Origin: Longimicrobiales bacterium
GTDB lineage: Bacteria; Gemmatimonadota; Gemmatimonadetes; Longimicrobiales; Gaopeijiaceae
Assembly: GCA_028822645.1 (NCBI GenBank)
Contig: JAPKDG010000001.1
Coordinates: 1-64,000, forward strand
Direction: 5' to 3'
DNA: 64,000 nt
Made by a program: the position numbers and the translations under genes
Notes under the pieces: model-generated
What the model was told of the DNA's origin: nothing
What the model saw: only the letters and a program-made list of their open reading frames with translations
The model's database searches: none
In this document: positions 1-64,000 of the stretch, piece by piece
Layout of the letters: each line of letters begins with the position of its first letter
How positions within the stretch are numbered: the first letter of the stretch is position 1

Positions 1-736
1 CCATGTTTGGCAACATGAGTTCATGGGTAAGGTACTCTGGCAATTCTTTGGCAATCTCATCATCATACACCTCAAGCCAGCGACTATAGTAGACCTGCGC
101 ACGCCCCGTGTCCCCTAAAGCCAACAACGCATCTGCTGCTATCCCTAACCCCAACAGGTGATTAGGGTCTGCAGCCAAAATGTCTTCAGCAGCACTCAGC
201 CCTTCTTGAGTGCGGGCGCCCTCCATGCGTAGCACAGCCAGATGAAACCTTCCATCTAGGTCAAGGGGTTCAGCAAGCTCGTAAGCTCTGATCGCCATCG
301 GGAGAAATTGAACTACCTCTGTAGAATCATCTTGCTCTACCGCTGCCATAACACGATTAAAAAGGCGGTCTGCCGCTTCTCTGGGGGTCATTGACGACAG
401 GTCTACCGAGGAAGCTCCTGTTGTTAGTGGGGAAGGTGCTCTTTCAGGGGAAGCCGCTTCGTCGGGACCGTAAACCGGCCACGCCAGCAGCAGAATTATT
501 CCCACTATCCCTACTCCTACAAAGCCCCAGACTATGCTTCTCCGTGGCTGACTACTTAGACCAACTGGAGTGGGCGCCTTCCTTCCTCCCAGCTTAATTC
601 CACACCCTGTACAGTAAAGCTCCCCTCCCAAAAGTTCTTCTCCGCAGCCTTCACATTTTCTCGCGTGGAACCCTCTTCCACACTGAGAGCAAAACTTCCC
701 CTGTGGCGTTATAGCTCCACATGCTAGACACTTCAC
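1..736 (-). CDS. Double zinc-ribbon, single-TM protein with TPR-like C-terminal part (partial, runs off left edge)
   Basis: Reading the minus strand from a GTG at 736 gives an open frame to the window edge, about 245 residues. It begins with four CxxC pairs (Cys 3/6, 16/19, 28/31, 42/45), a double zinc ribbon. A basic stretch and one hydrophobic segment (about residues 66-87) follow, then a Ser/Pro linker and an alpha-helical Ala/Leu-rich part that reads like tetratricopeptide helices (AADPNHLLGLGIAADALLA). The start is supported by GAGGAGG at 744-750, 7 nt upstream. GTG at 736 overlaps the TGA of the upstream M14 peptidase (GTGA), so the two are probably translationally coupled. The topology suggests a cytoplasmic zinc ribbon and an extracytoplasmic helical domain. 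The C-terminus lies outside the window and the function is unknown. Confidence 0.75.
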   Translation of the reverse strand, partial: MKCLACGAITPQGKFCSQCGRGFHARKCEGCGEELLGGELYCTGCGIKLGGRKAPTPVGLSSQPRRSIVWGFVGVGIVGIILLLAWPVYGPDEAASPERAPSPLTTGASSVDLSSMTPREAADRLFNRVMAAVEQDDSTEVVQFLPMAIRAYELAEPLDLDGRFHLAVLRMEGARTQEGLSAAEDILAADPNHLLGLGIAADALLALGDTGRAQVYYSRWLEVYDDEIAKELPEYLTHELMLPNM

Positions 737-3090
737 CTGCCATCCTCCTCTTGCGTAGCAGGCCTGCCAGCCTTCGCTGGCATCATTGCGTTAAAAAGCA
801 TTGGCCAGGTTGCCACTGATTGAGATCTATAGTTCGGCTGAAATCCAATAAGGACAACCGACCCTTTCCCAACCGCAATCTCCACAACCGCTGGTTTTCC
901 AGCCAGGTAGTCGGGACCTAAAAGCCAACCTGAGCGTAGAGGGTTGCCTTTCCCATATCGAGCGGTCACTGTTGCGCTTGGTTCAGAGACCTCAAACGCT
1001 CGGCTACTTCCCCAATACCAAGCTTGTACCGAGCTGTTCAGGCCTCGGTTCAGATAGCTCTCTTCATCAAGGTCCAACTCCAAAATCGAACCTGGCACAT
1101 AGAAATCAGTCGGGTCAAGCCTTGCAACTGCATTCGAAACCTCCAAGCCCAGCAGTTGTATAACAAACTCGGTTGATTCCTCTATCGCAACCACCCTGCC
1201 TCCTTCTCTTACAAAGGTTTCCAGGGCTTTCACCCCTTCTTCTCCGAGCCCGCCAGCATAGGAGTCAGGAACAATTCCTTTTCCATAGCCTTTCTCTATT
1301 GACTCTTTGCTCTGATCCTGAAAAACAATTACATCATAGTCCTCAACTAGACCTCCTTTTCGAGCTCGCTGATCCTTTAGGGTGTCATATTGGAGCGCGT
1401 GTTGATCAAACATCCACCTTGTCCATCCTCCCTCCATGGGTTCCTGGGCCGACTTATAAAGCCCCACCTTTGGCGCCGAATCACCCGTAAAAATATCTGG
1501 TAATTGAAAATCAAAAGAAGGAGTCGCTATTACCCCTCCAGACATTAGGGTTTCCACTGGTGTCTGCAGGGTCTCCACGGCAATCGCTTCTACATTCATA
1601 AGGAGAGGCAGGGTGTGTGCTGTCACATCATAAGGCCTCTTTGGCGGCCCCCCTCGAAACTCTCTGAGATCAGGATAATGTTGGACTTCCAACAAGGTTT
1701 GAGCGAAAGAAGCGTAAGGCTGTTGCATGGGCACCACAAAGCTTCCAGCCGGAAAAGTGTGTCCGTCGCCCCCAATTGGTTCGTCCGCCCTATAAACTTC
1801 GACGTCTCCCATCCTTAGGATCCTCAACACATAGGCCAACCCCGCCTTGTTAACTTGATTTGCTGGAATCACCCATGCCTCTGGCCATTCTGGCCATCCC
1901 TTGACCGCCCTTTGGTTTACTTTATAGAAGTTTTCCAACCAATACTGCCTGTTCTTAGCCGCATTAGTCAGCAGGGCCATTGCCCCCGAATCCATATATT
2001 CTATAATGTCGGGCAAACCCCAGGCGCCCCCTAGCCATGGGTCAGGATAATTAGCACTGGCAGTTGCCGCATCATATTCTCTCCCCCCACCGATAGTTTC
2101 AGGAGAAACTTCTACGCTGGTCCCCATCCTGGCCGAAGCCGTTTCCGAAAGGATCCGAGCTCCTCCATGATAATGTTGATAGGCCCGAGCCGGTGAAAAC
2201 CCGTCATAAATGGCATTAGTCACTACTCCCTTTTTTCCCTGTGACGTTAACTCCGCGGCCATATACGACCCTAACATATTTACCGCAGTCACTAAGCCTG
2301 GATCAACGTTGTGCTCAATCGGATCGATGTATGGAGGAAACATGATCCTGGCGCCCCTTCCCCCCATTTGATGTATATCGTGTACGATATGTGGATGCCA
2401 CTTGTTGTGTGCACCCAACACAGTCATCTCTGTTTCCTTCTGGGTGAAGGCATACCAGTCCCTATTGTTGTCATGGCCTACATAGTAATGATAAAGCCAG
2501 GGCATCGGACCGCCTTCTCTATCGGTTCCCACGCTTTCCATATACCAGTTTGCTACCCACTCAGTCCCGTCTGGGTTTAGGGATGGGATGTCTACTAGGA
2601 TTACATTGTCGAGTATCTCTCTGACTTTTTCGCTGTTCGAGGAAGCGAGTCTGTGTATTAAACGAGCCGCTGTTTGGGCGCCTCCGACCTCTGTTGCATG
2701 AATTTGATGGGTTATCAATACTACCGTTTTTCCTTTATCATATAGCTCCTCTAGCTCTGTCTCCCCAGTCACCCTTCTCGGATCAGACAGCTTCATCTGT
2801 ATTTCATGGAGCTCGTCCAGACGTTTTTGATTTTCCTCGCTGGTGACCGTCACCATTATAAATGGTTGGCCAATAGTAGTTGTCCCCAGGGTGTCCACCT
2901 TAACACGACCACTGGCCCCAGCTAGCTCCTCGTAGTAGCCCGTCAAGCTGGTCCAGTTAGCCAGCTTTCTCTCAGTCCCCATTTTAAAACCAAAATAGTC
3001 CTCTGGGGTAGGAATTCCCTGGGCGGCCAAAGTGGAGCTGCCTTGGCTTAAAAGAACACAGAACAGCCACAAAAAACATTTCCTCGCCAT
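733..3090 (-). CDS. Secreted M14-family zinc carboxypeptidase-like protein
   Basis: 785 residues with an N-terminal signal peptide (about residues 1-24, ending LAAQ). The M14 zinc motif HxxE is at 131-134 (HATE), NPDG at about 172-175, NNRDW at 208-212, and the third zinc ligand is in IVHDIHQMG (about 235-243). A glutamate in SETAS further on may be the catalytic acid. Beyond the peptidase domain, about residues 560-780 look like a glutamine-amidotransferase/DJ-1-type Rossmann domain, a fusion common in large secreted M14 proteins of environmental Gram-negatives. Likely role: extracytoplasmic peptide degradation. It is first in a two-gene unit with the zinc-ribbon protein. Substrate is not predictable. 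Confidence 0.9.
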   Translation of the reverse strand: MARKCFLWLFCVLLSQGSSTLAAQGIPTPEDYFGFKMGTERKLANWTSLTGYYEELAGASGRVKVDTLGTTTIGQPFIMVTVTSEENQKRLDELHEIQMKLSDPRRVTGETELEELYDKGKTVVLITHQIHATEVGGAQTAARLIHRLASSNSEKVREILDNVILVDIPSLNPDGTEWVANWYMESVGTDREGGPMPWLYHYYVGHDNNRDWYAFTQKETEMTVLGAHNKWHPHIVHDIHQMGGRGARIMFPPYIDPIEHNVDPGLVTAVNMLGSYMAAELTSQGKKGVVTNAIYDGFSPARAYQHYHGGARILSETASARMGTSVEVSPETIGGGREYDAATASANYPDPWLGGAWGLPDIIEYMDSGAMALLTNAAKNRQYWLENFYKVNQRAVKGWPEWPEAWVIPANQVNKAGLAYVLRILRMGDVEVYRADEPIGGDGHTFPAGSFVVPMQQPYASFAQTLLEVQHYPDLREFRGGPPKRPYDVTAHTLPLLMNVEAIAVETLQTPVETLMSGGVIATPSFDFQLPDIFTGDSAPKVGLYKSAQEPMEGGWTRWMFDQHALQYDTLKDQRARKGGLVEDYDVIVFQDQSKESIEKGYGKGIVPDSYAGGLGEEGVKALETFVREGGRVVAIEESTEFVIQLLGLEVSNAVARLDPTDFYVPGSILELDLDEESYLNRGLNSSVQAWYWGSSRAFEVSEPSATVTARYGKGNPLRSGWLLGPDYLAGKPAVVEIAVGKGSVVLIGFQPNYRSQSVATWPMLFNAMMPAKAGRPATQEEDGR

Positions 3091-3146
3091 ATGTTACTCC
3101 CTTGTCCGTTAAATTTTAGCGTTCTGCTGACTTGTTGGCCCTTGAT

Positions 3147-3899
3147 TCAAAACCCTGTGGGTGCATCGATGAATTCCCAGCTCAGGCCAAACCTTTTTTC
3201 TAAGTGCTGCCCAAGGGCATTTACCCCCCATGTTTCAGTAGCATAATGCCCAGCGTATATCACATTGACATTAAGCTCCATGGCTTCGTTATAATTCGGA
3301 TGGGAGCCTTCTCCCGTTATGAGAGTATCCACCCCTCTTTCTGCGGCTTGCCTGACCATGTTGCCTGCCGACCCCGTAACAACAGCAATTCTCCCTGTCA
3401 TCTTGGGTCCTCCTGCCACCAACCGCCCTTCTGCCCCTACGGCCCTTTCTACTATCCCCAGAAGCTCGGTTCTTTCCAGTTCTGCGCTACACCACCATCC
3501 AATCTCTACCCCCAGCGCGTTCCCAAATCTTCCTGCTGGATTCAAGCCACACTCCCTCGCCAACACTGCACTGTTTCCCACTTCCGGATGCGCATCGAGT
3601 GGCAGGTGTGCAGCGTATAACCCCACTTCCCCCCTTATCAAGCCTTCCACCTTTCTAAACAGCGGTCCAGTCAGGCAGCGCTTCTCGCCCCAAAACAGCC
3701 CGTGGTGCACCAACAGGAGACCAGGACCCCTCTCCTTAGCACGGCTTATAACTTCTTCACTTGCATCCACGGCGGTATAAAGCCGGTCTACCTTCGACCT
3801 GCCGCCTAGCTGCAACCCATTTACGGCACCGTCAAAATCCGGGAACTCTTCCGTCCCCAAATATCCGTTCATATATTCTACAATTGTACTCAGGTTCAT
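3147..3899 (-). CDS. NIF3/YqfO-family dinuclear metal protein
   Basis: 250 residues matching the NIF3 family (GTP cyclohydrolase 1 type 2 homologues), which form hexameric rings around a dinuclear metal site. N-terminal hallmarks are FDGAVNGLQLGG and the metal-binding LLLVHHGLFWG (about residues 60-70). The C-terminal half carries GEGSHPNYNEAMELN and YAGHYATE, supplying the remaining metal ligands. The family's physiological role is unsettled, so no reaction is assigned. It lies about 100 bp downstream of parB in the same direction, separated by a strong hairpin at 3921-3954. Confidence 0.88.
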   Translation of the reverse strand: MNLSTIVEYMNGYLGTEEFPDFDGAVNGLQLGGRSKVDRLYTAVDASEEVISRAKERGPGLLLVHHGLFWGEKRCLTGPLFRKVEGLIRGEVGLYAAHLPLDAHPEVGNSAVLARECGLNPAGRFGNALGVEIGWWCSAELERTELLGIVERAVGAEGRLVAGGPKMTGRIAVVTGSAGNMVRQAAERGVDTLITGEGSHPNYNEAMELNVNVIYAGHYATETWGVNALGQHLEKRFGLSWEFIDAPTGF

Positions 3900-3920
3900 T
3901 TCTGCCCTCGACCCTTTAGT

Positions 3921-3954
3921 GCCAGAAGGCGCCCTGGTGGGGCAGGCTTCTGGC
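3921..3954 (-). terminator. Stem-loop between parB and the NIF3 gene (no U-tract)
   Basis: Arms GCCAGAAG (3921-3928) and CTTCTGGC (3947-3954) are perfectly complementary, and an inner GCCC/GGGC stem (3931-3934 with 3940-3943) caps a short loop. On the minus strand it follows parB and precedes the NIF3 start at 3899. No run of T follows, so it is not a canonical intrinsic terminator. It may be a Rho-type end, a pausing element or a processing/stability hairpin. Confidence 0.45.
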
Positions 3955-3998
3955 GTCTCAAGGTTGGTGTATATACAACTGCTGTTCCCTGGCTACCC

Positions 3999-4907
3999 CT
4001 ATGACACAAAGTCTTCAGTCTCTTTCCCGGTAAGCAGAAGAAACAGTCGGTCAAAGTCTTTTTCGCTATAAAAAGGCACCTCAATCACACCAGAAGACTT
4101 CCCCAGGACAGAAACCTTAACCCTTGTCTCTAGGGCCCCCCTGAGTTCCTCCTGAAAGGCTTGAACCACAGGCGAAGCAACATTCTTCCTTGTTCCCTTG
4201 TGTTCCCCCGAAACTTTTCTCGTGCCTTCCCTGGCTTCTTTTTCTGTTCGCCTGACAGACCAACCCTCCCGAACAGCCCTCCCTGCCAGCGCTGCACCCC
4301 TAGCTGGACTTGAAGCCACCAGCAATGCTCTTGCATGGCCTGCTGTCAACTCTCCTGTCTCAAGATAAGCCTTAATGGCTGGAGTCAACCCCAACAACCT
4401 AAGTGAATTTACCACCGTTGACCTGGCCTTTCCTACCGCCTTAGCGATCTCCGAGTGATTCATGCCTACGTCTTCAGCTAACACCCTATAGGCTTCAGCC
4501 TCCTCGATTGCCCGCAAGTCCTGCCTTTGAATGTTTTCGACAAGGGCTAAGACAAGCAAGTTTTCATCAGCTACTTCTTTTTTTATTGCTGGAACTTCAG
4601 TCCAGCCCAATGATTTTATGGCCCTTAGTCGCCTTTCTCCAGCCACCAATTCGTACTTCCCGGGTTCTTTTGGGTAAGGGCGAACTAGCAAAGGCTGCAA
4701 CAATCCATTTTCACTTATCGATGAAGCTAACTCCTCCAGGGACGACTCAGAAAACTCTCTTCTTGGCTGCCTAGCATTGGGCACAATGTCGGACACCTGG
4801 AGATTTGGAGCGTTCTCCACAACGCTTTCATCTGTGTATTCGCCGAGTAGCGCCCCTAGGCCTTTTCCCAGCCTGTCCGCCCGGCTTTTAGTTTCCAGTT
4901 TTTCCAC
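3999..4907 (-). CDS. parB: Chromosome partitioning protein ParB
   Basis: 302 residues. N-terminal LGKGLGALLGEY matches the ParA-stimulating segment of ParB/Spo0J. The ParB/Srx CTPase domain carries NARQPRREF, GERRLRA (about residues 91-97) and ENIQRQDL (about 122-129). A KorB-type helix-turn-helix follows (NHSEIAKAVGKARSTVVNSLRLL), then a C-terminal dimerisation region. It clamps on DNA after loading at parS; a matching site is present at 5801-5816. It follows parA by 17 bp in one operon. Confidence 0.96.
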   Translation of the reverse strand: MEKLETKSRADRLGKGLGALLGEYTDESVVENAPNLQVSDIVPNARQPRREFSESSLEELASSISENGLLQPLLVRPYPKEPGKYELVAGERRLRAIKSLGWTEVPAIKKEVADENLLVLALVENIQRQDLRAIEEAEAYRVLAEDVGMNHSEIAKAVGKARSTVVNSLRLLGLTPAIKAYLETGELTAGHARALLVASSPARGAALAGRAVREGWSVRRTEKEAREGTRKVSGEHKGTRKNVASPVVQAFQEELRGALETRVKVSVLGKSSGVIEVPFYSEKDFDRLFLLLTGKETEDFVS

Positions 4908-4924
4908 GATTTAGCCTCTCTTGT

Positions 4925-5710
4925 TTAATTGCCCTCTGGCTCCCTATGCCTGGAGCTCATTAGCTCCTTTGCCAGGGCGACATAACTTTGAGCCCCCTGG
5001 GAAAGCTTGTCGTAACGCAGAATTGGTTTTCCAAACGAAGGCGCTTCTGCCAAGCGCACATTTCGAGGGATAGACGTCCTGTAAACCTTTGCCTGGAAGT
5101 ACTTTCGCGCCTCCTCTTCCACCTGTTTAGCCAGGTTCAACCGGCCGTCCAGCATAGTTAGCAGTACTCCTTCGATCTCAAGGGCTGGATTTAGTGACTG
5201 CCTAACCCTCTTTACGGTTGATAAAAGCTGGCTCAGTCCACCCAGAGCATAAAATTCACATTGGATTGGAATCAGTATGGAATGGGCGGCGGCCAGTGCA
5301 TTTAGGGTCAACAGCCCAAGCGAAGGAGGACAATCAATAAGAATATATTGATAGAGTTCTTCCGTCTCCGACAAAGACCTTTTTAGAATGGTTTCCCGAC
5401 TTAGAAGGCCAACCATTTCTATTTCTGCGCCGACCAGATCAGGAGTGCTCGGCACAACGTCTAGCATAGAAAAATGTACGTCTGTTCGCACTGCCTCTTT
5501 CAAGCTACGCCCCCCCACAAGAGCATCGTAGACAGAGGGCTGGCCCACATCGACCTCCAATCCCAGGCCACTCGTGGCGTTTCCCTGTGGGTCCAGGTCA
5601 ACCACCAAGGTTCTCTCTCCTGTAGCGGCCAGGGAAGCACCGAGGTTGATTGCTGTAGTAGTCTTGCCCACCCCACCTTTTTGGTTGGCTACTGCAATAA
5701 TGCGTGGCAT
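4925..5710 (-). CDS. parA: Chromosome partitioning ATPase ParA (Soj)
   Basis: 261 residues. Deviant Walker A motif KGGVGKTTT at residues 11-19, DLDPQGNATSGLG (A' motif) and IDCPPSLG (Walker B). It has no N-terminal HTH extension, which is the chromosomal Soj form rather than plasmid type Ia. It binds DNA nonspecifically as an ATP dimer and positions ParB-parS complexes. The start at 5710 gives the usual MPRIIAVANQKGG opening. parA lies directly downstream of parS and mnmG; the rsmG gene often found here is absent. Confidence 0.96.
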   Translation of the reverse strand: MPRIIAVANQKGGVGKTTTAINLGASLAATGERTLVVDLDPQGNATSGLGLEVDVGQPSVYDALVGGRSLKEAVRTDVHFSMLDVVPSTPDLVGAEIEMVGLLSRETILKRSLSETEELYQYILIDCPPSLGLLTLNALAAAHSILIPIQCEFYALGGLSQLLSTVKRVRQSLNPALEIEGVLLTMLDGRLNLAKQVEEEARKYFQAKVYRTSIPRNVRLAEAPSFGKPILRYDKLSQGAQSYVALAKELMSSRHREPEGN

Positions 5711-5796
5711 CTTTAGTAAAGTACTCCTAAGTTTTGTTCGGGCTGTTGCAGGCTGCGTTTAGTATAGACCAGAACTCGGCTTTAGAAAACCCACCA

Positions 5797-5820
5797 CCCT
5801 TGTTTCACGTGAAACAAGGG
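5797..5820. promoter_or_regulatory. parS: parS centromere site
   Basis: TGTTTCACGTGAAACA at 5801-5816 matches the bacterial parS consensus (TGTTnCACGTGAAACA). It is extended by CCCT/AGGG to a perfect 24-bp palindrome at 5797-5820. It sits in the mnmG-parA gap about 7.5 kb from the predicted unwinding site. It is the only convincing parS I found in the window. Confidence 0.95.
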
Positions 5821-5852
5821 GCGAAGCAGGGCAGTGGCCTGGCCCTTGACCC

Positions 5853-7727
5853 CTACGGGGCCGTGCTTCTTAGTCTTCGTACTTCCATAATCAGATTTTG
5901 TAGATCCGCTGGCGACACCCCTGGAATTCTTGCGGCCTGAGCTATAGACGAAGGCCTTACCTTACAGAGCTTTTCTCTTGCCTCCATAGACAGGCTCTCA
6001 AACTCTTCATATGGGAGCATCGAATGAAGCTTAAAGCTCGCCTGCCTGCTAAGGGTCTTTACTCTTTCTTCCTCTAGTTGGACATACCCCTTGTATTTAA
6101 TCTCCATCTCTACTGCCGCCAAGGCATCTAGTCCTTGGCCATCCAAGAAGTTGGCCTTTGCCACCCTCGCCAGGTCTCTTGCAGAAACTCCTGGTCGCTT
6201 CAGGAGGTCGCTTCCCTTTGTTGGAGAGTCGATTTCAGGGGTTCCTGCCTTTTGCAATATGGGATTCACCTCTTCTGGAGAGACAGCGGTTTCATTGAAC
6301 CATTTTTTGATGGATTGGTGCTTTTGTTCTCTTAAGAGAAAGGCCTCTTCCTGTACTTCGGTCAAAAGGCCTGCCTCAATCGCTATTGGGCCAAGGCGCC
6401 TATAGGCATTGTCCTGCCTTAGCCTAAGCCTAAACTCTGCTCTTGAAGTAAAAAGCCGGTAGGGTTCGTCTACACCTTTTGTCACCAAGTCGTCGATAAG
6501 AACTCCAATGTATGCTTGGTGACGTTCCAGTATCAACGGCTCTTTGCCTAAGATTTTTCTTGCCGCATTTGCACCCGCCATTACACCTTGGCCCGCTGCC
6601 TCCTCATAGCCTGTCGTTCCGTTAATCTGACCCGCGAAATACAAGCCAGGGAATTTCTTAACTTCTAAGGTGTGGCGCAATTGGTGTGGCGGGAAATAAT
6701 CGTACTCAACTGCATATCCCATCTTGGTGATCACGGCCCTTTCAAGGCCTGGTATTGTTTGAATGAATTCCTGTTGGACCCCAGGAGGCAAGGAGGTCGA
6801 TAGGCCATTTACATACAACTCTTCTGTCTCAAGCCCTTCGGGCTCCAAAAATACTTGATGCCTCAGCGCCTTTGGAAACCTAGAGATCTTATCCTCTATG
6901 GAGGGGCAGTACCTAGGGCCTTGCCCAGAAATGATACCTCCATACAATGCGCTTTTGCTAAGGTTTTTTTGGACAACAGCCTTAAGGTCCTTGCCCGTCC
7001 AAGTAATCCAGCAAGGCCTTTGCTCTGGCACAGCTTCCTCAATATATCCGGAAAACCGAAAATCTTCCGGATCTCCGTCCTGCCTATCTGTTCTGGAAAA
7101 ATCTACGCTTCGCCCATCTACTCTAGGGGGAGTACCAGTTTTAAACCTTGCTATTTCTAGTCCCCGTTGCTCCAGCGCGGCCGCCAATTCCAGCGCTGGA
7201 GCTTCCCCGGCTCTGCCTCCTCCCATGCCCTGCCGACCCATATAAATTTTTCCTCTCAAAAAAGTTCCAGCCGTTACTACGACGGCCTTTCCTCTAAATC
7301 TGATGCCAGCCCGTGTTTCGATTCCAGATATTTTGCCGTCTTCTTCTAGCAGTCCCGTCACCATGTCCTGGAAAAAGGACAGTGTCGGCAGCTCATCTAA
7401 TATTTTTCTAATCTTTCGAGGATACAGGCCTCTATCACACTGAGCTCTTGGGCTCCAAACTGCTGGCCCTTTCGACCTATTGAGCATGCGAAACTGAATC
7501 CTAGAAGCATCCGTAGCACGTCCCATGGCACCCCCCATGGCATCCACTTCCCTCACAACCATTCCTTTTGCAATCCCTCCAATTGCGGGGTTACAGCTCA
7601 TCTGTCCTATTCTTTCTAGGTCAGGAGTTACGAGCAGGGTAGTTGTTCCTAGTCGGGCCGCAGCCGCAGCCGCTTCCGTGCCTGCGTGTCCTCCTCCTAT
7701 CACAATAACATCATATTCAGATTTCAT
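5853..7727 (-). CDS. mnmG: tRNA uridine-5-carboxymethylaminomethyl modification enzyme MnmG
   Basis: 624 residues, the normal length for the family. N-terminal FAD-binding VIVIGGGHAGTEAA (residues 8-21) and GQMSCNPAIGG around residue 42, then MnmG signatures such as VWSPRAQCDR, GRQGMGGGRAGEAPA and LRHTLEVKKFPGLYFAGQING. With MnmE, encoded immediately upstream, it installs the cmnm5 group on U34 of tRNAs reading two-fold codons. MnmE and MnmG starts and stops abut (7727/7728). The C-terminus ends about 30 bp from the parS palindrome. Confidence 0.97.
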   Translation of the reverse strand: MKSEYDVIVIGGGHAGTEAAAAAARLGTTTLLVTPDLERIGQMSCNPAIGGIAKGMVVREVDAMGGAMGRATDASRIQFRMLNRSKGPAVWSPRAQCDRGLYPRKIRKILDELPTLSFFQDMVTGLLEEDGKISGIETRAGIRFRGKAVVVTAGTFLRGKIYMGRQGMGGGRAGEAPALELAAALEQRGLEIARFKTGTPPRVDGRSVDFSRTDRQDGDPEDFRFSGYIEEAVPEQRPCWITWTGKDLKAVVQKNLSKSALYGGIISGQGPRYCPSIEDKISRFPKALRHQVFLEPEGLETEELYVNGLSTSLPPGVQQEFIQTIPGLERAVITKMGYAVEYDYFPPHQLRHTLEVKKFPGLYFAGQINGTTGYEEAAGQGVMAGANAARKILGKEPLILERHQAYIGVLIDDLVTKGVDEPYRLFTSRAEFRLRLRQDNAYRRLGPIAIEAGLLTEVQEEAFLLREQKHQSIKKWFNETAVSPEEVNPILQKAGTPEIDSPTKGSDLLKRPGVSARDLARVAKANFLDGQGLDALAAVEMEIKYKGYVQLEEERVKTLSRQASFKLHSMLPYEEFESLSMEAREKLCKVRPSSIAQAARIPGVSPADLQNLIMEVRRLRSTAP

Positions 7728-9149
7728 TTATTTTCCTATACAAAAGGAGGCGAATAGTCTGTCTAGGACTTCTTCCAAGGCCACTTCCCCAGTTAGTTCT
7801 TGCAGATAAGTTTCAGCCGATTGCAGGTGCACACAAGCCAATTCAATCGGCACCTCAGAATTCGTTTCCATTATAAACTTCTTGATGTGGACTCTCGCTG
7901 ACTCAACAGCCTTTATTTGTCTCTCCCACAAGAGCAGGGGCACAGAAACTCCTGATTTTACCAATCCACCATATACTAGGCCTGGGAGGAGTTTTCTGAG
8001 CTCTAGAATTCCAGTGTTGTCAATGCTAGAAACCTCTATAGTTGCTACGGGAGTTATTTCCAGTCCTTCAGGAATAAGTTTCTCGCTGGTGGCTGGCCAT
8101 AGGTCCTTTTTTGTTCTCAAAAACACCAAAGAAGTAGCCTTTAGATCAACCAGGAAATCTTTAACTTCATCGCTCATCGGTGCGCCTGCTTCTAGGCAGA
8201 AAATTACCAGGTCTGCTCTCCCTAGTTGTTCCTTTGCCACTTCAATGCCCAGCCGCTCTATGGTGTCCAGGGAGGCCCTAATCCCTGCAGTGTCAACCAG
8301 TCGAAAAGGGAATCCGTCCAGAGAAATAGAGGCCTCTATGGCATCCCTTGTAGTCCCTGGAACTTCAGACACAATGGCACGCTCCCGGCCCAATAATTTA
8401 TTATATAGACTAGATTTTCCAGAGTTAGGAGGGCCTGCTAAGACCACCAACGCTCCCTCTCTCAAAAGCTCGCCCTCTGGTGCATTCGCTATTAAGGCCG
8501 TCAAGCGACTCTCCAGCCGAGAAGCATTTTCTACGATGTCTGCCATAGTGGCAGGACCTTCGTCCTCTTCTGGAAAATCTATACAGCTGGCCAAGGAGAC
8601 CTGAAGCTCAACCAGCTCACCTCTAATCTCCTCTACCAGAGTGCTTAAGCCTCTTTCGAGTTGATACAGCGAAGCTTCATGGCTGGCCCTACTGGTGGCC
8701 CCTACGAGACCCAACACGGCCTCGGCCTGAATTAAGTCCATCTTTCCATTTAGAACCGCTCGGCGGGTAAATTCTCCTGGTTCTGCCTTTCTAGCCCCAG
8801 ACTCCAAGCAAGACTCTAAGACCAACTCCGGCACTAAAGAGCCCCCGTGGCAGGAGATTTCTATGACATCTTCGCCCGTATAGCTATTTGGCTTTCGATA
8901 TACAGTGACTAGGGTTTGGTCCAGCAACGTTTGGTTGCCTGGATTCTGGAGTAGAACCAAACTAGCGGTCCTGCTAGGAATATCCTTTACTGCTACAGGC
9001 GTGAGGCGTTGCAGTATTTCAAAGGCTCCGCCTCCCGAAAGGCGAACTACCCCAAGGGCTCCTGGACCAAGGGCCGTAGCTCTTGCTGCGATCGTATCCA
9101 CCCGCAGCTCCTTGGCCTGACTGTTTTGTGGTGGGATCAGGGTTTCCAC
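7728..9149 (-). CDS. mnmE: tRNA modification GTPase MnmE
   Basis: 473 residues. An N-terminal tetrahydrofolate-binding domain (DTIAARATALGPGALGVVRLSG) is followed by an alpha-helical domain split by a Ras-like G domain. G1 is AGPPNSGKSS, then PGTTRDAIE and DTAGIR. The C-terminal CIGK supplies the conserved cysteine. It acts with MnmG on tRNA U34. It is 6 bp downstream of yidC. The Jag/KhpB gene that often sits between yidC and mnmE is missing. Confidence 0.97.
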   Translation of the reverse strand: METLIPPQNSQAKELRVDTIAARATALGPGALGVVRLSGGGAFEILQRLTPVAVKDIPSRTASLVLLQNPGNQTLLDQTLVTVYRKPNSYTGEDVIEISCHGGSLVPELVLESCLESGARKAEPGEFTRRAVLNGKMDLIQAEAVLGLVGATSRASHEASLYQLERGLSTLVEEIRGELVELQVSLASCIDFPEEDEGPATMADIVENASRLESRLTALIANAPEGELLREGALVVLAGPPNSGKSSLYNKLLGRERAIVSEVPGTTRDAIEASISLDGFPFRLVDTAGIRASLDTIERLGIEVAKEQLGRADLVIFCLEAGAPMSDEVKDFLVDLKATSLVFLRTKKDLWPATSEKLIPEGLEITPVATIEVSSIDNTGILELRKLLPGLVYGGLVKSGVSVPLLLWERQIKAVESARVHIKKFIMETNSEVPIELACVHLQSAETYLQELTGEVALEEVLDRLFASFCIGK

Positions 9150-9155
9150 CTTCCT

Positions 9156-10883
9156 CTAAGGGTCTTTAGATTTCAGCTGGCTCAAGACAGGGACCTCTTT
9201 CAGAGCCTTTCGCTCCTTGGCGATAAGATATTGTTGTGGAATCGTGGCAAGGTTTGCCGTTGCGTAATAAAGATTCAACCCCGACGCAAAATTAAAGAAG
9301 ATGCCGGTCATCATTATGGGCATAAGCCACATCATCATTTTCATTTGCGGGTTGGGGCTGGGCATTGATCGCACTGATATCCACTGCAACAAAAACATAG
9401 ACAGGCCCATTATTACAGGCAAAATGTATAAGGGGTCAGCCGCAGACAGGTTCGGCAACCAAAGGAAACTTTCTCCCCGCAGTTGAATTGTTTTTTGAAA
9501 TACAAAAAATAGCGTTATCAGGACTGGCCAAGGGAGAAGCATAGGGAGGCAGCCCGCCATCGGATTAAACCCATGGTCTTTGTAAAGTTTCATCATTTCT
9601 TTTTGGAGCTTTTCCGGCTGGTCTTTATATTTTTTCTGGATGTCCTGAAGGAGGGGCTGCACGGCCATGTTTTTCATCTGTGCCCTCATCGCCCTCTGGT
9701 TGATAGGGTAAAGAAGTAGTCGCATGAAACATCCGAAAAGAATCAATATCCATCCATAGCCCATATTCAACTTGTCGTGGAGGAGATTAAATATGTACAG
9801 CACCCCCGTCACAACGGGACGCACTACTAGTCGCATCCAGCGATATCCATAGGGGTTTGCCTCTTCCAGTTCGTTACCATAGGAGGCCAACAGCGGTCTC
9901 TCTTGGGGGCCCAAAAAGACCCTATATTCAACCGTTCCATTGCCAGGAACTTCCTGTGCAATTGAAATCTCTGCTCGATCTTCTCCAGGAGCTGGCGCAA
10001 TCGACACTTCCCCCAAATAGTCTTTAGTCTCTGTCTGTCCCTGTCCAGGCAAAATAGCAAAGATGAAGTATTTGCTCTTTAGGGCTAACCACTCGAAGGG
10101 ACCCTGGAGGGACTCTTCTTCGTCAATCTTTCTAAAATACTCCGATTGTATGCCATCCGAACTGTGCTTAGCTGCGTATCCAAGTACTCGAGACTCCTCT
10201 GCCACCCTCCGCTCGTTGTAGGCCAGTCCAACACCCATTTCGGTAATAAGCACAGCTCTGTCGACCCCTGGTCCAGACATCGAAGTCGTTGCTGCAACCT
10301 CATAGGAGCTTGGATCAAACTCATAAGTCGTAGTCATAGAGAAGGCGCCTGAAGGGTGTGTATAGGTAAAAGCTAAAGACTTTGGTTCGCCTCCTTCTTC
10401 CAGTGTTATTCCTCCCTCGGGTACCACCTGGTAAATCGCTTCTGCAAGGTCCAACTCCCCGTCCGACACTTCTATCCTAGATCCAAGAGCACCTGGGCCG
10501 TCTTGGGCCAACAACTCCACTACACCTTCTTGGTAAAAATTAGAAAAATTAGACAGCTTGGCAGAGACAAGTCGTGCCCCTACAGTACTGAATGTCATGT
10601 CATATAACGGGCCTAACACCCCTACTGTGTGCCCGTCTCTTGTCAGTGGAACGGGGCTGGTGAAGGGGTCGGGAGCCGACTCTTCACCAGGCTGGCTTTG
10701 GTCCCGAGGAAGTCTCTCTTGGGGGAAAAGTTCTGTTTCTCTTGCTTCGAGAGATGGGTCCGCCAACTCTTGCTCTTGAGATAAGGATTCCTCTGGAAGG
10801 ATTGGAGGAAAAAGTTTATTTGTTGTAAAAAGGACTAGAATCATAAGGCTAACTGCCAATAGAAATCTTGATTGCTGGTTCAT
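9156..10883 (-). CDS. yidC: Membrane protein insertase YidC
   Basis: 575 residues with the Gram-negative layout: N-terminal TM (about residues 7-24), an acidic Pro/Glu-rich linker, a large periplasmic P1 beta domain (about 60-330), then five C-terminal TM segments with the conserved core (NLLHDKLNMGYGWILILF; QKKYKDQPEKLQKEMMKLYKDHGFNPMAGC cytoplasmic hairpin). It inserts inner-membrane proteins alone or with SecYEG. The P1 domain supports a diderm host. It lies 13 bp after yidD in the rpmH-rnpA-yidD-yidC order. Confidence 0.96.
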   Translation of the reverse strand: MNQQSRFLLAVSLMILVLFTTNKLFPPILPEESLSQEQELADPSLEARETELFPQERLPRDQSQPGEESAPDPFTSPVPLTRDGHTVGVLGPLYDMTFSTVGARLVSAKLSNFSNFYQEGVVELLAQDGPGALGSRIEVSDGELDLAEAIYQVVPEGGITLEEGGEPKSLAFTYTHPSGAFSMTTTYEFDPSSYEVAATTSMSGPGVDRAVLITEMGVGLAYNERRVAEESRVLGYAAKHSSDGIQSEYFRKIDEEESLQGPFEWLALKSKYFIFAILPGQGQTETKDYLGEVSIAPAPGEDRAEISIAQEVPGNGTVEYRVFLGPQERPLLASYGNELEEANPYGYRWMRLVVRPVVTGVLYIFNLLHDKLNMGYGWILILFGCFMRLLLYPINQRAMRAQMKNMAVQPLLQDIQKKYKDQPEKLQKEMMKLYKDHGFNPMAGCLPMLLPWPVLITLFFVFQKTIQLRGESFLWLPNLSAADPLYILPVIMGLSMFLLQWISVRSMPSPNPQMKMMMWLMPIMMTGIFFNFASGLNLYYATANLATIPQQYLIAKERKALKEVPVLSQLKSKDP

Positions 10884-10896
10884 AGCCGTCTCTCTT

Positions 10897-11121
10897 TTAA
10901 CCTACTGGCGGGACGGGATCATAGCCGTCTTTTCCATTTACTGGTTGGCATCGCAACAGCCTCTTTATGCCTAGGGCTAGTCCTTGCCATGGACCATGTC
11001 GCTCAACAGCCAACTTGGTGTACTCAGAACAGCTTGGTTGAAATCGACAACAGGGAATAAAAAATGGCGAGATGCCCTTCTGATAGAAACTAATAGCCCT
11101 AATTATCAGGTGCTGGAACAT
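10897..11121 (-). CDS. yidD: Membrane protein insertion efficiency factor YidD
   Basis: 74 residues. Family signature ISFYQKGISPFF, then CCRFQPSCSEYTKLAVERHG and RLLRCQPVNGKDGYDPVP, including the conserved cysteines. It is a small amphipathic inner-membrane-associated protein that assists YidC-dependent insertion. The start lies inside the end of rnpA (16-nt overlap), the usual arrangement, suggesting coupled translation. Confidence 0.93.
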   Translation of the reverse strand: MFQHLIIRAISFYQKGISPFFIPCCRFQPSCSEYTKLAVERHGPWQGLALGIKRLLRCQPVNGKDGYDPVPPVG

Positions 11122-11513
11122 ATGGCCCTTAATGCCTCTTTCGCTTCAGATTCTAACCAGGAAAAATCACTCCTATATGCTTTTTTCTTTGCTCTAATCA
11201 ATATGTCCAGCCTTCTGTTCTGTTTTCTTAGGTTGGGCAGCAGGTTAGTCCTAGCTATCTCTTTTAGCCTTCTTTTAACTAGGTTTCTTTGGACATTATT
11301 CTGCCCATGCTTAGCGACTATAATGCCCACCCGGGGGCGTGTTCCACTCGAAGGCATCGCCAACAGATCTAATACCTCAGTCCGTTCACGTCGCACTCCA
11401 GGGCCGAAGAAGCGCCGTATATCTTTGGTTTTACTGACCTTGTCGGCAGGGGTAATCCGCAGAGAGGAAGTTCCTTTATTTATTGCTTGCGAATCTTTGA
11501 AGTTGATTCTCAT
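11106..11513 (-). CDS. rnpA: Ribonuclease P protein component
   Basis: 135 residues. The RNR signature region is recognisable as RNLVKRRLKEIAR, preceded by VGIIVAKHGQNNVQ. It is the protein cofactor of RNase P, which matures the 5' ends of tRNAs. The start is 10 bp after the rpmH stop, and the 3' end overlaps yidD. The N-terminal 35 residues or so are a little longer than in E. coli. Confidence 0.93.
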   Translation of the reverse strand: MRINFKDSQAINKGTSSLRITPADKVSKTKDIRRFFGPGVRRERTEVLDLLAMPSSGTRPRVGIIVAKHGQNNVQRNLVKRRLKEIARTNLLPNLRKQNRRLDILIRAKKKAYRSDFSWLESEAKEALRAICSST

Positions 11514-11523
11514 CTAACGCTTT

Positions 11524-11673
11524 CTACTTTGTACCAATCTTTACAACTAAGCGGGAGCGACCTCGTGACCGGCGCCTTGCCAGGGTCTGTCTGCCTCCAC
11601 GGGTTTTCATTCTCTTGCGAAAGCCGTGTTTGTTGACCCGCTTCCGGTTGCGGGGTCTGTATGTGGGTTTCAT
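11524..11673 (-). CDS. rpmH: 50S ribosomal protein L34
   Basis: The minus strand from ATG at 11671-11673 to TAG at 11524-11526 encodes 49 residues beginning [18 protein letters not shown]. It has the L34 core ([26 protein letters not shown]) and a short extension ending KIGTK. It is first in the rpmH-rnpA-yidD-yidC-mnmE-mnmG run and divergent from dnaA, the classic origin arrangement. Confidence 0.96.
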
Positions 11674-11700
11674 AAGGTTGGGGCCTTTTTTCTTTTTGAG

Positions 11701-11750
11701 CTCTTAAAGTTTAGCTAGGGAAGATATTTAAGAGCGCTGGTACGGGTCAA
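11701..11750 (-). promoter_or_regulatory. Predicted rpmH promoter embedded in an inverted repeat
   Basis: On the minus strand TTGACC (11745-11750) and TATCTT (11721-11726) are separated by 18 nt, a good sigma70-type pair. One arm of an inverted repeat, TTTAAGAG at 11727-11734, fills the spacer next to the -10. The other arm, CTCTTAAA at 11701-11708, lies near the start of transcription. The arms extend to 9 bp with flanking G/C. The layout suggests an operator, but no cognate regulator is identified. Confidence 0.5.
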
Positions 11751-11778
11751 GGCTGTGGCAACTAGACGCGACTGGAAA

Positions 11779-11807
11779 TTGACTTTTCCACAATTCGATT
11801 CTAGCGT
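11779..11807 (+). promoter_or_regulatory. Predicted dnaA promoter with a DnaA box in the spacer
   Basis: TTGACT at 11779-11784 and a weak TAGCGT at 11802-11807 are 17 nt apart. The DnaA-box variant TTTTCCACA at 11784-11792 overlaps the -35/spacer, which fits autoregulation by DnaA. A start site near 11814 would place the upstream TTG at 11810 outside the transcript, supporting the ATG at 11867 as the dnaA start. Confidence 0.45.
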
Positions 11808-11866
11808 CCTTGTCCAGCAAAGTGCAATCTATCCTGCTAGTCTTTAATTCTTGTCAAAAGGAGTTC

Positions 11867-13240
11867 ATGGAGTTCACAGCCGAAGAACTGTGGTCAAAGG
11901 TTCTAGAAAATGCTCGCACACAGATTCAAGGGCAAACCTACCGTACCTGGCTGGCTGACACCTCAGCAAAAAGCCTAACCGACTCCGGCCTTATTGTGGA
12001 AGTCGCCAGCCAATTTCACGTTGAATGGATTAGTGAAAAATATGGAAAGGTGCTGACCGAGGTTGCGCAAGGCGTTGTAGGTAGGACCTTAACTCTCCAG
12101 TTTCACCCTCGATCACCCTCGTCTCCCTTGGCTATTCTTGAGCCAGAGCCAGAGGAAATGCCATCGTTGTTTTCCCCCCAAAACTTAAATTCCTCTCCTT
12201 CCGGCAAGCCGGCCCTAAACGAAAAATATTTGTTCTCTCGTTTTGTGGTCGGCAACGACAATCAGCTGGCTTCCGCTGCCTGCAAGGCTGTGGCCTCTAA
12301 TCCCTCTCGAATGTATAACCCGTTATTTTTATATGGTGGGGTTGGACTTGGGAAAACTCACTTAATGCATGCTATTGGGAATGAAGTGCTTAGCAACAAC
12401 CGCCTTGCCAAGGTTGCTTATGTAACCACCGAGAAATTCACCAACGAACTGATAATGGCCATTCGGGATGGATCTACCGCGAACTTTAGAGCTCGTTATA
12501 GAGAAAAAGACCTTCTTCTGGTGGATGACGTACAGTTTCTTAAGGGCAAAGAACGCACCCAGGAAGAATTTTTTCACACCTTTAACACCCTCTATGATGC
12601 CCACAAGCAGGTTGTGTTGACCAGTGATCGACCACCCAAGGAAATTCCCGGATTGGAGGAGAGGCTTATTTCCCGTTTTGCTTGGGGACTTGTGACAGAC
12701 ATTATGCCGCCGGACTATGAAACCCGACTGGCTATTCTGAAGAAGAAGTCCGAAGACGAAGGACTAGATCTAGATGAAGGTGTTAGCGACTTTATCGCTC
12801 GCTCCTGCACTTCTTCGATTAGGGAGCTAGAGGGAGCCCTTATAAAACTCATGGCGTTCGCTTCTGTTGCCAACAAGAGCATCAGCGTGGACCTGGCCAG
12901 AACGGCCCTAAGGGGGACTTTTGGATATGGTCCTGGGTCCGCAGGAGGGCTTCTGACCCCCGAAATGATTAGGCAGACCGTGGCCCTGCGCTGGAGGGTC
13001 AGCGAGGAGGCACTTGCCTCCAAAAGGCGAAGTAAAGATTTGGCGGTTCCCCGCCAGGTAGCCATGTATCTAATAAAAACCCTCCTAGACTACCCACTTG
13101 TCGCCATAGGTAGGGTTTTCGGAGACAGAGACCACTCAACGGTCATTCATTCTATAAAAAAGGTAGAGCAAACCCTTGAAAAAGATTCCACTTTTCGACG
13201 AATCGTTGAGGCTGTCCAAGATGAACTTAAAGAGAAATAG
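11867..13240 (+). CDS. dnaA: Chromosomal replication initiator DnaA
   Basis: 457 residues from ATG at 11867. The frame stays open up to a TTG at 11810, but AAGGAG precedes this ATG and domain I then begins normally (MEFTAEELWSKVLENAR). Domain I is followed by a short variable domain II. AAA+ domain III begins NEKYLFSRFVVGNDNQLA, with Walker A GGVGLGKTHL and Walker B LLLVDDVQFL. Domain IV carries the DnaA signature GDRDHSTVIHSIKKVE. ATP-DnaA binds boxes in the adjacent oriC and melts the unwinding element. Confidence 0.97.
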   Translation: MEFTAEELWSKVLENARTQIQGQTYRTWLADTSAKSLTDSGLIVEVASQFHVEWISEKYGKVLTEVAQGVVGRTLTLQFHPRSPSSPLAILEPEPEEMPSLFSPQNLNSSPSGKPALNEKYLFSRFVVGNDNQLASAACKAVASNPSRMYNPLFLYGGVGLGKTHLMHAIGNEVLSNNRLAKVAYVTTEKFTNELIMAIRDGSTANFRARYREKDLLLVDDVQFLKGKERTQEEFFHTFNTLYDAHKQVVLTSDRPPKEIPGLEERLISRFAWGLVTDIMPPDYETRLAILKKKSEDEGLDLDEGVSDFIARSCTSSIRELEGALIKLMAFASVANKSISVDLARTALRGTFGYGPGSAGGLLTPEMIRQTVALRWRVSEEALASKRRSKDLAVPRQVAMYLIKTLLDYPLVAIGRVFGDRDHSTVIHSIKKVEQTLEKDSTFRRIVEAVQDELKEK

Positions 13241-13484
13241 GTCTGTTTATAACTCCACGGAAAACCTTTGTTTTTCTATTGGGTTTTCCACAAAAACTTT
13301 CATAGCAATCTTCTCCACTTTTTATCCACACTTTATAAAAACACCTAACCCCAACGTTTAAATACACAAAATAGGCTTTTCAACAAAAAGACCATTACTA
13401 CTACTACTATATTTATTATATAGTGTTATTTAGAATAAGTATGTATTGTAGATAACTACTCCCCATCAACTCTCTGGAGGATGA
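13241..13484. other. oriC: Replication origin oriC (DnaA boxes, DnaA-trios, AT-rich unwinding element)
   Basis: The dnaA-dnaN gap holds a perfect DnaA box TTATCCACA at 13322-13330, the variant TTTTCCACA at 13284-13292 and a weaker TTTTCAACA at 13377-13385. Directly after the last box comes GACC and then four CTA repeats (13398-13409). On the complementary strand these read as 3'-GAT DnaA-trios. They run into an AT-only/AT-rich tract (13410-13440) suited to strand opening. This box - GC - trio - AT-tract order matches the basal unwinding system described for Bacillus. Gene strand and base composition also switch here. Confidence 0.88.
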
Positions 13485-14621
13485 ATGGACTGTATAATCA
13501 CCCGACAAAACTTTCATGCTGGATTAACAGCAGTGTCAGCAGGAATTCCCACCAAAACGACCTTGCCAGTACTGTCGAATATCCTTTTTGACGCGGTGAG
13601 CGATGGGGTATGGATGATCGGTACAGACTTAGATGTAGTTATAAAGAAATGGATACCTGCAGAAGTAAAAGCTCCCGGTGACTTAACGGCTCCAGGTAAA
13701 AAGCTACAGGAAATCGTAAAAGAGCTTCCAGATAAAATGGTGGGGATGAAATCTAGGGGTGACCAGCTAGAGCTTTCATGTGGTAAAAGCAACTTTAAGT
13801 TAAACGGCATACCCTCCCATGAATTTCCAACACTTCCCGAAATGGATTTTAGTTCGGCCTGGAAAGTAAAAGGTGAGGATCTTCATAGTTTAATTAAGAA
13901 TACTTCTTTTGCTGTGTCTACCGAGGAAAGCAGACCTATTTTAAATGGGGTTTTGTGGGAAATTAGGGATGGACAAATGCGAATGGTAGCAACAAATGGA
14001 CACCGTTTAGCTAGAATGGGGGTTCCCGCCAAAGTAGAAGGTGCGCCCAATCAAGATTTTATAGTTCCGCCATTAGCCTTACAACAAGTACAGAGACTTT
14101 TTGATAGGTCAGACGATATAGAAGTGTCAAATAGTGGTAACCACCTAGGCTTCCGAACAAAAGACACTGAAGTATACACAAGACTAATAGATGGAACCTA
14201 TCCAAACTACGAGCAAGTACTACCTAAGGATAACGATAAGGTCGCTGTGGTTAACAAAAGTGAATTGGCAGCATCCCTAAGGAGAATGGCCGTAGTCGCC
14301 AGTGATCAGACCAAAAGAATAAGAATGTCTTTTACCAAGTCAGACCAAGGTGAAGGGAGTGTCCACCTCAGTGTGTTAACTCCAGACCTAGGGGAGGGGA
14401 GCGACGAGATGGAACTTATAAGCTATGAAGGAGAAGGTTTGGAAATAGGATTCAATGCAACCTACTTCCTAGAGGTCTTGAGATATATGCCAACAGAATC
14501 AGTACAGATGGCATTTAGTGCTCCAGAAAAAGCAGCTACGATAGTCCCAGATTATCAAAATAAAGAAAAAAAAGCAGAAGACTATATTTGTCTTGTAATG
14601 CCCCTTAGGCTTATAGACTAG
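13485..14621 (+). CDS. dnaN: DNA polymerase III sliding clamp (beta subunit)
   Basis: 378 residues, standard length, with the three repeated clamp domains. Recognisable segments are ISAGIP-like AVSAGIPTKTTLPVLSNI near the N-terminus, ATNGHRLA in the middle, LIDGTYPNYEQVLP, and a C-terminal end CLVMPLRL. It tethers polymerase III to DNA. CTGGAGG at 13474-13480 precedes the ATG by 4 nt. recF and gyrB, which often follow, are absent; the 3' end overlaps convergent pyrE by 11 bp. Confidence 0.96.
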   Translation: MDCIITRQNFHAGLTAVSAGIPTKTTLPVLSNILFDAVSDGVWMIGTDLDVVIKKWIPAEVKAPGDLTAPGKKLQEIVKELPDKMVGMKSRGDQLELSCGKSNFKLNGIPSHEFPTLPEMDFSSAWKVKGEDLHSLIKNTSFAVSTEESRPILNGVLWEIRDGQMRMVATNGHRLARMGVPAKVEGAPNQDFIVPPLALQQVQRLFDRSDDIEVSNSGNHLGFRTKDTEVYTRLIDGTYPNYEQVLPKDNDKVAVVNKSELAASLRRMAVVASDQTKRIRMSFTKSDQGEGSVHLSVLTPDLGEGSDEMELISYEGEGLEIGFNATYFLEVLRYMPTESVQMAFSAPEKAATIVPDYQNKEKKAEDYICLVMPLRLID

Positions 14622-15177
14622 AGCGCTTTTGTTGTTGTAAAAGATGGGTTTTAGTAAAAATTGCCTCAAAGGGTAGTTCTTTCTCAAGCTTAGCCCTTCC
14701 CCCTTCTTCTCTGTCCACCAAACATAAAACTCCGACAACACACATGTCCGCACTTCTAATAGCTTCGATAGCTTGAAAAGCGCTCTTCCCTGTAGTAACT
14801 ATGTCCTCCAGTACAACTACATTTGCGCCAGTCGGCACACCTCCTTCGATTTGTCGCCCAGTTCCGTGCCTCTTGGCCTCTTTTCTGACCGTAAACCCAT
14901 CTAGGGTTGGGCCAGTGTGCCCAAAGGAGTGATGAGCGATAGCGTAGGCAACGGGATCGGCGCCAAGGGTGAGACCTCCTACATGTGTAGGGTTCCAACC
15001 TGTTTCTAGGATGCGGTCATAGCAGACTTTTCCAATTAACGTCTGACCTTCAGCTGTCATTGTGGTTTTTCTGGCGTCAATGTAGTAGGACGAAGTTGCA
15101 CCACTTGAAAGGGTGAAACTCCCTGTTTTTACAGATCGCCCCAAGAGAAGGCTCTGTAGTCGAAGTACCTCATTCAT
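14611..15177 (-). CDS. pyrE: Orotate phosphoribosyltransferase
   Basis: 188 residues. The PRPP-binding loop VVVLEDIVTTGKSA lies at about residues 120-133, with FTLSSGATSSYYIDARK at 21-37 and GGLTLGADPVAYAIA at 67-81. It converts orotate and PRPP to OMP in pyrimidine synthesis. The Shine-Dalgarno sequence GAGGAGA lies inside the last codons of the upstream thioesterase (3-bp gap), so the two are likely co-translated. It is convergent with dnaN, overlapping by 11 bp. Confidence 0.95.
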   Translation of the reverse strand: MNEVLRLQSLLLGRSVKTGSFTLSSGATSSYYIDARKTTMTAEGQTLIGKVCYDRILETGWNPTHVGGLTLGADPVAYAIAHHSFGHTGPTLDGFTVRKEAKRHGTGRQIEGGVPTGANVVVLEDIVTTGKSAFQAIEAIRSADMCVVGVLCLVDREEGGRAKLEKELPFEAIFTKTHLLQQQKRSSL

Positions 15178-15180
15178 ATA

Positions 15181-15636
15181 TTATCTCCTCACGCGTGTTT
15201 TAGGCCCCTCTGTAGCTCCGAGGACCTCCCTACTGTGCTGTTCTGCTATTTCGGTGGGCATTCTACAAGGAGAGCCATCTTTGGAAACCCAAACAGCGAC
15301 AACTCGAGCCTTGGCTACAAGCACGGACTTGCCAGCTCTCTCAGAAGATTCTGTTCTGGCTTCTTGGCAGAAGGTCAGGCTAGTTCTCTTTAGTTTCTCC
15401 AGGACAGTCTTAATCTGAAGAGTGTCTTCAAAAAAGACTTGAGACAGGTAGTCAATTTCTAGGCGAACGACGTATATCTTAAGCCCGTTGTCCAGCATTT
15501 TCCGGCGGGAAATCCCGTAAGAGTCCAAGGTGTCGAACCTGGCTTTCTCGAAGTAGTTGAGATAAACGGCGTGATTCACATGTCCGTAGGAATCTAGCTC
15601 GTAGGAGCGCACCTTAAGTACGGTTTCGGGCGTCAT
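15181..15636 (-). CDS. YbgC/4HBT-type hotdog acyl-CoA thioesterase
   Basis: 151 residues from ATG at 15634-15636, beginning MTPETVLKVRSYELDSYGHVNHA. The frame is open for 69 more codons upstream, but that part overlaps the PAS gene and has no thioesterase features. The 4HBT hallmark is DSYGHVNHAVYLNYFEKAR with the catalytic Asp; the rest follows the hotdog strand pattern (VVRLEIDYLSQVFFEDTLQIKT). It probably hydrolyses an acyl-CoA or acyl-ACP; the substrate is not evident. It sits 7 bp after the PAS gene and 3 bp before pyrE. Confidence 0.88.
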   Translation of the reverse strand: MTPETVLKVRSYELDSYGHVNHAVYLNYFEKARFDTLDSYGISRRKMLDNGLKIYVVRLEIDYLSQVFFEDTLQIKTVLEKLKRTSLTFCQEARTESSERAGKSVLVAKARVVAVWVSKDGSPCRMPTEIAEQHSREVLGATEGPKTRVRR

Positions 15637-15643
15637 TATGTTT

Positions 15644-16681
15644 CTAGTGGTGTGCCGACGGGGGCTGGAAGAGGAACTCAGTTTGGTTGGAGGAAGGGCG
15701 GGGCTTCCTTCGTCTGGATACAATTCTAGCTTTTCGGGTGGGAGTGGCCTGACGGCCCGAGGACAAGCTGGAAAACAGGTCTCGCTGCTTTTCAGGCCTG
15801 CCAGGTTGCAAGGAGTAGGGGAGGACCCCTGGGCGTGTCTCAAGAGTGAGTGAAACCCCCTCCATAGAAGGTGCGATCAAGACATCAACCCATGGCCCAC
15901 CAAGCTCCGGCTGCCGTCTGACTTGGGCTGTGCCACCACCACGAAGAGTTTTTCGGATTTCTGCTACGAGGGTGGGATCTCCGAGCCATCCTGCGGTTGG
16001 GGAAAGAGGGTGGCCAAGAAGGTGCCTCTCCTCGACTCCTTTTCCCAACAAGGCCAGAGCCCCAGGGCTAAGGGCGGTGGGACACAAGTGCTTGTCTATG
16101 TGGACAATCCGAACTTGGGTGGCAGAGAAGACTCCATATATGGGGGAGACCTTAGCGGGCCGTGAAGGCAGGATTGTTTTGGCTGTGAAGGTGTTTTCCT
16201 GGCTGAGCTCAGTGACGTCGACAAAGTATTCAATTCTTATCCCTTCTAGGTTTCCTCCTTCAAACAAAGCAGTTGTATGAAGCAATCTCAGGGGTTCAGA
16301 GCAATGGCTAACGCTAAGGTTGACTTCTAGCGGGGACTGATTGCCGAAGACAGGGCCTTGGGCGAGGTTGGCTTCTAACTGGCCAGGCTCCTCTATGCGT
16401 GCTGACAGTGATTTTCTGAACAGGGTCGTGATACGCCTTCCTACAACCTCCTGGGGGCTGATGCTAAAAAACTTACAAAAAGCGTCGTTACACCCCAGGA
16501 CATGGCGATCGAGGCCGATTACTAGGGTTCCAACAAAAGGACCTTGTGGTTGTATCAAGTCTTGGAGGCACCCTGCAGGGACTTGAGTTTCGGGGCCAGC
16601 AACTTTATCGGACTTTTTGAGCCGATAGAAGCAGAATGCGACAAGCCCAAAAAGGGACCCGGCGAGAATCAGTGGGTCCAC
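15644..16681 (-). CDS. Membrane-anchored PAS-domain protein without output domain
   Basis: 345 residues from a GTG start. One N-terminal TM (about residues 3-19) is followed by a PAS domain at about 48-160 (LVIGLDRHVLGCNDAFCKFFSISPQEVVGRRITTLF). A second, more divergent PAS-like region spans about 185-285, and a Pro/Arg/Ser-rich tail follows. I see no histidine-kinase, GGDEF, EAL or HTH domain. It may be a sensor that works through protein contacts. The start codon sits inside an 18-bp perfect palindrome (16674-16691). It is first in an apparent PAS - thioesterase - pyrE unit. Confidence 0.7.
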   Translation of the reverse strand: MDPLILAGSLFGLVAFCFYRLKKSDKVAGPETQVPAGCLQDLIQPQGPFVGTLVIGLDRHVLGCNDAFCKFFSISPQEVVGRRITTLFRKSLSARIEEPGQLEANLAQGPVFGNQSPLEVNLSVSHCSEPLRLLHTTALFEGGNLEGIRIEYFVDVTELSQENTFTAKTILPSRPAKVSPIYGVFSATQVRIVHIDKHLCPTALSPGALALLGKGVEERHLLGHPLSPTAGWLGDPTLVAEIRKTLRGGGTAQVRRQPELGGPWVDVLIAPSMEGVSLTLETRPGVLPYSLQPGRPEKQRDLFSSLSSGRQATPTRKARIVSRRRKPRPSSNQTEFLFQPPSAHH

Positions 16682-16691
16682 TAGTGGACCC
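16674..16691 (-). promoter_or_regulatory. 18-bp perfect palindrome spanning the PAS-gene start codon
   Basis: GGGTCCACTAGTGGACCC is perfectly self-complementary. On the minus strand the GTG start (16679-16681) lies in one arm and the Shine-Dalgarno-like AGGGG (16690-16694) overlaps the other. In RNA the arms would pair, burying both the ribosome site and start codon. It could also be a protein-binding operator. The rest of the 16692-16932 gap shows no RNA gene or ORF I can support. Confidence 0.5.
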
Positions 16692-16932
16692 CTAGCCAGC
16701 AGGCTGGGACAATGGCGAGTCCAGTTAAATCTACCAATGGAAGCATGCTCCCCCTCCCAATCTCGTCTTGCTTAGATGAGTCGGAATAGATTTATAACTC
16801 CTATCAGTCCATATGACCAGAAACGCGAGCTGTGATCAAGGTAAGCTTGACGGTAAGAACCCTGTTAATGCAAGGAAAACTATGGAAACAAAGGGCAGTA
16901 AACACGTGCAGCCTGGTGCCAAAATGCCGCCC

Positions 16933-17883
16933 TTAGGCAGAATCGGAAACCATAATATTTAGGGCACGCGGAACCACCTCTACAACGACTTCGGCTTCGG
17001 TCGCTTGCCACACTTCTCCGTCAATTTCATACTTGGGAGGAAGGGAAAATTTAGCCCTAAAGGTACTGGCTGTTTGCTGTTTGACCGAGGAAGACTCACC
17101 ATGTCTGCCTTTGGCTGCGAGACCAAACAGCTGCATTCGCCTAAATGGACTAGCATTGCCTATGACGCAGGCGTCTAACAGCCCGTCGTCCAGTTTCGCG
17201 TCAGGAGCGATTGGAAAAGAACCCCCAAAAAAGGGGCCATTAGAAATGGTCAGCATAAGATGTTTGCCGTGCACGGGTATGTCTGACCCACTCAGGTCGA
17301 TGTCGATTCCTGGAAACCACAGCAGATTTCTAAGGGCGGCTGATTTGTACAGGAGCTCTCCACGCAAGAAAAGGGCCCTGGCGGCAGTTTCAATACAGGC
17401 AACATCAAATCCGAATCCTATAAGGTTCAAAAAGTGCCGACCCGCCACAGGGGTAGTGCCATCTGGGCTCCCATAGCTTACGACTCGCCCGACGTCGACA
17501 GTTCGCACTTTTCCTTTTGCTAAGGCCAAGACTCCGTCCTCGGGGCTCTCCACGTCGACACCAAAATTTCTGCCGAAATCATTGCCCGTTCCAGATGCGA
17601 GGATCCCGAATAATAGATCTGGTCTGCTCGAACAAATAATTCTGTCAGCCACATTGCTCCAGGTTCCATCTCCACCAACTGCTATTATAAAATCGAATCC
17701 GTTTTCTATAGCTTGGTCCACCAATTTTGCCTCTTGTCCCGGATACTCGGTGACGACGTGTTCAAATTTGGGCAAATGTCTCTCCAGTAGTCCAAGAAAC
17801 ATATTTATTCTCTTCAAGCTGCTACGTCCACGCCCAGCCGCTGGATTAAAGAGAACAAAAGGACGTCGTATGGGTTCAGACAT
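16933..17883 (-). CDS. Diacylglycerol/sphingosine-kinase-type lipid kinase
   Basis: 316 residues of the DAGK catalytic family (DgkB/YegS/SphK). FNPAAGRGR (residues 12-20) and the nucleotide loop GGDGT (70-74) are followed by SGTGNDFGRNF (97-107), with DDGLLDACVI in the C-terminal beta-sandwich. These enzymes phosphorylate lipids with ATP at the inner-membrane face. The substrate cannot be told from motifs: diacylglycerol, a long-chain base and a ceramide are all used within the family. It is third in a run with the SPT-like enzyme and ADC-like protein, 36 bp after the latter, which makes a sphingoid-type substrate worth considering. Confidence 0.87.
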   Translation of the reverse strand: MSEPIRRPFVLFNPAAGRGRSSLKRINMFLGLLERHLPKFEHVVTEYPGQEAKLVDQAIENGFDFIIAVGGDGTWSNVADRIICSSRPDLLFGILASGTGNDFGRNFGVDVESPEDGVLALAKGKVRTVDVGRVVSYGSPDGTTPVAGRHFLNLIGFGFDVACIETAARALFLRGELLYKSAALRNLLWFPGIDIDLSGSDIPVHGKHLMLTISNGPFFGGSFPIAPDAKLDDGLLDACVIGNASPFRRMQLFGLAAKGRHGESSSVKQQTASTFRAKFSLPPKYEIDGEVWQATEAEVVVEVVPRALNIMVSDSA

Positions 17884-17919
17884 AGGCGATCCTACTTAGG
17901 TGTAGTGTCAACCCCACGC

Positions 17920-18591
17920 CTAAAGGACCTCAAGCGGACTAAAAATTTCTACTCCGTTTCTCATCCACTGCTCTCGGAAAGGGCGGTCGGGTAGATCGTC
18001 CAGCATTATACCACTAGTCATCTCATGTCCAAACAGGACTAACGAGCCCTGTTCAAATTCGTGTTCACTGTAGCTTGCACCTTTCATGGTGATATCTGCT
18101 TTGAAGTTTTTGCAATCATCGGACATGAAAGAATGGAATAAAAGTTCTGTAGGGTCAAAAGTGTGACCTGTGGTGGTTAGCTCAAGTATGGGCTCCCCTC
18201 CTTCTTCAACTCTTACGTGCATCTTTTTTTCACCCTCGGTAAAGGCTACGTCTATATCCTTCATCAGGTGAGGCAATTTCCAGCGATCAATTCCCTGAAG
18301 CCGACCCAGTTTAGTGCTGGTGGCTACCATAAAGGGATAAAGGGCTGCCTTAGGAAGGCGTTCTCCTAGAGTGACTAAAGGAGGCACTAAGACCGAAAGC
18401 ACTAGCTCTTGATAGGGGCCAGCATCCCCTTTAAAAAAGTCAAAAACAGAGACCGAAAGCACACTTGATTCTGGGCGTCTTTCTAGGGGTTGGAGCGCTC
18501 CCGGGAGAAGCTGCCGAGCATTCTCGGTAGCTATCTCAAAGAGACAGCTTAGCCCCTCTTTGAAGTAATAGTGTCCGGTTGACTCGGACAT
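17920..18591 (-). CDS. Acetoacetate-decarboxylase-like fold protein (tentative)
   Basis: 223 residues. The segment DFFKGDAGPYQELVLSVLVPP (split about 51-71) resembles the ADC superfamily strand pattern, and GRLQGIDRWKLPHLMKDI (97-113 region) aligns with the family's G-x-x-W-x-x-P-K segment. The lysine expected after the proline is His here, with Lys two residues before the proline, so decarboxylase chemistry is doubtful. No signal peptide or TM. The start overlaps the end of the SPT-like gene by 43 nt, implying coupled expression. It could be a hydrolase or binding protein for a lipid intermediate; family assignment is by eye only. Confidence 0.45.
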   Translation of the reverse strand: MSESTGHYYFKEGLSCLFEIATENARQLLPGALQPLERRPESSVLSVSVFDFFKGDAGPYQELVLSVLVPPLVTLGERLPKAALYPFMVATSTKLGRLQGIDRWKLPHLMKDIDVAFTEGEKKMHVRVEEGGEPILELTTTGHTFDPTELLFHSFMSDDCKNFKADITMKGASYSEHEFEQGSLVLFGHEMTSGIMLDDLPDRPFREQWMRNGVEIFSPLEVL

Positions 18592-19904
18592 ATACCATAC
18601 CTTTCCAGAACCTTGCTGATAATTTTAGCGCCCTCACTAAGTTCTTGGCGAGAATGAGTAGAAGAGATCGACATTCTGAATCGGGATTTGTGCTTAGGTA
18701 CGGCAGGGTATTGCACTGGGTTTAGGTATATCCCTTGTCGGAGCAATTCTTCCCCTATCTCAAAAATTCTAGCGTCATCTTGTATGAGGATTGGAATTAC
18801 CTGTGACTCGGACTGTCCAATAGGAACACCTGCTTCTCTTAGTAGTTTTTGCATGTATATAACGTTTGACCAGAGCCCCTCTCTAAGCTGAGGCTCTTCT
18901 TCGAAAATCTCTAATGCTTTCAGGATGCCCGCTGTGACCACGGGAGAGAGCCCGCAGGAAAAGAACCGAGAGCGGGAAAACCCACGCAAGTAGTTAATAA
19001 GCTGTTGGGATCCTGCCAGAAAGCCTCCTTGTCCACCGAGGCTTTTGGAAAAGGTGCCAACATGTAGGTCGATTTCATCCTCCAGACCGAAATGTTCGGC
19101 AACTCCTCTTCCGTTTTGCCCGTAAATAAAGGTGGAGTGGGCTTCGTCAATTAGAATGCGAGCACCGTAACGCTTACATACATCAACAATGTCTGGTAAA
19201 ACGGCCACATCTCCGTCCATAGAATAAACGCCTTCCACAAGGACTAATTTTTTCCCAGTGAATTTCTTAAGTTTGCGCTCCAGATCTTCCACTTTGTTGT
19301 GTCGAAAAAACCTGCTAGTTGCTTTAGAGAGAATCATGCCGTCCACTAGCGAAGCGTGTGCATACTGATCGGCCACAATAAGGTCGCCCGACCGCATGAG
19401 GCCTGCTATAACCCCAACGTTTACGCTGTAACCAGTGGGAAAGAGTAGCACAGCTTCTTTATTTTTAAACCGGGCCAATTGTTCTGATAGCTCCACGTGT
19501 ACTTCCATTGACCCGCTAAGGATAGGGGACCCAGAGGCTCCATTGCCATAAATTTCTACTGCCTTTACCACAGCCTCTTTTACCTCGGGCCGATAAGATA
19601 GGCCCAGGTAGTTATAGGAAGCAAAATTCAATAAGTTTTTATGGATTTTTCCTGTTTTGGTATTACGGATATCTACCCGTGTTCCAGGTTCTCCTTGCAT
19701 GGGTAATCCGTATAAGTAGTAACCAGCGGGCTCAGCGTCTTTCCACCATTCGTCGAAGGGGCCAAGCATGTCGAAGGGGTCGTTGCCCGAACCAAAATAG
19801 AAATTGGTATAATCGTATTGCATCGCCAGTGGAAGAGGCTTCCCAGCCTTGTCTGCGAACATTCCCCGTCCAGCTTTTCCAGAAGTATGTTTGTCCTCCA
19901 CCAT
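18549..19904 (-). CDS. Alpha-oxoamine synthase, serine-palmitoyltransferase-like
   Basis: 451 residues, fold-type I PLP enzyme of the AOS family. It has NFASYNYLGLS (93-103), GSRxxSG-like GNGASGSPILSG (120-131), YAHASL (181-186), DEAHS (253-257) and the PLP lysine in GTFSKSLGGQGG (K287). The TFSKS context is the SPT style rather than that of BioF or KBL. An extra N-terminal segment of about 65 residues rich in Tyr/Trp/Phe precedes the domain. These enzymes condense an amino acid with an acyl thioester, losing CO2. The adjacent lipid kinase makes long-chain-base formation plausible. Alternatives are a BioF-like or CqsA-like enzyme. Confidence 0.8.
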   Translation of the reverse strand: MVEDKHTSGKAGRGMFADKAGKPLPLAMQYDYTNFYFGSGNDPFDMLGPFDEWWKDAEPAGYYLYGLPMQGEPGTRVDIRNTKTGKIHKNLLNFASYNYLGLSYRPEVKEAVVKAVEIYGNGASGSPILSGSMEVHVELSEQLARFKNKEAVLLFPTGYSVNVGVIAGLMRSGDLIVADQYAHASLVDGMILSKATSRFFRHNKVEDLERKLKKFTGKKLVLVEGVYSMDGDVAVLPDIVDVCKRYGARILIDEAHSTFIYGQNGRGVAEHFGLEDEIDLHVGTFSKSLGGQGGFLAGSQQLINYLRGFSRSRFFSCGLSPVVTAGILKALEIFEEEPQLREGLWSNVIYMQKLLREAGVPIGQSESQVIPILIQDDARIFEIGEELLRQGIYLNPVQYPAVPKHKSRFRMSISSTHSRQELSEGAKIISKVLERYGICPSQPDTITSKRG

Positions 19905-20000
19905 CCCGCCTCCTAGGCGCCTATAAGACCTCGGTTGCTAGGATAAAAGCTATTAAAGTACAGAACAGATGGGAACCCGCGGGCCACAACCAACAAAAAA

Positions 20001-20732
20001 CTAAGGGATTGAAGGCCCAATAAACTCTGCTATGAACTCTGAGGCTGGGTCTCGAAATAGGTCTTCCAAGCTTCCCGACTGAACGACACGTCCGTTATCA
20101 AGCGCGTAGACCGATGCTCCCAGTGCTACAACATCTCTTACGTCATGTGTCGCTATTATGGACGGTCGGCCAAACATCTTGAGACGTTCTGATAGAAAGA
20201 TTCGAACTGTACGCCTGGTGGTAGCATCCAGGGCTGCCAGTGGCTCGTCTAGGAGCAGTAATTCCGGCTCAATAACAAGTGCACGTGCAAGGGCGACCCT
20301 TTGTTGCTCCCCCCCCGAAAGGCCTTCTGCGGGCCTATGGGCCAGGGCTGAGCAACCGAGTTCTCCAAGGATGTCCTGCGCCCTGCTGTGGCGCTCCGAG
20401 CGTATAAGCTTGCCGGGCCCGGTAGACAGGCCAAAGGAAACGTTGTCCAACACGTTTAGGTGGGAGAACAAGCTGTATCCTTGAGGCAAATAGCCAATGC
20501 GTCGCTGCTCCATTGGCGTGTGGATACCTGTCTGGGTGTTTACCAACGTTCTGGTTCCCAGGACAAATTCTGCAAGGTCGGGAGCTATTGCTCCTGCCAG
20601 AAACCTAAGGAAAGTTGTTTTGCCGCTGCCATTAGGCCCTATGATTGCAATGGGGCCGCTGTCTCCCCTTAGGGCTACTTCGAGTAAAAACGTACCAACG
20701 GAAGCGCGCACGGAAGCGTGCCAGCTACTCAA
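20001..20732 (-). CDS. modC: Molybdate/tungstate-type ABC transporter ATPase (short ModC)
   Basis: 243 residues. Walker A GPNGSGKTT (about residues 34-42), Q-loop in LPQGYSLFSH, signature LSGGEQQRVALARAL, Walker B LLLLDEPLAALD and the H-loop in ATHDVRD. It lacks the C-terminal Mop/TOBE domain of E. coli ModC (about 350 residues), ending right after the nucleotide-binding domain, so oxyanion feedback must come from elsewhere. The start overlaps the modB stop by 4 nt. Confidence 0.85.
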   Translation of the reverse strand: MSSWHASVRASVGTFLLEVALRGDSGPIAIIGPNGSGKTTFLRFLAGAIAPDLAEFVLGTRTLVNTQTGIHTPMEQRRIGYLPQGYSLFSHLNVLDNVSFGLSTGPGKLIRSERHSRAQDILGELGCSALAHRPAEGLSGGEQQRVALARALVIEPELLLLDEPLAALDATTRRTVRIFLSERLKMFGRPSIIATHDVRDVVALGASVYALDNGRVVQSGSLEDLFRDPASEFIAEFIGPSIP

Positions 20733-21544
20733 GGTAAGGTTCTCTTGATGGCTGTCGTGACAAAAGGAAGCAGTTGAAGTCCAGCCAGCAGTGCTGCGCC
20801 AGCTGCAACTAAAACCAAGGAAAAAACCACTGCGAGCTGCACGTCTGACTCTAATGCAGAAAAAATCGCAAGGGGCATAGTTTGGGTTTCAGCGGGCATA
20901 TTTCCGGCGAAAAGCAAGGTGGCTCCAAATTCTCCGAGGGCCCGAGCCCAGGCCAGAGAAGCTCCAGTGACGAGGCCTGGCATTGAGAGAGGAAGGGCAA
21001 CGCGGAAGAAGGATGCAACGGAAGAAGAGCCCAGCGTTCGAGCTACTATCAGTGTATCTGGGTCGACCTTCCGGAAAGAACTTGCCGCTGCCTGGACGAA
21101 AAAAGGCGAAGAGACAACAATTTGGGCGATGACCACAGCCTCTGTAGTGAAAGGTATAGCCAGTCCTAGGTTCCCTAGGACTGGCCCTAGTATTCCTTGG
21201 CGACCGAACGTCTGTAAAAGCGCAACGCCCAGGACCGCTGGAGGGATCACGATTGGCAGTTCGACTAGCAGTGAAATCATTTTGGTTGCTCGTGATTGGG
21301 ACGAGGCTATCCACCAAGCGAGAGGGGTTCCCATAACTATGATAAGGCCCAGGCTTACCAGAGTCGTTTTTAGGCTTAATAGGAGAGCGGGAAGAAACAT
21401 GGGATGACCTAGGCCGGCCAGGACTTCTTCTGTGGAGGCGGATAGAATTAGAGCGATCAGCGGAACTGTCAGCAAGCCCAACAGGGTCGCTCCCAACAGA
21501 CCAGCCAGGGTTGAAATAGGCGAAAAGCGACTCCTCTGGTTCAC
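20729..21544 (-). CDS. modB: Molybdate/tungstate-type ABC transporter permease
   Basis: 271 residues, with about six TM segments. The EAA loop is recognisable as AASSFRKVDPDTLIVARTLGSS followed by RVALPLSMPGL. ELPIVIPPAVLGVALL is the hallmark of ModB/CysT-type permeases. Overlaps of 4 nt on both sides (modA 21541-21544, modC 20729-20732) mark a tightly coupled operon. Confidence 0.87.
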   Translation of the reverse strand: MNQRSRFSPISTLAGLLGATLLGLLTVPLIALILSASTEEVLAGLGHPMFLPALLLSLKTTLVSLGLIIVMGTPLAWWIASSQSRATKMISLLVELPIVIPPAVLGVALLQTFGRQGILGPVLGNLGLAIPFTTEAVVIAQIVVSSPFFVQAAASSFRKVDPDTLIVARTLGSSSVASFFRVALPLSMPGLVTGASLAWARALGEFGATLLFAGNMPAETQTMPLAIFSALESDVQLAVVFSLVLVAAGAALLAGLQLLPFVTTAIKRTLP

Positions 21545-22335
21545 TCTGAGACCAGAAAGCCATGGCTGTGGAGTATTTGTCGCCCATCGGCGGACAAGAC
21601 GTAATTTATGAACTGTACAGCTTGGGGTGTATGGGCAGAGCGGGTCAGCACTCCTATGGGATAACGTACTTGGGCATTCAGCTTCTCGGGGATTGCCACC
21701 ACCTTTAACTTGTGAGACGAAGCCTCTGTCCGATAAACAATGGCTGCATCGGCCTCGCCCATTTCCACCTTGGCTCTGACGAGTCTAACGTTGTTTTCAA
21801 GAGAGACAGTTTGAGCCTGTACGGCGGTTACAAAGTCTTCACCCAAGTGTTGCCGGGCACGCTCCAGGACCTGGAGCGTATAGATGCCAACAGGGACGTT
21901 ATTAGACCCGGTGACAATCAGTGAAGCTTTTTCTAGGTCTCTGAAGTGCTGAATGTCGGCAGGGTTAGCGGTGGGCACAATGACAACGAGCTCATTGCTG
22001 GCAAAGAACTGACTTCCGGACATATGCCCACCACTTATGAGTGCTTCAGTATGATCCTGGTTGGCTGAAGCAAAGATATCTACTTGGGCGCCTTGTTCTA
22101 TCTGAAACCGCAAGACTTGGCTTCCAGCAAAGGTCATGCTTACGTCCATTTCAGGATTCGCCTCTTCAAAGGCATTCTCGATACTTCTAAAGGTCTCGGT
22201 TAGCGAAGAAGCAGCGTAAATCACCAGGCTGGTTTTGGCTCCGTCCCCTCCTTGCTCTTGGATACAGCTAGCTGCCAGCAAGCTGGCTATAAATGTAGAG
22301 ACCAGGGGGATAGCTCGAAGGATGATGCTTTGCAT
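21541..22335 (-). CDS. modA: Molybdate/tungstate-binding lipoprotein
   Basis: 264 residues. Signal peptide with lipobox LAASC (Cys about 24). The mature part begins with the ModA pattern LVIYAASSLTETFRSIENAFE and continues with FAGSQVLRFQIEQGAQVDIFASANQ, matching the oxyanion-binding loops. Lipid anchoring points to a diderm or membrane-tethered receptor. Discrimination of molybdate from tungstate or sulfate is not possible from sequence. It lies 3 nt after the regulator gene. Confidence 0.88.
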   Translation of the reverse strand: MQSIILRAIPLVSTFIASLLAASCIQEQGGDGAKTSLVIYAASSLTETFRSIENAFEEANPEMDVSMTFAGSQVLRFQIEQGAQVDIFASANQDHTEALISGGHMSGSQFFASNELVVIVPTANPADIQHFRDLEKASLIVTGSNNVPVGIYTLQVLERARQHLGEDFVTAVQAQTVSLENNVRLVRAKVEMGEADAAIVYRTEASSHKLKVVAIPEKLNAQVRYPIGVLTRSAHTPQAVQFINYVLSADGRQILHSHGFLVSE

Positions 22336-22338
22336 CTT

Positions 22339-23463
22339 TCAGTCAGGCCGAGAGACGGCTAGGGTGGTCAGGTGTCCAGACAGAGATAAATCGTAGCCCG
22401 GAAGCTTGCCCGCCTCAGACCGAAAAGACGATTGATCAATCAAGCTTAAAAAGCGAGAAACTGCAGGGGACTTAAGTTGTGATTCTGATAATACGAGATC
22501 GAAGCGCTCCCGTGATAGGGGGATAAAGCTTAATTCTTCGGCCAACGCCGCCGATTCGATGGCTATTCCTGCGTCGGCCACCCCCGTGCTAACTAGCCGA
22601 GCAACTTCAGCGTGGTTAGAAGCCAGCGGTCTAGAGTTTATAATGTTCGTGGCCTGTGTTTCTCCTACAAGCAACCTACTGAGAAGCTTTTGGGCACCTG
22701 ATCCTTTGGTCCGTCCAGCATAGCGAAGGCCTGGCCTGAGTAAGTCCGTGGCCGTTTTTATCCCTAAAGGGTTCCCTGCGGCTACCAGTAAGCCCTGTCT
22801 CCACCGGGCGAGATTGACAAGAGTTGCGGTCTCATTCGGGAAGGCATGTTTTGCAAGGCTACTGTGGGCCTTGGGGTCAGCATTGCTAGCAAGATGAATC
22901 CCCGCAACATGAACAAGGCGTTTCTTAAGTAAGCTTAAGGCCTGAGAGCTGTCTGCGGGAATCCAGGTGGCCCGTGTGTCGGCATACTGACGCCCAAGTC
23001 GATCACAGAGAACACCCAACAACGGTGCGCAGCCTGCCACTAAAATGTTGGAGTCTATGCTAGCTCGGCTGGAGAAAAGCTCAACAATACCATTTTCGAG
23101 GCCAGCACTATTGGTTGAATTCAACAACCAGCCGTCGGCAGCTTGTGTGTCGTCATATTGAGGATGAGCAATTAGTTCGTCTCCAATGCGTCCCACTATG
23201 ACCCTTTCTACGGAGGTTTCCTCTGGTGCTGCCAGGCGACTAGATATCAATGGTCCGCCAGCGAGGCGAAAAAGATCTTCCACCGTGCAGCGCAAAGAAT
23301 GGGCCAGCTGAAGCGCAAGCTGGGTCGATGGTATTTGTTTACCCGCCTCTATATGGATCAAGGCCTGACGTGAGACACCAATTCTTCTAGCCAAATCTGC
23401 TTGGGAAAGGCCAACAGCAGTCCTTCGTTCTTTTAAGGACGATAAAAAACGAGCCTTTTTCAA
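22339..23463 (-). CDS. One-component regulator: HTH (XRE/MerR-like) fused to a molybdate-binding-like domain
   Basis: 374 residues. A helix-turn-helix at about 12-45 (VGLSQADLARRIGVSRQALIHIEAGKQIPS) is followed by a short linker and a periplasmic-binding-protein-like domain (about 90-370) of the type found in regulators next to mod operons. It has features such as GCAPLLGVLCDR, LVNLARWRQGLLVAAGNP and GVADAGIAIESAA. It probably senses intracellular oxyanion and controls the operon it heads, replacing the Mop-domain sensing absent from ModC. A GTCAT-N6-ATGAC inverted repeat lies about 42 bp upstream. Confidence 0.82.
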   Translation of the reverse strand: MKKARFLSSLKERRTAVGLSQADLARRIGVSRQALIHIEAGKQIPSTQLALQLAHSLRCTVEDLFRLAGGPLISSRLAAPEETSVERVIVGRIGDELIAHPQYDDTQAADGWLLNSTNSAGLENGIVELFSSRASIDSNILVAGCAPLLGVLCDRLGRQYADTRATWIPADSSQALSLLKKRLVHVAGIHLASNADPKAHSSLAKHAFPNETATLVNLARWRQGLLVAAGNPLGIKTATDLLRPGLRYAGRTKGSGAQKLLSRLLVGETQATNIINSRPLASNHAEVARLVSTGVADAGIAIESAALAEELSFIPLSRERFDLVLSESQLKSPAVSRFLSLIDQSSFRSEAGKLPGYDLSLSGHLTTLAVSRPD

Positions 23464-23504
23464 AGGGACCCCCTTGTCCTGAGAGTTGACTGGCGCAACA
23501 AATA

Positions 23505-23520
23505 GTCATCTATACATGAC
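23505..23520. promoter_or_regulatory. Candidate operator upstream of the mod regulator
   Basis: GTCATCTATACATGAC is an inverted repeat with 5-bp arms and a 6-bp centre, about 42 bp upstream of the regulator start. Position and symmetry fit an autoregulatory site for the HTH protein. Nothing else ties it to that protein. Confidence 0.35.
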
Positions 23521-23597
23521 ATAATGTAGCTTCAACTTAACTACACTGAGCTGGGGGACCAATGGGGTAGTAATTTGGGAGAGCTCAACAAGGGATG

Positions 23598-23620
23598 GCT
23601 CCAACCAGGCAGGTTGGAGC
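23598..23620 (-). terminator. Hairpin downstream of tRNA-Asn
   Basis: GCTCCAACC (23598-23606) and GGTTGGAGC (23612-23620) form a perfect 9-bp stem around a 5-nt loop, 10 bp beyond the 3' end of the minus-strand tRNA. No strong T-run follows, so termination efficiency is uncertain. Confidence 0.5.
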
Positions 23621-23629
23621 GAAAGGAAG

Positions 23630-23702
23630 CTCCCGCGGCTGGACTCGAACCAGCGACAAGCCGGTTAACAGCCGGCTGCTCTACCAACTGAGCTACGCGG
23701 GA
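23630..23702 (-). tRNA. tRNA-Asn (anticodon GTT)
   Basis: The minus strand gives a full cloverleaf: acceptor TCCCGCG/CGCGGGA, D arm AGCTCAGTTGGTAGAGC, anticodon stem GCCGG/CCGGC with loop CTGTTAA (anticodon GTT), T arm GCTGG-TTCGAGT-CCAGC, discriminator G. CCA is not encoded. It stands alone between the mod regulator and the TetR gene. Confidence 0.96.
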
Positions 23703-23883
23703 ATACAAAAAGAACTGATTTAGGTAAGAAAGGTCAGCTAGATTCTTTGAGGTGTCAAGGAGCATGTGGTTCTTTCTTGCACCCCAAAAGGCAATGCTGA
23801 CAAGGTGTTAATACTAGGGAGGGCTAGCCAATCGTGAGGTTGAGGTTGAGGTCTTGGCCAGAAGGTGTCATAATCAACTGACG

Positions 23884-23921
23884 CCTATAACAGGAACTGG
23901 AATTCCAGTTCCTGTTATAGG
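23884..23921. repeat. 38-bp perfect palindrome upstream of the TetR-type gene
   Basis: Each 19-bp half runs CCTATAACAGGAACTGGAA and its exact complement, centred on GGAATTCC with no spacer. It lies 80-117 bp upstream of the chosen regulator start. Such length is unusual for a simple operator. Options are a regulator site, a bidirectional terminator (no flanking T-tract) or a residual recombination/mobile-element end. No second copy was noticed in this window. The rest of the 23464-24000 stretch holds only the tRNA, its hairpin and the operator candidate. Confidence 0.7.
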
Positions 23922-24000
23922 GCCTACTGTTGGGGGTCAAAGGCTTATGGGTTGTTCCGCAGGAGGTAAGGACCTTGGTTTGGACCTAGAGGGAGTCATG

Positions 24001-24717
24001 ATGAGGAATAACAGCAACTGGTGGAAAGCTACCAAGCAGGACGTCAGGGTCCTGTCAGACTTACGGGGCGTTCAACAACCAAAGCAAGAAAGAAGCCAAA
24101 AGAGCTTCGACGAGATCATATTGGCAGCTAAGGACCTGATGTATGAGCACGGGCTGGAGGGAGCCACTGTGAAGGGTGTTCTGGAGAAAAGTGGGGTAAG
24201 TGCCAGTAGTTTCTATGGCAAATTTGAAGGGCGTGATTCCCTTTTGGAGTATATGGCCTGTTTGTTTTGGTTGGCAGCTGAAAGGGAATGGGGCTTAGTG
24301 TTGGACAGTAGGAGGTGGCGAGGGGGGGGAACGAGGCCGTTGGTGGAGCAGTTGATGAAAATGTTGGTGATGTGGTTTAGGGCTGAAGAGGCGGTCCTGA
24401 GGGCTTTTTTGCTTCACGCACTGTCGGGAGCAGATGAAACCAACCTGAAGCGAATTTCAGAATTCGACAACTGGTTGGCTGACGAGACAACTGGTCTGTT
24501 AATCGAAAGGAAAGAAGAGATCGGGCATACTGCCCCAGGCTTGGCTATTCGGGTAGCGACGCTCCAGGCCGTGGCAACGGTCCGAAGCAGGCTGCTTTTT
24601 CTAGGAAAAAATATGGAAGACGGAATAAGCGACAGGAGGCTGTCTCAGGAAATGTCTAGAGGTTTTTTGGGCCATTTGAATATCGTACAGCAGGGCTCCA
24701 CTGCTAGTTTGAGATAG
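24001..24717 (+). CDS. TetR/AcrR-family transcriptional regulator
   Basis: 238 residues from ATG at 24001, chosen because GGGAG ends 5 nt upstream. The frame extends 49 codons further but crosses the 38-bp palindrome and has no protein-like features. The HTH is SFDEIILAAKDLMYEHGLEG followed by ATVKGVLEKSGVSASSFYGKF, a canonical TetR N-terminus. The remaining helical part is the ligand/dimer domain. The gene overlaps convergent dsbA-like DNA by 14 bp. The target may be its own upstream region; the effector is unknown. Confidence 0.85.
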   Translation: MRNNSNWWKATKQDVRVLSDLRGVQQPKQERSQKSFDEIILAAKDLMYEHGLEGATVKGVLEKSGVSASSFYGKFEGRDSLLEYMACLFWLAAEREWGLVLDSRRWRGGGTRPLVEQLMKMLVMWFRAEEAVLRAFLLHALSGADETNLKRISEFDNWLADETTGLLIERKEEIGHTAPGLAIRVATLQAVATVRSRLLFLGKNMEDGISDRRLSQEMSRGFLGHLNIVQQGSTASLR

Positions 24718-25495
24718 GTCCAATTTCAGAGAGAATAGTGTCCAGGACTTCTCTGAATACGTCCAAGGGGATGGCCCCAGGAATAGGACCGTAGTCGCGT
24801 ACAACAAAAGTGGGTGTAGACCGTACACCAAACTGCTGCGCAATATTAGTATTGGCTTGTACGCGCCATAAGAGCTCGTCATTGGCTATACAGGAACGAT
24901 AGCTATCCATATCAAGACCAATGCTTACTGCAAAGGCCTCTAGGGCAACCTTGGGATCAGGGCCGGTTTTCCATTCGCCTTGGAATTCGAATATTTTGCC
25001 TGCCATTTGCTCGAAACGCCCTTGTTTTCCAGCGCATTCTGATGCCAACGATGCGTCCACGGAGTTTTCCCAGTTACCCATGATGAAGGGCATGGACTTC
25101 CAGTGTACCTGACCCGGACCTATGTATTCCTCCTTCAAAGCTGGAAGGATCTCAAGGTGGAATTGTCGACAGTAGCCACACCCGTAGTCAAAGAACTCTA
25201 GGATGGCTATGGGAGCATCTGGGTCTCCAAAGTCTTCTCCCATGTTGTCTATGGTGATTTCTGTTGCTGATGCGGGAGGTGGGGAAGGGCGGTTCAGGGC
25301 TCTCATGCCAGGAGGCACCCTAGCGGCGGGAGGTGGGCTAGAAGAAAGAAGGGTTTCAGTAATCGAAGGAGATGAGTCTTGATCGCTTTGCTCAGTACAT
25401 GCAAGCAGAGAAATGGATCCAGCTAGGAGAAGCGCAACAGTTGGTCTGCAGGGGCTCAACTTTAATCTATATAGAATCTTGTTTTCTTTTTTCAT
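24704..25495 (-). CDS. DsbA/DsbC-like thioredoxin-fold lipoprotein (CGYC)
   Basis: 263 residues. A signal sequence ends in the lipobox LLAC (about residue 33), then a Ser/Pro-rich tether of roughly 45 residues. The thioredoxin-fold DsbA-type domain has active site FFDYGCGYCRQFH and cis-Pro loop STPTF. CGYC is the DsbC-type motif rather than the oxidising CPHC of DsbA. The gene follows ccdA with a 4-nt overlap. The pair suggests an outer-face thiol reductase or isomerase recharged through CcdA. Confidence 0.85.
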   Translation of the reverse strand: MKKENKILYRLKLSPCRPTVALLLAGSISLLACTEQSDQDSSPSITETLLSSSPPPAARVPPGMRALNRPSPPPASATEITIDNMGEDFGDPDAPIAILEFFDYGCGYCRQFHLEILPALKEEYIGPGQVHWKSMPFIMGNWENSVDASLASECAGKQGRFEQMAGKIFEFQGEWKTGPDPKVALEAFAVSIGLDMDSYRSCIANDELLWRVQANTNIAQQFGVRSTPTFVVRDYGPIPGAIPLDVFREVLDTILSEIGPISN

Positions 25496-26226
25496 GGCAT
25501 TTCTAAATCAATCATTTGTCCGAAGTCCGCTAGCGACGCTGACATGCTAGCAAAGGTACCACTGAAGAGAAGAAACCCCAATATCAGAAGGCACAGTCCA
25601 GAGATGCGTTGGAGGCTGTGAGACCAACTGTGAACCCAGTGTATAGATGTCAAAAACCAGTGGAAGCCTACTGTGACAGCAATAAAAGGAAGTGCAAGGC
25701 CAAGGCCGTATACAGCAAGGAGCAGGGTGCCTTTGGCGACGGAAAACCCTAGGGTCACATAAGCGAGGATGGTGCCAAGGAGCGGCCCAATACAAGGGGT
25801 CCACCCAGCTCCGAAAACAAGGCCAGCAACGAGGGATCCGAAGGCTCCGACAGGCTTGGTACTTAGGTGGACACGGAAATCTTTTGTAAGAACAGGTACA
25901 CGAATCCACCCTAGCAACAGAAGCCCAAAGGCCATGATGACGATTCCGCCCAGTCTTGATACTTCTGGTAGCAGGCGGTTGAGGGCTTGCCCAAAAACGG
26001 TGGCGGAAGCCCCGAGTGTCATGAAGACAACCAGAAATCCAAAGGAGAAAAGAATGGAATGCAGAACAGCTTTTTTTCTGGCTCTAACAGCCCCTGTTTT
26101 TCCTAGTTCTTCCATCGTAACACCAGAGATGAAGACTATATAAGCTGGGACTACCGGGAGAACACAGGGAGACAAAAAAGAGACGACACCAGCACAAAAG
26201 GCCAGGAGGAAAGGAATCTCTGGCAA
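25492..26226 (-). CDS. ccdA: CcdA/DsbD-type transmembrane thiol electron carrier
   Basis: 244 residues and about six TM segments. The two functional cysteines are visible in SPCVLPVVPAYIVFISG (TM1) and GWTPCIGPLLG (TM4), the CcdA hallmark. It moves reducing equivalents from cytoplasmic thioredoxin across the membrane to outer thioredoxin-fold partners. The DsbA-like lipoprotein directly downstream overlaps it by 4 nt and is the obvious partner. No cytochrome c maturation genes are nearby. Confidence 0.9.
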   Translation of the reverse strand: MPEIPFLLAFCAGVVSFLSPCVLPVVPAYIVFISGVTMEELGKTGAVRARKKAVLHSILFSFGFLVVFMTLGASATVFGQALNRLLPEVSRLGGIVIMAFGLLLLGWIRVPVLTKDFRVHLSTKPVGAFGSLVAGLVFGAGWTPCIGPLLGTILAYVTLGFSVAKGTLLLAVYGLGLALPFIAVTVGFHWFLTSIHWVHSWSHSLQRISGLCLLILGFLLFSGTFASMSASLADFGQMIDLEMP

Positions 26227-26291
26227 GTCAATTGGTCCTTGAAATTATATGGTCATTGGAAGCCCACATAGCTGCCTCATTAAAAAAGAGC

Positions 26292-26320
26292 TTTAGAAAG
26301 GTTGTGATAGGGATTATAAT
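26292..26320 (+). promoter_or_regulatory. Predicted sigma70-type promoter for the alpha/beta hydrolase
   Basis: TTTAGA (26292-26297) and a perfect TATAAT (26315-26320) are exactly 17 nt apart. The predicted start near 26327 leaves a very short leader before the GTG at 26341. Confidence 0.6.
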
Positions 26321-26340
26321 CAACCTCTGAAAGTAAGCTA

Positions 26341-27009
26341 GTGAGTAGGTTGGTCGCATGCGAAAAGTCTCAAGGGAAAAATTTGAAGATACCTGTATGT
26401 CATGGGCACCTGGAAGCAGTGGTGCGTGAACCCAGAGGCCTAATTCGGGGGGCCGCAGTCGTTTGTCACCCTCATCCGTTGCAAGGGGGTACGATGCACA
26501 CCAAGGCTGTATATAGGGTGGCACAGGCAATGGCAGAAATAGACATAGTGGCCCTCCGCTTTAATTTTCGGGGAGTCGGAAGAAGTACGGGGACATATGA
26601 CGCAGGAGTGGGTGAACGAGAAGACACCAAGAGCGCCTTAGATTGGCTGGAGGAACGGTACCCCAAGGTCACATTAATGGCGGGTGGTTTTTCGTTCGGC
26701 TCAATGGTTGCCCTAAGGGTGGGACTTACAGATCCGAGAGTGAAAGCTCTTTTTGGATTTGGGGTGCCAGTCCGCCTTTACGACTATAGCTTTCTCGCTG
26801 ACACCGCCAAGCCCACACTTTTGGTGCAGGGTAGCCAGGACGAATTTGGTACAGCCCTTGAACTACAGAAGGCCGTGGCGTCCTTTGGCCCTGAGGTTTC
26901 GGTGGCTACGGTAGAGGGCGCTGACCACTACTTTAGTGGAGCAGTAGACGGGCTGAAAAAATCGGTTGCCAAGTATTTTACAAAAGGACCTGGAGGAGAC
27001 ATCCTATGA
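26341..27009 (+). CDS. Alpha/beta-hydrolase (dienelactone-hydrolase-like)
   Basis: 222 residues. CHPHPLQGGTMHTK forms the oxyanion region, the nucleophile elbow is GGFSFGS (Ser in GFSFG), an Asp lies in GSQDEFG and the His in EGADHYF. It matches the small cytoplasmic alpha/beta-hydrolases that begin HPHP. The substrate is unknown. The start is uncertain: GTG at 26341 lacks a clear Shine-Dalgarno, while an in-frame TTG at 26383 follows AAGGGA (26372-26377) at good spacing. The stop overlaps the next gene by 4 nt. Confidence 0.83.
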   Translation: MSRLVACEKSQGKNLKIPVCHGHLEAVVREPRGLIRGAAVVCHPHPLQGGTMHTKAVYRVAQAMAEIDIVALRFNFRGVGRSTGTYDAGVGEREDTKSALDWLEERYPKVTLMAGGFSFGSMVALRVGLTDPRVKALFGFGVPVRLYDYSFLADTAKPTLLVQGSQDEFGTALELQKAVASFGPEVSVATVEGADHYFSGAVDGLKKSVAKYFTKGPGGDIL

Positions 27010-27251
27010 AGAAGAGAGAACATGTTTTGGACAACCTAGAGAAGCTTTATCGCGAAGAATTAAGCAGAGAAACCCAAGGAAACACAAGTTCTTCCAGGCT
27101 TGATTTTGAATTTCAAAGAGATCAGCTTTATTTAGAAATACTTCTTGATATCCGAGGTCTATTGAAAGGTGGAACAAAGCCAATTAAATCGGTTGATTCC
27201 CTGCTAGAAAAAGCAGAAAAGATCCGGAAAGTCACCCGGCTTAGAAGATAG
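27006..27251 (+). CDS. Small charged helical protein of unknown function
   Basis: 81 residues, rich in Lys, Arg, Glu and Leu, predicted to be mostly alpha-helical, possibly coiled coil (NLEKLYREELSRE and SLLEKAEKIRKVTR). No signal peptide or TM. Its ATG overlaps the TGA of the hydrolase (ATGA), so it is probably expressed with it. I do not recognise the family. Confidence 0.6.
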   Translation: MKKREHVLDNLEKLYREELSRETQGNTSSSRLDFEFQRDQLYLEILLDIRGLLKGGTKPIKSVDSLLEKAEKIRKVTRLRR

Positions 27252-27342
27252 GCCTAGGCAAGACTTAGTAAAAGAAAGCCGATAACACCTTCACCTAAGG
27301 CAAGGCCTCCAGTAAGTTCAAATTGGCTTTTTATGAAACACT

Positions 27343-29628
27343 ATGGGGGCAAGGATGTATAGAATATTTCAGGGAACCTTAGGCTTCATCTTACTACTAA
27401 ACCCTGTTTTGTTGGAAGCTCAAGTAATGTCAGCGGGACCGGGAACAACCACACTTCAGGCAGAGGCGGCCCGCGTGTTGAGGGCTCCAGTTCTAGACGG
27501 ACTCTTGGACGACGCAGAATGGGCTTCGGCTCAGACCATAGAAAACTTTGTGCAGAGAGAGCCGAACGAAGGAGAATCAGTTTCAGAGCGTACAGAAGTT
27601 AAGGTGTTATACGACGACGACGCTTTGTATGTGGGGGCGTGGATGTATGATGGAGATGCTGTAAATATAGTTCTTGGCGAGACCCGACGTGACGCTCCGC
27701 TGCAACAGACGGACGCTTTTGTGGTAGTGTTAGACACATACCGGGACGGTCAAAACGCTTTTGTTTTCGGGACCACTCCAGCAGGGATCGAATATGACGG
27801 ACAGGTGACGAATGAGGGCCAAGGTGGTGGAGGGGGAGGAATGCGAAGGCAACAGATAGGCTCTGGTGGTGGTTTCAATGTTAACTGGGACGGTAGCTGG
27901 GAAGTAATGACCTCCAGAAATCAGGAGGGCTGGTATGCTGAGTTCAGGATACCTTTCTCAACCCTTCGATATGATCAAGGTGGCGCACAAGAGTGGGGAA
28001 TCAATTTTGGTCGCACTATCCGCCGGAGAAACGAGGAGGCGGTATGGTCCCCGATACCTCGGCAATTTAATTTATACAGGGTCTCGCTGGCTGGAACTTT
28101 GGCAGGATTCGAAGCTCCGCAGAAGCGAGTTTTTACTGTCAGCCCATATGGGCTGATGGGAGCATTTAAGGATTATACAGAAGCGAGTCCGGACGCAGAG
28201 GCAAGTTTCCAAATGGGAGGAGATGCCAAGATTGGGCTGACCCAGAGTTTGACTCTAGACCTGACAGTCAATACTGACTTTGCGCAGGCGGAGGTGGATG
28301 ACCAACAAATAAACCTTACTAGATTTCCATTGTTTTTCCCGGAGAAAAGGGGTTTTTTCTTGGAGAATGCCGGATCGTTTTCAGTCGGTGATGGCCAATC
28401 AGCTGATCTTTTCTTCAGCAGAAAGATAGGGCTGGCACAAGGAAAGGTTGTTCCGATAAAGGCTGGCGCCAGAATGACAGGCAAAGTAGGTGATGTGCAA
28501 GTAGGTTTCCTTAACATTCAGGCAGGCGAGTTAAAAGAAGTCGGCTCTGGTGGACAAACTACAATAGTTGAACCAAGCACTAATTTTGGAGTGACAAGGG
28601 TCTTCAGAGAGCTGGGCAATAGGACCAGGTTCGGAGGAATCCTCGTGACTAAATTTAACACTGCCAAGACAGGAGACTACAACCTAACATATGGTTTAGA
28701 TGGGCGTCTTGGGGTGGGTGATGCGATCACTTTTGATGGGTGGCTTTCGGCGACGGAAACCCCCGGTTTCGGAGGGATTAACAACGGAGAATATGCGTTT
28801 AGTGGTAGCGCTAACTACCAGACTAGAGACTGGCAGAATGCTATCTCTTATAGAGAGGTTGGAGACTCGTTCAATCCAGAAGTTGGCTTCCTGCCCAGAA
28901 AGGCATACAGGTTCGTCAGCGTTCGCCTTCTGAGGCATATAAGGTTCCCTGAAGTCTCTTGGTTTAGAGAGCTACGGCCCCATATCTCCTGGAGGGAACA
29001 CTGGGATCTTAATGGCTTTAGCGAAACTCGCCAGGTACACATTGACAACCATTTTGAGTTTTCAAACGGAGCATTTTTCCAGCTCCCAGGACTGAACATA
29101 ACGGGCGAAGGATTGCAGCAACCCTTTGAAATAAGGAAGGGTATAGTCATTCCAGCTGGAAGTTATAATAACGTAGACTTTCAGTTTAGGTTTAATACTA
29201 ACTTGAGTGCACCTCTGTCTGTTCAGGGAACAGCAGATGCGGGGGGCTTCTACGCGGGCAACAGGGTCGGTACCAGCACAACTTTTAACTACCGTTTCCA
29301 AGACAAGTTTGTAGCCTCGACAAGGGTCAGCTACTATGATGTGCGTCTCCCCGAGGGTGATTTTAAAACCTCTTTGATTGCTGTCAAAGGATCATACTCG
29401 TTTACTCCCAGGATTTTTGTTGCCGCCTTGTTGCAATATAATGAACAAACCGAAAACTTCGGTACTAATGTCCGCTTTGGTTGGCTTGATACGGCAGGAA
29501 CTGGATTGAATATAGTGCTTAATGATACGGAGCATTTTGGGTCTCTGGAACGGACCGGATTTGCAGCGGGACCACAAGTCCGACAGCTGATTATTAAATA
29601 TACAAAAATGATCGATTTAGCTCGCTAG
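27343..29628 (+). CDS. DUF5916 / CBM9-like domain outer-membrane protein
   Basis: 761 residues with a signal peptide ending LLEAQ. An N-terminal CBM9-like beta-sandwich (about 45-230) includes APVLDGLLDDAEWASAQ, LYDDDALYVGAWMYDG and YRDGQNAFVFGTTPAG. The DUF5916 region follows (FPLFFPEKRGFFLENAGSF, about 330-350). The rest is a long series of alternating aromatic strands, as in an outer-membrane beta barrel, ending IIKYTKMIDLAR. Function is not established; the family is common in proteolytic Gemmatimonadota and Bacteroidota. Confidence 0.88.
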   Translation: MGARMYRIFQGTLGFILLLNPVLLEAQVMSAGPGTTTLQAEAARVLRAPVLDGLLDDAEWASAQTIENFVQREPNEGESVSERTEVKVLYDDDALYVGAWMYDGDAVNIVLGETRRDAPLQQTDAFVVVLDTYRDGQNAFVFGTTPAGIEYDGQVTNEGQGGGGGGMRRQQIGSGGGFNVNWDGSWEVMTSRNQEGWYAEFRIPFSTLRYDQGGAQEWGINFGRTIRRRNEEAVWSPIPRQFNLYRVSLAGTLAGFEAPQKRVFTVSPYGLMGAFKDYTEASPDAEASFQMGGDAKIGLTQSLTLDLTVNTDFAQAEVDDQQINLTRFPLFFPEKRGFFLENAGSFSVGDGQSADLFFSRKIGLAQGKVVPIKAGARMTGKVGDVQVGFLNIQAGELKEVGSGGQTTIVEPSTNFGVTRVFRELGNRTRFGGILVTKFNTAKTGDYNLTYGLDGRLGVGDAITFDGWLSATETPGFGGINNGEYAFSGSANYQTRDWQNAISYREVGDSFNPEVGFLPRKAYRFVSVRLLRHIRFPEVSWFRELRPHISWREHWDLNGFSETRQVHIDNHFEFSNGAFFQLPGLNITGEGLQQPFEIRKGIVIPAGSYNNVDFQFRFNTNLSAPLSVQGTADAGGFYAGNRVGTSTTFNYRFQDKFVASTRVSYYDVRLPEGDFKTSLIAVKGSYSFTPRIFVAALLQYNEQTENFGTNVRFGWLDTAGTGLNIVLNDTEHFGSLERTGFAAGPQVRQLIIKYTKMIDLAR

Positions 29629-29710
29629 GAAGTGATCATTGTGGGTTGAATTAATTTTTTTGTAAAGAAGTAGGTCTAAGATAAGCTTCTGATAGGAGGC
29701 CAGGCGAACT

Positions 29711-30310
29711 ATGAAAATATATACCAAATCAGGGGACGAGGGGTCAACAGGACTTTTGGGTGGCCATAGGGTTTCAAAGAGCGATGTTCGTGTTAAGGCC
29801 TATGGGACGGTGGACGAATTAAACTCTTTCCTTGGGTTTGCAGCTGTCTTGGCGAGCAATGAAAACCTAGAAAAGAAGCTACTGATTATCCAGCACGACC
29901 TTTTCTCTATCGGAGCAAACTTGGCCACCTCCATAGAAACCACCAAGCAAGGCAATAGAAAGAAAATGGAAGTTCCCGTGGAAAGGGTTGGCGAGATTGA
30001 AACTTGGATTGACGAAATGGCCGCCCAGCTTCCCGAGCTAAAAGCCTTTGTGCTTCCTGGGGGTACCCAGCCAGCCGCGGTTCTACACATGTGCAGAACC
30101 GTGTGCCGACGCGCTGAAAGGGTAGTAGTCGAGGCTAGCGAACAGGTAGAAATTGACCCCCAGGCGATTGTTTATCTAAACCGACTTTCTGACCTTCTGT
30201 TTATGTGGGCAAGGTTTGAAAATTTTCAACAGGGTGGATCAGACGTTCTTTGGTTGAAGCAAGCAAGAGCTCAGGATGTCAGAAAGCTCGAAGACAGGGG
30301 AATTGCCTAG
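29711..30310 (+). CDS. Cob(I)yrinic acid a,c-diamide adenosyltransferase (PduO type)
   Basis: 199 residues. N-terminal IYTKSGDEGSTGLLGGHRVSK is the PduO-type ATP site, followed by KAYGTVDELNSFLG, and near the C-terminus CRTVCRRAERVV and NRLSDLLFMWAR. It transfers adenosyl from ATP to cob(I)alamin. No other cobalamin gene and no B12 riboswitch are nearby, so it may serve salvage of imported corrinoid. TAGGAGG precedes the ATG. Confidence 0.95.
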   Translation: MKIYTKSGDEGSTGLLGGHRVSKSDVRVKAYGTVDELNSFLGFAAVLASNENLEKKLLIIQHDLFSIGANLATSIETTKQGNRKKMEVPVERVGEIETWIDEMAAQLPELKAFVLPGGTQPAAVLHMCRTVCRRAERVVVEASEQVEIDPQAIVYLNRLSDLLFMWARFENFQQGGSDVLWLKQARAQDVRKLEDRGIA

Positions 30311-30319
30311 CCCTTGACG

Positions 30320-30341
30320 TTAAGGCTTTTTCCTGCCTTAA
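30320..30341 (+). terminator. Weak stem-loop after the adenosyltransferase gene
   Basis: TTAAGGC (30320-30326) and GCCTTAA (30335-30341) form a 7-bp stem with an 8-nt loop, 10 bp past the stop codon. No T-run follows, so it is at best a weak terminator or stability element. Confidence 0.35.
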
Positions 30342-30395
30342 TGGTTGGTTAGATCACTTGTTCACTACAAAATAAAATCTTGAAGTAACCTGCTT

Positions 30396-30638
30396 ATGAC
30401 ATATATCATTGCCGAGCCTTGTATTGGCACAAAAGATGCCAGCTGTGTAGAAGTCTGCCCTGTCGACTGCATATACGAAGCGGGGGATATGTATTTTATA
30501 CATCCAGACGAGTGCATAGACTGTGGCGCATGTGAGCCAGAGTGTCCGGTGCAAGCGATTTTCCCAGATACAGACGTTCCACCGGAATGGACTGGTTATG
30601 TAGAAAAGAACAAAGTTCATTTTGAGGGAAAACCATAA
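30396..30638 (+). CDS. Seven-iron (3Fe-4S/4Fe-4S) ferredoxin
   Basis: 80 residues. The first cluster region is [14 protein letters not shown], where the second cysteine of a CxxC is absent, as in 7Fe ferredoxins. The second is [12 protein letters not shown]. The sequence through [19 protein letters not shown] and [14 protein letters not shown] closely resembles the Thermus 7Fe ferredoxin as I remember it. It is a small cytoplasmic low-potential electron carrier. It stands alone upstream of an M20 peptidase. Confidence 0.94.
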
Positions 30639-30709
30639 AGGTAGAATCGGACTGGAGGGTGTAGTCCACCGGAGCCACGCGAGAGGCAAATGCCAGGGAG
30701 GATTGATCT

Positions 30710-31900
30710 TTGCAAAAAGAAATGTCTACTATTCTCCATGAAGCAAGCCAGGGCGACCCAGTGTCCTTAGCCCGTGCATTAGTTGCTACTCCTTCTGTTA
30801 ATCCAGAACTGGAAGAAACCGGTACTGGCGAGAAAGAAGTGGCCGTTTTGGTGGCTGGGTGGTTAGAACAGTGGGGTGTTTCGGTACAAGTTTCTGAGGT
30901 AGCAGCGGGACGATATAATGTTTTAGGGCACCTGGGAAGGACAGATAAAGGCAAGGCCCTGTTGTTAAGTGGCCACTTAGACACTGTAGGCATTTCAGGA
31001 ATGACGATCGATCCCTTTGGGCCGAAGATAGAGAATGGCCGGCTATGGGGTCGTGGCTCTTGCGACATGAAAGGAGGAGTAGCGTCCATACTTGCCTGCG
31101 TAGCCCGTTTGTCCAGAGAGAAGCTAGACCATGGAGCAGTCTATATAGCACTTACTGCTGACGAAGAGCATGCAAGCGTTGGTATGCAGGCATTATTGGA
31201 GAACGGCCTCATGGCGGACGCTGCTATTGTTTGTGAACCTACTAACTTGGCGATTATGCCAGCCCACAAAGGCTTTCTTTGGGCAGAGGCTTCGTTTCGT
31301 GGCAATGCGGCCCATGGATCCAGATCAGATGTTGGCATTGATGCTATTGAACATGCAGGACACTATTTGGCTCGGATTTCTGACTTGAGAAGTATCCTAG
31401 AATCTAGGGATCCTCACCCTCTCCTTGGTTATGGATCTATTCACGCTGGGACGGTCAGCGGAGGTTCTGCCCCATCGGTTTATCCAGCATCTTGCAAGCT
31501 GATACTAGAGAGGAGAACGCTTCCTGGAGAAGAGGCTGTTTCTGTGATGGGTGAACTCCAGTCGGTTTTGGAGGGACTAGGAAAAGAAATCCCAGAACTC
31601 AACGCGAGCCTGAAGGAAACTATGGTGCGTTCATCAACAGAAGTGGCAGTGGGCTCAGTCTTGGTAGAGAAGTTGGCCGAGGCCTGCCAAAATGCAAAAG
31701 TTGACGTTTCGATTGAGGGTATGACTGCCTGGGTAGAAGCATCCTTGTTGAATGAAGCTGGCATTCCAGCTGTCTGCTTCGGCCCAGGCTCTATAGGGCA
31801 GGCGCACTCTGATAACGAATGGGTTGATCTTCAAGAAATAGAGCGATGTGTTTCTATACTCGAGAGGTTTGTAAGAGGGTTTCTAGAACAGAGAAATTAA
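30710..31900 (+). CDS. M20-family metallopeptidase (ArgE/DapE/CPG2-like)
   Basis: 396 residues. Zinc-site motifs are LLLSGHLDTVG, WGRGSCDMKGGVAS and LTADEEHASVG. A dimerisation lid domain is in the middle and a late His lies in IGQAHSDNEW. It probably hydrolyses an N-acyl amino acid or small peptide; ArgE, DapE or carboxypeptidase G-type activity cannot be separated here. TTG at 30710 is preferred as start because AGGGAGG lies 8 nt upstream; an in-frame ATG at 30722 is the alternative. It converges on the bacilliredoxin gene with a 4-bp overlap. Confidence 0.9.
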   Translation: MQKEMSTILHEASQGDPVSLARALVATPSVNPELEETGTGEKEVAVLVAGWLEQWGVSVQVSEVAAGRYNVLGHLGRTDKGKALLLSGHLDTVGISGMTIDPFGPKIENGRLWGRGSCDMKGGVASILACVARLSREKLDHGAVYIALTADEEHASVGMQALLENGLMADAAIVCEPTNLAIMPAHKGFLWAEASFRGNAAHGSRSDVGIDAIEHAGHYLARISDLRSILESRDPHPLLGYGSIHAGTVSGGSAPSVYPASCKLILERRTLPGEEAVSVMGELQSVLEGLGKEIPELNASLKETMVRSSTEVAVGSVLVEKLAEACQNAKVDVSIEGMTAWVEASLLNEAGIPAVCFGPGSIGQAHSDNEWVDLQEIERCVSILERFVRGFLEQRN

Positions 31901-32313
31901 CAGAATTCGTTATACGCTACCTTGAGTGTTTCTGCAATGTCAAAAGCACTTCTTCCCTCTATTTCGTGTCTTTCTACCATGTGAACTATTTCCCCTTTCT
32001 TCATAAGGGCTATAGACGGGGAAGACGGGGGATAGCCCAGAAAATATCCTCTTGCTTTTTCAGTGGCTTCAAGGTCTTGGCCAGCAAAAACGGTCAATAA
32101 AACCTCTGGTTTAGCGCTGTTCTGTAGAGAAAGCGCCACTGCAGGCCTCATGGCACCGGCTGCACATCCACAAACAGAGTTGACAGCTACAATGGTTGTT
32201 CTTTGTTCCTCTCCAAGGCAGTCATCAACTTCTTGGGCGGTTCTTAATTCTTTGAATCCGACCCTGGTAAGGTCCTCACGCATGGGAGCAACCAGCATTT
32301 CGGGGTATGGCAT
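31897..32313 (-). CDS. BrxA/BrxB-family bacilliredoxin
   Basis: 138 residues, the family's normal size. The active motif CGC is at residues 48-50 in VNSVCGCAAGAMRP, with a conserved C-terminal YNEFC. Bacilliredoxins remove bacillithiol mixed disulfides in Firmicutes. The family also occurs in Bacteroidota, Gemmatimonadota and Deinococcota, where the thiol partner may be bacillithiol or related. It is a single gene transcribed away from DUF1460. Confidence 0.93.
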   Translation of the reverse strand: MPYPEMLVAPMREDLTRVGFKELRTAQEVDDCLGEEQRTTIVAVNSVCGCAAGAMRPAVALSLQNSAKPEVLLTVFAGQDLEATEKARGYFLGYPPSSPSIALMKKGEIVHMVERHEIEGRSAFDIAETLKVAYNEFC

Positions 32314-32443
32314 TGCTTTGATTCCTATAGATAAAGTAAGTGTATGTCGATTGTTAATCAGACTATGAATATCGCTTCTTGTGGCCCCTTCCGTCTATAG
32401 TTACCCTGCCCTTTCAGTTTCAAGGGTGAACCAGAGGACAAAC

Positions 32444-33403
32444 ATGATAAAAAAAATGTGGAGCCGGGGAAGCCGCCAGTGTTTTGTTTGGGCCCTCTTT
32501 ATGAGTTTTGGGGCTTCGGGTTGTTCGCCTGCTTCTCTTGAGAATACGCCTTTTATGGGTCAATCGTCGGAAGGGTTCGTTGTCAGAGCTACTGAAGAAG
32601 ATTGGGGCCTCGTAGAAGGAAGAATTAAGGAGGCCTATGACCAAGAACTAGACAAGTTGTCCATGGGCGAGTTGGTTGCACAGATAGGTCTAACCTTTTT
32701 GGGAACTCCTTATGCCTCTCAAACCTTAGACCCAATTGGAGACGAGGCATTGGTGGTGGAGCTGGAAACCTTAGACTGTGTCACTTTTGTAGAAACCGTA
32801 CTAGCCCTGGCGAGGGTGGTGAATTTTTTAGACGTGGACGACTATAGAAGGATGTCAAAGGAACAAGTGAGGAACGCCTACTCAGAGAGACTAGTGTCCA
32901 TCAGGTACAGAGAAGGGCAGTTGGACGGATATGCCAGCCGTCTCCATTACTTCAGTGAGTGGATAGAGGACAATTCTAAATTAGGTTTGGTTGAAGAGGT
33001 TGTCAGCGGCCACTTAGCAACGACCGAAACGGAACCCATAGACTTCATGACGACTCACCCAGGTGCCTATTGGCAGCTCAGGAATGACCCAGCATTAGTG
33101 GCGGAAATTCAAGAAATGGAAGCCAATCTTAGCGCTAAGCCACGGCCCTACGTTCGAGAGAAGGATGTAGATGAAATTGAACCCGACCTTTTGAACGGAG
33201 ATATTATCGCTGCGACAAGCTCGATTGAAGGGCTGGACGTTGCACACACTGGGATAGCAATTTGGAAAGAAGGACGGGTTCATTTGTTGCACGCTCCATT
33301 GGCCGGAGGGGTGGTCCAAGTCAGCGAGCGCCCTCTTGCTGAGAGGATTCTTGCCCTAGGGGGCCAGGACGGGGTCATGATAGCTCGCCCAATAGGCAGA
33401 TGA
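32444..33403 (+). CDS. DUF1460 lipoprotein (NlpC/P60-like amidase fold)
   Basis: 319 residues from ATG at 32444; the frame extends 21 codons further without signal features. The signal peptide ends in lipobox GASGC. The DUF1460 core begins FLGTPYASQTLDPIG, with the catalytic cysteine in LETLDCVTFVE and the histidine in VAHTGIAIW followed by LLHAPL. This N-acetylmuramoyl-alanine-amidase-like family is thought to cleave cell-wall peptides at the envelope. No linked operon partners. Confidence 0.88.
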   Translation: MIKKMWSRGSRQCFVWALFMSFGASGCSPASLENTPFMGQSSEGFVVRATEEDWGLVEGRIKEAYDQELDKLSMGELVAQIGLTFLGTPYASQTLDPIGDEALVVELETLDCVTFVETVLALARVVNFLDVDDYRRMSKEQVRNAYSERLVSIRYREGQLDGYASRLHYFSEWIEDNSKLGLVEEVVSGHLATTETEPIDFMTTHPGAYWQLRNDPALVAEIQEMEANLSAKPRPYVREKDVDEIEPDLLNGDIIAATSSIEGLDVAHTGIAIWKEGRVHLLHAPLAGGVVQVSERPLAERILALGGQDGVMIARPIGR

Positions 33404-33476
33404 GCGGCCCCTTTAATGTGGATAATATGAGCCTGAGCTCAAAGAAAGAAGAACTTTTAACCGGGGGTATCGATAT

Positions 33477-35075
33477 ATGATTATTAGTTTCTTGCGGACT
33501 TGTATGGCGGCTCTTTTTATAACTGTAAGTCTGTTCGCAGTAAATCAGCCAGCCTATGGACAGCAGCTGGCAACGGACGATGTAGTTTTAAAGAAAATCT
33601 GGACGGAGGCTGTGGACAACTCTCAGTTTTTGAACTTAAGCCAAGCTTTGTTGGATTCGCTAGGCCCTAGGCTCACAGGGTCTTCGAGCATGGAGCGCGC
33701 CCAAGGGTGGGCAGTAAAAAAGCTAGAAAGCTGGGGAGTGGAGGCGTCTATAGAGCCTTACGGGACCTGGGAAGGATGGGACAGGGGGGTAAGCCACGTT
33801 GACCTTGTAGAGCCTCGAATACGATCTCTGGAGGGCCGAATTTTGGCTTGGAGTCCGGGGACTGAAGGCAAAGTGCTAGAGGGCCGGGCGGTAAGCCTGC
33901 CCTTGGTCCGGTCAGAGGGAGATTGGACGGACTTTCTTGGTACCGTTAAAGGGAAATGGGTCATGATGTCTTTTCCAGAACCGACCTGTAGAGCAAGTGA
34001 GCAATGGATGGAATATGCTCTGCCTCAATCACTGGAAGAGATGACTAGCCAAAGGGTGGAGGCAAGAGATGCTTGGGCTAGAAATATAAGAGCCATTGGC
34101 TCAACCGATCCTAGGCTCAGGGATTTACACGGAGCACTTGAACAGGCGGGTAGCTTGGGGATAATTACGTCTCAGTGGCCAGGATCTTATGGTACCACAA
34201 GGGTCTTCAATGCCTATAATCGTAGTAGCCCTACTTTTGAACTATCCTGTGAGGATTATGGTTTAGTATACAGGCTTGCTGAAGGAGGCCAAGCCCCGCT
34301 TCTTCGGTTAACTGCAGAATCTGAGAACAGGGGAGAAGTATCTGTATCTAATGTGATCGGACGCATTCGTGGCAGTGAGCTTCCAAACGAATACGTTATG
34401 CTGTCGGCCCATTACGATTCATGGGATGGGGGCTCAGGGGCAACCGACAACGGGAGCGGATCAGTCCTCATGTTAGAAGCTATGCGTATTTTGAGCGCCA
34501 TATATCCTAAACCCAAGAGGACAATTCTAATAGGATTGTGGAATGGAGAAGAGCAGGGCTTAAACGGTTCTAGGGCGTTTACAGAAGATAACCCAGGGGT
34601 ATTGGACGGGATGCAAGCTCTCTTCAATCAGGACAATGGGACGGGCCGCATTGTGAACATATCTGCTCAAGGTTTTACTGAAGCCAGTGGGTCTTTGGCA
34701 CAATGGATGTCCAAGGTTCCCGGTGAGGTCTCGAGGCATGTTCGGCTGGATGTTCCTGGAAGTCCTGGGGGGGGTGGTTCGGACTATGCTTCCTTCGTTT
34801 GTCACGGTGCCCCTGCATTTAATCTCGGTGCTCTTTCGTGGGACTATGGTTCCCACACGTGGCACACACATAGAGATACTTTTGATAAACTCGTGTTCGA
34901 CGACCTAATAAACAATGCAGTTCTGGTGGCTTCTCTGGTGTATCTTGCGTCGGAAGATACAGAAAGAGTTAGCAGGAAAAAGAGAACTGTGATTGTGGGT
35001 AGAGACGGAACGCCGGGCCAGTGGCCGGTCTGTACTCCGTCTACGAGGACTTCTAGAAATAGTCCGAGAATGTAG
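33477..35075 (+). CDS. Secreted M28-family aminopeptidase
   Basis: 532 residues, signal peptide about 1-28 (ending PAYGQQ). A PA-type insert (about 150-200) is followed by the M28 zinc motifs: SAHYDSWDGGSGATDNGSGS, WNGEEQGLNGSRAF and the late His in GSHTWHTHRDTFDK. It likely removes N-terminal residues from peptides outside the cytoplasmic membrane. The last 30 residues or so are basic and Pro/Thr/Ser-rich and less typical; a late frameshift cannot be excluded. Confidence 0.92.
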   Translation: MIISFLRTCMAALFITVSLFAVNQPAYGQQLATDDVVLKKIWTEAVDNSQFLNLSQALLDSLGPRLTGSSSMERAQGWAVKKLESWGVEASIEPYGTWEGWDRGVSHVDLVEPRIRSLEGRILAWSPGTEGKVLEGRAVSLPLVRSEGDWTDFLGTVKGKWVMMSFPEPTCRASEQWMEYALPQSLEEMTSQRVEARDAWARNIRAIGSTDPRLRDLHGALEQAGSLGIITSQWPGSYGTTRVFNAYNRSSPTFELSCEDYGLVYRLAEGGQAPLLRLTAESENRGEVSVSNVIGRIRGSELPNEYVMLSAHYDSWDGGSGATDNGSGSVLMLEAMRILSAIYPKPKRTILIGLWNGEEQGLNGSRAFTEDNPGVLDGMQALFNQDNGTGRIVNISAQGFTEASGSLAQWMSKVPGEVSRHVRLDVPGSPGGGGSDYASFVCHGAPAFNLGALSWDYGSHTWHTHRDTFDKLVFDDLINNAVLVASLVYLASEDTERVSRKKRTVIVGRDGTPGQWPVCTPSTRTSRNSPRM

Positions 35076-35188
35076 TTTTTAAAATCAGTCAGTCCTATGA
35101 AAACCAGCGGGACCTACATATGGAAATGTTGGGGAGTGGAGCTTGTCCAGCCGGGCCATTAATCGACTCACCTGGGTTATGACTTGTG

Positions 35189-36694
35189 TTATTCGAACCT
35201 AGCCCAACCAGGCATGATGTCTGGATTGATGTCGAAGATCGCTTGGCCGACAAAGTAAAAAGTTGCGGCCACCACGAGCACGCCGACTAGGTTAAGCCAA
35301 ATCCCTATCCTGGCCATGTCTGGGACGCGTACCCTGTTGCTTCCAAAGATGATGGCATTGGGTGGAGTAGCTACTGGCATCATGAAAGCACAGGATGCAG
35401 AGATTGTGGCAGGGATCATAAGCATGAATGGGTGCAGACCAGTCGCTACTGCTACTGCTGCCAGTATCGGCAGAATCATCTCTGTGGTTGCGGTGTTAGA
35501 CGTCACTTCAGTGAGGAAGGTCATCGAGAAGCAAACAAGAGCAATCAAAAGGAAAGGAGTTAATCCAGCGAAGATAGAGAGCTTGCTTCCTAAAAGAGAA
35601 GCAAGTCCACTGACAACAAAACCGTGAGCCAAAGCAAAGCCGCCTCCGTAAAGCAGAACAATGTTCCAGGGAAGCTTAGGGATTAGTTCTGCATCTGCAA
35701 GAAACCCAGAGCCGCTCTTTGGGTTGCGACTGGGAATCAAAAAGAAAAGGGTTGCCATTGTGATGGCAATAGTGCCGTCATCGACTAATCCTGGGAAAGG
35801 GAGCAGTCCAGACCACCCAGGTATAGTTATAAGTCCAAGATTAATAGGGGCACGAAAAATCCAAAGTAGGACTGTCAAAGAAAAAACTGTAAGAACCACT
35901 TTTTCTTCATAAGAGATGATGCCCAGGAGGCGTTTCTGCTTCTCTACAATGGAATTATCGACCTTCACTTTGTTGGGCACCCTAAAGAAAACTTTGGTTA
36001 TCAGTAACCATGCGATGACGAGGAGGGTAATGGTGATAGGAAGAGCCATTGTTAGCCACTGGCCGAATGAGACGGCTGGGCTATCTGGAAAAGAGATCTG
36101 AGAAATTCTAGCAAAAGCTAAGTTGGGGGGAGTGCCAACCAGTGTAGAGATTCCCCCTATTGAACACGAATATCCTATGCCTAACATCACACCAGTGGAG
36201 AATCCAGTTGTTTCGTTGGGATGAAACTGCTTTTCCAGCTCCAGAATTACAGATAGACCAATGGGAAGCATCATGGTCGCGGTAGCTGTGTTTGAAATCC
36301 ACATAGACAGGAAAGCTGAAGCCAACATAAAGCCTAGCACTATTCTAGAAGCCCCTCCTCCAACGGTTGCTATAATTGTCAATGCTATTCGACGATGTAA
36401 GTCCCATTTTTGCATTACAAGAGCAATGAGAAACCCACCAATAAATAGTACGATGGTGCTGTTGAAATAGATGGGGGCTATGTTTGCGCCTTTTTCTATT
36501 CCAAGCACCGGATATAGGATCAACGGAATGAGTGCTGTTGCGAACAGGGGAATTGCCTCAGTCAGCCACCAGGTTGCCATGAGAAGAGCTATTCCGGCCA
36601 TGATGGTGGTTTTGGGGTTTTGTGGATCTAGGTCAGCGAAGAAGACTACAAGACAGAAGAGAGTAGGTCCCAGAAGCAGTCCTGCTTTTTTCAT
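35189..36694 (-). CDS. DASS-family (SLC13) sodium-coupled carboxylate symporter
   Basis: 501 residues from ATG at 36692-36694; the frame continues 12 codons upstream without support. About 11-12 TM segments. The two SNT sodium-site motifs are ISNTATATMMLP and TSNTATTEMILP; the tail repeat reads MPVATPPNAIIFGS. It imports C4-dicarboxylates or related anions with Na+. Single gene, divergent from the acyl-CoA thioesterase at 36814. The 35076-35188 gap beyond its stop holds nothing I recognise. Confidence 0.93.
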   Translation of the reverse strand: MKKAGLLLGPTLFCLVVFFADLDPQNPKTTIMAGIALLMATWWLTEAIPLFATALIPLILYPVLGIEKGANIAPIYFNSTIVLFIGGFLIALVMQKWDLHRRIALTIIATVGGGASRIVLGFMLASAFLSMWISNTATATMMLPIGLSVILELEKQFHPNETTGFSTGVMLGIGYSCSIGGISTLVGTPPNLAFARISQISFPDSPAVSFGQWLTMALPITITLLVIAWLLITKVFFRVPNKVKVDNSIVEKQKRLLGIISYEEKVVLTVFSLTVLLWIFRAPINLGLITIPGWSGLLPFPGLVDDGTIAITMATLFFLIPSRNPKSGSGFLADAELIPKLPWNIVLLYGGGFALAHGFVVSGLASLLGSKLSIFAGLTPFLLIALVCFSMTFLTEVTSNTATTEMILPILAAVAVATGLHPFMLMIPATISASCAFMMPVATPPNAIIFGSNRVRVPDMARIGIWLNLVGVLVVAATFYFVGQAIFDINPDIMPGWARFE

Positions 36695-36813
36695 GGTATT
36701 TTCCCCGCAGCATGTTGGTTTCTGGTACATGGATTTTATGCACTATATCACCTATAGAGGAAATTCGTGGCAAACGATGGCTTTATGCAAGGGATTAGAG
36801 TTAAATTTCCTTT

Positions 36814-37317
36814 ATGGATAAAGACGAAAGACCCTTGATTAGTCCTGAGCAATCAGCCTCGCAGGCTACCCAATTGATGATGCCTGGAGATGTCAACAAC
36901 TTAGGACATGTTTTCGGTGGAGTGCTTCTTTCCCTTGTTGATAGAGCTGCGGCGGTAACAGCTATGAGGCACGCCAGGGGGCCTTGTGTGACGGTGTCCA
37001 TTGACAAGGTCGACTTTAGGGAGCCCATCTACTCTGGAGAACTGGTTACCTGTAGTGCTCGAATTAACTTTGTTGGAAAGACGTCCATGGAAATAGGAGT
37101 AACGGTAGTGACCGAGCACCCTATGACTGGTGTGAGAAGGCATACTAATGACTGTTTCTTGACTTTTGTAGCTGTAAATAAAGACGGCAGGCCTGTAAGG
37201 GTACCAGGACTGGAATTGTCCACAGAAGAAGACAAAAAGCGATTTGCGGAGGGTCAACGTCGCCGACAGGCAAGGCAGGAGCTGGCAGACGAATTAGGGC
37301 TGGCGAAGCAATGTTAA
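36814..37317 (+). CDS. YciA/BACH-type acyl-CoA thioesterase
   Basis: 167 residues, one hotdog domain. The catalytic segment MPGDVNNLGHVFGGVLLSLVDRAAAVTA has the conserved N-x-x-G-x-x-F-G-G-x-x-L-x-x-x-D pattern, then VSIDKVDFREPIYSGELV. It hydrolyses acyl-CoA in the cytosol. A charged helical tail (EEDKKRFAEGQRRRQARQEL) completes it. It is 16 bp upstream of the peroxiredoxin. Confidence 0.91.
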   Translation: MDKDERPLISPEQSASQATQLMMPGDVNNLGHVFGGVLLSLVDRAAAVTAMRHARGPCVTVSIDKVDFREPIYSGELVTCSARINFVGKTSMEIGVTVVTEHPMTGVRRHTNDCFLTFVAVNKDGRPVRVPGLELSTEEDKKRFAEGQRRRQARQELADELGLAKQC

Positions 37318-37333
37318 TGGTTGACTGGCCAAC

Positions 37334-37819
37334 ATGGAAAGAGATATGTGCTTATCTGTAGGAGCTATAGCTCCAGACTTTGAACTCCCCGTCACTCTCG
37401 GTGGTGACGTTGTTCGGCTTTCGAATTACAAGGGCGAAAAAGTGGTTGTGCTCCTGTTTTTCCCCCTGGCTTTCTCTTCTGTCTGTACCGCTCAAATGTG
37501 TGCCGTGGCAGAGGATTACTCTTTGTGGCAGAGGTTGTCGGCAGAGGTTATTGGAATCAGTGCAGACTCTCCATATGTCAACCAAAAATTTGCTGAAGAA
37601 TGTGGGGCTTCCTTCCCTATAGCTTCCGACTATAACAAGACGGTATCAAGGAAATATAAAGCTCTCTTAGAAGATATGGCGGGCCTCAAGGGAGTCACCG
37701 ACAGGGTGATTTACGTGGTTAATAAAGAAGGACATATCATTTATGCCTGGAAAGGGGAACATCCTGGAGTAATGCCACCCTTAGTAGAGGTGCTTAAGAT
37801 AATAGAGCAGGCGGACTGA
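37334..37819 (+). CDS. AhpC/TSA-type peroxiredoxin (AhpE-like)
   Basis: 161 residues. Peroxidatic cysteine in FPLAFSSVCTAQMCAVAED (C at about 51). The P-x-x-x-T/S-x-x-C pattern is present as PLAFSSVC. APDFELPVTLGGDVVRLSNYKG opens the thioredoxin fold. It reduces peroxides with external thiols. Start could be ATG at 37346 rather than 37334. It is followed by the dehydrogenase after 1 bp. Confidence 0.91.
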   Translation: MERDMCLSVGAIAPDFELPVTLGGDVVRLSNYKGEKVVVLLFFPLAFSSVCTAQMCAVAEDYSLWQRLSAEVIGISADSPYVNQKFAEECGASFPIASDYNKTVSRKYKALLEDMAGLKGVTDRVIYVVNKEGHIIYAWKGEHPGVMPPLVEVLKIIEQAD

Positions 37820-37820
37820 G

Positions 37821-39074
37821 ATGCGGGCAGTCGCTTTCGATGTAAGCATCCCGGGGTTTGTCTTGGCGAAGACGGCAGGACAAATTACCGACTCGGCTTT
37901 CTTCGGTTCTTTGAGTGGCCTAAGAATACAGGACCTTCCGGAGCCGGATATTCCTGGCCCTGATTGGGTGAAGGTAGAAGTGGTACAGAGCGGTATTTGC
38001 GGAAGTGACATTGGTTGCCTGACCTACTCTGCAAGCCCATCCATGGAGCCGTTTGGGTCTTTTCCAGCCGTTTTGGGTCATGAAATAGTGGGAACAGTTA
38101 AATCGTTAGGGGGAAACGTGGACGGGCTTGCCCGTGGCCAAAGAGTTACAATAGACCCAATGATATCTTGTGCGACCCGAGGATATGGTCGTTCCGATTT
38201 TTGTCCGTCTTGTTCCAGGGGCCTCCATTGTACTTGCGAGAGAGCTGGAGAAAAAGGACTGACACTCTTAAATGGAAAGCATATCTCTCCAGGAGTGACA
38301 ATCGGTTATCACAGCGACCTGCCAGGAGGATGGGGAGAGGTGTTGCTGGCCCATAAATCCCAGGTGTTTGCCGTTGACGATAATGTTTCAGATGACATGG
38401 CTGTTCTTGTAGAGCCACTTTCCATTGCCATGCATGCTGTGTTAGGAACTAAGCCACATCCGGAATCCTCTGTGATGGTTCTAGGAAGCGGCACTATCGC
38501 TTTGGCAACTATTTGGGCCTTGAGGGCCACTGGGCATCAAGGGCTAATCCTCAGCCAAGTAAAAAGAGTGCATGAGAAAAGGTTGGCCCAGAAAATGGGG
38601 GCTACGGAGGTTGTTTTCCCTGGCCAAAGTGCTATCGAGGCACTGTTAAAAACAGGTGCCAAGGCCTACAAGCCTATCATTGGCAAAGAGGTTTTCTCTG
38701 GAGGAGGATTTAGTGCGGTTTATGACTGCGTAGGGAATTCTCAGAGCTTACAACAAGCTATGAAGTTTGCTTCCCCTAGGGGAAAGTTGGCGATGATTGG
38801 TTGTGTCGGGAAAACTAGAAATATGGATCTGACTATGTTGTGGGCCAGGGAACTGAATGTCCAAGGGTTTGTGGGTTATGGACTGGAAGAATGGGAGGGA
38901 GGGAAGTGCCACACTTTTGAAGTGGTACAGAGTCTTCTTGGATCGACGGGAAATTCTATAGAAGAGATCATTACACATAAGTTTTCCTTGGAAGATTACT
39001 GTCAAGCTCTGAAGACCTCTGGAAACCACAGAGAAAGTGGTGCTGTTAAAGTGCTTCTTCGGGCTAAGAGGTAG
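37821..39074 (+). CDS. Zinc-dependent MDR alcohol dehydrogenase-like protein
   Basis: 417 residues. Catalytic zinc ligands are seen in QSGICGSDIG and LGHEIVG. The structural-zinc lobe is unusual, with Cys in DPMISCATRGYGRSDFCPSC then CTCERAG. The Rossmann segment is VMVLGSGTIALATIWALRATG, and GGGFSAVYDCVGNS follows. Substrate unknown; it is longer than typical sorbitol/threonine-dehydrogenase relatives. It is in one transcription run with the thioesterase and peroxiredoxin. Confidence 0.85.
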   Translation: MRAVAFDVSIPGFVLAKTAGQITDSAFFGSLSGLRIQDLPEPDIPGPDWVKVEVVQSGICGSDIGCLTYSASPSMEPFGSFPAVLGHEIVGTVKSLGGNVDGLARGQRVTIDPMISCATRGYGRSDFCPSCSRGLHCTCERAGEKGLTLLNGKHISPGVTIGYHSDLPGGWGEVLLAHKSQVFAVDDNVSDDMAVLVEPLSIAMHAVLGTKPHPESSVMVLGSGTIALATIWALRATGHQGLILSQVKRVHEKRLAQKMGATEVVFPGQSAIEALLKTGAKAYKPIIGKEVFSGGGFSAVYDCVGNSQSLQQAMKFASPRGKLAMIGCVGKTRNMDLTMLWARELNVQGFVGYGLEEWEGGKCHTFEVVQSLLGSTGNSIEEIITHKFSLEDYCQALKTSGNHRESGAVKVLLRAKR

Positions 39075-39111
39075 AACCTCAGTTGTTGGGTCCCGAGAAG
39101 AAATATCTAGC

Positions 39112-39684
39112 CTATAAGGAAAAAGAGAGTATTTCATCTTGGGTTGTGTCTTTTGCTGTATTCCCCATTGGGTCGAAACCTTCTATTTGCAATAAGATGG
39201 TCTTTTTCTGTAAATTGTCGGCTGAACTGCCCGCATATCCGCCGAGGGTTCCATCGCTTCTGATAACCCTATGACATGGCAAGATCACTGGTATAGGGTT
39301 CGCTTTAAGGGCCTGCCCAATGGATCGAGAAGCTTCGGGCTGACCTATCGCATGAGCAATATCTTTGTAGGCGACCAACTGTCCATAAGGTATATTCTGG
39401 AGTTGTTCAAAGACACGTAGCTGAAATTTTGTACAGCCCGACAGATCAAGGGGCAGGTCAAACTGTCTGAGCTCTCCGGAAAAATACTGTTCCAACTGTC
39501 TAGTAGCTTCTCGTATTACTTTGTTATCAGTGAGATTGGGTGTGCCTGAAAGCTGAAAACCACTCTGTTCAAGGCCCAGCTTTTTAATGCCGCTAGATCC
39601 TGTCCATATTCTTATAGTACCAATAGGCGTGTTGGTGATCGTGGCACCGTGAACCTGGCTTATGCTCTGTCGGTCGGCAGTCAC
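39112..39684 (-). CDS. ogt: Methylated-DNA--protein-cysteine methyltransferase
   Basis: 190 residues. The active site PCHRVI is in PIPVILPCHRVIRSDGTLGGYAG, and the HTH-like segment FQLRVFEQLQNIPYGQLVAYKDIA precedes it. It removes O6-methyl groups from guanine by suicide transfer. It is last in the suf operon, its start overlapping the sufU stop by 4 nt, an unusual partner for Fe-S assembly. Confidence 0.95.
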   Translation of the reverse strand: MTADRQSISQVHGATITNTPIGTIRIWTGSSGIKKLGLEQSGFQLSGTPNLTDNKVIREATRQLEQYFSGELRQFDLPLDLSGCTKFQLRVFEQLQNIPYGQLVAYKDIAHAIGQPEASRSIGQALKANPIPVILPCHRVIRSDGTLGGYAGSSADNLQKKTILLQIEGFDPMGNTAKDTTQDEILSFSL

Positions 39685-40148
39685 AAGTCCTCCATCAAGG
39701 CCTCTCTCCTACCAAGCTCATTTGCTTTCTCTAGGGCTTTCTGGAAAGCCTCGCAAATCAGGAGAGCACATCTGACCTTTAGTGGAAATTTTCGGACACC
39801 CTCAAAAGCAAGCAAGTCACCCATGAATACTGCATCTGGTTCGCCTATGGAAGAGTTCATCATTCCTGTGAACTGACTAGTCAGAAGAGATGCTGTTTCC
39901 AAGCTAGAGCCTCTTAGTCGTACTGATAGCATTGAAGCTGCGGCCTGTGATATAGAACACCCTTTCCCTCCAAAGCTTATGCCCTTGATCGTGTCTTTGT
40001 CCAAACTCAGTTGTAAGGTGACCTCATCTCCGCACATGGGGTTTGTGGCCCAGCCTTCTGAGTCACACTCCTCAAGCGAGACCTTGTTCCTGGGGTTTCG
40101 GTAATGGTCTAGTATTAATTGTTGATGAAGGGAAGCAAGGGTGTTCAT
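39681..40148 (-). CDS. sufU: Fe-S assembly / zinc sulfur-transfer protein SufU
   Basis: 155 residues. Cysteine ligands are in NPMCGDEV, GGKGCSISQAAAS and the C-terminal VRCALLICEAF, with the conserved Asp in CGD. It has the SufU-type insertion between the second and third Cys. In Gram-positives SufU accepts persulfide from SufS through its zinc site; sufS lies 2 bp upstream. Confidence 0.95.
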   Translation of the reverse strand: MNTLASLHQQLILDHYRNPRNKVSLEECDSEGWATNPMCGDEVTLQLSLDKDTIKGISFGGKGCSISQAAASMLSVRLRGSSLETASLLTSQFTGMMNSSIGEPDAVFMGDLLAFEGVRKFPLKVRCALLICEAFQKALEKANELGRREALMEDL

Positions 40149-40150
40149 GA

Positions 40151-41395
40151 TTAAGGAGCAAAGATGTTGTTTGCGGAATGTAGGCCGGATACCAACCTGT
40201 CAACATCGCCATAGGTGTTATAGAGGTAGAAGCTTGCTCGTGCAGTCACAGTAACTCCTAGATGTTGCATAACAAGTTGCGCGCAGTGATGTCCAACCCT
40301 GATCGCGATTCCTTCAGCGTCAAGTATTGTAGAAACATCAAGGGGATGGATGTCTCCCAGATGAAAGGAAATGACGGAAGACCTGAGGGTTTGATCGGAG
40401 GGTCCAAAAATCTTTATTCCCTCAACGGCGCCTAGTTGCTCAAGTGCGTAGGCAAGCAAGTTCCGTTCGTGCTCCTTTACCGCGTCAAAGCCAATTTCTT
40501 CTAAAAAATCAGCGGCCCTGGCCAACACAATGGCTCCAGCAATATTTGGGGTTCCAGCTTCAAATTTATGGGGAAGGTCAGCCCAGGTGCTACGGTTTCT
40601 TTGAACGAGCTTGATCATTTCCCCCCCTCCCTGGTAAGGGGGCATTTTATCTAGGATTTCTTTCCGTCCCCACAGAACACCAATCCCAGTTGGCCCACAC
40701 ATTTTGTGACCAGAAAAGACATAAAAATCACAGTCCATCCGACCAACGTCGATGGCTTGATGAGGAACAGCTTGAGCACCATCGACTAGCACGAGCGCTC
40801 CAACGGAACGAGCTTGAGAAATGATTGGCTCTAATGGGTTTATCGTACCGAGGGAATTTGAAACCTGTGTACACGCGACAATTTTTGTGCGTTTTCCACA
40901 AAGCTCTTCTAGGTTTGTTAGGTCTAGGTGGCCCTCTGCGTCCATTTCAATGTAACGAATTGTCGCCCCTGTCCGTTCGGCGAGCAGTTGCCAGGGAACA
41001 ATATTAGAGTGGTGCTCCATCGTAGTTAGTAGGATTTCATCGTTGGCAGATAAATTCTGTGTTCCCCAACTGTTGGCTACTAGGTTTATTCCCTCGGTTG
41101 TTCCTCTCGTCCAAATTATTTCTTCAGAGGATTCGGCTCCGATGAATAGTGCCATCCGGTTCCTGGCGCTTTCATATGCTTCTGTCGCTCGTCGGCTAAG
41201 TTCGTGCATTCCACGATGTACATTTGAATTATTATTTCTATAGTAATTTTCCAGCGCCTCTATAACGCAAAGGGGTTTCTGAGAAGTGGCAGCGTTGTCC
41301 AGGTATACCAGAGACTTGCCCGACACAACTTGAGAGAGAGTCGGAAATTGAGCCTTGATAGCTTTGGAATCAAACAGTCCAGAATTCTCTAACAT
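40151..41395 (-). CDS. sufS: Cysteine desulfurase SufS
   Basis: 414 residues, class V PLP fold. VYLDNAATSQKP near the N-terminus; PLP lysine in FYVFSGHKMCGPTGIGVLWG; active cysteine in RVGHHCAQLVM near the C-terminus. It removes sulfur from cysteine to supply SufU and SufBCD. Confidence 0.96.
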   Translation of the reverse strand: MLENSGLFDSKAIKAQFPTLSQVVSGKSLVYLDNAATSQKPLCVIEALENYYRNNNSNVHRGMHELSRRATEAYESARNRMALFIGAESSEEIIWTRGTTEGINLVANSWGTQNLSANDEILLTTMEHHSNIVPWQLLAERTGATIRYIEMDAEGHLDLTNLEELCGKRTKIVACTQVSNSLGTINPLEPIISQARSVGALVLVDGAQAVPHQAIDVGRMDCDFYVFSGHKMCGPTGIGVLWGRKEILDKMPPYQGGGEMIKLVQRNRSTWADLPHKFEAGTPNIAGAIVLARAADFLEEIGFDAVKEHERNLLAYALEQLGAVEGIKIFGPSDQTLRSSVISFHLGDIHPLDVSTILDAEGIAIRVGHHCAQLVMQHLGVTVTARASFYLYNTYGDVDRLVSGLHSANNIFAP

Positions 41396-41413
41396 AGAGT
41401 TTCAGCGTTGAAG

Positions 41414-41746
41414 TTATTCTACTGATTGAACGTAGATGTCTCCGCCCCTAATGTCGACATTAAAGGTGGCTACTGGTTTGATGGCGGGCAATGAAGTGGC
41501 TGTTCCGGTACATATATTAAATCTGGCGCCATGATAAATACATTCCACCTGATCATCTTCAAGGTAGCCATCGGACAGGGGAAGATCTTGGTGGGAACAT
41601 TGGTCTTCAAGAGCATAGATGGTTCCATCTACATTAGCTAAAACAATTTTCAGACTACCCACTTGAACACCAAAAAGGTTTCCAGGGAGACATTGATCTA
41701 GTGTTGCCACTCGAGTCCAGTCCTTCGGATCTTTTTGCTCAACCAT
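41414..41746 (-). CDS. Rieske-type [2Fe-2S] ferredoxin of the suf operon
   Basis: 110 residues from ATG at 41744-41746 (the frame runs 8 codons further up). Ligand boxes are CSHQDLPLSDG and CIYHGARFNICTG. This matches the small Rieske proteins (NirD/bphF type) often found between sufD and sufS. Its job there is presumed redox or cluster-related. The start overlaps the sufD stop by 8 nt. Confidence 0.92.
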   Translation of the reverse strand: MVEQKDPKDWTRVATLDQCLPGNLFGVQVGSLKIVLANVDGTIYALEDQCSHQDLPLSDGYLEDDQVECIYHGARFNICTGTATSLPAIKPVATFNVDIRGGDIYVQSVE

Positions 41747-43019
41747 GGCGTAGTTTTTGCTCAACCGCATCTGTCACGTTTTTAACTACTCTCCTGAATG
41801 CGCCGTGTGGCAACTTAGTCATTACGTCTCCAAGAAACCCAAGTACTATCAATCGTTCAGCTTGTTGCCGAGAAAACCCTCTACTTAGGAGGTAGAAAAT
41901 TGTTTCGGGATCCAGCTGGCCCACCGTTGATCCATGAGAACATTTTACGTCGTCTGCTTCAATCTCTAGGTTGGGCAAGGAGTCTGCCCGGGCTTGTTCT
42001 GACAGCAGAAGAGTTCTATTTGTCTGATAAGCATCAGATTGTTGGGCTCCTGAGTGTACACGGATGATGCCCCTAAATGCAGCTCGAGAATTTCCGTCCA
42101 GTGCGCCCTTGTAGAGAAGGTCACTTCTAGTATGGGGGGCAAGGTGGTCTTGGCTGGTGTTATGGTCAAAATGCTGATCCTTGTCCCCAAAATATAAGCC
42201 TAGCATTTTGCTGTTGGCTCCAGGCTCAAGCAGCCGAGTGTTTAGATCTAGTCGACTCAACGACGAGCCTAAGTTGACATTGAGGGTGTTTACGCAGGCA
42301 TCTCGATGTACCAGGGATTTTTGGGCGACTTGAAAGAAAATGCCACGACCAAGATTTTGGACTGATACAAAATCTACTGAGGCGTTTCTGTGGGCGACAA
42401 CCTCAACCGATGAAGATACCATGCTTTTATTGCTGAAGTCGTCAGAGTGGAACTCTTCCACGTAGGAAACGTGGCTGCCCTCTTCAGCTATAATCAAAGT
42501 TCTAGCACACACAGCTGAATTTCCAGTTGATAAAGTATGTTTGCCCCTGATGGGCATTTTAACATGAACGTTTTTCGGTACGTAAATAACAACACCGTCT
42601 TTCCACAATGCTGCATTGAGAGCTTGGAATTTTCCGGATTCTGGAGGCAGGACATGACTACAGAGGTTGGTTCGTATGATCTCTTGATATTTTTCATGCG
42701 TTGTATTTTGTATGGAATCTAAGCCAACACCCTGACTATCCACTGCTGGGTCCACCTGTATGTTGGTCACTAGGCCGTCTGTTAATTGGATTCTTCCAGC
42801 CGTATTAGTCGCTTCGATCAAGTCTTCCCTGTTGGGCCGTTGCGTGGAATCAACCAGGCCCATTTCCAGGGTTATTTGTTCTAATGGAAACAGCTTGGCG
42901 AGGTCTGTATAGCGCCACTCTTCAGACTTGGTTGTAGGGGTAGGTGTGCTTTGATAAACAGACCAAGCATGAGAGCGTTTTTCATTCAACCAGCTATGGT
43001 AGGTGGAATTGTCAGCCAT
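41739..43019 (-). CDS. sufD: Fe-S cluster scaffold subunit SufD
   Basis: 426 residues from ATG at 43017-43019; a GTG six codons earlier is less well placed. The C-terminal beta-helix region contains DDVKCSHGSTVGQLDPETIFYL and RGFSRQQAERLIVLGFL, the SufB/SufD signature. It partners SufB and SufC in cluster assembly. Confidence 0.95.
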   Translation of the reverse strand: MADNSTYHSWLNEKRSHAWSVYQSTPTPTTKSEEWRYTDLAKLFPLEQITLEMGLVDSTQRPNREDLIEATNTAGRIQLTDGLVTNIQVDPAVDSQGVGLDSIQNTTHEKYQEIIRTNLCSHVLPPESGKFQALNAALWKDGVVIYVPKNVHVKMPIRGKHTLSTGNSAVCARTLIIAEEGSHVSYVEEFHSDDFSNKSMVSSSVEVVAHRNASVDFVSVQNLGRGIFFQVAQKSLVHRDACVNTLNVNLGSSLSRLDLNTRLLEPGANSKMLGLYFGDKDQHFDHNTSQDHLAPHTRSDLLYKGALDGNSRAAFRGIIRVHSGAQQSDAYQTNRTLLLSEQARADSLPNLEIEADDVKCSHGSTVGQLDPETIFYLLSRGFSRQQAERLIVLGFLGDVMTKLPHGAFRRVVKNVTDAVEQKLRHG

Positions 43020-43081
43020 TATGCTTCCAAGCTCCACAGGTCTGAGGAAAAGATATGACTAGAGAACAGCTGATTCATTGT

Positions 43082-44497
43082 TTATCCTACGGACCCTTCC
43101 ATCTCCATCTCAATTAATCGATTCAGTTCTACTGCATACTCAAGGGGCAACTCTTTGGCGATTGGCTCTAGAAACCCTCGGACTACCAGGCCCATGGCTT
43201 CCTCTTCGGAGAGTCCTCGGTTTTTGAGGTAGAAAAGTTGTTCGTCGCCGACCTTAGACACGGTCGCTTCATGTCCTACGTTTGCTTGTTTTTCATCCAC
43301 TTCGATATAGGGGTAGGTGTCTGTCCTTGAGGTATCGTTGATCAGCAAGGCATCACACTCAACATTCGATCGAGAACCTTTAGCACCCTCATGAACCTTA
43401 CACAGACCCCGGTATGTCGATCGCCCGTCTTCTTTGCTTATAGATTTGGATATTATTGAAGATGTTGTGTTCTCGGCTGCATGTACCACCTTGCCACCTG
43501 TGTCTTGGTGCTGACCAGGCCCAGCGTATGCTATTGACATTATAGATCCGTGCGCCCCTTTCCCCATTAGGTAGCAGGAAGGGTATTTCATCGTCAGCTT
43601 AGAGCCAAGGTTTCCGTCCAGCCATTCCATCGTAGCATTTTCTTGCACCACCGCTCTTTGTGTTACGAGGTTGTACATGTTGTTGGACCAATTTTGTATG
43701 GTAGTGTACCTGAATCTGGCGTCCTTTTTGACCACGATTTCAATTACGCCAGAATGAAACGAGTCAGTAGAATACACAGGAGCAGTACAACCTTCGACAT
43801 AGGTGGCGTGAGCTCCTTCTTCAACAATTATCAAGGTTCTCTCGAACTGGCCCATTTTTTCTTGGTTGACTCTAAAGTACGCTTGAAGGGGTGTATCGAG
43901 GTGCACGCCTTTCGGGATATACACAAAGGAACCACCTGACCATACAGCAGCATTCAAGGCGGAAAATTTATTATCAGCGATAGGAATCACTGTCCCAAAG
44001 TGTTCTTTAAAGAGTTCTGGGTGGTTCTTTAGGCCATCCTCAATGGAATCGAATATGACACCCTTTGAAGCCCATTCTTCCTTTAGGGAGTGGTAGACCA
44101 TTTCAGACTCGTACTGAGCCCCTACCCCTGCGAGAGATTTTTGTTCGGCTTCTGGTATACCAAGCCGCTCAAAAGTATTCTTGATTTTATCGGGTACGTC
44201 TTCCCACGAGCGTTCAGTCTGTTCCTGGGGTTTCACGTAGAAGTAGATTTCATCAAGAGTGGCCTCAAGGTCTGAAAGATCTCCGCCCCAAGTGGGCATT
44301 GGCTTAGATTCATAGATTTTAAAGGCCTTTAGGCGGAATTGTAACATCCAGTCAGGCTCTTCTTTCTGTCTAGAAATATCTCTAACAATACTTTCATCCA
44401 ATCCGGGTTTTGTTCTGTAAACATGGGACTCGGAGTCGACAAATCCGTACTTGTAATTATCGAGATCTAAATTGTCTACCAATTTGCTTTCGGGCAT
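43082..44497 (-). CDS. sufB: Fe-S cluster assembly protein SufB
   Basis: 471 residues, standard length and highly typical: [40 protein letters not shown], and C-terminal [27 protein letters not shown]. It is the cluster-building core of SufBC2D. It lies 15 bp after sufC. Confidence 0.97.
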
Positions 44498-44512
44498 GAT
44501 ATGAGCTCTACT

Positions 44513-45280
44513 TTAGCTGGAGGGTTTCCAATTTACGTAACCCTGTTTTTCTAGTTCTAGGGCCAATTCGGGGCCACCGGTTCTTACAATTTTTCCGTCC
44601 ACCATAACATGTACAAAGTCTGGTTTAATATAGTCCAGTAAGCGTTGATAGTGTGTGATAAGCAGGATGGTCATCTCGGGGTTTTCCTTGTGCAAGGTAT
44701 TCACGCCGTTAGAAACGACTTGAAGAGCATCTATGTCCAACCCGGAATCCGTTTCATCCAAGATAGCTAGAGATGGCTTGAGTACTGCCATCTGTAAGAT
44801 CTCATTACGTTTTTTCTCTCCCCCGCTGAAGCCGTCGTTGACTGGGCGTTCTGCAAACGAGGGTTCCACTTCAAGTAATTTCATTGCTTCTAGCAATTGA
44901 TCTTGAAAATCAAAAAGATCTAATTCTTCACCTCGTCCCAGTCTGGCTTGCAATGCGGTTCGCAGAAAGTTTGCTATAGAAACCCCTGGAATTTCGACTG
45001 GATATTGAAAAGCCATAAAAATCCCAGCAAGAGCTCTTTCGTCAGGCTCCATATCTAGTAGGGATTGGCCTAGATAGAGCGCTTCTCCGCCAGTAACCTG
45101 GTAGCTAGGGTGTCCCGCTAAGACTTTTGCCAAGGTACTTTTACCGGAACCGTTGGGTCCCATGATAGCGTGGATTTCACCAGGATTGAGGGCTAAATCC
45201 AAGCTTTTCAGTATGGATATTTCTTCGTCGGCCACCTTGGCGGAGAGACCTCGAATGTCGAGTGCAGGAGCATTGCTCAT
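44513..45280 (-). CDS. sufC: Fe-S assembly ATPase SufC
   Basis: 255 residues. Walker [10 protein letters not shown], signature [17 protein letters not shown], Walker [17 protein letters not shown] (the SufC DETDSGLD form). It drives conformational change of SufB-SufD. It is first in the operon, behind an AT-rich inverted repeat at 45313-45328. Confidence 0.97.
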
Positions 45281-45312
45281 GGAGAGGGTAGGCCTGTTTT
45301 TTCTAGGTTATT

Positions 45313-45328
45313 AAGAATGATTATTCTT
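45313..45328 (-). promoter_or_regulatory. Candidate iron/redox regulator site upstream of sufC
   Basis: AAGAATGATTATTCTT has perfect 6-bp arms around a 4-bp centre, 33 bp upstream of sufC. The AATGATTAT core resembles a Fur-type box. A weak -35 (TTGACG on the minus strand, 45360-45365) lies upstream at promoter distance. No regulator gene is in this neighbourhood, so Fur, IscR or SufR control is only inferred. Confidence 0.45.
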
Positions 45329-45403
45329 TACCTTCAAAATTAGAAAGGTGGCCAGTCGACGTCAAGGCCAAAAGGAGCTTGTGTGTCAGAAAAACTTTAG
45401 GTC

Positions 45404-45733
45404 CTAGGAACGCTGATCCAATTCGACTTCCACTGCAGTCCCGTAGCAAAGCATTTCCGATGCACCACTTTGGATTAAAGAAGTCTGAAAACGCACTCCC
45501 ACGACTGCATTGGCTCCTAGGTCGCTTGCGTCATCTATGAGGCGGGCTAGTGCCTGTTCTCGAGACTCGGCAAGCAGTTTGGTGTATTCATGGATTTCGC
45601 CACCTGCAAGGTTACGCAAGGATGCCATTATGTCTTTTCCCATGTGGCGAGCACGGACGGTGTTCCCCCTGGCTATACCCAAGGCCTTGGCTATACGCAT
45701 ACCAGGAATCTGTGATGTTGTTACTAGTATCAC
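45404..45733 (-). CDS. YbjQ/UPF0145 family protein
   Basis: 109 residues. ILVTTSQIPGMRIAKALGIARGNTVRAR, RLIDDASDLGANAVVGVRF and EMLCYGTAVEV are the YbjQ hallmarks; the family forms cytoplasmic pentameric rings and is sometimes called heavy-metal-binding. Function unproven. The start overlaps a small membrane-protein gene by 4 nt. Confidence 0.92.
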   Translation of the reverse strand: MILVTTSQIPGMRIAKALGIARGNTVRARHMGKDIMASLRNLAGGEIHEYTKLLAESREQALARLIDDASDLGANAVVGVRFQTSLIQSGASEMLCYGTAVEVELDQRS

Positions 45734-45939
45734 TTCTGTACCTCCTTGAAAGGGTCGTTCTTGGATTCCCGGTACTGTTGCCTGAAAACTCTTAACAGTA
45801 GTAGTAATATGCCCGAATACAACAATGTGAGGCCAATCTTAATCCATATGTTGTACGTCCTAACCAGGAAAAGATATCCTGAGTATTGTATCAATATTAA
45901 GGACCCTAAAAGGAAACAGATCCAGCCAATGCTTTTCAC
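45730..45939 (-). CDS. Small two-TM membrane protein upstream of YbjQ
   Basis: 69 residues: two hydrophobic segments (about 5-25 and 34-52) and a basic, charged tail. TAGGAGG lies upstream of the ATG, and its stop overlaps the YbjQ start (ATGA). Coupling suggests it anchors or modulates the YbjQ ring, but I do not recognise the family. Confidence 0.65.
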   Translation of the reverse strand: MKSIGWICFLLGSLILIQYSGYLFLVRTYNIWIKIGLTLLYSGILLLLLRVFRQQYRESKNDPFKEVQK

Positions 45940-45976
45940 AGGTCCTCCTAGGTTAAGAACGTCCCATTACTAAGTA

Positions 45977-47170
45977 TTAGGAATGATCCAGCAAATTGGC
46001 CAAGGCTGACACCAGCTCTTCAATTTCATCTTCGGTATTGAAATAGTGGGGAGAGATGCGTAGCGCGCTGTCGATCTTCCTGTTGTCGAAATCAATAACA
46101 GCACTGCTCTTAGTACAGACAGAGGTGTTTATACCTAGTTTTTTCAGTGAATCACAAATTACCGCAACATCTTCTCCCTCCAGTCCAATGGTAACTATGG
46201 CGGACTTTTGGGCTCCCTGGTCCAAAAGACAAACCCCTGTGAGTTCTGACAGGAGATCTCGAGTTTTAGCGGCAAGACCCCAAGCACGTCGTTGTATTTC
46301 TTCTATGCCTAGCTTTTGGGCATAGACAGCTGCGGTTCCCAGTCCAAGGACGAGGGAAAAGGGAAATTCCCAGTTTTCAAAACGGCTGGCATCTGGGGCA
46401 GGTTGGTAGAGATTTTCCAGGATCCAATCTGCCCCTCTGAGGTCTGGAAACAATGGCTTTAAACCCAGGTCCAACGCTCGGTCCGAAACGAAAAGAAATC
46501 CTATGCCCCTTGGCCCACGAAGAAATTTTCTTCCTGTGGACGAAAGAAAATCACACTCGATTTCTTTCACGTCGATGGGCATTTGCCCCACTGATTGGCA
46601 GGCGTCGACCAGATAGAGAGATTCGTACTGTTTGCATAATGCACCTATGTCTTTGACTGGCTGTACCATGCCTGAACTAGTGGGGATGTGGGAAATTGCT
46701 ACCAGTTTAGGGTTAAGCCTTCGCAAGAGATTTTCTAGGCTGTGCAAGTCAACACTTCCGTCAGGACCATCCTCTACTCTGAAGAGGCGGACCCCTAGCC
46801 GCTCCACCAGAGACAGGTACATAATTTGATTAGAAGCATAGTCGTTGCTACTTGTCAAAATTACGTCGTTTGCAGAAAAATTGATGGAAGAGAGGGCTTG
46901 CAGGAAAGAGCCAGTAGCGTTTTCAGTAAAAGCAATATTGTGCGGTTTAGATCCTATGAGTTGTCCTATTGCCCTGTAACTGTTTTGGATCTCACCAAAA
47001 CAGTTTTCGGCTGCTTCATAGCCGCCTAAGGTGCGTTCCAGTTCTAGATGTTCCAGGATCTTTTTATGCACTGAGTTTGCAACAAGGCTGGCACCAGCAT
47101 TATTAAGATGGTTAACATGCTTAGTTCCCAGTGTTTCTGAGCGTAGTTGTTTTATATTAAGGACTGACAA
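45977..47170 (-). CDS. Class V aminotransferase-fold PLP enzyme, not a Cys-dependent desulfurase
   Basis: 397 residues. HLNNAGASLVANSV (about 20-33), DACQSVGQMPID and PLP lysine in SSTGRKFLRGPRGIGFL. The loop where desulfurases carry RxGHHCAQ reads RISPHYFNTEDEI, without the persulfide cysteine. This resembles isopenicillin-epimerase, EgtE and kynureninase-like relatives. It may be a C-S lyase or epimerase. Despite lying near suf, it is separated from it by YbjQ. Confidence 0.82.
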   Translation of the reverse strand: MSVLNIKQLRSETLGTKHVNHLNNAGASLVANSVHKKILEHLELERTLGGYEAAENCFGEIQNSYRAIGQLIGSKPHNIAFTENATGSFLQALSSINFSANDVILTSSNDYASNQIMYLSLVERLGVRLFRVEDGPDGSVDLHSLENLLRRLNPKLVAISHIPTSSGMVQPVKDIGALCKQYESLYLVDACQSVGQMPIDVKEIECDFLSSTGRKFLRGPRGIGFLFVSDRALDLGLKPLFPDLRGADWILENLYQPAPDASRFENWEFPFSLVLGLGTAAVYAQKLGIEEIQRRAWGLAAKTRDLLSELTGVCLLDQGAQKSAIVTIGLEGEDVAVICDSLKKLGINTSVCTKSSAVIDFDNRKIDSALRISPHYFNTEDEIEELVSALANLLDHS

Positions 47171-47324
47171 TGATAGGTATCCAGTTAAAGGTGTCTGAAG
47201 GCTAAAATAGATCTTCTTTTAAGATCCTGTCTAGTTTTCGTTACTTTAATTTGGCGGACTACAGAGGGGATGGGTGCACTTGTTGGCCTGAAATGGCTTC
47301 AATACTACCGGAGATTTACGCGAT

Positions 47325-49325
47325 ATGTCTAAGTCCGAGGCAGAAATCCGAGCAGAAACAATCAGATTGGAGTTGCACCGCCACTCTCATTTATACTATG
47401 TGGAATCAAGGCCTGAAATTAAGGATTCAGACTATGATCTTCTTTTCGCTGAATTAAAGACTTTGGAACTAGAATGGCCAGAATTAATCACAAATGATTC
47501 TCCCACGCAGAGAGTTGGAGCAGAGCCGCAAAAGTCTTTTGGAACAGCTGAGCACAGTGTGCCAATGCTCTCTTTGGATTCCACAAAGAACCTAGAAGAC
47601 CTAGTGCGGTTTGATAAAAGAATAAAGGATTTGCTAGGAAACAATCCAGAGTACTTGTTAGAACCAAAACTCGACGGCGCTTCGATAGAGCTAGTGTACG
47701 AATACGGAGTCTTCGTGAGAGCGGTTACGCGAGGAAATGGACAAGTTGGTGAGGTGATTACCGAGAATGCCAAGACAATTTCTTCTCTCCCACTGCGTCT
47801 TTTAAGTTCCAATAGAGTCGTGCCCGAAACTCTGTCAGTGCGGGGAGAGGTCATTATGTATCTCTCCAGATTTGAAGAGCTCAATAAAGAAATGTTGAAA
47901 AAGGGTCTAAATCCTTACGCTAATCCAAGAAATTCTGCCTCTGGTTCTCTCCGCCAGCTTAAATCCCGAGTGACTGCGGAGAGGCCTTTAGAGCTCATGA
48001 TTTTCGACATTCTGCAATGTCCAGATCTAGCAGTTGAGTCAGATGCTGAAGGGTTGGAGATGCTCAAGGACTGGGGATTTAAGATTGTACCCGAAGCTCT
48101 GTCAGTAACCACATTGAACGAGATAGAGAAATATTATAGAAGCTACGAAGACAGGCGAGATGAGCTGGATTATGAGATCGATGGTGTAGTAGTGAAGATC
48201 AACCAACTAGATGTGAGAAAGGAGCTTGGAAATACCTCTCATCATCCTAGGTGGGCTTTGGCGCTTAAATTTGAGCCAAGAAAAGCGACTACAAGGATTA
48301 GAAAAATCGTAGTTCAGGTTGGTAGAACAGGGAAACTCACTCCAGTTGCTGAGTTTGATCCAGTTGTTGTAGGGGGAGTGACTGTGTCTCGGGCATCATT
48401 GCACAACAGGGAAGAGGTTGAACGGAAAGGCGTTAGGGCTGGCGATCTTGTAAGAATTCAAAGAGCTGGCGATGTCATCCCTCAGGTTGTCGAAAGAATT
48501 GAAGAGGAAAATACTCCAAGGGGTAAGGAATTTCGGATTCCTAACAATTGTCCAGCCTGCGAAACCGAAGTCATCGAAAGGGGTCCGTTCAGCTATTGCC
48601 CAAATCGCTTTGGGTGTTCAGCTCAACTCAAGAGAGGCATCTTACACTTTGGATCTAGAGAGGGGTTGGATATCGAAGGATTGGGGGAAGAGATCTGTTC
48701 CATGCTAGTGGACAAAGGATTAGTATCAGAGCTGGCAGACCTCTTTTCTCTAAAGACAGAAGATCTACAAACATTGTGGAAAGGTGGGAAGAAGGCCGCA
48801 GACAACCTTTTTGTTGCTATCCAGGAGAAGAAGTCAATAGATTTTCACCGTTTTATCTATGGCTTAGGAATTCCAGAAGTAGGAATAACTGTAGCTAAGG
48901 GTTTAGCAAACGAATTTGGAAATCTTCCTGCTCTGCAGGAAGCTAGTATAGAAAGGTTGGAATCTATTGATGGGGTTGGGTCTATCATGTCAGAACAAAT
49001 CTATGAGTTTCTGCACAGTGACATTACGTCGAACCAGATCAGTGCCGTATTGCACCAGGGAGTCAGGCTTACTCCTCCCAAAATCTCTCGAAGCTCAGAA
49101 ATGGCAGGCACGACTTTTGTTTTTACAGGAAAGTTCATTCGAATTAAAAGGAGTGAAGCGAGAGAAGCCGTCGAAAGTGTAGGAGGTAAGGTGTCAGGGT
49201 CGGTAAGTTCTAGGACAAACTTTCTGGTAGCTGGGGAAGATCCTGGATCAAAGCTTCAGAAAGCAAAAGATCTCGGAGTAAAGCTATTAAGTGAGAGCGA
49301 ATTCATTAATAAGATAAAGCAATGA
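47325..49325 (+). CDS. ligA: NAD-dependent DNA ligase LigA
   Basis: 666 residues with full architecture: Ia domain (SHLYYVESRPEIKDSDYDLL), adenylation domain with nucleophile lysine 115 in EPKLDGASIEL, OB fold, four-Cys zinc finger (CPAC...CPNRFGCSAQ), HhH repeats and C-terminal BRCT (from about 590). Essential nick-sealing enzyme. The stop overlaps the exchanger gene by 4 nt. Confidence 0.97.
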   Translation: MSKSEAEIRAETIRLELHRHSHLYYVESRPEIKDSDYDLLFAELKTLELEWPELITNDSPTQRVGAEPQKSFGTAEHSVPMLSLDSTKNLEDLVRFDKRIKDLLGNNPEYLLEPKLDGASIELVYEYGVFVRAVTRGNGQVGEVITENAKTISSLPLRLLSSNRVVPETLSVRGEVIMYLSRFEELNKEMLKKGLNPYANPRNSASGSLRQLKSRVTAERPLELMIFDILQCPDLAVESDAEGLEMLKDWGFKIVPEALSVTTLNEIEKYYRSYEDRRDELDYEIDGVVVKINQLDVRKELGNTSHHPRWALALKFEPRKATTRIRKIVVQVGRTGKLTPVAEFDPVVVGGVTVSRASLHNREEVERKGVRAGDLVRIQRAGDVIPQVVERIEEENTPRGKEFRIPNNCPACETEVIERGPFSYCPNRFGCSAQLKRGILHFGSREGLDIEGLGEEICSMLVDKGLVSELADLFSLKTEDLQTLWKGGKKAADNLFVAIQEKKSIDFHRFIYGLGIPEVGITVAKGLANEFGNLPALQEASIERLESIDGVGSIMSEQIYEFLHSDITSNQISAVLHQGVRLTPPKISRSSEMAGTTFVFTGKFIRIKRSEAREAVESVGGKVSGSVSSRTNFLVAGEDPGSKLQKAKDLGVKLLSESEFINKIKQ

Positions 49326-50272
49326 TTACCGAAGTTTTGAAATTTATTGCAAGCCTAGCTTGTCTTTGCTATGGGGCTAATCTGCTTGTCAGGGGAAGTG
49401 GACAGATTGCAAGGGCGGCAGGTGTGAGTGGTATGGTCGTCGGATTAACAGTTGTCTCTCTTGCGACCTCCGCGCCAGAACTCTTCATCTCAGTGATCGC
49501 TGCCCTGAATGGAAATGTAGATTTGGCGATAGGCAATGTCGTAGGGTCGAATATTGCTAATTTAGGACTTGTTATGGCCCTAACAGCGATAGTGGGCAAG
49601 GGATTGGTTTTTAACAAAAATGTTGCTAATAGAGATTGTATAGTCATGGTGGGAGCTACTCTTTTAGTTTTTCCGCTAATATGGGACTTGAGGCTTGTTC
49701 GGTGGGAGGGTGGGCTATTAGCAATCTTGCTATTCGGGTATTTGTTCGCAGTAGTGTGGAGTGCTAATGAGGATAGACGGGCTAGAAACCAGCCTATCTC
49801 TGGAAAACCAACGTCAACGGTGGAAGGAAAATGGTGGGAATCATTGGGCATAGTGGCCTTAGGCGTATTACTCCTCACTGGGGGTTCAATGCTATTAAGG
49901 GACTCGGTCACTGCGATCGCAATAAAACTGGGCGTGTCGGAATTAATCATAGCACTGACGATGGTTTCTGTCGGGACATCCTTACCTGAACTTGCAACAT
50001 CGATCATGGCAGTATTAAAAAAGGACAAGGGATTGGCTTTGGGAAACATTGTAGGATCAAATATTTTTAATTTGACCCTTGTATTAGGAATAACATCTAT
50101 TGTTGCACCAATAAGTATCAGCTCTGAGGTTTTGTATAAACAGTATCCCGCCATGCTGGCTATTACTTTACTTGTGGTGGTCCTTTCCAGGCGCCGTAGC
50201 CAGATTAGGCTTAAGGATGGGTATTATTTGGCGGTGGCATATATTGGCATAATGGGCTGGATTTTATTTTGA
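49322..50272 (+). CDS. CaCA-family calcium/sodium exchanger (YrbG-like)
   Basis: 316 residues with about ten TM segments and two inverted alpha repeats: SLATSAPELFISV with GNVVGSNIANLGLV, and SVGTSLPELATSI with GNIVGSNIFNLTLVLG. It exchanges Ca2+ and Na+ across the inner membrane. Coupled to ligA by a 4-nt overlap without obvious functional link. Confidence 0.93.
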   Translation: MITEVLKFIASLACLCYGANLLVRGSGQIARAAGVSGMVVGLTVVSLATSAPELFISVIAALNGNVDLAIGNVVGSNIANLGLVMALTAIVGKGLVFNKNVANRDCIVMVGATLLVFPLIWDLRLVRWEGGLLAILLFGYLFAVVWSANEDRRARNQPISGKPTSTVEGKWWESLGIVALGVLLLTGGSMLLRDSVTAIAIKLGVSELIIALTMVSVGTSLPELATSIMAVLKKDKGLALGNIVGSNIFNLTLVLGITSIVAPISISSEVLYKQYPAMLAITLLVVVLSRRRSQIRLKDGYYLAVAYIGIMGWILF

Positions 50273-50315
50273 AGGTCTGATTTTATGGCGATTCTTTTAA
50301 TAAAGGATGGATTAC

Positions 50316-51215
50316 ATGCTTCCGATCGATTTGACCGGGAAAAATGCTTTTGTTGCCGGAGTTGCTGACGATAGAGGATACGGGTGGGCTATCGTGAAAG
50401 CTTTGGCTCAGGCTGGAGCCTCAGTTCGGGTAGGTACGTGGCCTCCAATGTGTAAAATATTCACTCGGAGTTTGGACTTGGGAAAGCTAGATATGACCCT
50501 GGCCGGAGGGGGAGAACTCAACATAGAAAAGATTTATCCGATCGACGCTTCTTTTGATGTTCCCGAAGATGTTCCTGAGGATGTGGCACAGGATAAAAGG
50601 TATAGGGGGATTTCTGGTTACACGATCCAAGAGGTTGCTGAGGAAGTTCAAAAGGACTTAGGCGGGGCTTCCCTGGATGTTCTTGTCCACTCTCTTGCAA
50701 ATGGTCCAGAAGTGCGGAATCCGTTGATAGAGACAAGTCGGACAGGATATCTGGCAGCAGTCGGCTCGAGTGCCTATTCGTTGGTTAGCATGGTACAGCG
50801 ATTCGGTCCTTTTATGGGCGGAGAAGGTGCAGTGATTTCGCTAAGCTATTTAGCAGCAGAAAAGGTGATTCCAGGATATGGAGGAGGCATGAGCTCAGCC
50901 AAGGCGGCACTTGAAAGTGATACTCGAACTTTAGCTTATGAAGCGGGTAGGCGTTGGGGGCTTCGGATCAATACTCTTTCAGCTGGCCCCCTTGCCAGCA
51001 GAGCAGCCAGTGCGATTGGATCAATAGACAGGATGGTGGATTATTACGTGGCCAATTCAGCTCTTTCAGGGGTTAATTCAGCTCTAGATGTCGGTAATGC
51101 AGCAGCTTTTCTGTGCTCGCCGTTAGGGGCTGGCATATCTGGGGAGACTCTGCATGTAGACAAAGGGTACAATGTCATGGGTATGACCGCTGAGGATCAG
51201 CTCGGAAACGAGTAA
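50316..51215 (+). CDS. fabI: Enoyl-ACP reductase FabI (plant/chlamydial-type)
   Basis: 299 residues from ATG at 50316 (AAAGGA 9 nt upstream; another ATG lies three codons earlier). GVADDRGYGWAIVKALAQAGA and VGTWPP are the longer plant/Chlamydia form, with an acidic insertion (SFDVPEDVPEDVAQDKRYRG). The active YxxxxxK is in PGYGGGMSSAKAAL. It catalyses the last reductive step of fatty-acid elongation with NADH. Confidence 0.94.
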   Translation: MLPIDLTGKNAFVAGVADDRGYGWAIVKALAQAGASVRVGTWPPMCKIFTRSLDLGKLDMTLAGGGELNIEKIYPIDASFDVPEDVPEDVAQDKRYRGISGYTIQEVAEEVQKDLGGASLDVLVHSLANGPEVRNPLIETSRTGYLAAVGSSAYSLVSMVQRFGPFMGGEGAVISLSYLAAEKVIPGYGGGMSSAKAALESDTRTLAYEAGRRWGLRINTLSAGPLASRAASAIGSIDRMVDYYVANSALSGVNSALDVGNAAAFLCSPLGAGISGETLHVDKGYNVMGMTAEDQLGNE

Positions 51216-51216
51216 G

Positions 51217-52557
51217 GTGGATTCGAATTTTGGGGCACAATTGCCCTCCATGAAAACACTTCCACCAGGCCCGCGTTCCCTTGAGTTGGCCAGTCGCTTA
51301 CAGGATGTTGAATCTCGTAATGTAACTTGGTTAAGTGAGGATTTTCCGGTTTTCTGGGATCTGGCTTTCGGTTCAAATGTGAGTGACGTCGATGGCAATG
51401 TATATGTGGATTTAACTTCTGCTTTCGGTGTGGCTTTTGCTGGACACTCACACCCCAGCATAAGAATAGCCATGGATGAACAAGCCAAGTGCCTAGTTCA
51501 TGGCATGGGTGATATCCACCCTTCTCTTTCCAAGGTGAAACTCATGGAAGCATTGGCTACGCTCGCACCGTGGAAAGAAACTAGAACGGTCCTGGCTTCC
51601 TCTGGGACAGAAGCAATAGAGATTGCTCTAAAGACAGCTCAATTGCATACTGGAAAGGCTGGGGTTATAGCATTCAAGGGGGCCTATCACGGGTTGACTC
51701 TAGGGAGCTTGTCGGTAACAGATAGGAAAGATTTTCGGAACCCCTTTGTGGACAGACTGCTTGAAACGACCAAGTTCGTTTCGTTCCCAAGTTCGGACGA
51801 TGAAGTTGCAAGAGTATTGACGGAAATTGGTAGTATTTTGACTGAGAGCGAGACTTCGGGAATCCCCATTGGTGCAATAGTTATTGAACCGATACAAGGA
51901 AGAGGTGGGGTCAGGATACCTCCCGAAGGTTTTTTGCAGGACCTGAAGGCGTTAAGTAAAGCAACTGGAGTGTTGCTCATTTTCGATGAGATTTTTACTG
52001 GACTAGGTCGCTCTGGGGTAGTTTTTGAAAGTGAAGTAGCGGGAGTAATTCCTGATCTTATCTGCTTAGGAAAAGCTTTGGGTGGAGGATTGCCCTTGAG
52101 TGCCTGCTTGGGGTCCAGATCTGTCATGGAAGCCTGGCCCGAGAATCAGGGAGAAGCCATTCACACAAGCACCTTCTTGGGTCATCCACTCTCCTGTGCA
52201 ACAGCACTTAGTTTTCTGAATATTTTAAAGTCAGAGGGGTTGGTTCTTGGAAGTGTAAAGAAGGGACAGTATTTACTCGCTTCTCTTCGGGCCTCCTTGG
52301 GTTCTAGTTGTCACATACATGAAGTGAGGGGCAGAGGTCTCCTGGTGGGCATCGAATTACGTACTGAAACTGGAGAACCGTGGAAAGGACAAGGAGCCAG
52401 GGTCGCTCGACAAGCGCTCAGGAAAGGACTAATTGTGTTGCCGGCTGGCAGGTACGGAGAGGTTGTACAGCTTTCACCAGCTGCCACCATAACGGAAAAA
52501 CAAATAGATTTTGCTGTGGCATGCCTGTCGGACATCATACTTGGAAGGGACTTATAG
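51217..52557 (+). CDS. Class III aminotransferase (ornithine/GABA-type)
   Basis: 446 residues from GTG at 51217; ATG at 51250 is an alternative. SGTEAIEIALKTAQ, KGAYHGLTLGSLSVT, IFDEIFTGLGRSG and PLP lysine in DLICLGKALGGGLPLSA identify class III. The acceptor or donor is not predictable (GABA, ornithine, acetylornithine and others). The start is immediately after fabI (1 bp), so the genes may be co-transcribed. Confidence 0.9.
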   Translation: MDSNFGAQLPSMKTLPPGPRSLELASRLQDVESRNVTWLSEDFPVFWDLAFGSNVSDVDGNVYVDLTSAFGVAFAGHSHPSIRIAMDEQAKCLVHGMGDIHPSLSKVKLMEALATLAPWKETRTVLASSGTEAIEIALKTAQLHTGKAGVIAFKGAYHGLTLGSLSVTDRKDFRNPFVDRLLETTKFVSFPSSDDEVARVLTEIGSILTESETSGIPIGAIVIEPIQGRGGVRIPPEGFLQDLKALSKATGVLLIFDEIFTGLGRSGVVFESEVAGVIPDLICLGKALGGGLPLSACLGSRSVMEAWPENQGEAIHTSTFLGHPLSCATALSFLNILKSEGLVLGSVKKGQYLLASLRASLGSSCHIHEVRGRGLLVGIELRTETGEPWKGQGARVARQALRKGLIVLPAGRYGEVVQLSPAATITEKQIDFAVACLSDIILGRDL

Positions 52558-52634
52558 TTAATATCTGGGGTTGTATCACTAAGTAATCGTGTTTATTCTT
52601 CCCTCCGCTTTTTGGATATGCATTTGCTACTACT

Positions 52635-52707
52635 GCCCCCATCGTCTAGTGGCCTAGGACATCTGGTTCTCAGCCAGGAAACCGGGGTTCGATTCCCCGT
52701 GGGGGTA
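52635..52707 (+). tRNA. tRNA-Glu (anticodon CTC)
   Basis: Acceptor GCCCCCA/TGGGGGT, anticodon stem TCTGG/CCAGG with loop TTCTCAG (anticodon CTC), T arm GGGG-TTCGATT-CCCC. No encoded CCA. The D arm CGTCTAGTGGCCTAGGACA is typical of tRNA-Glu. Decodes GAG only. Confidence 0.93.
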
Positions 52708-52756
52708 CTAGTTTGTAGAGGGCGGCTCAGGTAACAAATGTTTAAGTTAGCTTGGG

Positions 52757-52829
52757 GGTCGCTTAGCTCAGTTGGTAGAGCACTACGTTCACATCGTAGG
52801 GGTCACTGGTTCGAGTCCAGTAGCGACCA
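52757..52829 (+). tRNA. tRNA-Val (anticodon CAC)
   Basis: Acceptor GGTCGCT/AGCGACC, D arm AGCTCAGTTGGTAGAGC, anticodon stem CTACG/CGTAG with loop TTCACAT (anticodon CAC), T arm CTGG-TTCGAGT-CCAG, discriminator A, no CCA. It is 49 bp after tRNA-Glu, same strand, probably one transcript. Confidence 0.95.
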
Positions 52830-52852
52830 TCATGTATAGTCAAGGTGGAGGC

Positions 52853-54241
52853 CTATGAAAAGTCTTTTCCAAAGAAGATGACAGCTATCAAGATAGCCGC
52901 AACTGCAGCCGGGGCTATAAATCGGACAGAGAATAACCAAGCTTTGTAGCTAAACCACCTTGGAGACCCAGATCCCACTAATTCATATTTGGTGACCTTA
53001 GAGGGCATGAACCAGCCAACCCCTAGGGTTATGAGTAGGCCACCCAAAGGAAGGGCCCAGTTAGAGGCAAAATGATCCATTGTGGCAAAAAATCCCGCCT
53101 TGCCATCGAAAACCTCAAGGTTGGAGAGCCAAGGGACTGCACCGAAAGACATTGCAGAAAGAAAAGTAAAGAAGTAAATACAGGCTCCACTGAGTAGCGT
53201 GGCTCGAGACCTGTCCATTTTTCTTTGGTCGATGAAATAGCTGACCACGACTTCCAGGAGTGAGATGGTTGAAGTTAAAGCTGCTAAAGCCACTAAAAGA
53301 TAGAATGCTGGTGCAAGCACAACTCCGAACGGCACTACTTCATAGAACAACTGTGGCAAAGAAATAAATAGCATTCCCACTGAAGAGCCATCTACTTGTT
53401 CTGGCATTCCGGGGACTGTAAAGATCACTGAAAACATGATTATGGTCGCTATCAGTGCGATTAAGGTATCTAATATCACAATTGAGCCCGCCGCGTTAAC
53501 AAGAGAACGTTCACGTGCCACGTAGGAACCGTAGACTATCATGGTTCCCATTCCCAAAGATAAAGTAAAGAACGCATGGCCTAGGGCTTCAAGGACTGCT
53601 GCGGTATCCAGTTCGGAGAAATTGGGCCGAAAAATGAAGGTCAGTGCCTCTCCCGAGCCTTCCATAGTCAGAGCACTGAATAGCAGTAGTAGTAGGATGA
53701 CGAACAGGGCAGGAAGACAAAGGCGAGCAGTTTTTTCTATGCCACCGTGGACCCCAAAGAACACTACAGTCACCGTGAAGAACATGAAGGCACCTGACAA
53801 AATCGTTTGCAGTAGTCCATTTGCAGCTAGTCCCGAAAATATTCCTCCCATGTCGGCGTTGGTCGGAAACCCAGAAAGGCTCCAGTTCAACGTTTGGAAG
53901 AGATAGAATAGTGACCATCCAGCAACAACGGCGTAGTAACTTAGGATAACAAATCCTGCCATGACCCCCCAGGTTCCCACCCACCCCCAGGCTGGCCCCA
54001 TCGCTTCACGCATAGCGCCCACTGCACTTTTCTGGGTTTTGCGACCAACTAGAAGTTCTGCCATCATTATGGGAAGACCTACTGCTAAAATGCAGATCAA
54101 GTAGATCAGAACAAATGCACCTCCGTCGTTCTTCCACGTAATGAAGGGGAATTTCCATAAATTTCCGAGTCCTATGGCACTGCCAGTGGCGGCTAGAATA
54201 AAGCCGAGATTCGAACTCCAGTTTTCCCGAGCGTCTTTCAT
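52853..54241 (-). CDS. NSS-family sodium-dependent transporter
   Basis: 462 residues, about 11-12 TM. TM1 hallmark ATGSAIGLGNLWKFPF binds Na+ and substrate; also GSYVARERSL and VALAALTSTISLLEV. Typical substrates are amino acids (LeuT/MhsT relatives). It is convergent with the tRNA pair and divergent from the BMP operon. The upstream gap carries AACATA-GTTT-TATGTT (54275-54290), a possible operator. Confidence 0.94.
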   Translation of the reverse strand: MKDARENWSSNLGFILAATGSAIGLGNLWKFPFITWKNDGGAFVLIYLICILAVGLPIMMAELLVGRKTQKSAVGAMREAMGPAWGWVGTWGVMAGFVILSYYAVVAGWSLFYLFQTLNWSLSGFPTNADMGGIFSGLAANGLLQTILSGAFMFFTVTVVFFGVHGGIEKTARLCLPALFVILLLLLFSALTMEGSGEALTFIFRPNFSELDTAAVLEALGHAFFTLSLGMGTMIVYGSYVARERSLVNAAGSIVILDTLIALIATIIMFSVIFTVPGMPEQVDGSSVGMLFISLPQLFYEVVPFGVVLAPAFYLLVALAALTSTISLLEVVVSYFIDQRKMDRSRATLLSGACIYFFTFLSAMSFGAVPWLSNLEVFDGKAGFFATMDHFASNWALPLGGLLITLGVGWFMPSKVTKYELVGSGSPRWFSYKAWLFSVRFIAPAAVAAILIAVIFFGKDFS

Positions 54242-54274
54242 ATACTGTTCACCGAATAAATTGTAAAGTGTAGA

Positions 54275-54290
54275 AACATAGTTTTATGTT
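54275..54290. promoter_or_regulatory. Small inverted repeat between the NSS and BMP genes
   Basis: AACATAGTTTTATGTT has 6-bp arms and a 4-bp centre, 34 bp upstream of the NSS start, in a divergent gap. It could be an operator for either gene; no regulator is linked. Confidence 0.3.
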
Positions 54291-54401
54291 GTGTCATTGG
54301 TCCGAGATAGCTCATTCAACATATCAACGCCGTTGATCTTTGGACAAGAAAGTTTTTAAAACTGGAAACCGAAGTGGTAACTTTATAAAATCGCAGTAGT
54401 T

Positions 54402-55481
54402 ATGAATCGAGCTTCGGAAGGAGGGATGATTTTGATTAAGGTTGTTAATAAATTCAGGATAGTCGTTTCAGCTCTCTTATTATGCATTGCATCATGTGGG
54501 GACAGGAACGATGAGAGTACATCAAGTGAGTCCCAATCCAGTGATTTTCGTGTGGCACTGCTGACTTCTGGTCCTGTCAGTGATGCTGGGTGGCACGGAA
54601 GCGCTTACGAAGGGATAAAACTGATCGAACAGACTTTAGATGCTAAAATCAGCCATCAACAGACGAACACTCCTGCTGAATTTGATGAAGTACTTAGAGC
54701 CTATGCATCATCTAACTATAAGCTCATTTTTGCTCACGGGTTCGAATACCAAGATGCTGCTATCCGCGTGGGCGAACAATTTCCAGAAGTCACCATTATA
54801 GTGAGCTCCGGAGGAAGGTTTTCAGATAATGTCATACCGCTGATTTTCGAACTGGAGGAAGGCAGCTACATGGCTGGCGTTGTAGCCTCAAGAATGACTA
54901 AGACCGAAACTATAGGTATGGTAGGGGGAGTGGCTATCCCACCTGCTGAAGCGACTTTCACTGGTTTTGAGGCAGGTGCATTATCGGTAAACCCAGACGT
55001 CGAAGTTCTTGTCAGTTGGATTGGAAGTTGGGATGATGTGGCAATGGCCAAGGAAGCGGCTACCACACTGATAAGAAGAGGGGCAGATGTTTTGATCCAT
55101 AATACTGACGCTGCAAGTTTTGGAGTTTTCCAGGCCGTTCGGGAAGCAAGGGCTTTAGGTGAAGAAGTCTGGGCTATGGGTATGAATAGAAACCAGAACG
55201 ACGTTGCTCCAGAAGTGATTCTAGGGAGCGCTATCATCAGAATACCCGAAGCTTTTTTACAGCTAGCTATACTTTGGACGGAAGGAAAGATGCCGTCGGG
55301 CGAGGCATATTATGCGGGTGGCCAAAGTGGGGCTGCAGATTACGTGGTAAATCCGGGATTGGCAGGAAAATACCAACCTGAACTAATGGCTGAAATCGAT
55401 TCTGTACGACTGGGTATAATAAATGGCTTAATCAGCGTCCCAAGGATTGGCTTTCTGGAACGAGTGGGGGGTTCTTTCTGA
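54402..55481 (+). CDS. BMP-family nucleoside-binding lipoprotein (PnrA-like)
   Basis: Up to 359 residues. Lipobox CIASC follows a signal segment. VALLTSGPVSDAGWHGSAYEG (two stretches), FAHGFEYQDAA and FELEEGSYMAGVVASRMT are BMP/PnrA hallmarks. It captures purine nucleosides for the downstream ABC transporter. ATG at 54402 is not supported by a Shine-Dalgarno; GGAAGGAGG (about 54416-54424) best fits TTG at 54432 (MIKVVNKFRIVV), so the mature start may be there. Confidence 0.9.
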   Translation: MNRASEGGMILIKVVNKFRIVVSALLLCIASCGDRNDESTSSESQSSDFRVALLTSGPVSDAGWHGSAYEGIKLIEQTLDAKISHQQTNTPAEFDEVLRAYASSNYKLIFAHGFEYQDAAIRVGEQFPEVTIIVSSGGRFSDNVIPLIFELEEGSYMAGVVASRMTKTETIGMVGGVAIPPAEATFTGFEAGALSVNPDVEVLVSWIGSWDDVAMAKEAATTLIRRGADVLIHNTDAASFGVFQAVREARALGEEVWAMGMNRNQNDVAPEVILGSAIIRIPEAFLQLAILWTEGKMPSGEAYYAGGQSGAADYVVNPGLAGKYQPELMAEIDSVRLGIINGLISVPRIGFLERVGGSF

Positions 55482-55516
55482 GCAGCTCGCAATCTTCGTC
55501 TGGGAAATATTCTGAG

Positions 55517-57046
55517 TTGGTCCCATCGGTTGTAATGGAGAAAGTCAGCAAGAAGTTTGGGGGTAAGTCGGCGTTAGACGATGTAGGATTTACTAGCTTT
55601 CCTGGAGAGGTTCATTCGCTCGTCGGCGAAAATGGTGCTGGTAAAACGACACTGATGAGGGTGCTTAGTGGCCTTGTAGTACCCGACAGCGCCAACATTA
55701 GGATCAGAGGAGAAGAAACCACAATTGCCACACCTATGGATGCCCGTGGAGCAGGTGTGGGCATGGTCCATCAGAATTTTCTTCTTATACCTGCGCATAC
55801 CGTGCTTGAAAACCTCTGCCTGGGAAATCGTTTTGTTGGGCAGGGACATGTATTGCCCTATGGGGATGTGCGGCAGAAGCTCCAAGAATTAAGAGATAAG
55901 ACTGGGTTGTGGGTCGAAGAAGACAGGTTTGTTGAAGATTTATCGATCGGTGAGAGACAGAAAGTTGAAATCTTGAAGCTACTCTTGCGAGAACCCGAAA
56001 TATTAATTTTTGATGAACCAACTTCGGTCTTGGCTCCTCAAGAAGTGGCTAACTTGATGTCCATATTTCGGCGCTTGGCGTTAGATGGCAAGACTGTAAT
56101 CTTTATAACTCATAAACTCAATGAAGTCATAGAAGCGAGCGACCGAATAACGGTTCTGAAGCAAGGCAAGGTTGTTTGTAGGACCATCCCCGAAGCAACG
56201 GACGTTCAGGGGTTGTCAAAAGTAATGATCGGAGAAGATGTCGGAGCCAGTCTTGCTAAGACCCAGGCCCCAGGTAGCACTGTTGTTAGGTTGACTTCTA
56301 CCAAAGCTATAGGTGTCCACGGTGAAGAAAAGTTGGTGGATGTGAACTTGGTTGTACGACGGGGTGAGGTTGTCGGCATAGCAGGAGTAGAGGGGAATGG
56401 CCAACAGGAACTTGTGGAAATCCTGAGCGGGTTACGTCGGCCCGACGGAGGGACTGTGTCCCTACCTCGTCAGATAGGTTTTATACCTGACGATAGGGGT
56501 GGGAAGGCATTAATAGGTTCTTTTAACATTTCTGAAAATGTTGCCTTAGGCCTTGTAGGTGATAGCAGATTTCGGTGGGGTCCAGCCATGCTCTGGAGTA
56601 AAATCAACCAATACGTAAAAGATCTCATTGTGCGTTATGGTATAAGGGCTGAGAGTTATCAACAAAAAGTGGATGAACTTTCAGGTGGGAACCAGCAAAA
56701 GGTGGTCTTGGCTAGAGAGCTAAAACGATCGAAGGATCTTTTAGTTGCTAGGAATCCAACGCAAGGTCTTGATGTTAAAGCATCAGAATTTTTCTACCAG
56801 CAAATGATGGAGTTGTTGGTGGATGGCTCTAGGAGTGAAAGTACAGGGCCGCGAGCGGGGGTAGTGTTGATCTCTTCTGATTTGGAGGAGATCTTGAGTT
56901 TTGCGGATGAAATCTATGTTATTTACAATGGTGAGTTGTTAAAGGTCAACAAGGCGGACGTTTCGAGGGAATTTATCGGTAGGCTTATGTTGACAGGAAG
57001 AAGGACGGACGTTTTGTCAGTAAAAAGCGACCACTGCTATGACTAA
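55517..57046 (+). CDS. Nucleoside ABC transporter ATPase (two nucleotide-binding domains)
   Basis: 509 residues. First domain: GENGAGKTT (Walker A), LSIGERQKVEILKLL (signature), LIFDEPTSVL (Walker B). Second domain: degenerate Walker A GVEGNGQQEL, signature LSGGNQQKVVLAREL and ARNPTQGLDV, as in RbsA/MglA-type and NupO ATPases. The frame starts with TTG at 55517; ATG at 55535 is the alternative. It overlaps the first permease by 8 nt. Confidence 0.92.
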   Translation: MVPSVVMEKVSKKFGGKSALDDVGFTSFPGEVHSLVGENGAGKTTLMRVLSGLVVPDSANIRIRGEETTIATPMDARGAGVGMVHQNFLLIPAHTVLENLCLGNRFVGQGHVLPYGDVRQKLQELRDKTGLWVEEDRFVEDLSIGERQKVEILKLLLREPEILIFDEPTSVLAPQEVANLMSIFRRLALDGKTVIFITHKLNEVIEASDRITVLKQGKVVCRTIPEATDVQGLSKVMIGEDVGASLAKTQAPGSTVVRLTSTKAIGVHGEEKLVDVNLVVRRGEVVGIAGVEGNGQQELVEILSGLRRPDGGTVSLPRQIGFIPDDRGGKALIGSFNISENVALGLVGDSRFRWGPAMLWSKINQYVKDLIVRYGIRAESYQQKVDELSGGNQQKVVLARELKRSKDLLVARNPTQGLDVKASEFFYQQMMELLVDGSRSESTGPRAGVVLISSDLEEILSFADEIYVIYNGELLKVNKADVSREFIGRLMLTGRRTDVLSVKSDHCYD

Positions 57047-58112
57047 CCGTGATTCTTGGATAGCCCTAGCCGTTTCTTTGTCGGCTCTTTTGCTGACGGC
57101 ATTACTAACTGCCGCCGCCTTGGCTTTGGGCGGCTACAGCCCTTTGGTGGTCCTGCAGAGTCTGCTAGAAGGATCTTTCGGATCACTAGATATTTTTTTT
57201 GGAGTGACCTTGGTGCGGGCAATTCCTCTTGTTGTCATTGGTCTTGCAGTGACCGTTGCTTTCAAGTCAGGTGTCTGGAACATTGGAGCTGAAGGACAGT
57301 TTTATGCGGGTTCGATGGCGGGAGTTTGGGTTGGATTAAGCGTTGGAGACTATCCTTCTTTTTTTTCGGTACCCCTAGTGTTTCTGTCTGCAGCAGCAGC
57401 AGGAGCAATCTGGGCATTGTTACCTGCACTGATGAAAATTCGTTTAGGTGTTGGTGAGGTGGTCACCACCATTCTTATGAATTTTGTGGCAATCCATTTG
57501 GTTAGCTATGTAGTGCGCTGGCCCCTGCAAGAAAGTAGGGGGGTATTTCCTAATACTGACCTCATAGATGAGTCCGTACGCTTACCAATTATAATTCCAG
57601 GCACAGGATTGCATTTAGGATTTGTAGTGGCAGTGATATGTGTCGTAGGATTGTCTATTTTCTTCAATAATACCGGTATGGGTTTTCAGCTTCGGGCAAT
57701 GGGGGGCTCCAAAGAAGCTACCAGGGTCTCCGGGAGAGCTAGAATTCCAATGTTGCTGATAGTTACCTTCCTTCTTTCGGGATCCTTAGCTGGACTTGCT
57801 GGCGGAATAGAAATTACTGGCCGAACTTTTGCTCTGTATGAAGGCATGTCTCCAGGGTGGGGCTATACTGCAATCGCTGTGGCACTCTTGGCTGACCTTA
57901 ATTTTATAGCGGTTCTGGTTACGGGTATCTTTTTTGGAGCGCTGGAAGGAGGAGCTGGAGCGATGCAAAGGGAAGCAGGCATACCGGCTGCTTGGGTTTC
58001 TGGTATAGAAGCCTTGGTTTTACTCTCTGTCTTGGCCAGCGACAGGATACTCCGTCGCCTGCTTAGATCCAAGAAGAAATATGATGTAAAGGAAAGAGAA
58101 TTAGATGTTTGA
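57039..58112 (+). CDS. Nucleoside ABC transporter permease 1
   Basis: 357 residues, about 8-10 TM segments. The permease hallmark FKSGVWNIGAEGQFYAGSMAG is followed by GGSKEATRVSGRARIPML (EAA-type loop). It is the counterpart of NupP/RnsC. 8-nt overlaps join it to the ATPase and to the second permease. Confidence 0.92.
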   Translation: MTNRDSWIALAVSLSALLLTALLTAAALALGGYSPLVVLQSLLEGSFGSLDIFFGVTLVRAIPLVVIGLAVTVAFKSGVWNIGAEGQFYAGSMAGVWVGLSVGDYPSFFSVPLVFLSAAAAGAIWALLPALMKIRLGVGEVVTTILMNFVAIHLVSYVVRWPLQESRGVFPNTDLIDESVRLPIIIPGTGLHLGFVVAVICVVGLSIFFNNTGMGFQLRAMGGSKEATRVSGRARIPMLLIVTFLLSGSLAGLAGGIEITGRTFALYEGMSPGWGYTAIAVALLADLNFIAVLVTGIFFGALEGGAGAMQREAGIPAAWVSGIEALVLLSVLASDRILRRLLRSKKKYDVKERELDV

Positions 58113-59034
58113 ATCATTTTCAATAGTTCTGTTTCTGGAGGCAGCGATTCGGCTAGCTGTGCCGCTAGCAGTAGTAGCACTCGGAGAATCTATTACAGAG
58201 CGTAGTGGGGTTTTGAACATAGGAATAGAAGGGTCGATTATTGCAGGTGCCTTATGTGGCGCTTTGGCTGCGATGGAATGGTCATCGATCTTGTTGGGAA
58301 TGGTGTTTGGAGCGATAGGAGGAGGCTTGGTAGCTATGGTATTTGCTATTTTTGTTCTTGGCTTAAACTCAGATCAAATTATTACCGGCACAGCGACGAC
58401 GCTGGCTGGGTTGGGGTTTACGGGAGTAATTTATCAGGCTCGTTTTGGGACTACCGGGTCAGTTATCACCCTCCCTGTGCTTAAGTCTCTTGAGGTTCCG
58501 TTTTTGCGAGATATACCAATCTTGGGTCCTATTTTTTTCCAGCAATCAATAACAGTTTACTTTGTTTATTTTTTAGTCCCTGCTCTTTGGTATTTTTTGT
58601 TTAAAACGTCCTGGGGATTAGAGTTACGTTCTGTCGGGGAGGATCCAGCCGTTGCGGAAGAAGCAGGGATCAGAGTTTTATTCGTTCGGTTTCTCGCTAT
58701 TTTGTTCGGTGGTTTGTCCGCTGGTCTTGCCGGTGCTCACTTGGCTCTTGATTCTGGAACTTTCATAGAGAATATGTCAGGAGGCAGGGGGTTCATTGCT
58801 ATTGCTGTAGTAGTGTTAGGTAGGTGGAATCCTGTACCGATAGTGGGTGCGGCCATGTTTTTTGGAGCAGCTTCAGCATTACAATTTCTGCTTCAGTCTT
58901 CAGGTAGTAATTTGCCTTTCCCCTTTTTCCTGATGTTGCCGTATGTCCTTACTCTCATAGCTCTTTCAGGATGGTTTGGTCGAACCAAAGCACCGGGATC
59001 CTTGGCGCTTCCCTGGCCTCCCAAGAGCGGGTAG
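58105..59034 (+). CDS. Nucleoside ABC transporter permease 2
   Basis: 309 residues. Hallmarks ERSGVLNIGIEGSIIAGALCG and GEDPAVAEEAGIRVLFVRF, then GGRGFIAIAVVVLGRWNP. It pairs with permease 1 as NupQ/RnsD does. It closes the four-gene transporter operon; tiny ORFs and an SSS symporter follow in the same direction. Confidence 0.92.
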   Translation: MFESFSIVLFLEAAIRLAVPLAVVALGESITERSGVLNIGIEGSIIAGALCGALAAMEWSSILLGMVFGAIGGGLVAMVFAIFVLGLNSDQIITGTATTLAGLGFTGVIYQARFGTTGSVITLPVLKSLEVPFLRDIPILGPIFFQQSITVYFVYFLVPALWYFLFKTSWGLELRSVGEDPAVAEEAGIRVLFVRFLAILFGGLSAGLAGAHLALDSGTFIENMSGGRGFIAIAVVVLGRWNPVPIVGAAMFFGAASALQFLLQSSGSNLPFPFFLMLPYVLTLIALSGWFGRTKAPGSLALPWPPKSG

Positions 59035-59042
59035 GTTTGTTC

Positions 59043-59123
59043 ATGAGGATGCTACGAGTAGGTGCGGTTGTTCTACTATCAGTAGGTAGTTTGACATCTA
59101 GAAGTAATGAGAGAGTCCAATGA
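59043..59123 (+). CDS. Possible 26-residue leader ORF before the SSS accessory subunit
   Basis: ATG at 59043 opens MRMLRVGAVVLLSVGSL and continues to TGA at 59121-59123, overlapping the next ATG (ATGA). A hydrophobic core follows two arginines. A weak GGGTAGG precedes it at 7 nt. It may be a coupled leader peptide or chance; nothing confirms expression. Confidence 0.35.
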   Translation: MRMLRVGAVVLLSVGSLTSRSNERVQ

Positions 59124-59281
59124 GGCAAAATAGTGGAGACCAATCGGACACCAAGGAAGAAGCTGGTGTTGGGATTTTTTCTAGCTGGAAACCCATATAT
59201 TTCTTAGTGGTACTCTATTCCATACTACTCATTTTGGCCTTGCAGTGGTTAACAATTGCTCTCGATTTCAGTTCTAGATGA
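59120..59281 (+). CDS. 53-residue single-TM protein coupled to the SSS symporter
   Basis: ATG at 59120 to TGA at 59279-59281: a charged N-terminal part (MRQNSGDQSDTKEEAGVG), then one hydrophobic segment (about residues 24-48) ending ALDFSSR. Its stop overlaps the symporter ATG (ATGA). Tiny TM partners encoded just before SSS or related carriers are known, such as YjcH before ActP and YhdT before PanF. A similar accessory role is inferred; family not recognised. Confidence 0.65.
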   Translation: MRQNSGDQSDTKEEAGVGIFSSWKPIYFLVVLYSILLILALQWLTIALDFSSR

Positions 59282-60978
59282 GAATTGTGGACTGGGTAGT
59301 TTTCGGTGTTTACTTCACAGGAGTTGTAGGCTTAGCTCTCTACCAAAGTAGAAAAAATGTTGGGATGGAGGGCTATTTTCTTGCCAACAGAAGCCTGCCT
59401 TGGGGTGTTGTAGGACTGTCGGTTATGGCTACCCAGGCCAGCGCCATCACTTTTATAGGGACCACTGGCCAAGCTTTTGATGGTGGGATGGAATTTATAC
59501 AAGTATACCTCCCTCAACCCTTAGTGATGGTGGTCCTCTGCGTGCTGTTTGTCCCTTTCTTTTACAAGGCAAAGATTTTTACAGCATATGAATTTTTAGA
59601 AAAGCGTTTTGACCTAAAAACGAGGACTGCGACAAGCTTGATTTTTCTTGTCCAACGAGGCCTTGGCGCAGGCATTGTTTTGTACGCTCCAGCAGTAGTT
59701 CTTTCTGTGATTATGGGTTGGGACGAGAGGGCAACAATTCTTATCATGGGTGCTATAACTATTGTGTATGCTACTGTGGGCGGAATTACTGCGGTGATCT
59801 GGACCGATGTAATCCAAATGTTGGTGATGTTTTTGGGGATTGGAGTGGCTATTGCGACCTTGTTTAACACCCTGCCCGCAAGCGTTGGGATGGAAGAGGT
59901 TGTTTATCTCGGTGGAATACAGAATATGTGGTCTAGTATTGATTGGTCATGGGACCCGACCAAAGACTACACTATCTGGTCGGGGATGATTGGAGGATTC
60001 TTCCTAGCGCTAGCATACTTCGGTACTGACCAGAGTCAGGTACAGAGATATTTAACTGCAAAGTCTCTTAAGGATAGTAGGTTTTCCCTTCTCTTCAATG
60101 CTTTCCTGAAAGTGCCTATGCAGTTTGCAATCTTGTCCATAGGGGTCTTGCTTTTTGTTTTCTATCATTTTGAGCGGCCCCCGCTACTCTTCAATGCAGC
60201 GGAAGTAGCTGTGGCTGAGAACAGTGAATTCAGTGAAGACTTTAACATGCTCCAGGTTGAACAGGGCAACATCCATTTGCAAAGAAGAGAGGCAACTTTG
60301 GCGTTGCTAGATACTAGGCGCGAGGGAGGGGATGTCACTTCACTTCGCAATGATATAAGGGACTATGGTTCTCAGCTTTCTGAAATTAGGATGGAAGCTA
60401 GTTCGATTGTCGAAAATGTGAGAGGGGCTTCATCAAATGACGTGAACTATATCTTCCCTTCCTACTTAGTGAAGTATGTGCCCGCTGGAATTTTAGGGCT
60501 TATGATAGCGGTAATTTTCGCAGCAGCAATGTCCTCCTTAGACTCGGAATTGACAGCTCTTTCCAGTGCCACTGTGATTGATTTCTATCAACGTCATATC
60601 CGTCCAGATGCGTCGGAGAAACATTTACTAGGGGTTTCAAAGCTAGCAACCTTGTTCTGGGGATTGTTCGGATGTGCAGTCGCGCTCTATGCGGGACAAT
60701 TGGGCTCTTTGCTGGAAGCTGTAAATAAGGTTGGGTCGTTTTTTTACGGTTCTCTTTTAGGAGTATTTCTTTTGGCTTTTCTGGTGAAGATCGCTAATGG
60801 TAATGGTGCGTTTTGGGGCTTGTTAGCGGGAATGGGGTCGGTCTTTATAGTCGCGCAGACTACAGATATTTCATGGTTATACTATAATGTTGTCGGATCA
60901 TTGACGGTATTAATGGTAGGCACTCTAGTGAGCTACCTTTATCCGGCTGTCGGTGCTAAAAGAGCTGATGTTTTGTAG
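59278..60978 (+). CDS. Sodium:solute symporter (SSS family) with a large soluble insertion
   Basis: 566 residues, about 13 TM. Sodium-site and core motifs are ATQASAITFIGTTGQAF (51-67) and GTDQSQVQRYLTAKS (249-263), with LGLMIAVIFAAAMSSLDSEL near 405-425. Between TM segments, about residues 306-390 form a hydrophilic, Glu/Arg/Leu-rich, probably helical or coiled-coil insertion. Substrate unknown. The gene is coupled to a 53-residue TM protein. Confidence 0.9.
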   Translation: MRIVDWVVFGVYFTGVVGLALYQSRKNVGMEGYFLANRSLPWGVVGLSVMATQASAITFIGTTGQAFDGGMEFIQVYLPQPLVMVVLCVLFVPFFYKAKIFTAYEFLEKRFDLKTRTATSLIFLVQRGLGAGIVLYAPAVVLSVIMGWDERATILIMGAITIVYATVGGITAVIWTDVIQMLVMFLGIGVAIATLFNTLPASVGMEEVVYLGGIQNMWSSIDWSWDPTKDYTIWSGMIGGFFLALAYFGTDQSQVQRYLTAKSLKDSRFSLLFNAFLKVPMQFAILSIGVLLFVFYHFERPPLLFNAAEVAVAENSEFSEDFNMLQVEQGNIHLQRREATLALLDTRREGGDVTSLRNDIRDYGSQLSEIRMEASSIVENVRGASSNDVNYIFPSYLVKYVPAGILGLMIAVIFAAAMSSLDSELTALSSATVIDFYQRHIRPDASEKHLLGVSKLATLFWGLFGCAVALYAGQLGSLLEAVNKVGSFFYGSLLGVFLLAFLVKIANGNGAFWGLLAGMGSVFIVAQTTDISWLYYNVVGSLTVLMVGTLVSYLYPAVGAKRADVL

Positions 60979-61036
60979 TTGTAGCATTTTGTTGGATGCT
61001 ATTGCCAGCTGAACCTAAACAAGGAGTTTGTTTATT

Positions 61037-61336
61037 ATGGGAGTTACAGAAAAAGATGTGCAGGATGCCCTCAAGGCTGTAAAGGATCCAGAATTAAATT
61101 TAGATGTGGTTGTGCTGGGTTTGATATATGACATTGAGATTACTGAGGGCGATGTCCAAGTTGTGATGTCCCTGACTTCCCCGATGTGTCCAGTAGCTGA
61201 ACAGTTGGTGTCTGAAGCGCAAGCTACTGTTTTATCAGTGGAAGGTGTCACTGGATGTAAGGTCGACTTAACCTTCGATCCTCCCTGGACTCCTGAAAGA
61301 ATCTCTCCTCTGATTCGATCCTCTTTGGGGTTGTAG
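61037..61336 (+). CDS. DUF59/MIP18-family Fe-S maturation protein (SufT/PaaD-like)
   Basis: 99 residues from ATG at 61037 (AAGGAG at 61021-61026). KAVKDPELNLDVVVLGLIYDI and the reactive cysteine in SLTSPMCPVAEQL are DUF59 hallmarks, ending DPPWTPERIS. Relatives SufT and PaaD assist Fe-S delivery. It sits 16 kb from the suf operon; in many genomes it is within it. Confidence 0.93.
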   Translation: MGVTEKDVQDALKAVKDPELNLDVVVLGLIYDIEITEGDVQVVMSLTSPMCPVAEQLVSEAQATVLSVEGVTGCKVDLTFDPPWTPERISPLIRSSLGL

Positions 61337-61341
61337 TTCTT

Positions 61342-62103
61342 ATGGATAAAATAGGTCGTCATCGAGATTTGAAAAAATTATTAGATCCTTTTAGTAAAAA
61401 TACAATCACAGATGCTACACCATGGAGAGGATCGTTCCTGGGGACATTCTTCGTCTGGACTCTATTGTTTTTGAGCGGATGTGCAACGCCCGATGTGGTC
61501 CCGTCCCCTCGGTCGTTGATCATTAGGTCTGGGGCGAGGATTCCTCCCCAGGAAGAACGTGTCAAGGAAATTGATGTCTGGGTGAGAATTCAGCAGGAAA
61601 ACATACGTAATGATCCAACATTTTGGATTATAGGCAAAGAATCATCTGAAGATTTGTACCCTTGGGATAGTTTGAGGATTTCGAGTGACACAGCCGAAGT
61701 CTTTGCTCCTTCTTCAGTTCCGGAAGCATGGTCAGTGCTGTCCATGTATGGCCACTTTCATCTCATGAAAAAAATGGGTCGAATCGGGGAATTTCTTCCG
61801 GAAGCTATAGATAGTAGTGGAAAAGAAGCGCAAGGTTATGAGTTAGAAAAATTGATTTTGAGCCGCCTATCAGATGCCTGGATGTTTAGTCGTTCAGCGT
61901 ATGATATGAGCTCTTATGGGCCCTTAGATGAATTGATGTACTCTAAAGAAAACGGCTATTTAGAAGCATTTATTTTGACAGCCAGGGCAACAGAGTTTAA
62001 ATCGGAAAGTGCCTCGTGGAAGAAACAGAATCCTGCCAAGGTATCTGAATATCAAGATTGGTTTTTAGAGAATTTTGAGAGAAAATCTCCCGGCTTGAGA
62101 TAA
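61342..62103 (+). CDS. Lipoprotein of unknown function
   Basis: 253 residues. A 30-residue polar N-terminus precedes a hydrophobic stretch (GTFFVWTLLFL) and lipobox LSGC (Cys 47). The mature part is mostly alpha-helical, with EAWSVLSMYGHFHLMKKMG. It starts 6 bp after the SufT-like stop and converges on the next gene. No family recognised. Confidence 0.7.
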   Translation: MDKIGRHRDLKKLLDPFSKNTITDATPWRGSFLGTFFVWTLLFLSGCATPDVVPSPRSLIIRSGARIPPQEERVKEIDVWVRIQQENIRNDPTFWIIGKESSEDLYPWDSLRISSDTAEVFAPSSVPEAWSVLSMYGHFHLMKKMGRIGEFLPEAIDSSGKEAQGYELEKLILSRLSDAWMFSRSAYDMSSYGPLDELMYSKENGYLEAFILTARATEFKSESASWKKQNPAKVSEYQDWFLENFERKSPGLR

Positions 62104-62114
62104 TCTGGATAGAC

Positions 62115-62477
62115 TCAACCGAGGGGAATAGAGATCTGCCACCCTGGCCTGATAGAGGTCAATCCTTCGTCAGAGGAAGAAACATTGAAGTCAATGCGTC
62201 CTGTCCGGTAAAGACGATCTGCTGATGGCTTGCCACCGAATACTGGGAACCCTTCTATTTTTATCTTGAACGATTTTTGTTTTCCGGGTGCCATTGCCGT
62301 GAGTGTGGTATTTAGTAATTTGCGGATTCTGGGGAGTTCTCCAGAATCGAAACGGAGCTTTAAAGTGAGGCTACCATATGGTCCATGTATCACATCTAAG
62401 ACACGGAACCATGCTATATCGCTGTTGCTTGAAGAGGCTTGCTTCGAACCAACAGCGATAGGATGGTTTGCTGACAT
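62115..62477 (-). CDS. Small soluble orphan protein
   Basis: 120 residues with a beta-rich pattern (AWFRVLDVIHGPYGSLTLKLRF; SFKIKIEGFPVF). No signal, TM or cysteines. It is convergent with the lipoprotein. A shorter plus-strand frame (62230-62511) overlaps it but has no protein-like features. Family not recognised. Confidence 0.6.
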   Translation of the reverse strand: MSANHPIAVGSKQASSSNSDIAWFRVLDVIHGPYGSLTLKLRFDSGELPRIRKLLNTTLTAMAPGKQKSFKIKIEGFPVFGGKPSADRLYRTGRIDFNVSSSDEGLTSIRPGWQISIPLG

Positions 62478-62532
62478 ATTTGAAGACTCTTTTAGGCGAG
62501 AGCTATTCTAATAGTGGGATTGAGAAAATACC

Positions 62533-63984
62533 GTGCAAGAAAATATAAACAAACCTAAGCAAAGAGTACCTCTCGGGCCCTTTGACTTGGAAGAGCAGGA
62601 AATGAGGGAATTGGGTTATAAAGCAATTGATATTCTAGTGGACCGGTGGGTGTCATTGAGGGATAAAGACGTCTGGGCCGGTGGCAGTAGATCAGAGATG
62701 GAGGAAATGTTTAGAGAATCTCCACCTGAAGAGCGATCGTCCGCCATGGCAGTTATGACAGAGTCAGTGGATAAAGTACTGACCAGGGCCGCAAGGATAG
62801 ACCACCCAAGATTTTTTGCATTTGTTCCGTCATCTCCTACTTGGCCATCTGTGATAGCTGATGCCTTGGCCACGGGTTTCAATATTTTCCAAGGAACATG
62901 GCTGGAATCCGCTGCTTCCAGTCAGGTGGAGTTAGTTGTGTTGGACTGGTTCCGCGAATGGGTAGGGATGCCCGAATCTGCGGGAGGAATTCTGACAAGT
63001 GGAGGTTCTGCAGCCAACTTGAATGCTCTTTTTTTGGCAAGAAGTGATATACACCGTCTAGATCAAGCCGTGGTTTATCTGTCAGACCAGGGACACAGTT
63101 CCTTGGAACGCGCGGCAAGGATGGTTGGATTTCAAGGCAGTAATATACGAGTAATTCCAACTACAAAAGATTACCGCATAGACTTGCAACTCCTAAATGG
63201 AGCCATAGAACGGGATCAGAGTAATGGGCTGCAGCCCTTGGTGATCTGTGGGAACGGTGGAGGTACAAATACAGGTGTAGTCGACCCACTAATAGATTTA
63301 GCGAAAATTTGTAAGAGAGAAAATCTTTGGCTACATGTCGATGCTTCCTATGGTGGGTTTTCCGTGTTGACCGAAGAAGGCAAGTCGGATCTTAGAGGAA
63401 TACACTTAGCGGACAGTGTTACCCTGGACCCTCATAAATGGTTGTTTCAGCCATATGAGGTCGGTTGTTTGCTGGTGAAAAACCTGAACCTCCTTGAGTC
63501 AGCATTTCGAGTCACACCTGAATACCTACAGGATGTGGAATTGGGATTGGAGCACGTCAATTTCTGCGATAGAGGGCTACAGTTGACTCGTTCAGCGAGA
63601 GCTTTCAAGATTTGGGTGTCAGTTAAGACTTTTGGAATGAAGTTATTCCGGAGGGCGATCCAAAACTCTTTGGATCTAGTAAAGGAAGCTGAGACGTATA
63701 TAAGGCAGTCGAACTCCTTGGAGCTAATGACCCCTGCAAATTTAGGAATCGTTTGTTATCGAGTTAATCCAATCGGATACGAATTAAATATGGAAGAACT
63801 AGAAAAACTCAACAGAGATATATCTGATGACATAACCGAGAGTGGTTATGCCATGATTTCTTCAACAAGATTAAGGGGTGAATTTGCCCTTAGGTTGTGT
63901 GTCATGAATCACACGGCGAGGAGGGAAGATGTCTTAGGCGTACTAGAAGCCACAGAAAAAACTGCTCAAAAGCTACTACTGTGA
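62533..63984 (+). CDS. Group II PLP decarboxylase (aromatic-amino-acid type)
   Basis: 483 residues from GTG at 62533. HPRFFAFVPSSPTWPSVIADAL, GGILTSGGSAANLNAL and the PLP lysine in VTLDPHKWLFQPYEVGC place it with aromatic-L-amino-acid, tryptophan and related decarboxylases. It forms an amine and CO2 from an amino acid; substrate not predictable. Complete, ending 16 bp from the window edge. Confidence 0.92.
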   Translation: MQENINKPKQRVPLGPFDLEEQEMRELGYKAIDILVDRWVSLRDKDVWAGGSRSEMEEMFRESPPEERSSAMAVMTESVDKVLTRAARIDHPRFFAFVPSSPTWPSVIADALATGFNIFQGTWLESAASSQVELVVLDWFREWVGMPESAGGILTSGGSAANLNALFLARSDIHRLDQAVVYLSDQGHSSLERAARMVGFQGSNIRVIPTTKDYRIDLQLLNGAIERDQSNGLQPLVICGNGGGTNTGVVDPLIDLAKICKRENLWLHVDASYGGFSVLTEEGKSDLRGIHLADSVTLDPHKWLFQPYEVGCLLVKNLNLLESAFRVTPEYLQDVELGLEHVNFCDRGLQLTRSARAFKIWVSVKTFGMKLFRRAIQNSLDLVKEAETYIRQSNSLELMTPANLGIVCYRVNPIGYELNMEELEKLNRDISDDITESGYAMISSTRLRGEFALRLCVMNHTARREDVLGVLEATEKTAQKLLL

Positions 63985-64000
63985 GAGTAGTGTCTTTAAT

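Follow-up and report, generated by a model that had tools for sequence, protein, structure and literature searches.

A conserved three-gene run on the minus strand

The window, by which we mean the whole 64,000-nucleotide stretch of DNA analyzed here, lies on contig C22 of the 2.04-Mb metagenome-assembled genome (MAG) of a marine Gemmatimonadota bacterium. It holds a run of three genes and, elsewhere, a fourth gene whose membership in the same pathway is only possible:

18549..19904, minus strand: alpha-oxoamine synthase (AOS), 451 aa, an SPT-like fold type I PLP enzyme (Pfam Aminotran_1_2; NCBIfam AOS)
17920..18591, minus strand: ADC-fold protein, paralogue ADC1, 223 aa (sub-threshold Pfam ADC match, fold model and alignment)
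16933..17883, minus strand: YegS/DAGK-family lipid kinase, 316 aa (DAGK_cat and YegS_C, TIGR00147, GGDGT motif)
37821..39074, plus strand: MDR zinc alcohol dehydrogenase, a relative of threonine 3-dehydrogenase

Coordinates and domain calls agree with the original prediction of three genes in one run, with the end of the AOS gene overlapping the start of ADC1 by 43 nucleotides. The same 43-nucleotide overlap occurs in close relatives, an overlap of 10 nucleotides in most other members of the family, and one of 4 nucleotides in f3 Gemmatimonadota, Gemmatimonadaceae, one Acidobacteria MAG, and Eisenbacteria. The AOS, ADC, and kinase genes follow one another directly in Gemmatimonadaceae, Acidobacteria, and Eisenbacteria MAGs, and three of these cases (L092, L094, and L096) have 4-nucleotide overlaps at both junctions. 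The kinase is a YegS/DAGK-family protein, scoring 130 bits against a cut-off of 118.65 for TIGR00147 and 84 bits against 23.6 for DAGK_cat. The 4HBT thioesterase and PAS genes that follow the kinase were considered as members of the system and rejected because they are not conserved with the set; the thioesterase is part of a dnaA-dnaN-pyrE neighborhood.

The AOS belongs to a clade of its own

The synthase carries the motifs expected of an SPT-like PLP enzyme. The TFSKS motif, previously singled out for its lysine, contains the internal-aldimine residue K287 (nucleotides 19044-19046), and a DxAH motif (D253/H256) and a stacking histidine (H183) are also present. The best PDB match is the Sphingobacterium SPT 3a2b. 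C317 (nucleotides 18954-18956) lies in an FSC[A/G] signature, and where this cysteine stands in the alignment, SPT has Ala, SulA has Lys, KBL has Asn, and BioF has Thr. The Cys is found in all rows of the ADC-linked AOS clade and in its sister group of lone AOS genes, unlike in every characterized AOS compared. An aromatic N-terminal extension of about 65 residues had also been claimed. The extension is real, but its conserved new part is only a motif near residue 30 of the ADC-linked AOS proteins, YDYTNFYFGSG, which precedes the ordinary AOS N-terminal helix; residues 1 to 29 vary. Neither this motif nor the FSC signature was found in the BioF, KBL, and ALAS sequences compared.

The AOS fell below the cut-offs of all three curated SPT equivalogs, scoring 371 against 640 for NF047600, 325 against 500 for NF047599, and 258 against 670 for NF047603. 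In a maximum-likelihood tree of 74 rows, drawn up without eukaryotic and alphaproteobacterial SPT sequences, the ADC-linked AOS proteins formed a single clade with support of 100/98. Its sister (100/99) comprises lone AOS genes of Aminicenantes, Acidobacteriota, Spirochaetota, and a Massilibacteroides MAG, while SPT 3a2b, a proteobacterial-type SPT from genome G008, BioF, KBL, ALAS, and a SulA-like protein all fell outside. Judged by its sequence, the AOS is neither BioF, KBL, ALAS, nor canonical SPT.

The ADC-fold partner lacks the Schiff-base lysines

Neither a single-sequence nor a profile search with the ADC-like protein turned up an ADC in the PDB, and it was the fold model that settled the fold. 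The ADC1 model (pLDDT 96) shows the ADC fold, and all significant Foldseek matches were ADC-family proteins (E about 1e-11, probability 1.00), with 24 ADC-family chains at E <= 2.2e-9. The alignment reference was Clostridium acetobutylicum ADC, its sequence checked against 3bh2. The original prediction that the catalytic lysine is changed was borne out in all 43 family members: the K115 column holds His in 33, Tyr in 9, and Phe in 1, and K116 is lost as well, its column being occupied by hydrophobic or aromatic residues and never by Lys. With both lysines gone, the known Schiff-base decarboxylation mechanism is not available, and decarboxylase activity by that mechanism was rejected. The protein differs from the ADC superfamily (ADC, MppR, and Swit_4259) in its lysine pair but shares the fold and the equivalent of E76, which is invariant (43/43). 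The window's ADC1 has H108 at the K115 position and E62 at that of E76.

The midpoint-rooted ADC tree separated two paralogues, the AOS-linked ADC1 (support 99/94), which includes the window copy, and ADC2, which is linked to the kinase or to a Tam41-like gene. Where AOS and kinase lie at separate loci, each is accompanied by its own ADC paralogue, and this joins both loci in a single pathway.

The three genes form a conserved unit with further partners

We searched 98 Gemmatimonadota genomes, including the window's own, with each protein, and the resulting families had sharp boundaries. The AOS clade (more than 500 bits, with the next best at 320) occurred in 34 genomes, of which 29 are among the 58 genomes of the window's family and the other 5 belong to a sister family. 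The three genes of the original prediction are indeed conserved together, and their adjacency goes far beyond what chance would give. The ADC-like gene was present in 34 of 34 AOS genomes (Fisher p = 3e-23 over the 98 genomes and 3e-13 within the family, both nominal, as the genomes are related), and the kinase clade in 33, the one genome without it being G035 (89% complete). Three more genomes, all incomplete assemblies, have only ADC. Within a single family the AOS set is patchily distributed, which speaks for its acquisition or loss as a unit. The AOS-ADC-kinase order was also found in Gemmatimonadaceae, Acidobacteria, Eisenbacteria, MnTg04, and Gammaproteobacteria MAGs. On a Latescibacterota chromosome, the AOS occurs together with the divergent genes described next.

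The gene set is larger than the three-gene run and also includes a Tam41-type CTP transferase, a CDP-alcohol phosphotransferase, a PlsC-family acyltransferase, and ADC2. At the loci just listed, a divergent trio adjoins AOS-ADC-kinase, consisting of the PlsC-family acyltransferase, a Tam41-type protein of 300 to 340 aa, and the CDP-alcohol transferase; where a genome has two loci, the same three genes adjoin ADC2. The window's genome carries ADC2 with the Tam41-like and CDP-alcohol transferase genes on contig C62, and an acyltransferase homolog is found at C29:13134-13898. Of what had been proposed, the joint conservation of synthase, ADC, and kinase stands, but the larger set makes a phospholipid with a head group, instead of a phosphorylated sphingoid base, the likely end product.

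A profile search of the PDB with the 300- to 340-aa protein gave Tam41 6ig2 as the best match (E 0.012, collinear). In Foldseek the top match of its model (pLDDT 87) was a bacterial Tam41 with CTP, 7ecd (E 5e-9, probability 1.00), and mitochondrial Tam41 was also matched. The C62 protein has both the Tam41 fold and the YGS...hDhhhxVxD motif common to Tam41. These likenesses to the mitochondrial and bacterial CDP-DAG synthase contrast with an identity of about 15% and scores below the PF09139 cut-off: the C62 protein had no match, the L092 homolog reached 16.9 of 24 bits, and the best E among 21 members was 4e-4. The window's genome also keeps the housekeeping CdsA, so the Tam41-like gene is an extra one. 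The CDP-alcohol transferase, in which DxxDGxxAR...GxxxDxxxD is visible, is nearest to archaetidylinositol-phosphate and PIP synthases, yet under their cut-offs.

The partners are distributed less evenly than the core. AOS occurs with the Tam41-like gene in 27 genomes and with the acyltransferase in 23, the latter gene being absent in some AOS carriers. Seven of the 34 AOS genomes lack the Tam41-like gene: f3 genomes G071, G073, and G083, as well as G004, G020, G032, and G035. Conversely, G041 and G043 have the kinase and the Tam41-like gene without AOS, and G041, which also has the CDP transferase, is without ADC as well. The kinase and the Tam41-like protein may thus both act on another lipid. 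In Acidobacteria, Eisenbacteria, and f3 Gemmatimonadota, a homolog of the MDR dehydrogenase immediately follows the kinase. Within the family of the window the gene is unlinked and nearly universal, with or without AOS; it was therefore rejected as a specific partner there. MIPS, present in the window's genome, is likewise near universal among the genomes, so it lends no specific support to an inositol head group and was also set aside.

The set coexists with a canonical SPT/ceramide locus

Genomes G008 and G043 contain a canonical locus with an AMP-ligase, an ACP, an SPT, a 391-aa CerS-like gene (named from its gene context), and another DAGK-family kinase, in agreement with the genes reported from Caulobacter (PMC9386255). 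The canonical SPT of G008 passes NF047599 (624 against 500), and this genome has the AOS-ADC-kinase set alongside. At least seven genomes (G005, G008, G015, G067, G071, G073, and G083) have, besides the AOS set, a separate SPT-like gene with a CerS-like gene nearby. The presence of both in the same genomes indicates that the two systems are distinct, in keeping with the earlier suggestion of a route different from described ceramide clusters. The CerS-like gene of G008 has no match in the window's own genome, and at the AOS locus itself no CerS, CerR, AcpR, or AasR homologs were seen.

In G008 and G043, a second kinase and a Tam41-like gene, joined in G008 by a CDP transferase, have as their neighbor an extended SDR of the OleD/HpnA type, a class similar to the Caulobacter epimerase/dehydrogenase CC_1164. 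This neighborhood suggests that sphingolipids whose backbone comes from either source may pass through the kinase-Tam41 module.

A predicted pathway and its alternatives

Starting from the observed gene content, conservation, folds, motifs, and distinctness of the AOS from BioF, KBL, ALAS, and SPT, we predict, with a probability of roughly 0.6, that the three genes belong to a dispersed pathway that makes a sphingolipid-like phospholipid. All substrates, the sequence of the steps, the role of the ADC-like protein, the reductase, and the head group are our inference. The AOS would condense an amino acid with a long-chain acyl thioester to a 2-amino-3-ketone; serine is the most likely substrate, since the kinase step that comes later calls for a free hydroxyl. 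The ADC-fold partner, whose translation would be coupled with that of the AOS, would bind or process the ketone without Schiff-base decarboxylation; we guess at binding, shielding, or tautomerization of this reactive compound. A reductase, perhaps the MDR alcohol dehydrogenase in some lineages, and the PlsC-family acyltransferase would finish a ceramide-like lipid, which the YegS/DAGK kinase would phosphorylate. The Tam41-type nucleotidyltransferase would then convert the lipid phosphate to a CDP-lipid, and the PIP-synthase-like CDP-alcohol phosphotransferase would add a head group, possibly inositol phosphate. A fuller version can be offered only tentatively: a sphingophospholipid route in at least five phyla, independent of known ceramide genes, in which a long-chain base or ceramide would be CDP-activated by the Tam41-type enzyme and receive an inositol-phosphate-type head, and in which a repurposed ADC-fold protein would be the obligatory partner of a new AOS clade.

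The AOS might instead be a divergent SPT and the cluster the usual bacterial ceramide and ceramide-kinase set, as the best PDB match to 3a2b and the pairing of SPT with a DAGK-family ceramide kinase in Caulobacter (PMC11324152) would allow. We consider this unlikely given the scores below all three SPT equivalog cut-offs, the separation of the AOS clade from both 3a2b-type and proteobacterial-type SPT, the genomes holding both systems, and the unmatched CerS-like gene. It is also improbable that there are two modules that are neighbors for other reasons, with AOS-ADC making a non-sphingoid amino-ketone or small metabolite and kinase-Tam41-CDP transferase an ordinary glycerophospholipid. AOS-ADC1 and ADC2-kinase-Tam41 are indeed unlinked in two-locus genomes, and G041 has the second module by itself. 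However, the ADC paralogues tie both loci, one with AOS and one with the kinase, the kinase and AOS occur together in 33 of 34 genomes, several phyla have a single operon-like array, and glycerophospholipids are already served by CdsA and other CDP-alcohol transferases. Synthesis of a capnine-type sulfonolipid from cysteate is very unlikely: cysteate acyltransferases are AOS relatives (28eh is among the PDB matches), but the diagnostic position, the Lys at K281 of SulA (PMC9304779), is Cys in all rows of the AOS clade (Cys317 in the window), and a sulfonate head needs neither kinase nor CDP activation. A BioF or KBL (or ALAS) housekeeping role is hardly credible, for general AOS similarity brings the protein only to 357.6 bits of the 426.45 required by the BioF model TIGR00858, those enzymes fall in other clades and lack the N-terminal motif and FSC signature, and bioB over its cut-off is missing from the window's genome and from every AOS carrier tested except G067.

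The predicted sphingolipid-like pathway is best read, by analogy, as following the logic of ceramide kinase and activation in Caulobacter with different enzymes. The ceramide phosphoglycerate pathway of Caulobacter crescentus involves SPT, the ceramide kinase CpgB/CC_1160, CC_1161, which has a CDP-DAG-synthase-like domain and may form NDP-ceramide, and the CDP-alcohol transferase CC_1159 (PMC11324152). Both systems have an AOS-type entry enzyme, a DAGK-family kinase, a proposed NDP activation of the lipid phosphate, and a CDP-alcohol transferase. Here, however, the AOS is of a separate clade, the activating protein is Tam41-type rather than CdsA-type, the CDP transferase is PIP-synthase-like, and the ADC-fold pair and a PlsC-like acyltransferase stand in place of CerS, AcpR, and AasR. 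The inositol lipid cluster BT_1522-1526 of Bacteroides thetaiotaomicron likewise has a PIP-synthase-type CDP-alcohol transferase, with MIPS in the genome, but there PI is made on DAG and an AUR1-like enzyme moves phosphoinositol to ceramide, whereas here the lipid itself would be CDP-activated (PMC9246714). Porphyromonas gingivalis PG1348, a dihydrosphingosine kinase, is another sphingosine-kinase-like enzyme and acts on a sphingoid base (PMC9045371); unlike the kinase here, it is not known in an AOS-ADC-Tam41 set. Literature searches of partial coverage found no description of an AOS with ADC, of an AOS-ADC-Tam41 set, or of an AOS in Gemmatimonadetes. An SPT-linked DAGK-family kinase is already known from Caulobacter in CpgB/CC_1160.

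This is a real, conserved, multi-phylum lipid gene set, probably with a sphingolipid-type function. If the prediction is true, it would be a second, independent bacterial way to make and head-group sphingolipid-like phospholipids. A lysine-less ADC-fold family would thereby gain a proposed function, as would a Tam41-type protein other than the housekeeping CDP-DAG synthase. SPT-like matches in metagenome surveys, of which the Black Sea survey covering 38 phyla (PMC11334938) is an example, may include more than one AOS chemistry. Lipidomics of uncultured Gemmatimonadota, Acidobacteria, Latescibacterota, and others could use the genes described here as markers.

Position of the set and an alternative putative head-group module

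The run of genes for the alpha-oxoamine synthase (AOS), the acetoacetate-decarboxylase-fold protein ADC1 and the kinase has the following neighborhood.

Window 11810-22335: dnaA-dnaN-pyrE-thioesterase and molybdate-ABC genes

In other genomes, of which L078 is an example, the locus linking the second paralogue, ADC2, to the kinase occupies a comparable location. The locus position is therefore partly conserved, and the AOS-ADC1 pair has been relocated.

An alternative form of the head-group module, with neither AOS nor ADC, is found at two loci.

L195:2182-4190 and L196:6800-8808: kinase and extended SDR, Tam41-like gene divergent

At both, the SDR (OleD/HpnA type) overlaps the kinase gene, and in L196 a CDP-alcohol transferase gene joins the Tam41-like gene, divergent to the kinase/SDR pair.

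Other AOS genes and lipid loci

The sister AOS clade (L097-L104) has the same FSC signature as the ADC-linked AOS and consists of lone genes in Aminicenantes, Spirochaetota, Acidobacteriota and Massilibacteroides MAGs. A different AOS gene in f2 genomes (G060:C6, G064:C64, G074:C181, G062:C87 and others) adjoins an MDR dehydrogenase gene akin to the one at 37821-39074 in the window; the pair resembles KBL-TDH in its layout. On a conjugative Bacteroides xylanisolvens plasmid, an AOS gene (L184:2974-4209) is followed by a TetR regulator; a gene with a MAC/perforin domain is present on this plasmid as well.

Relatives of the window's family have a canonical ceramide-type locus.

L200:7916-13700 (G008:C35), also L201: AMP-ligase, ACP, SPT, CerS-like protein, further DAGK-family kinase

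The SPT scores over the NF047599 cut-off; a Pfam search with the CerS-like protein (391 aa) returned no match.

A myo-inositol phosphate synthase gene is immediately adjoined by a CDP-alcohol transferase gene at G000:C98:7247-9090. This synthase is present in 94 of the 98 related genomes, a hint that inositol lipids may be common in the phylum of the window's host.
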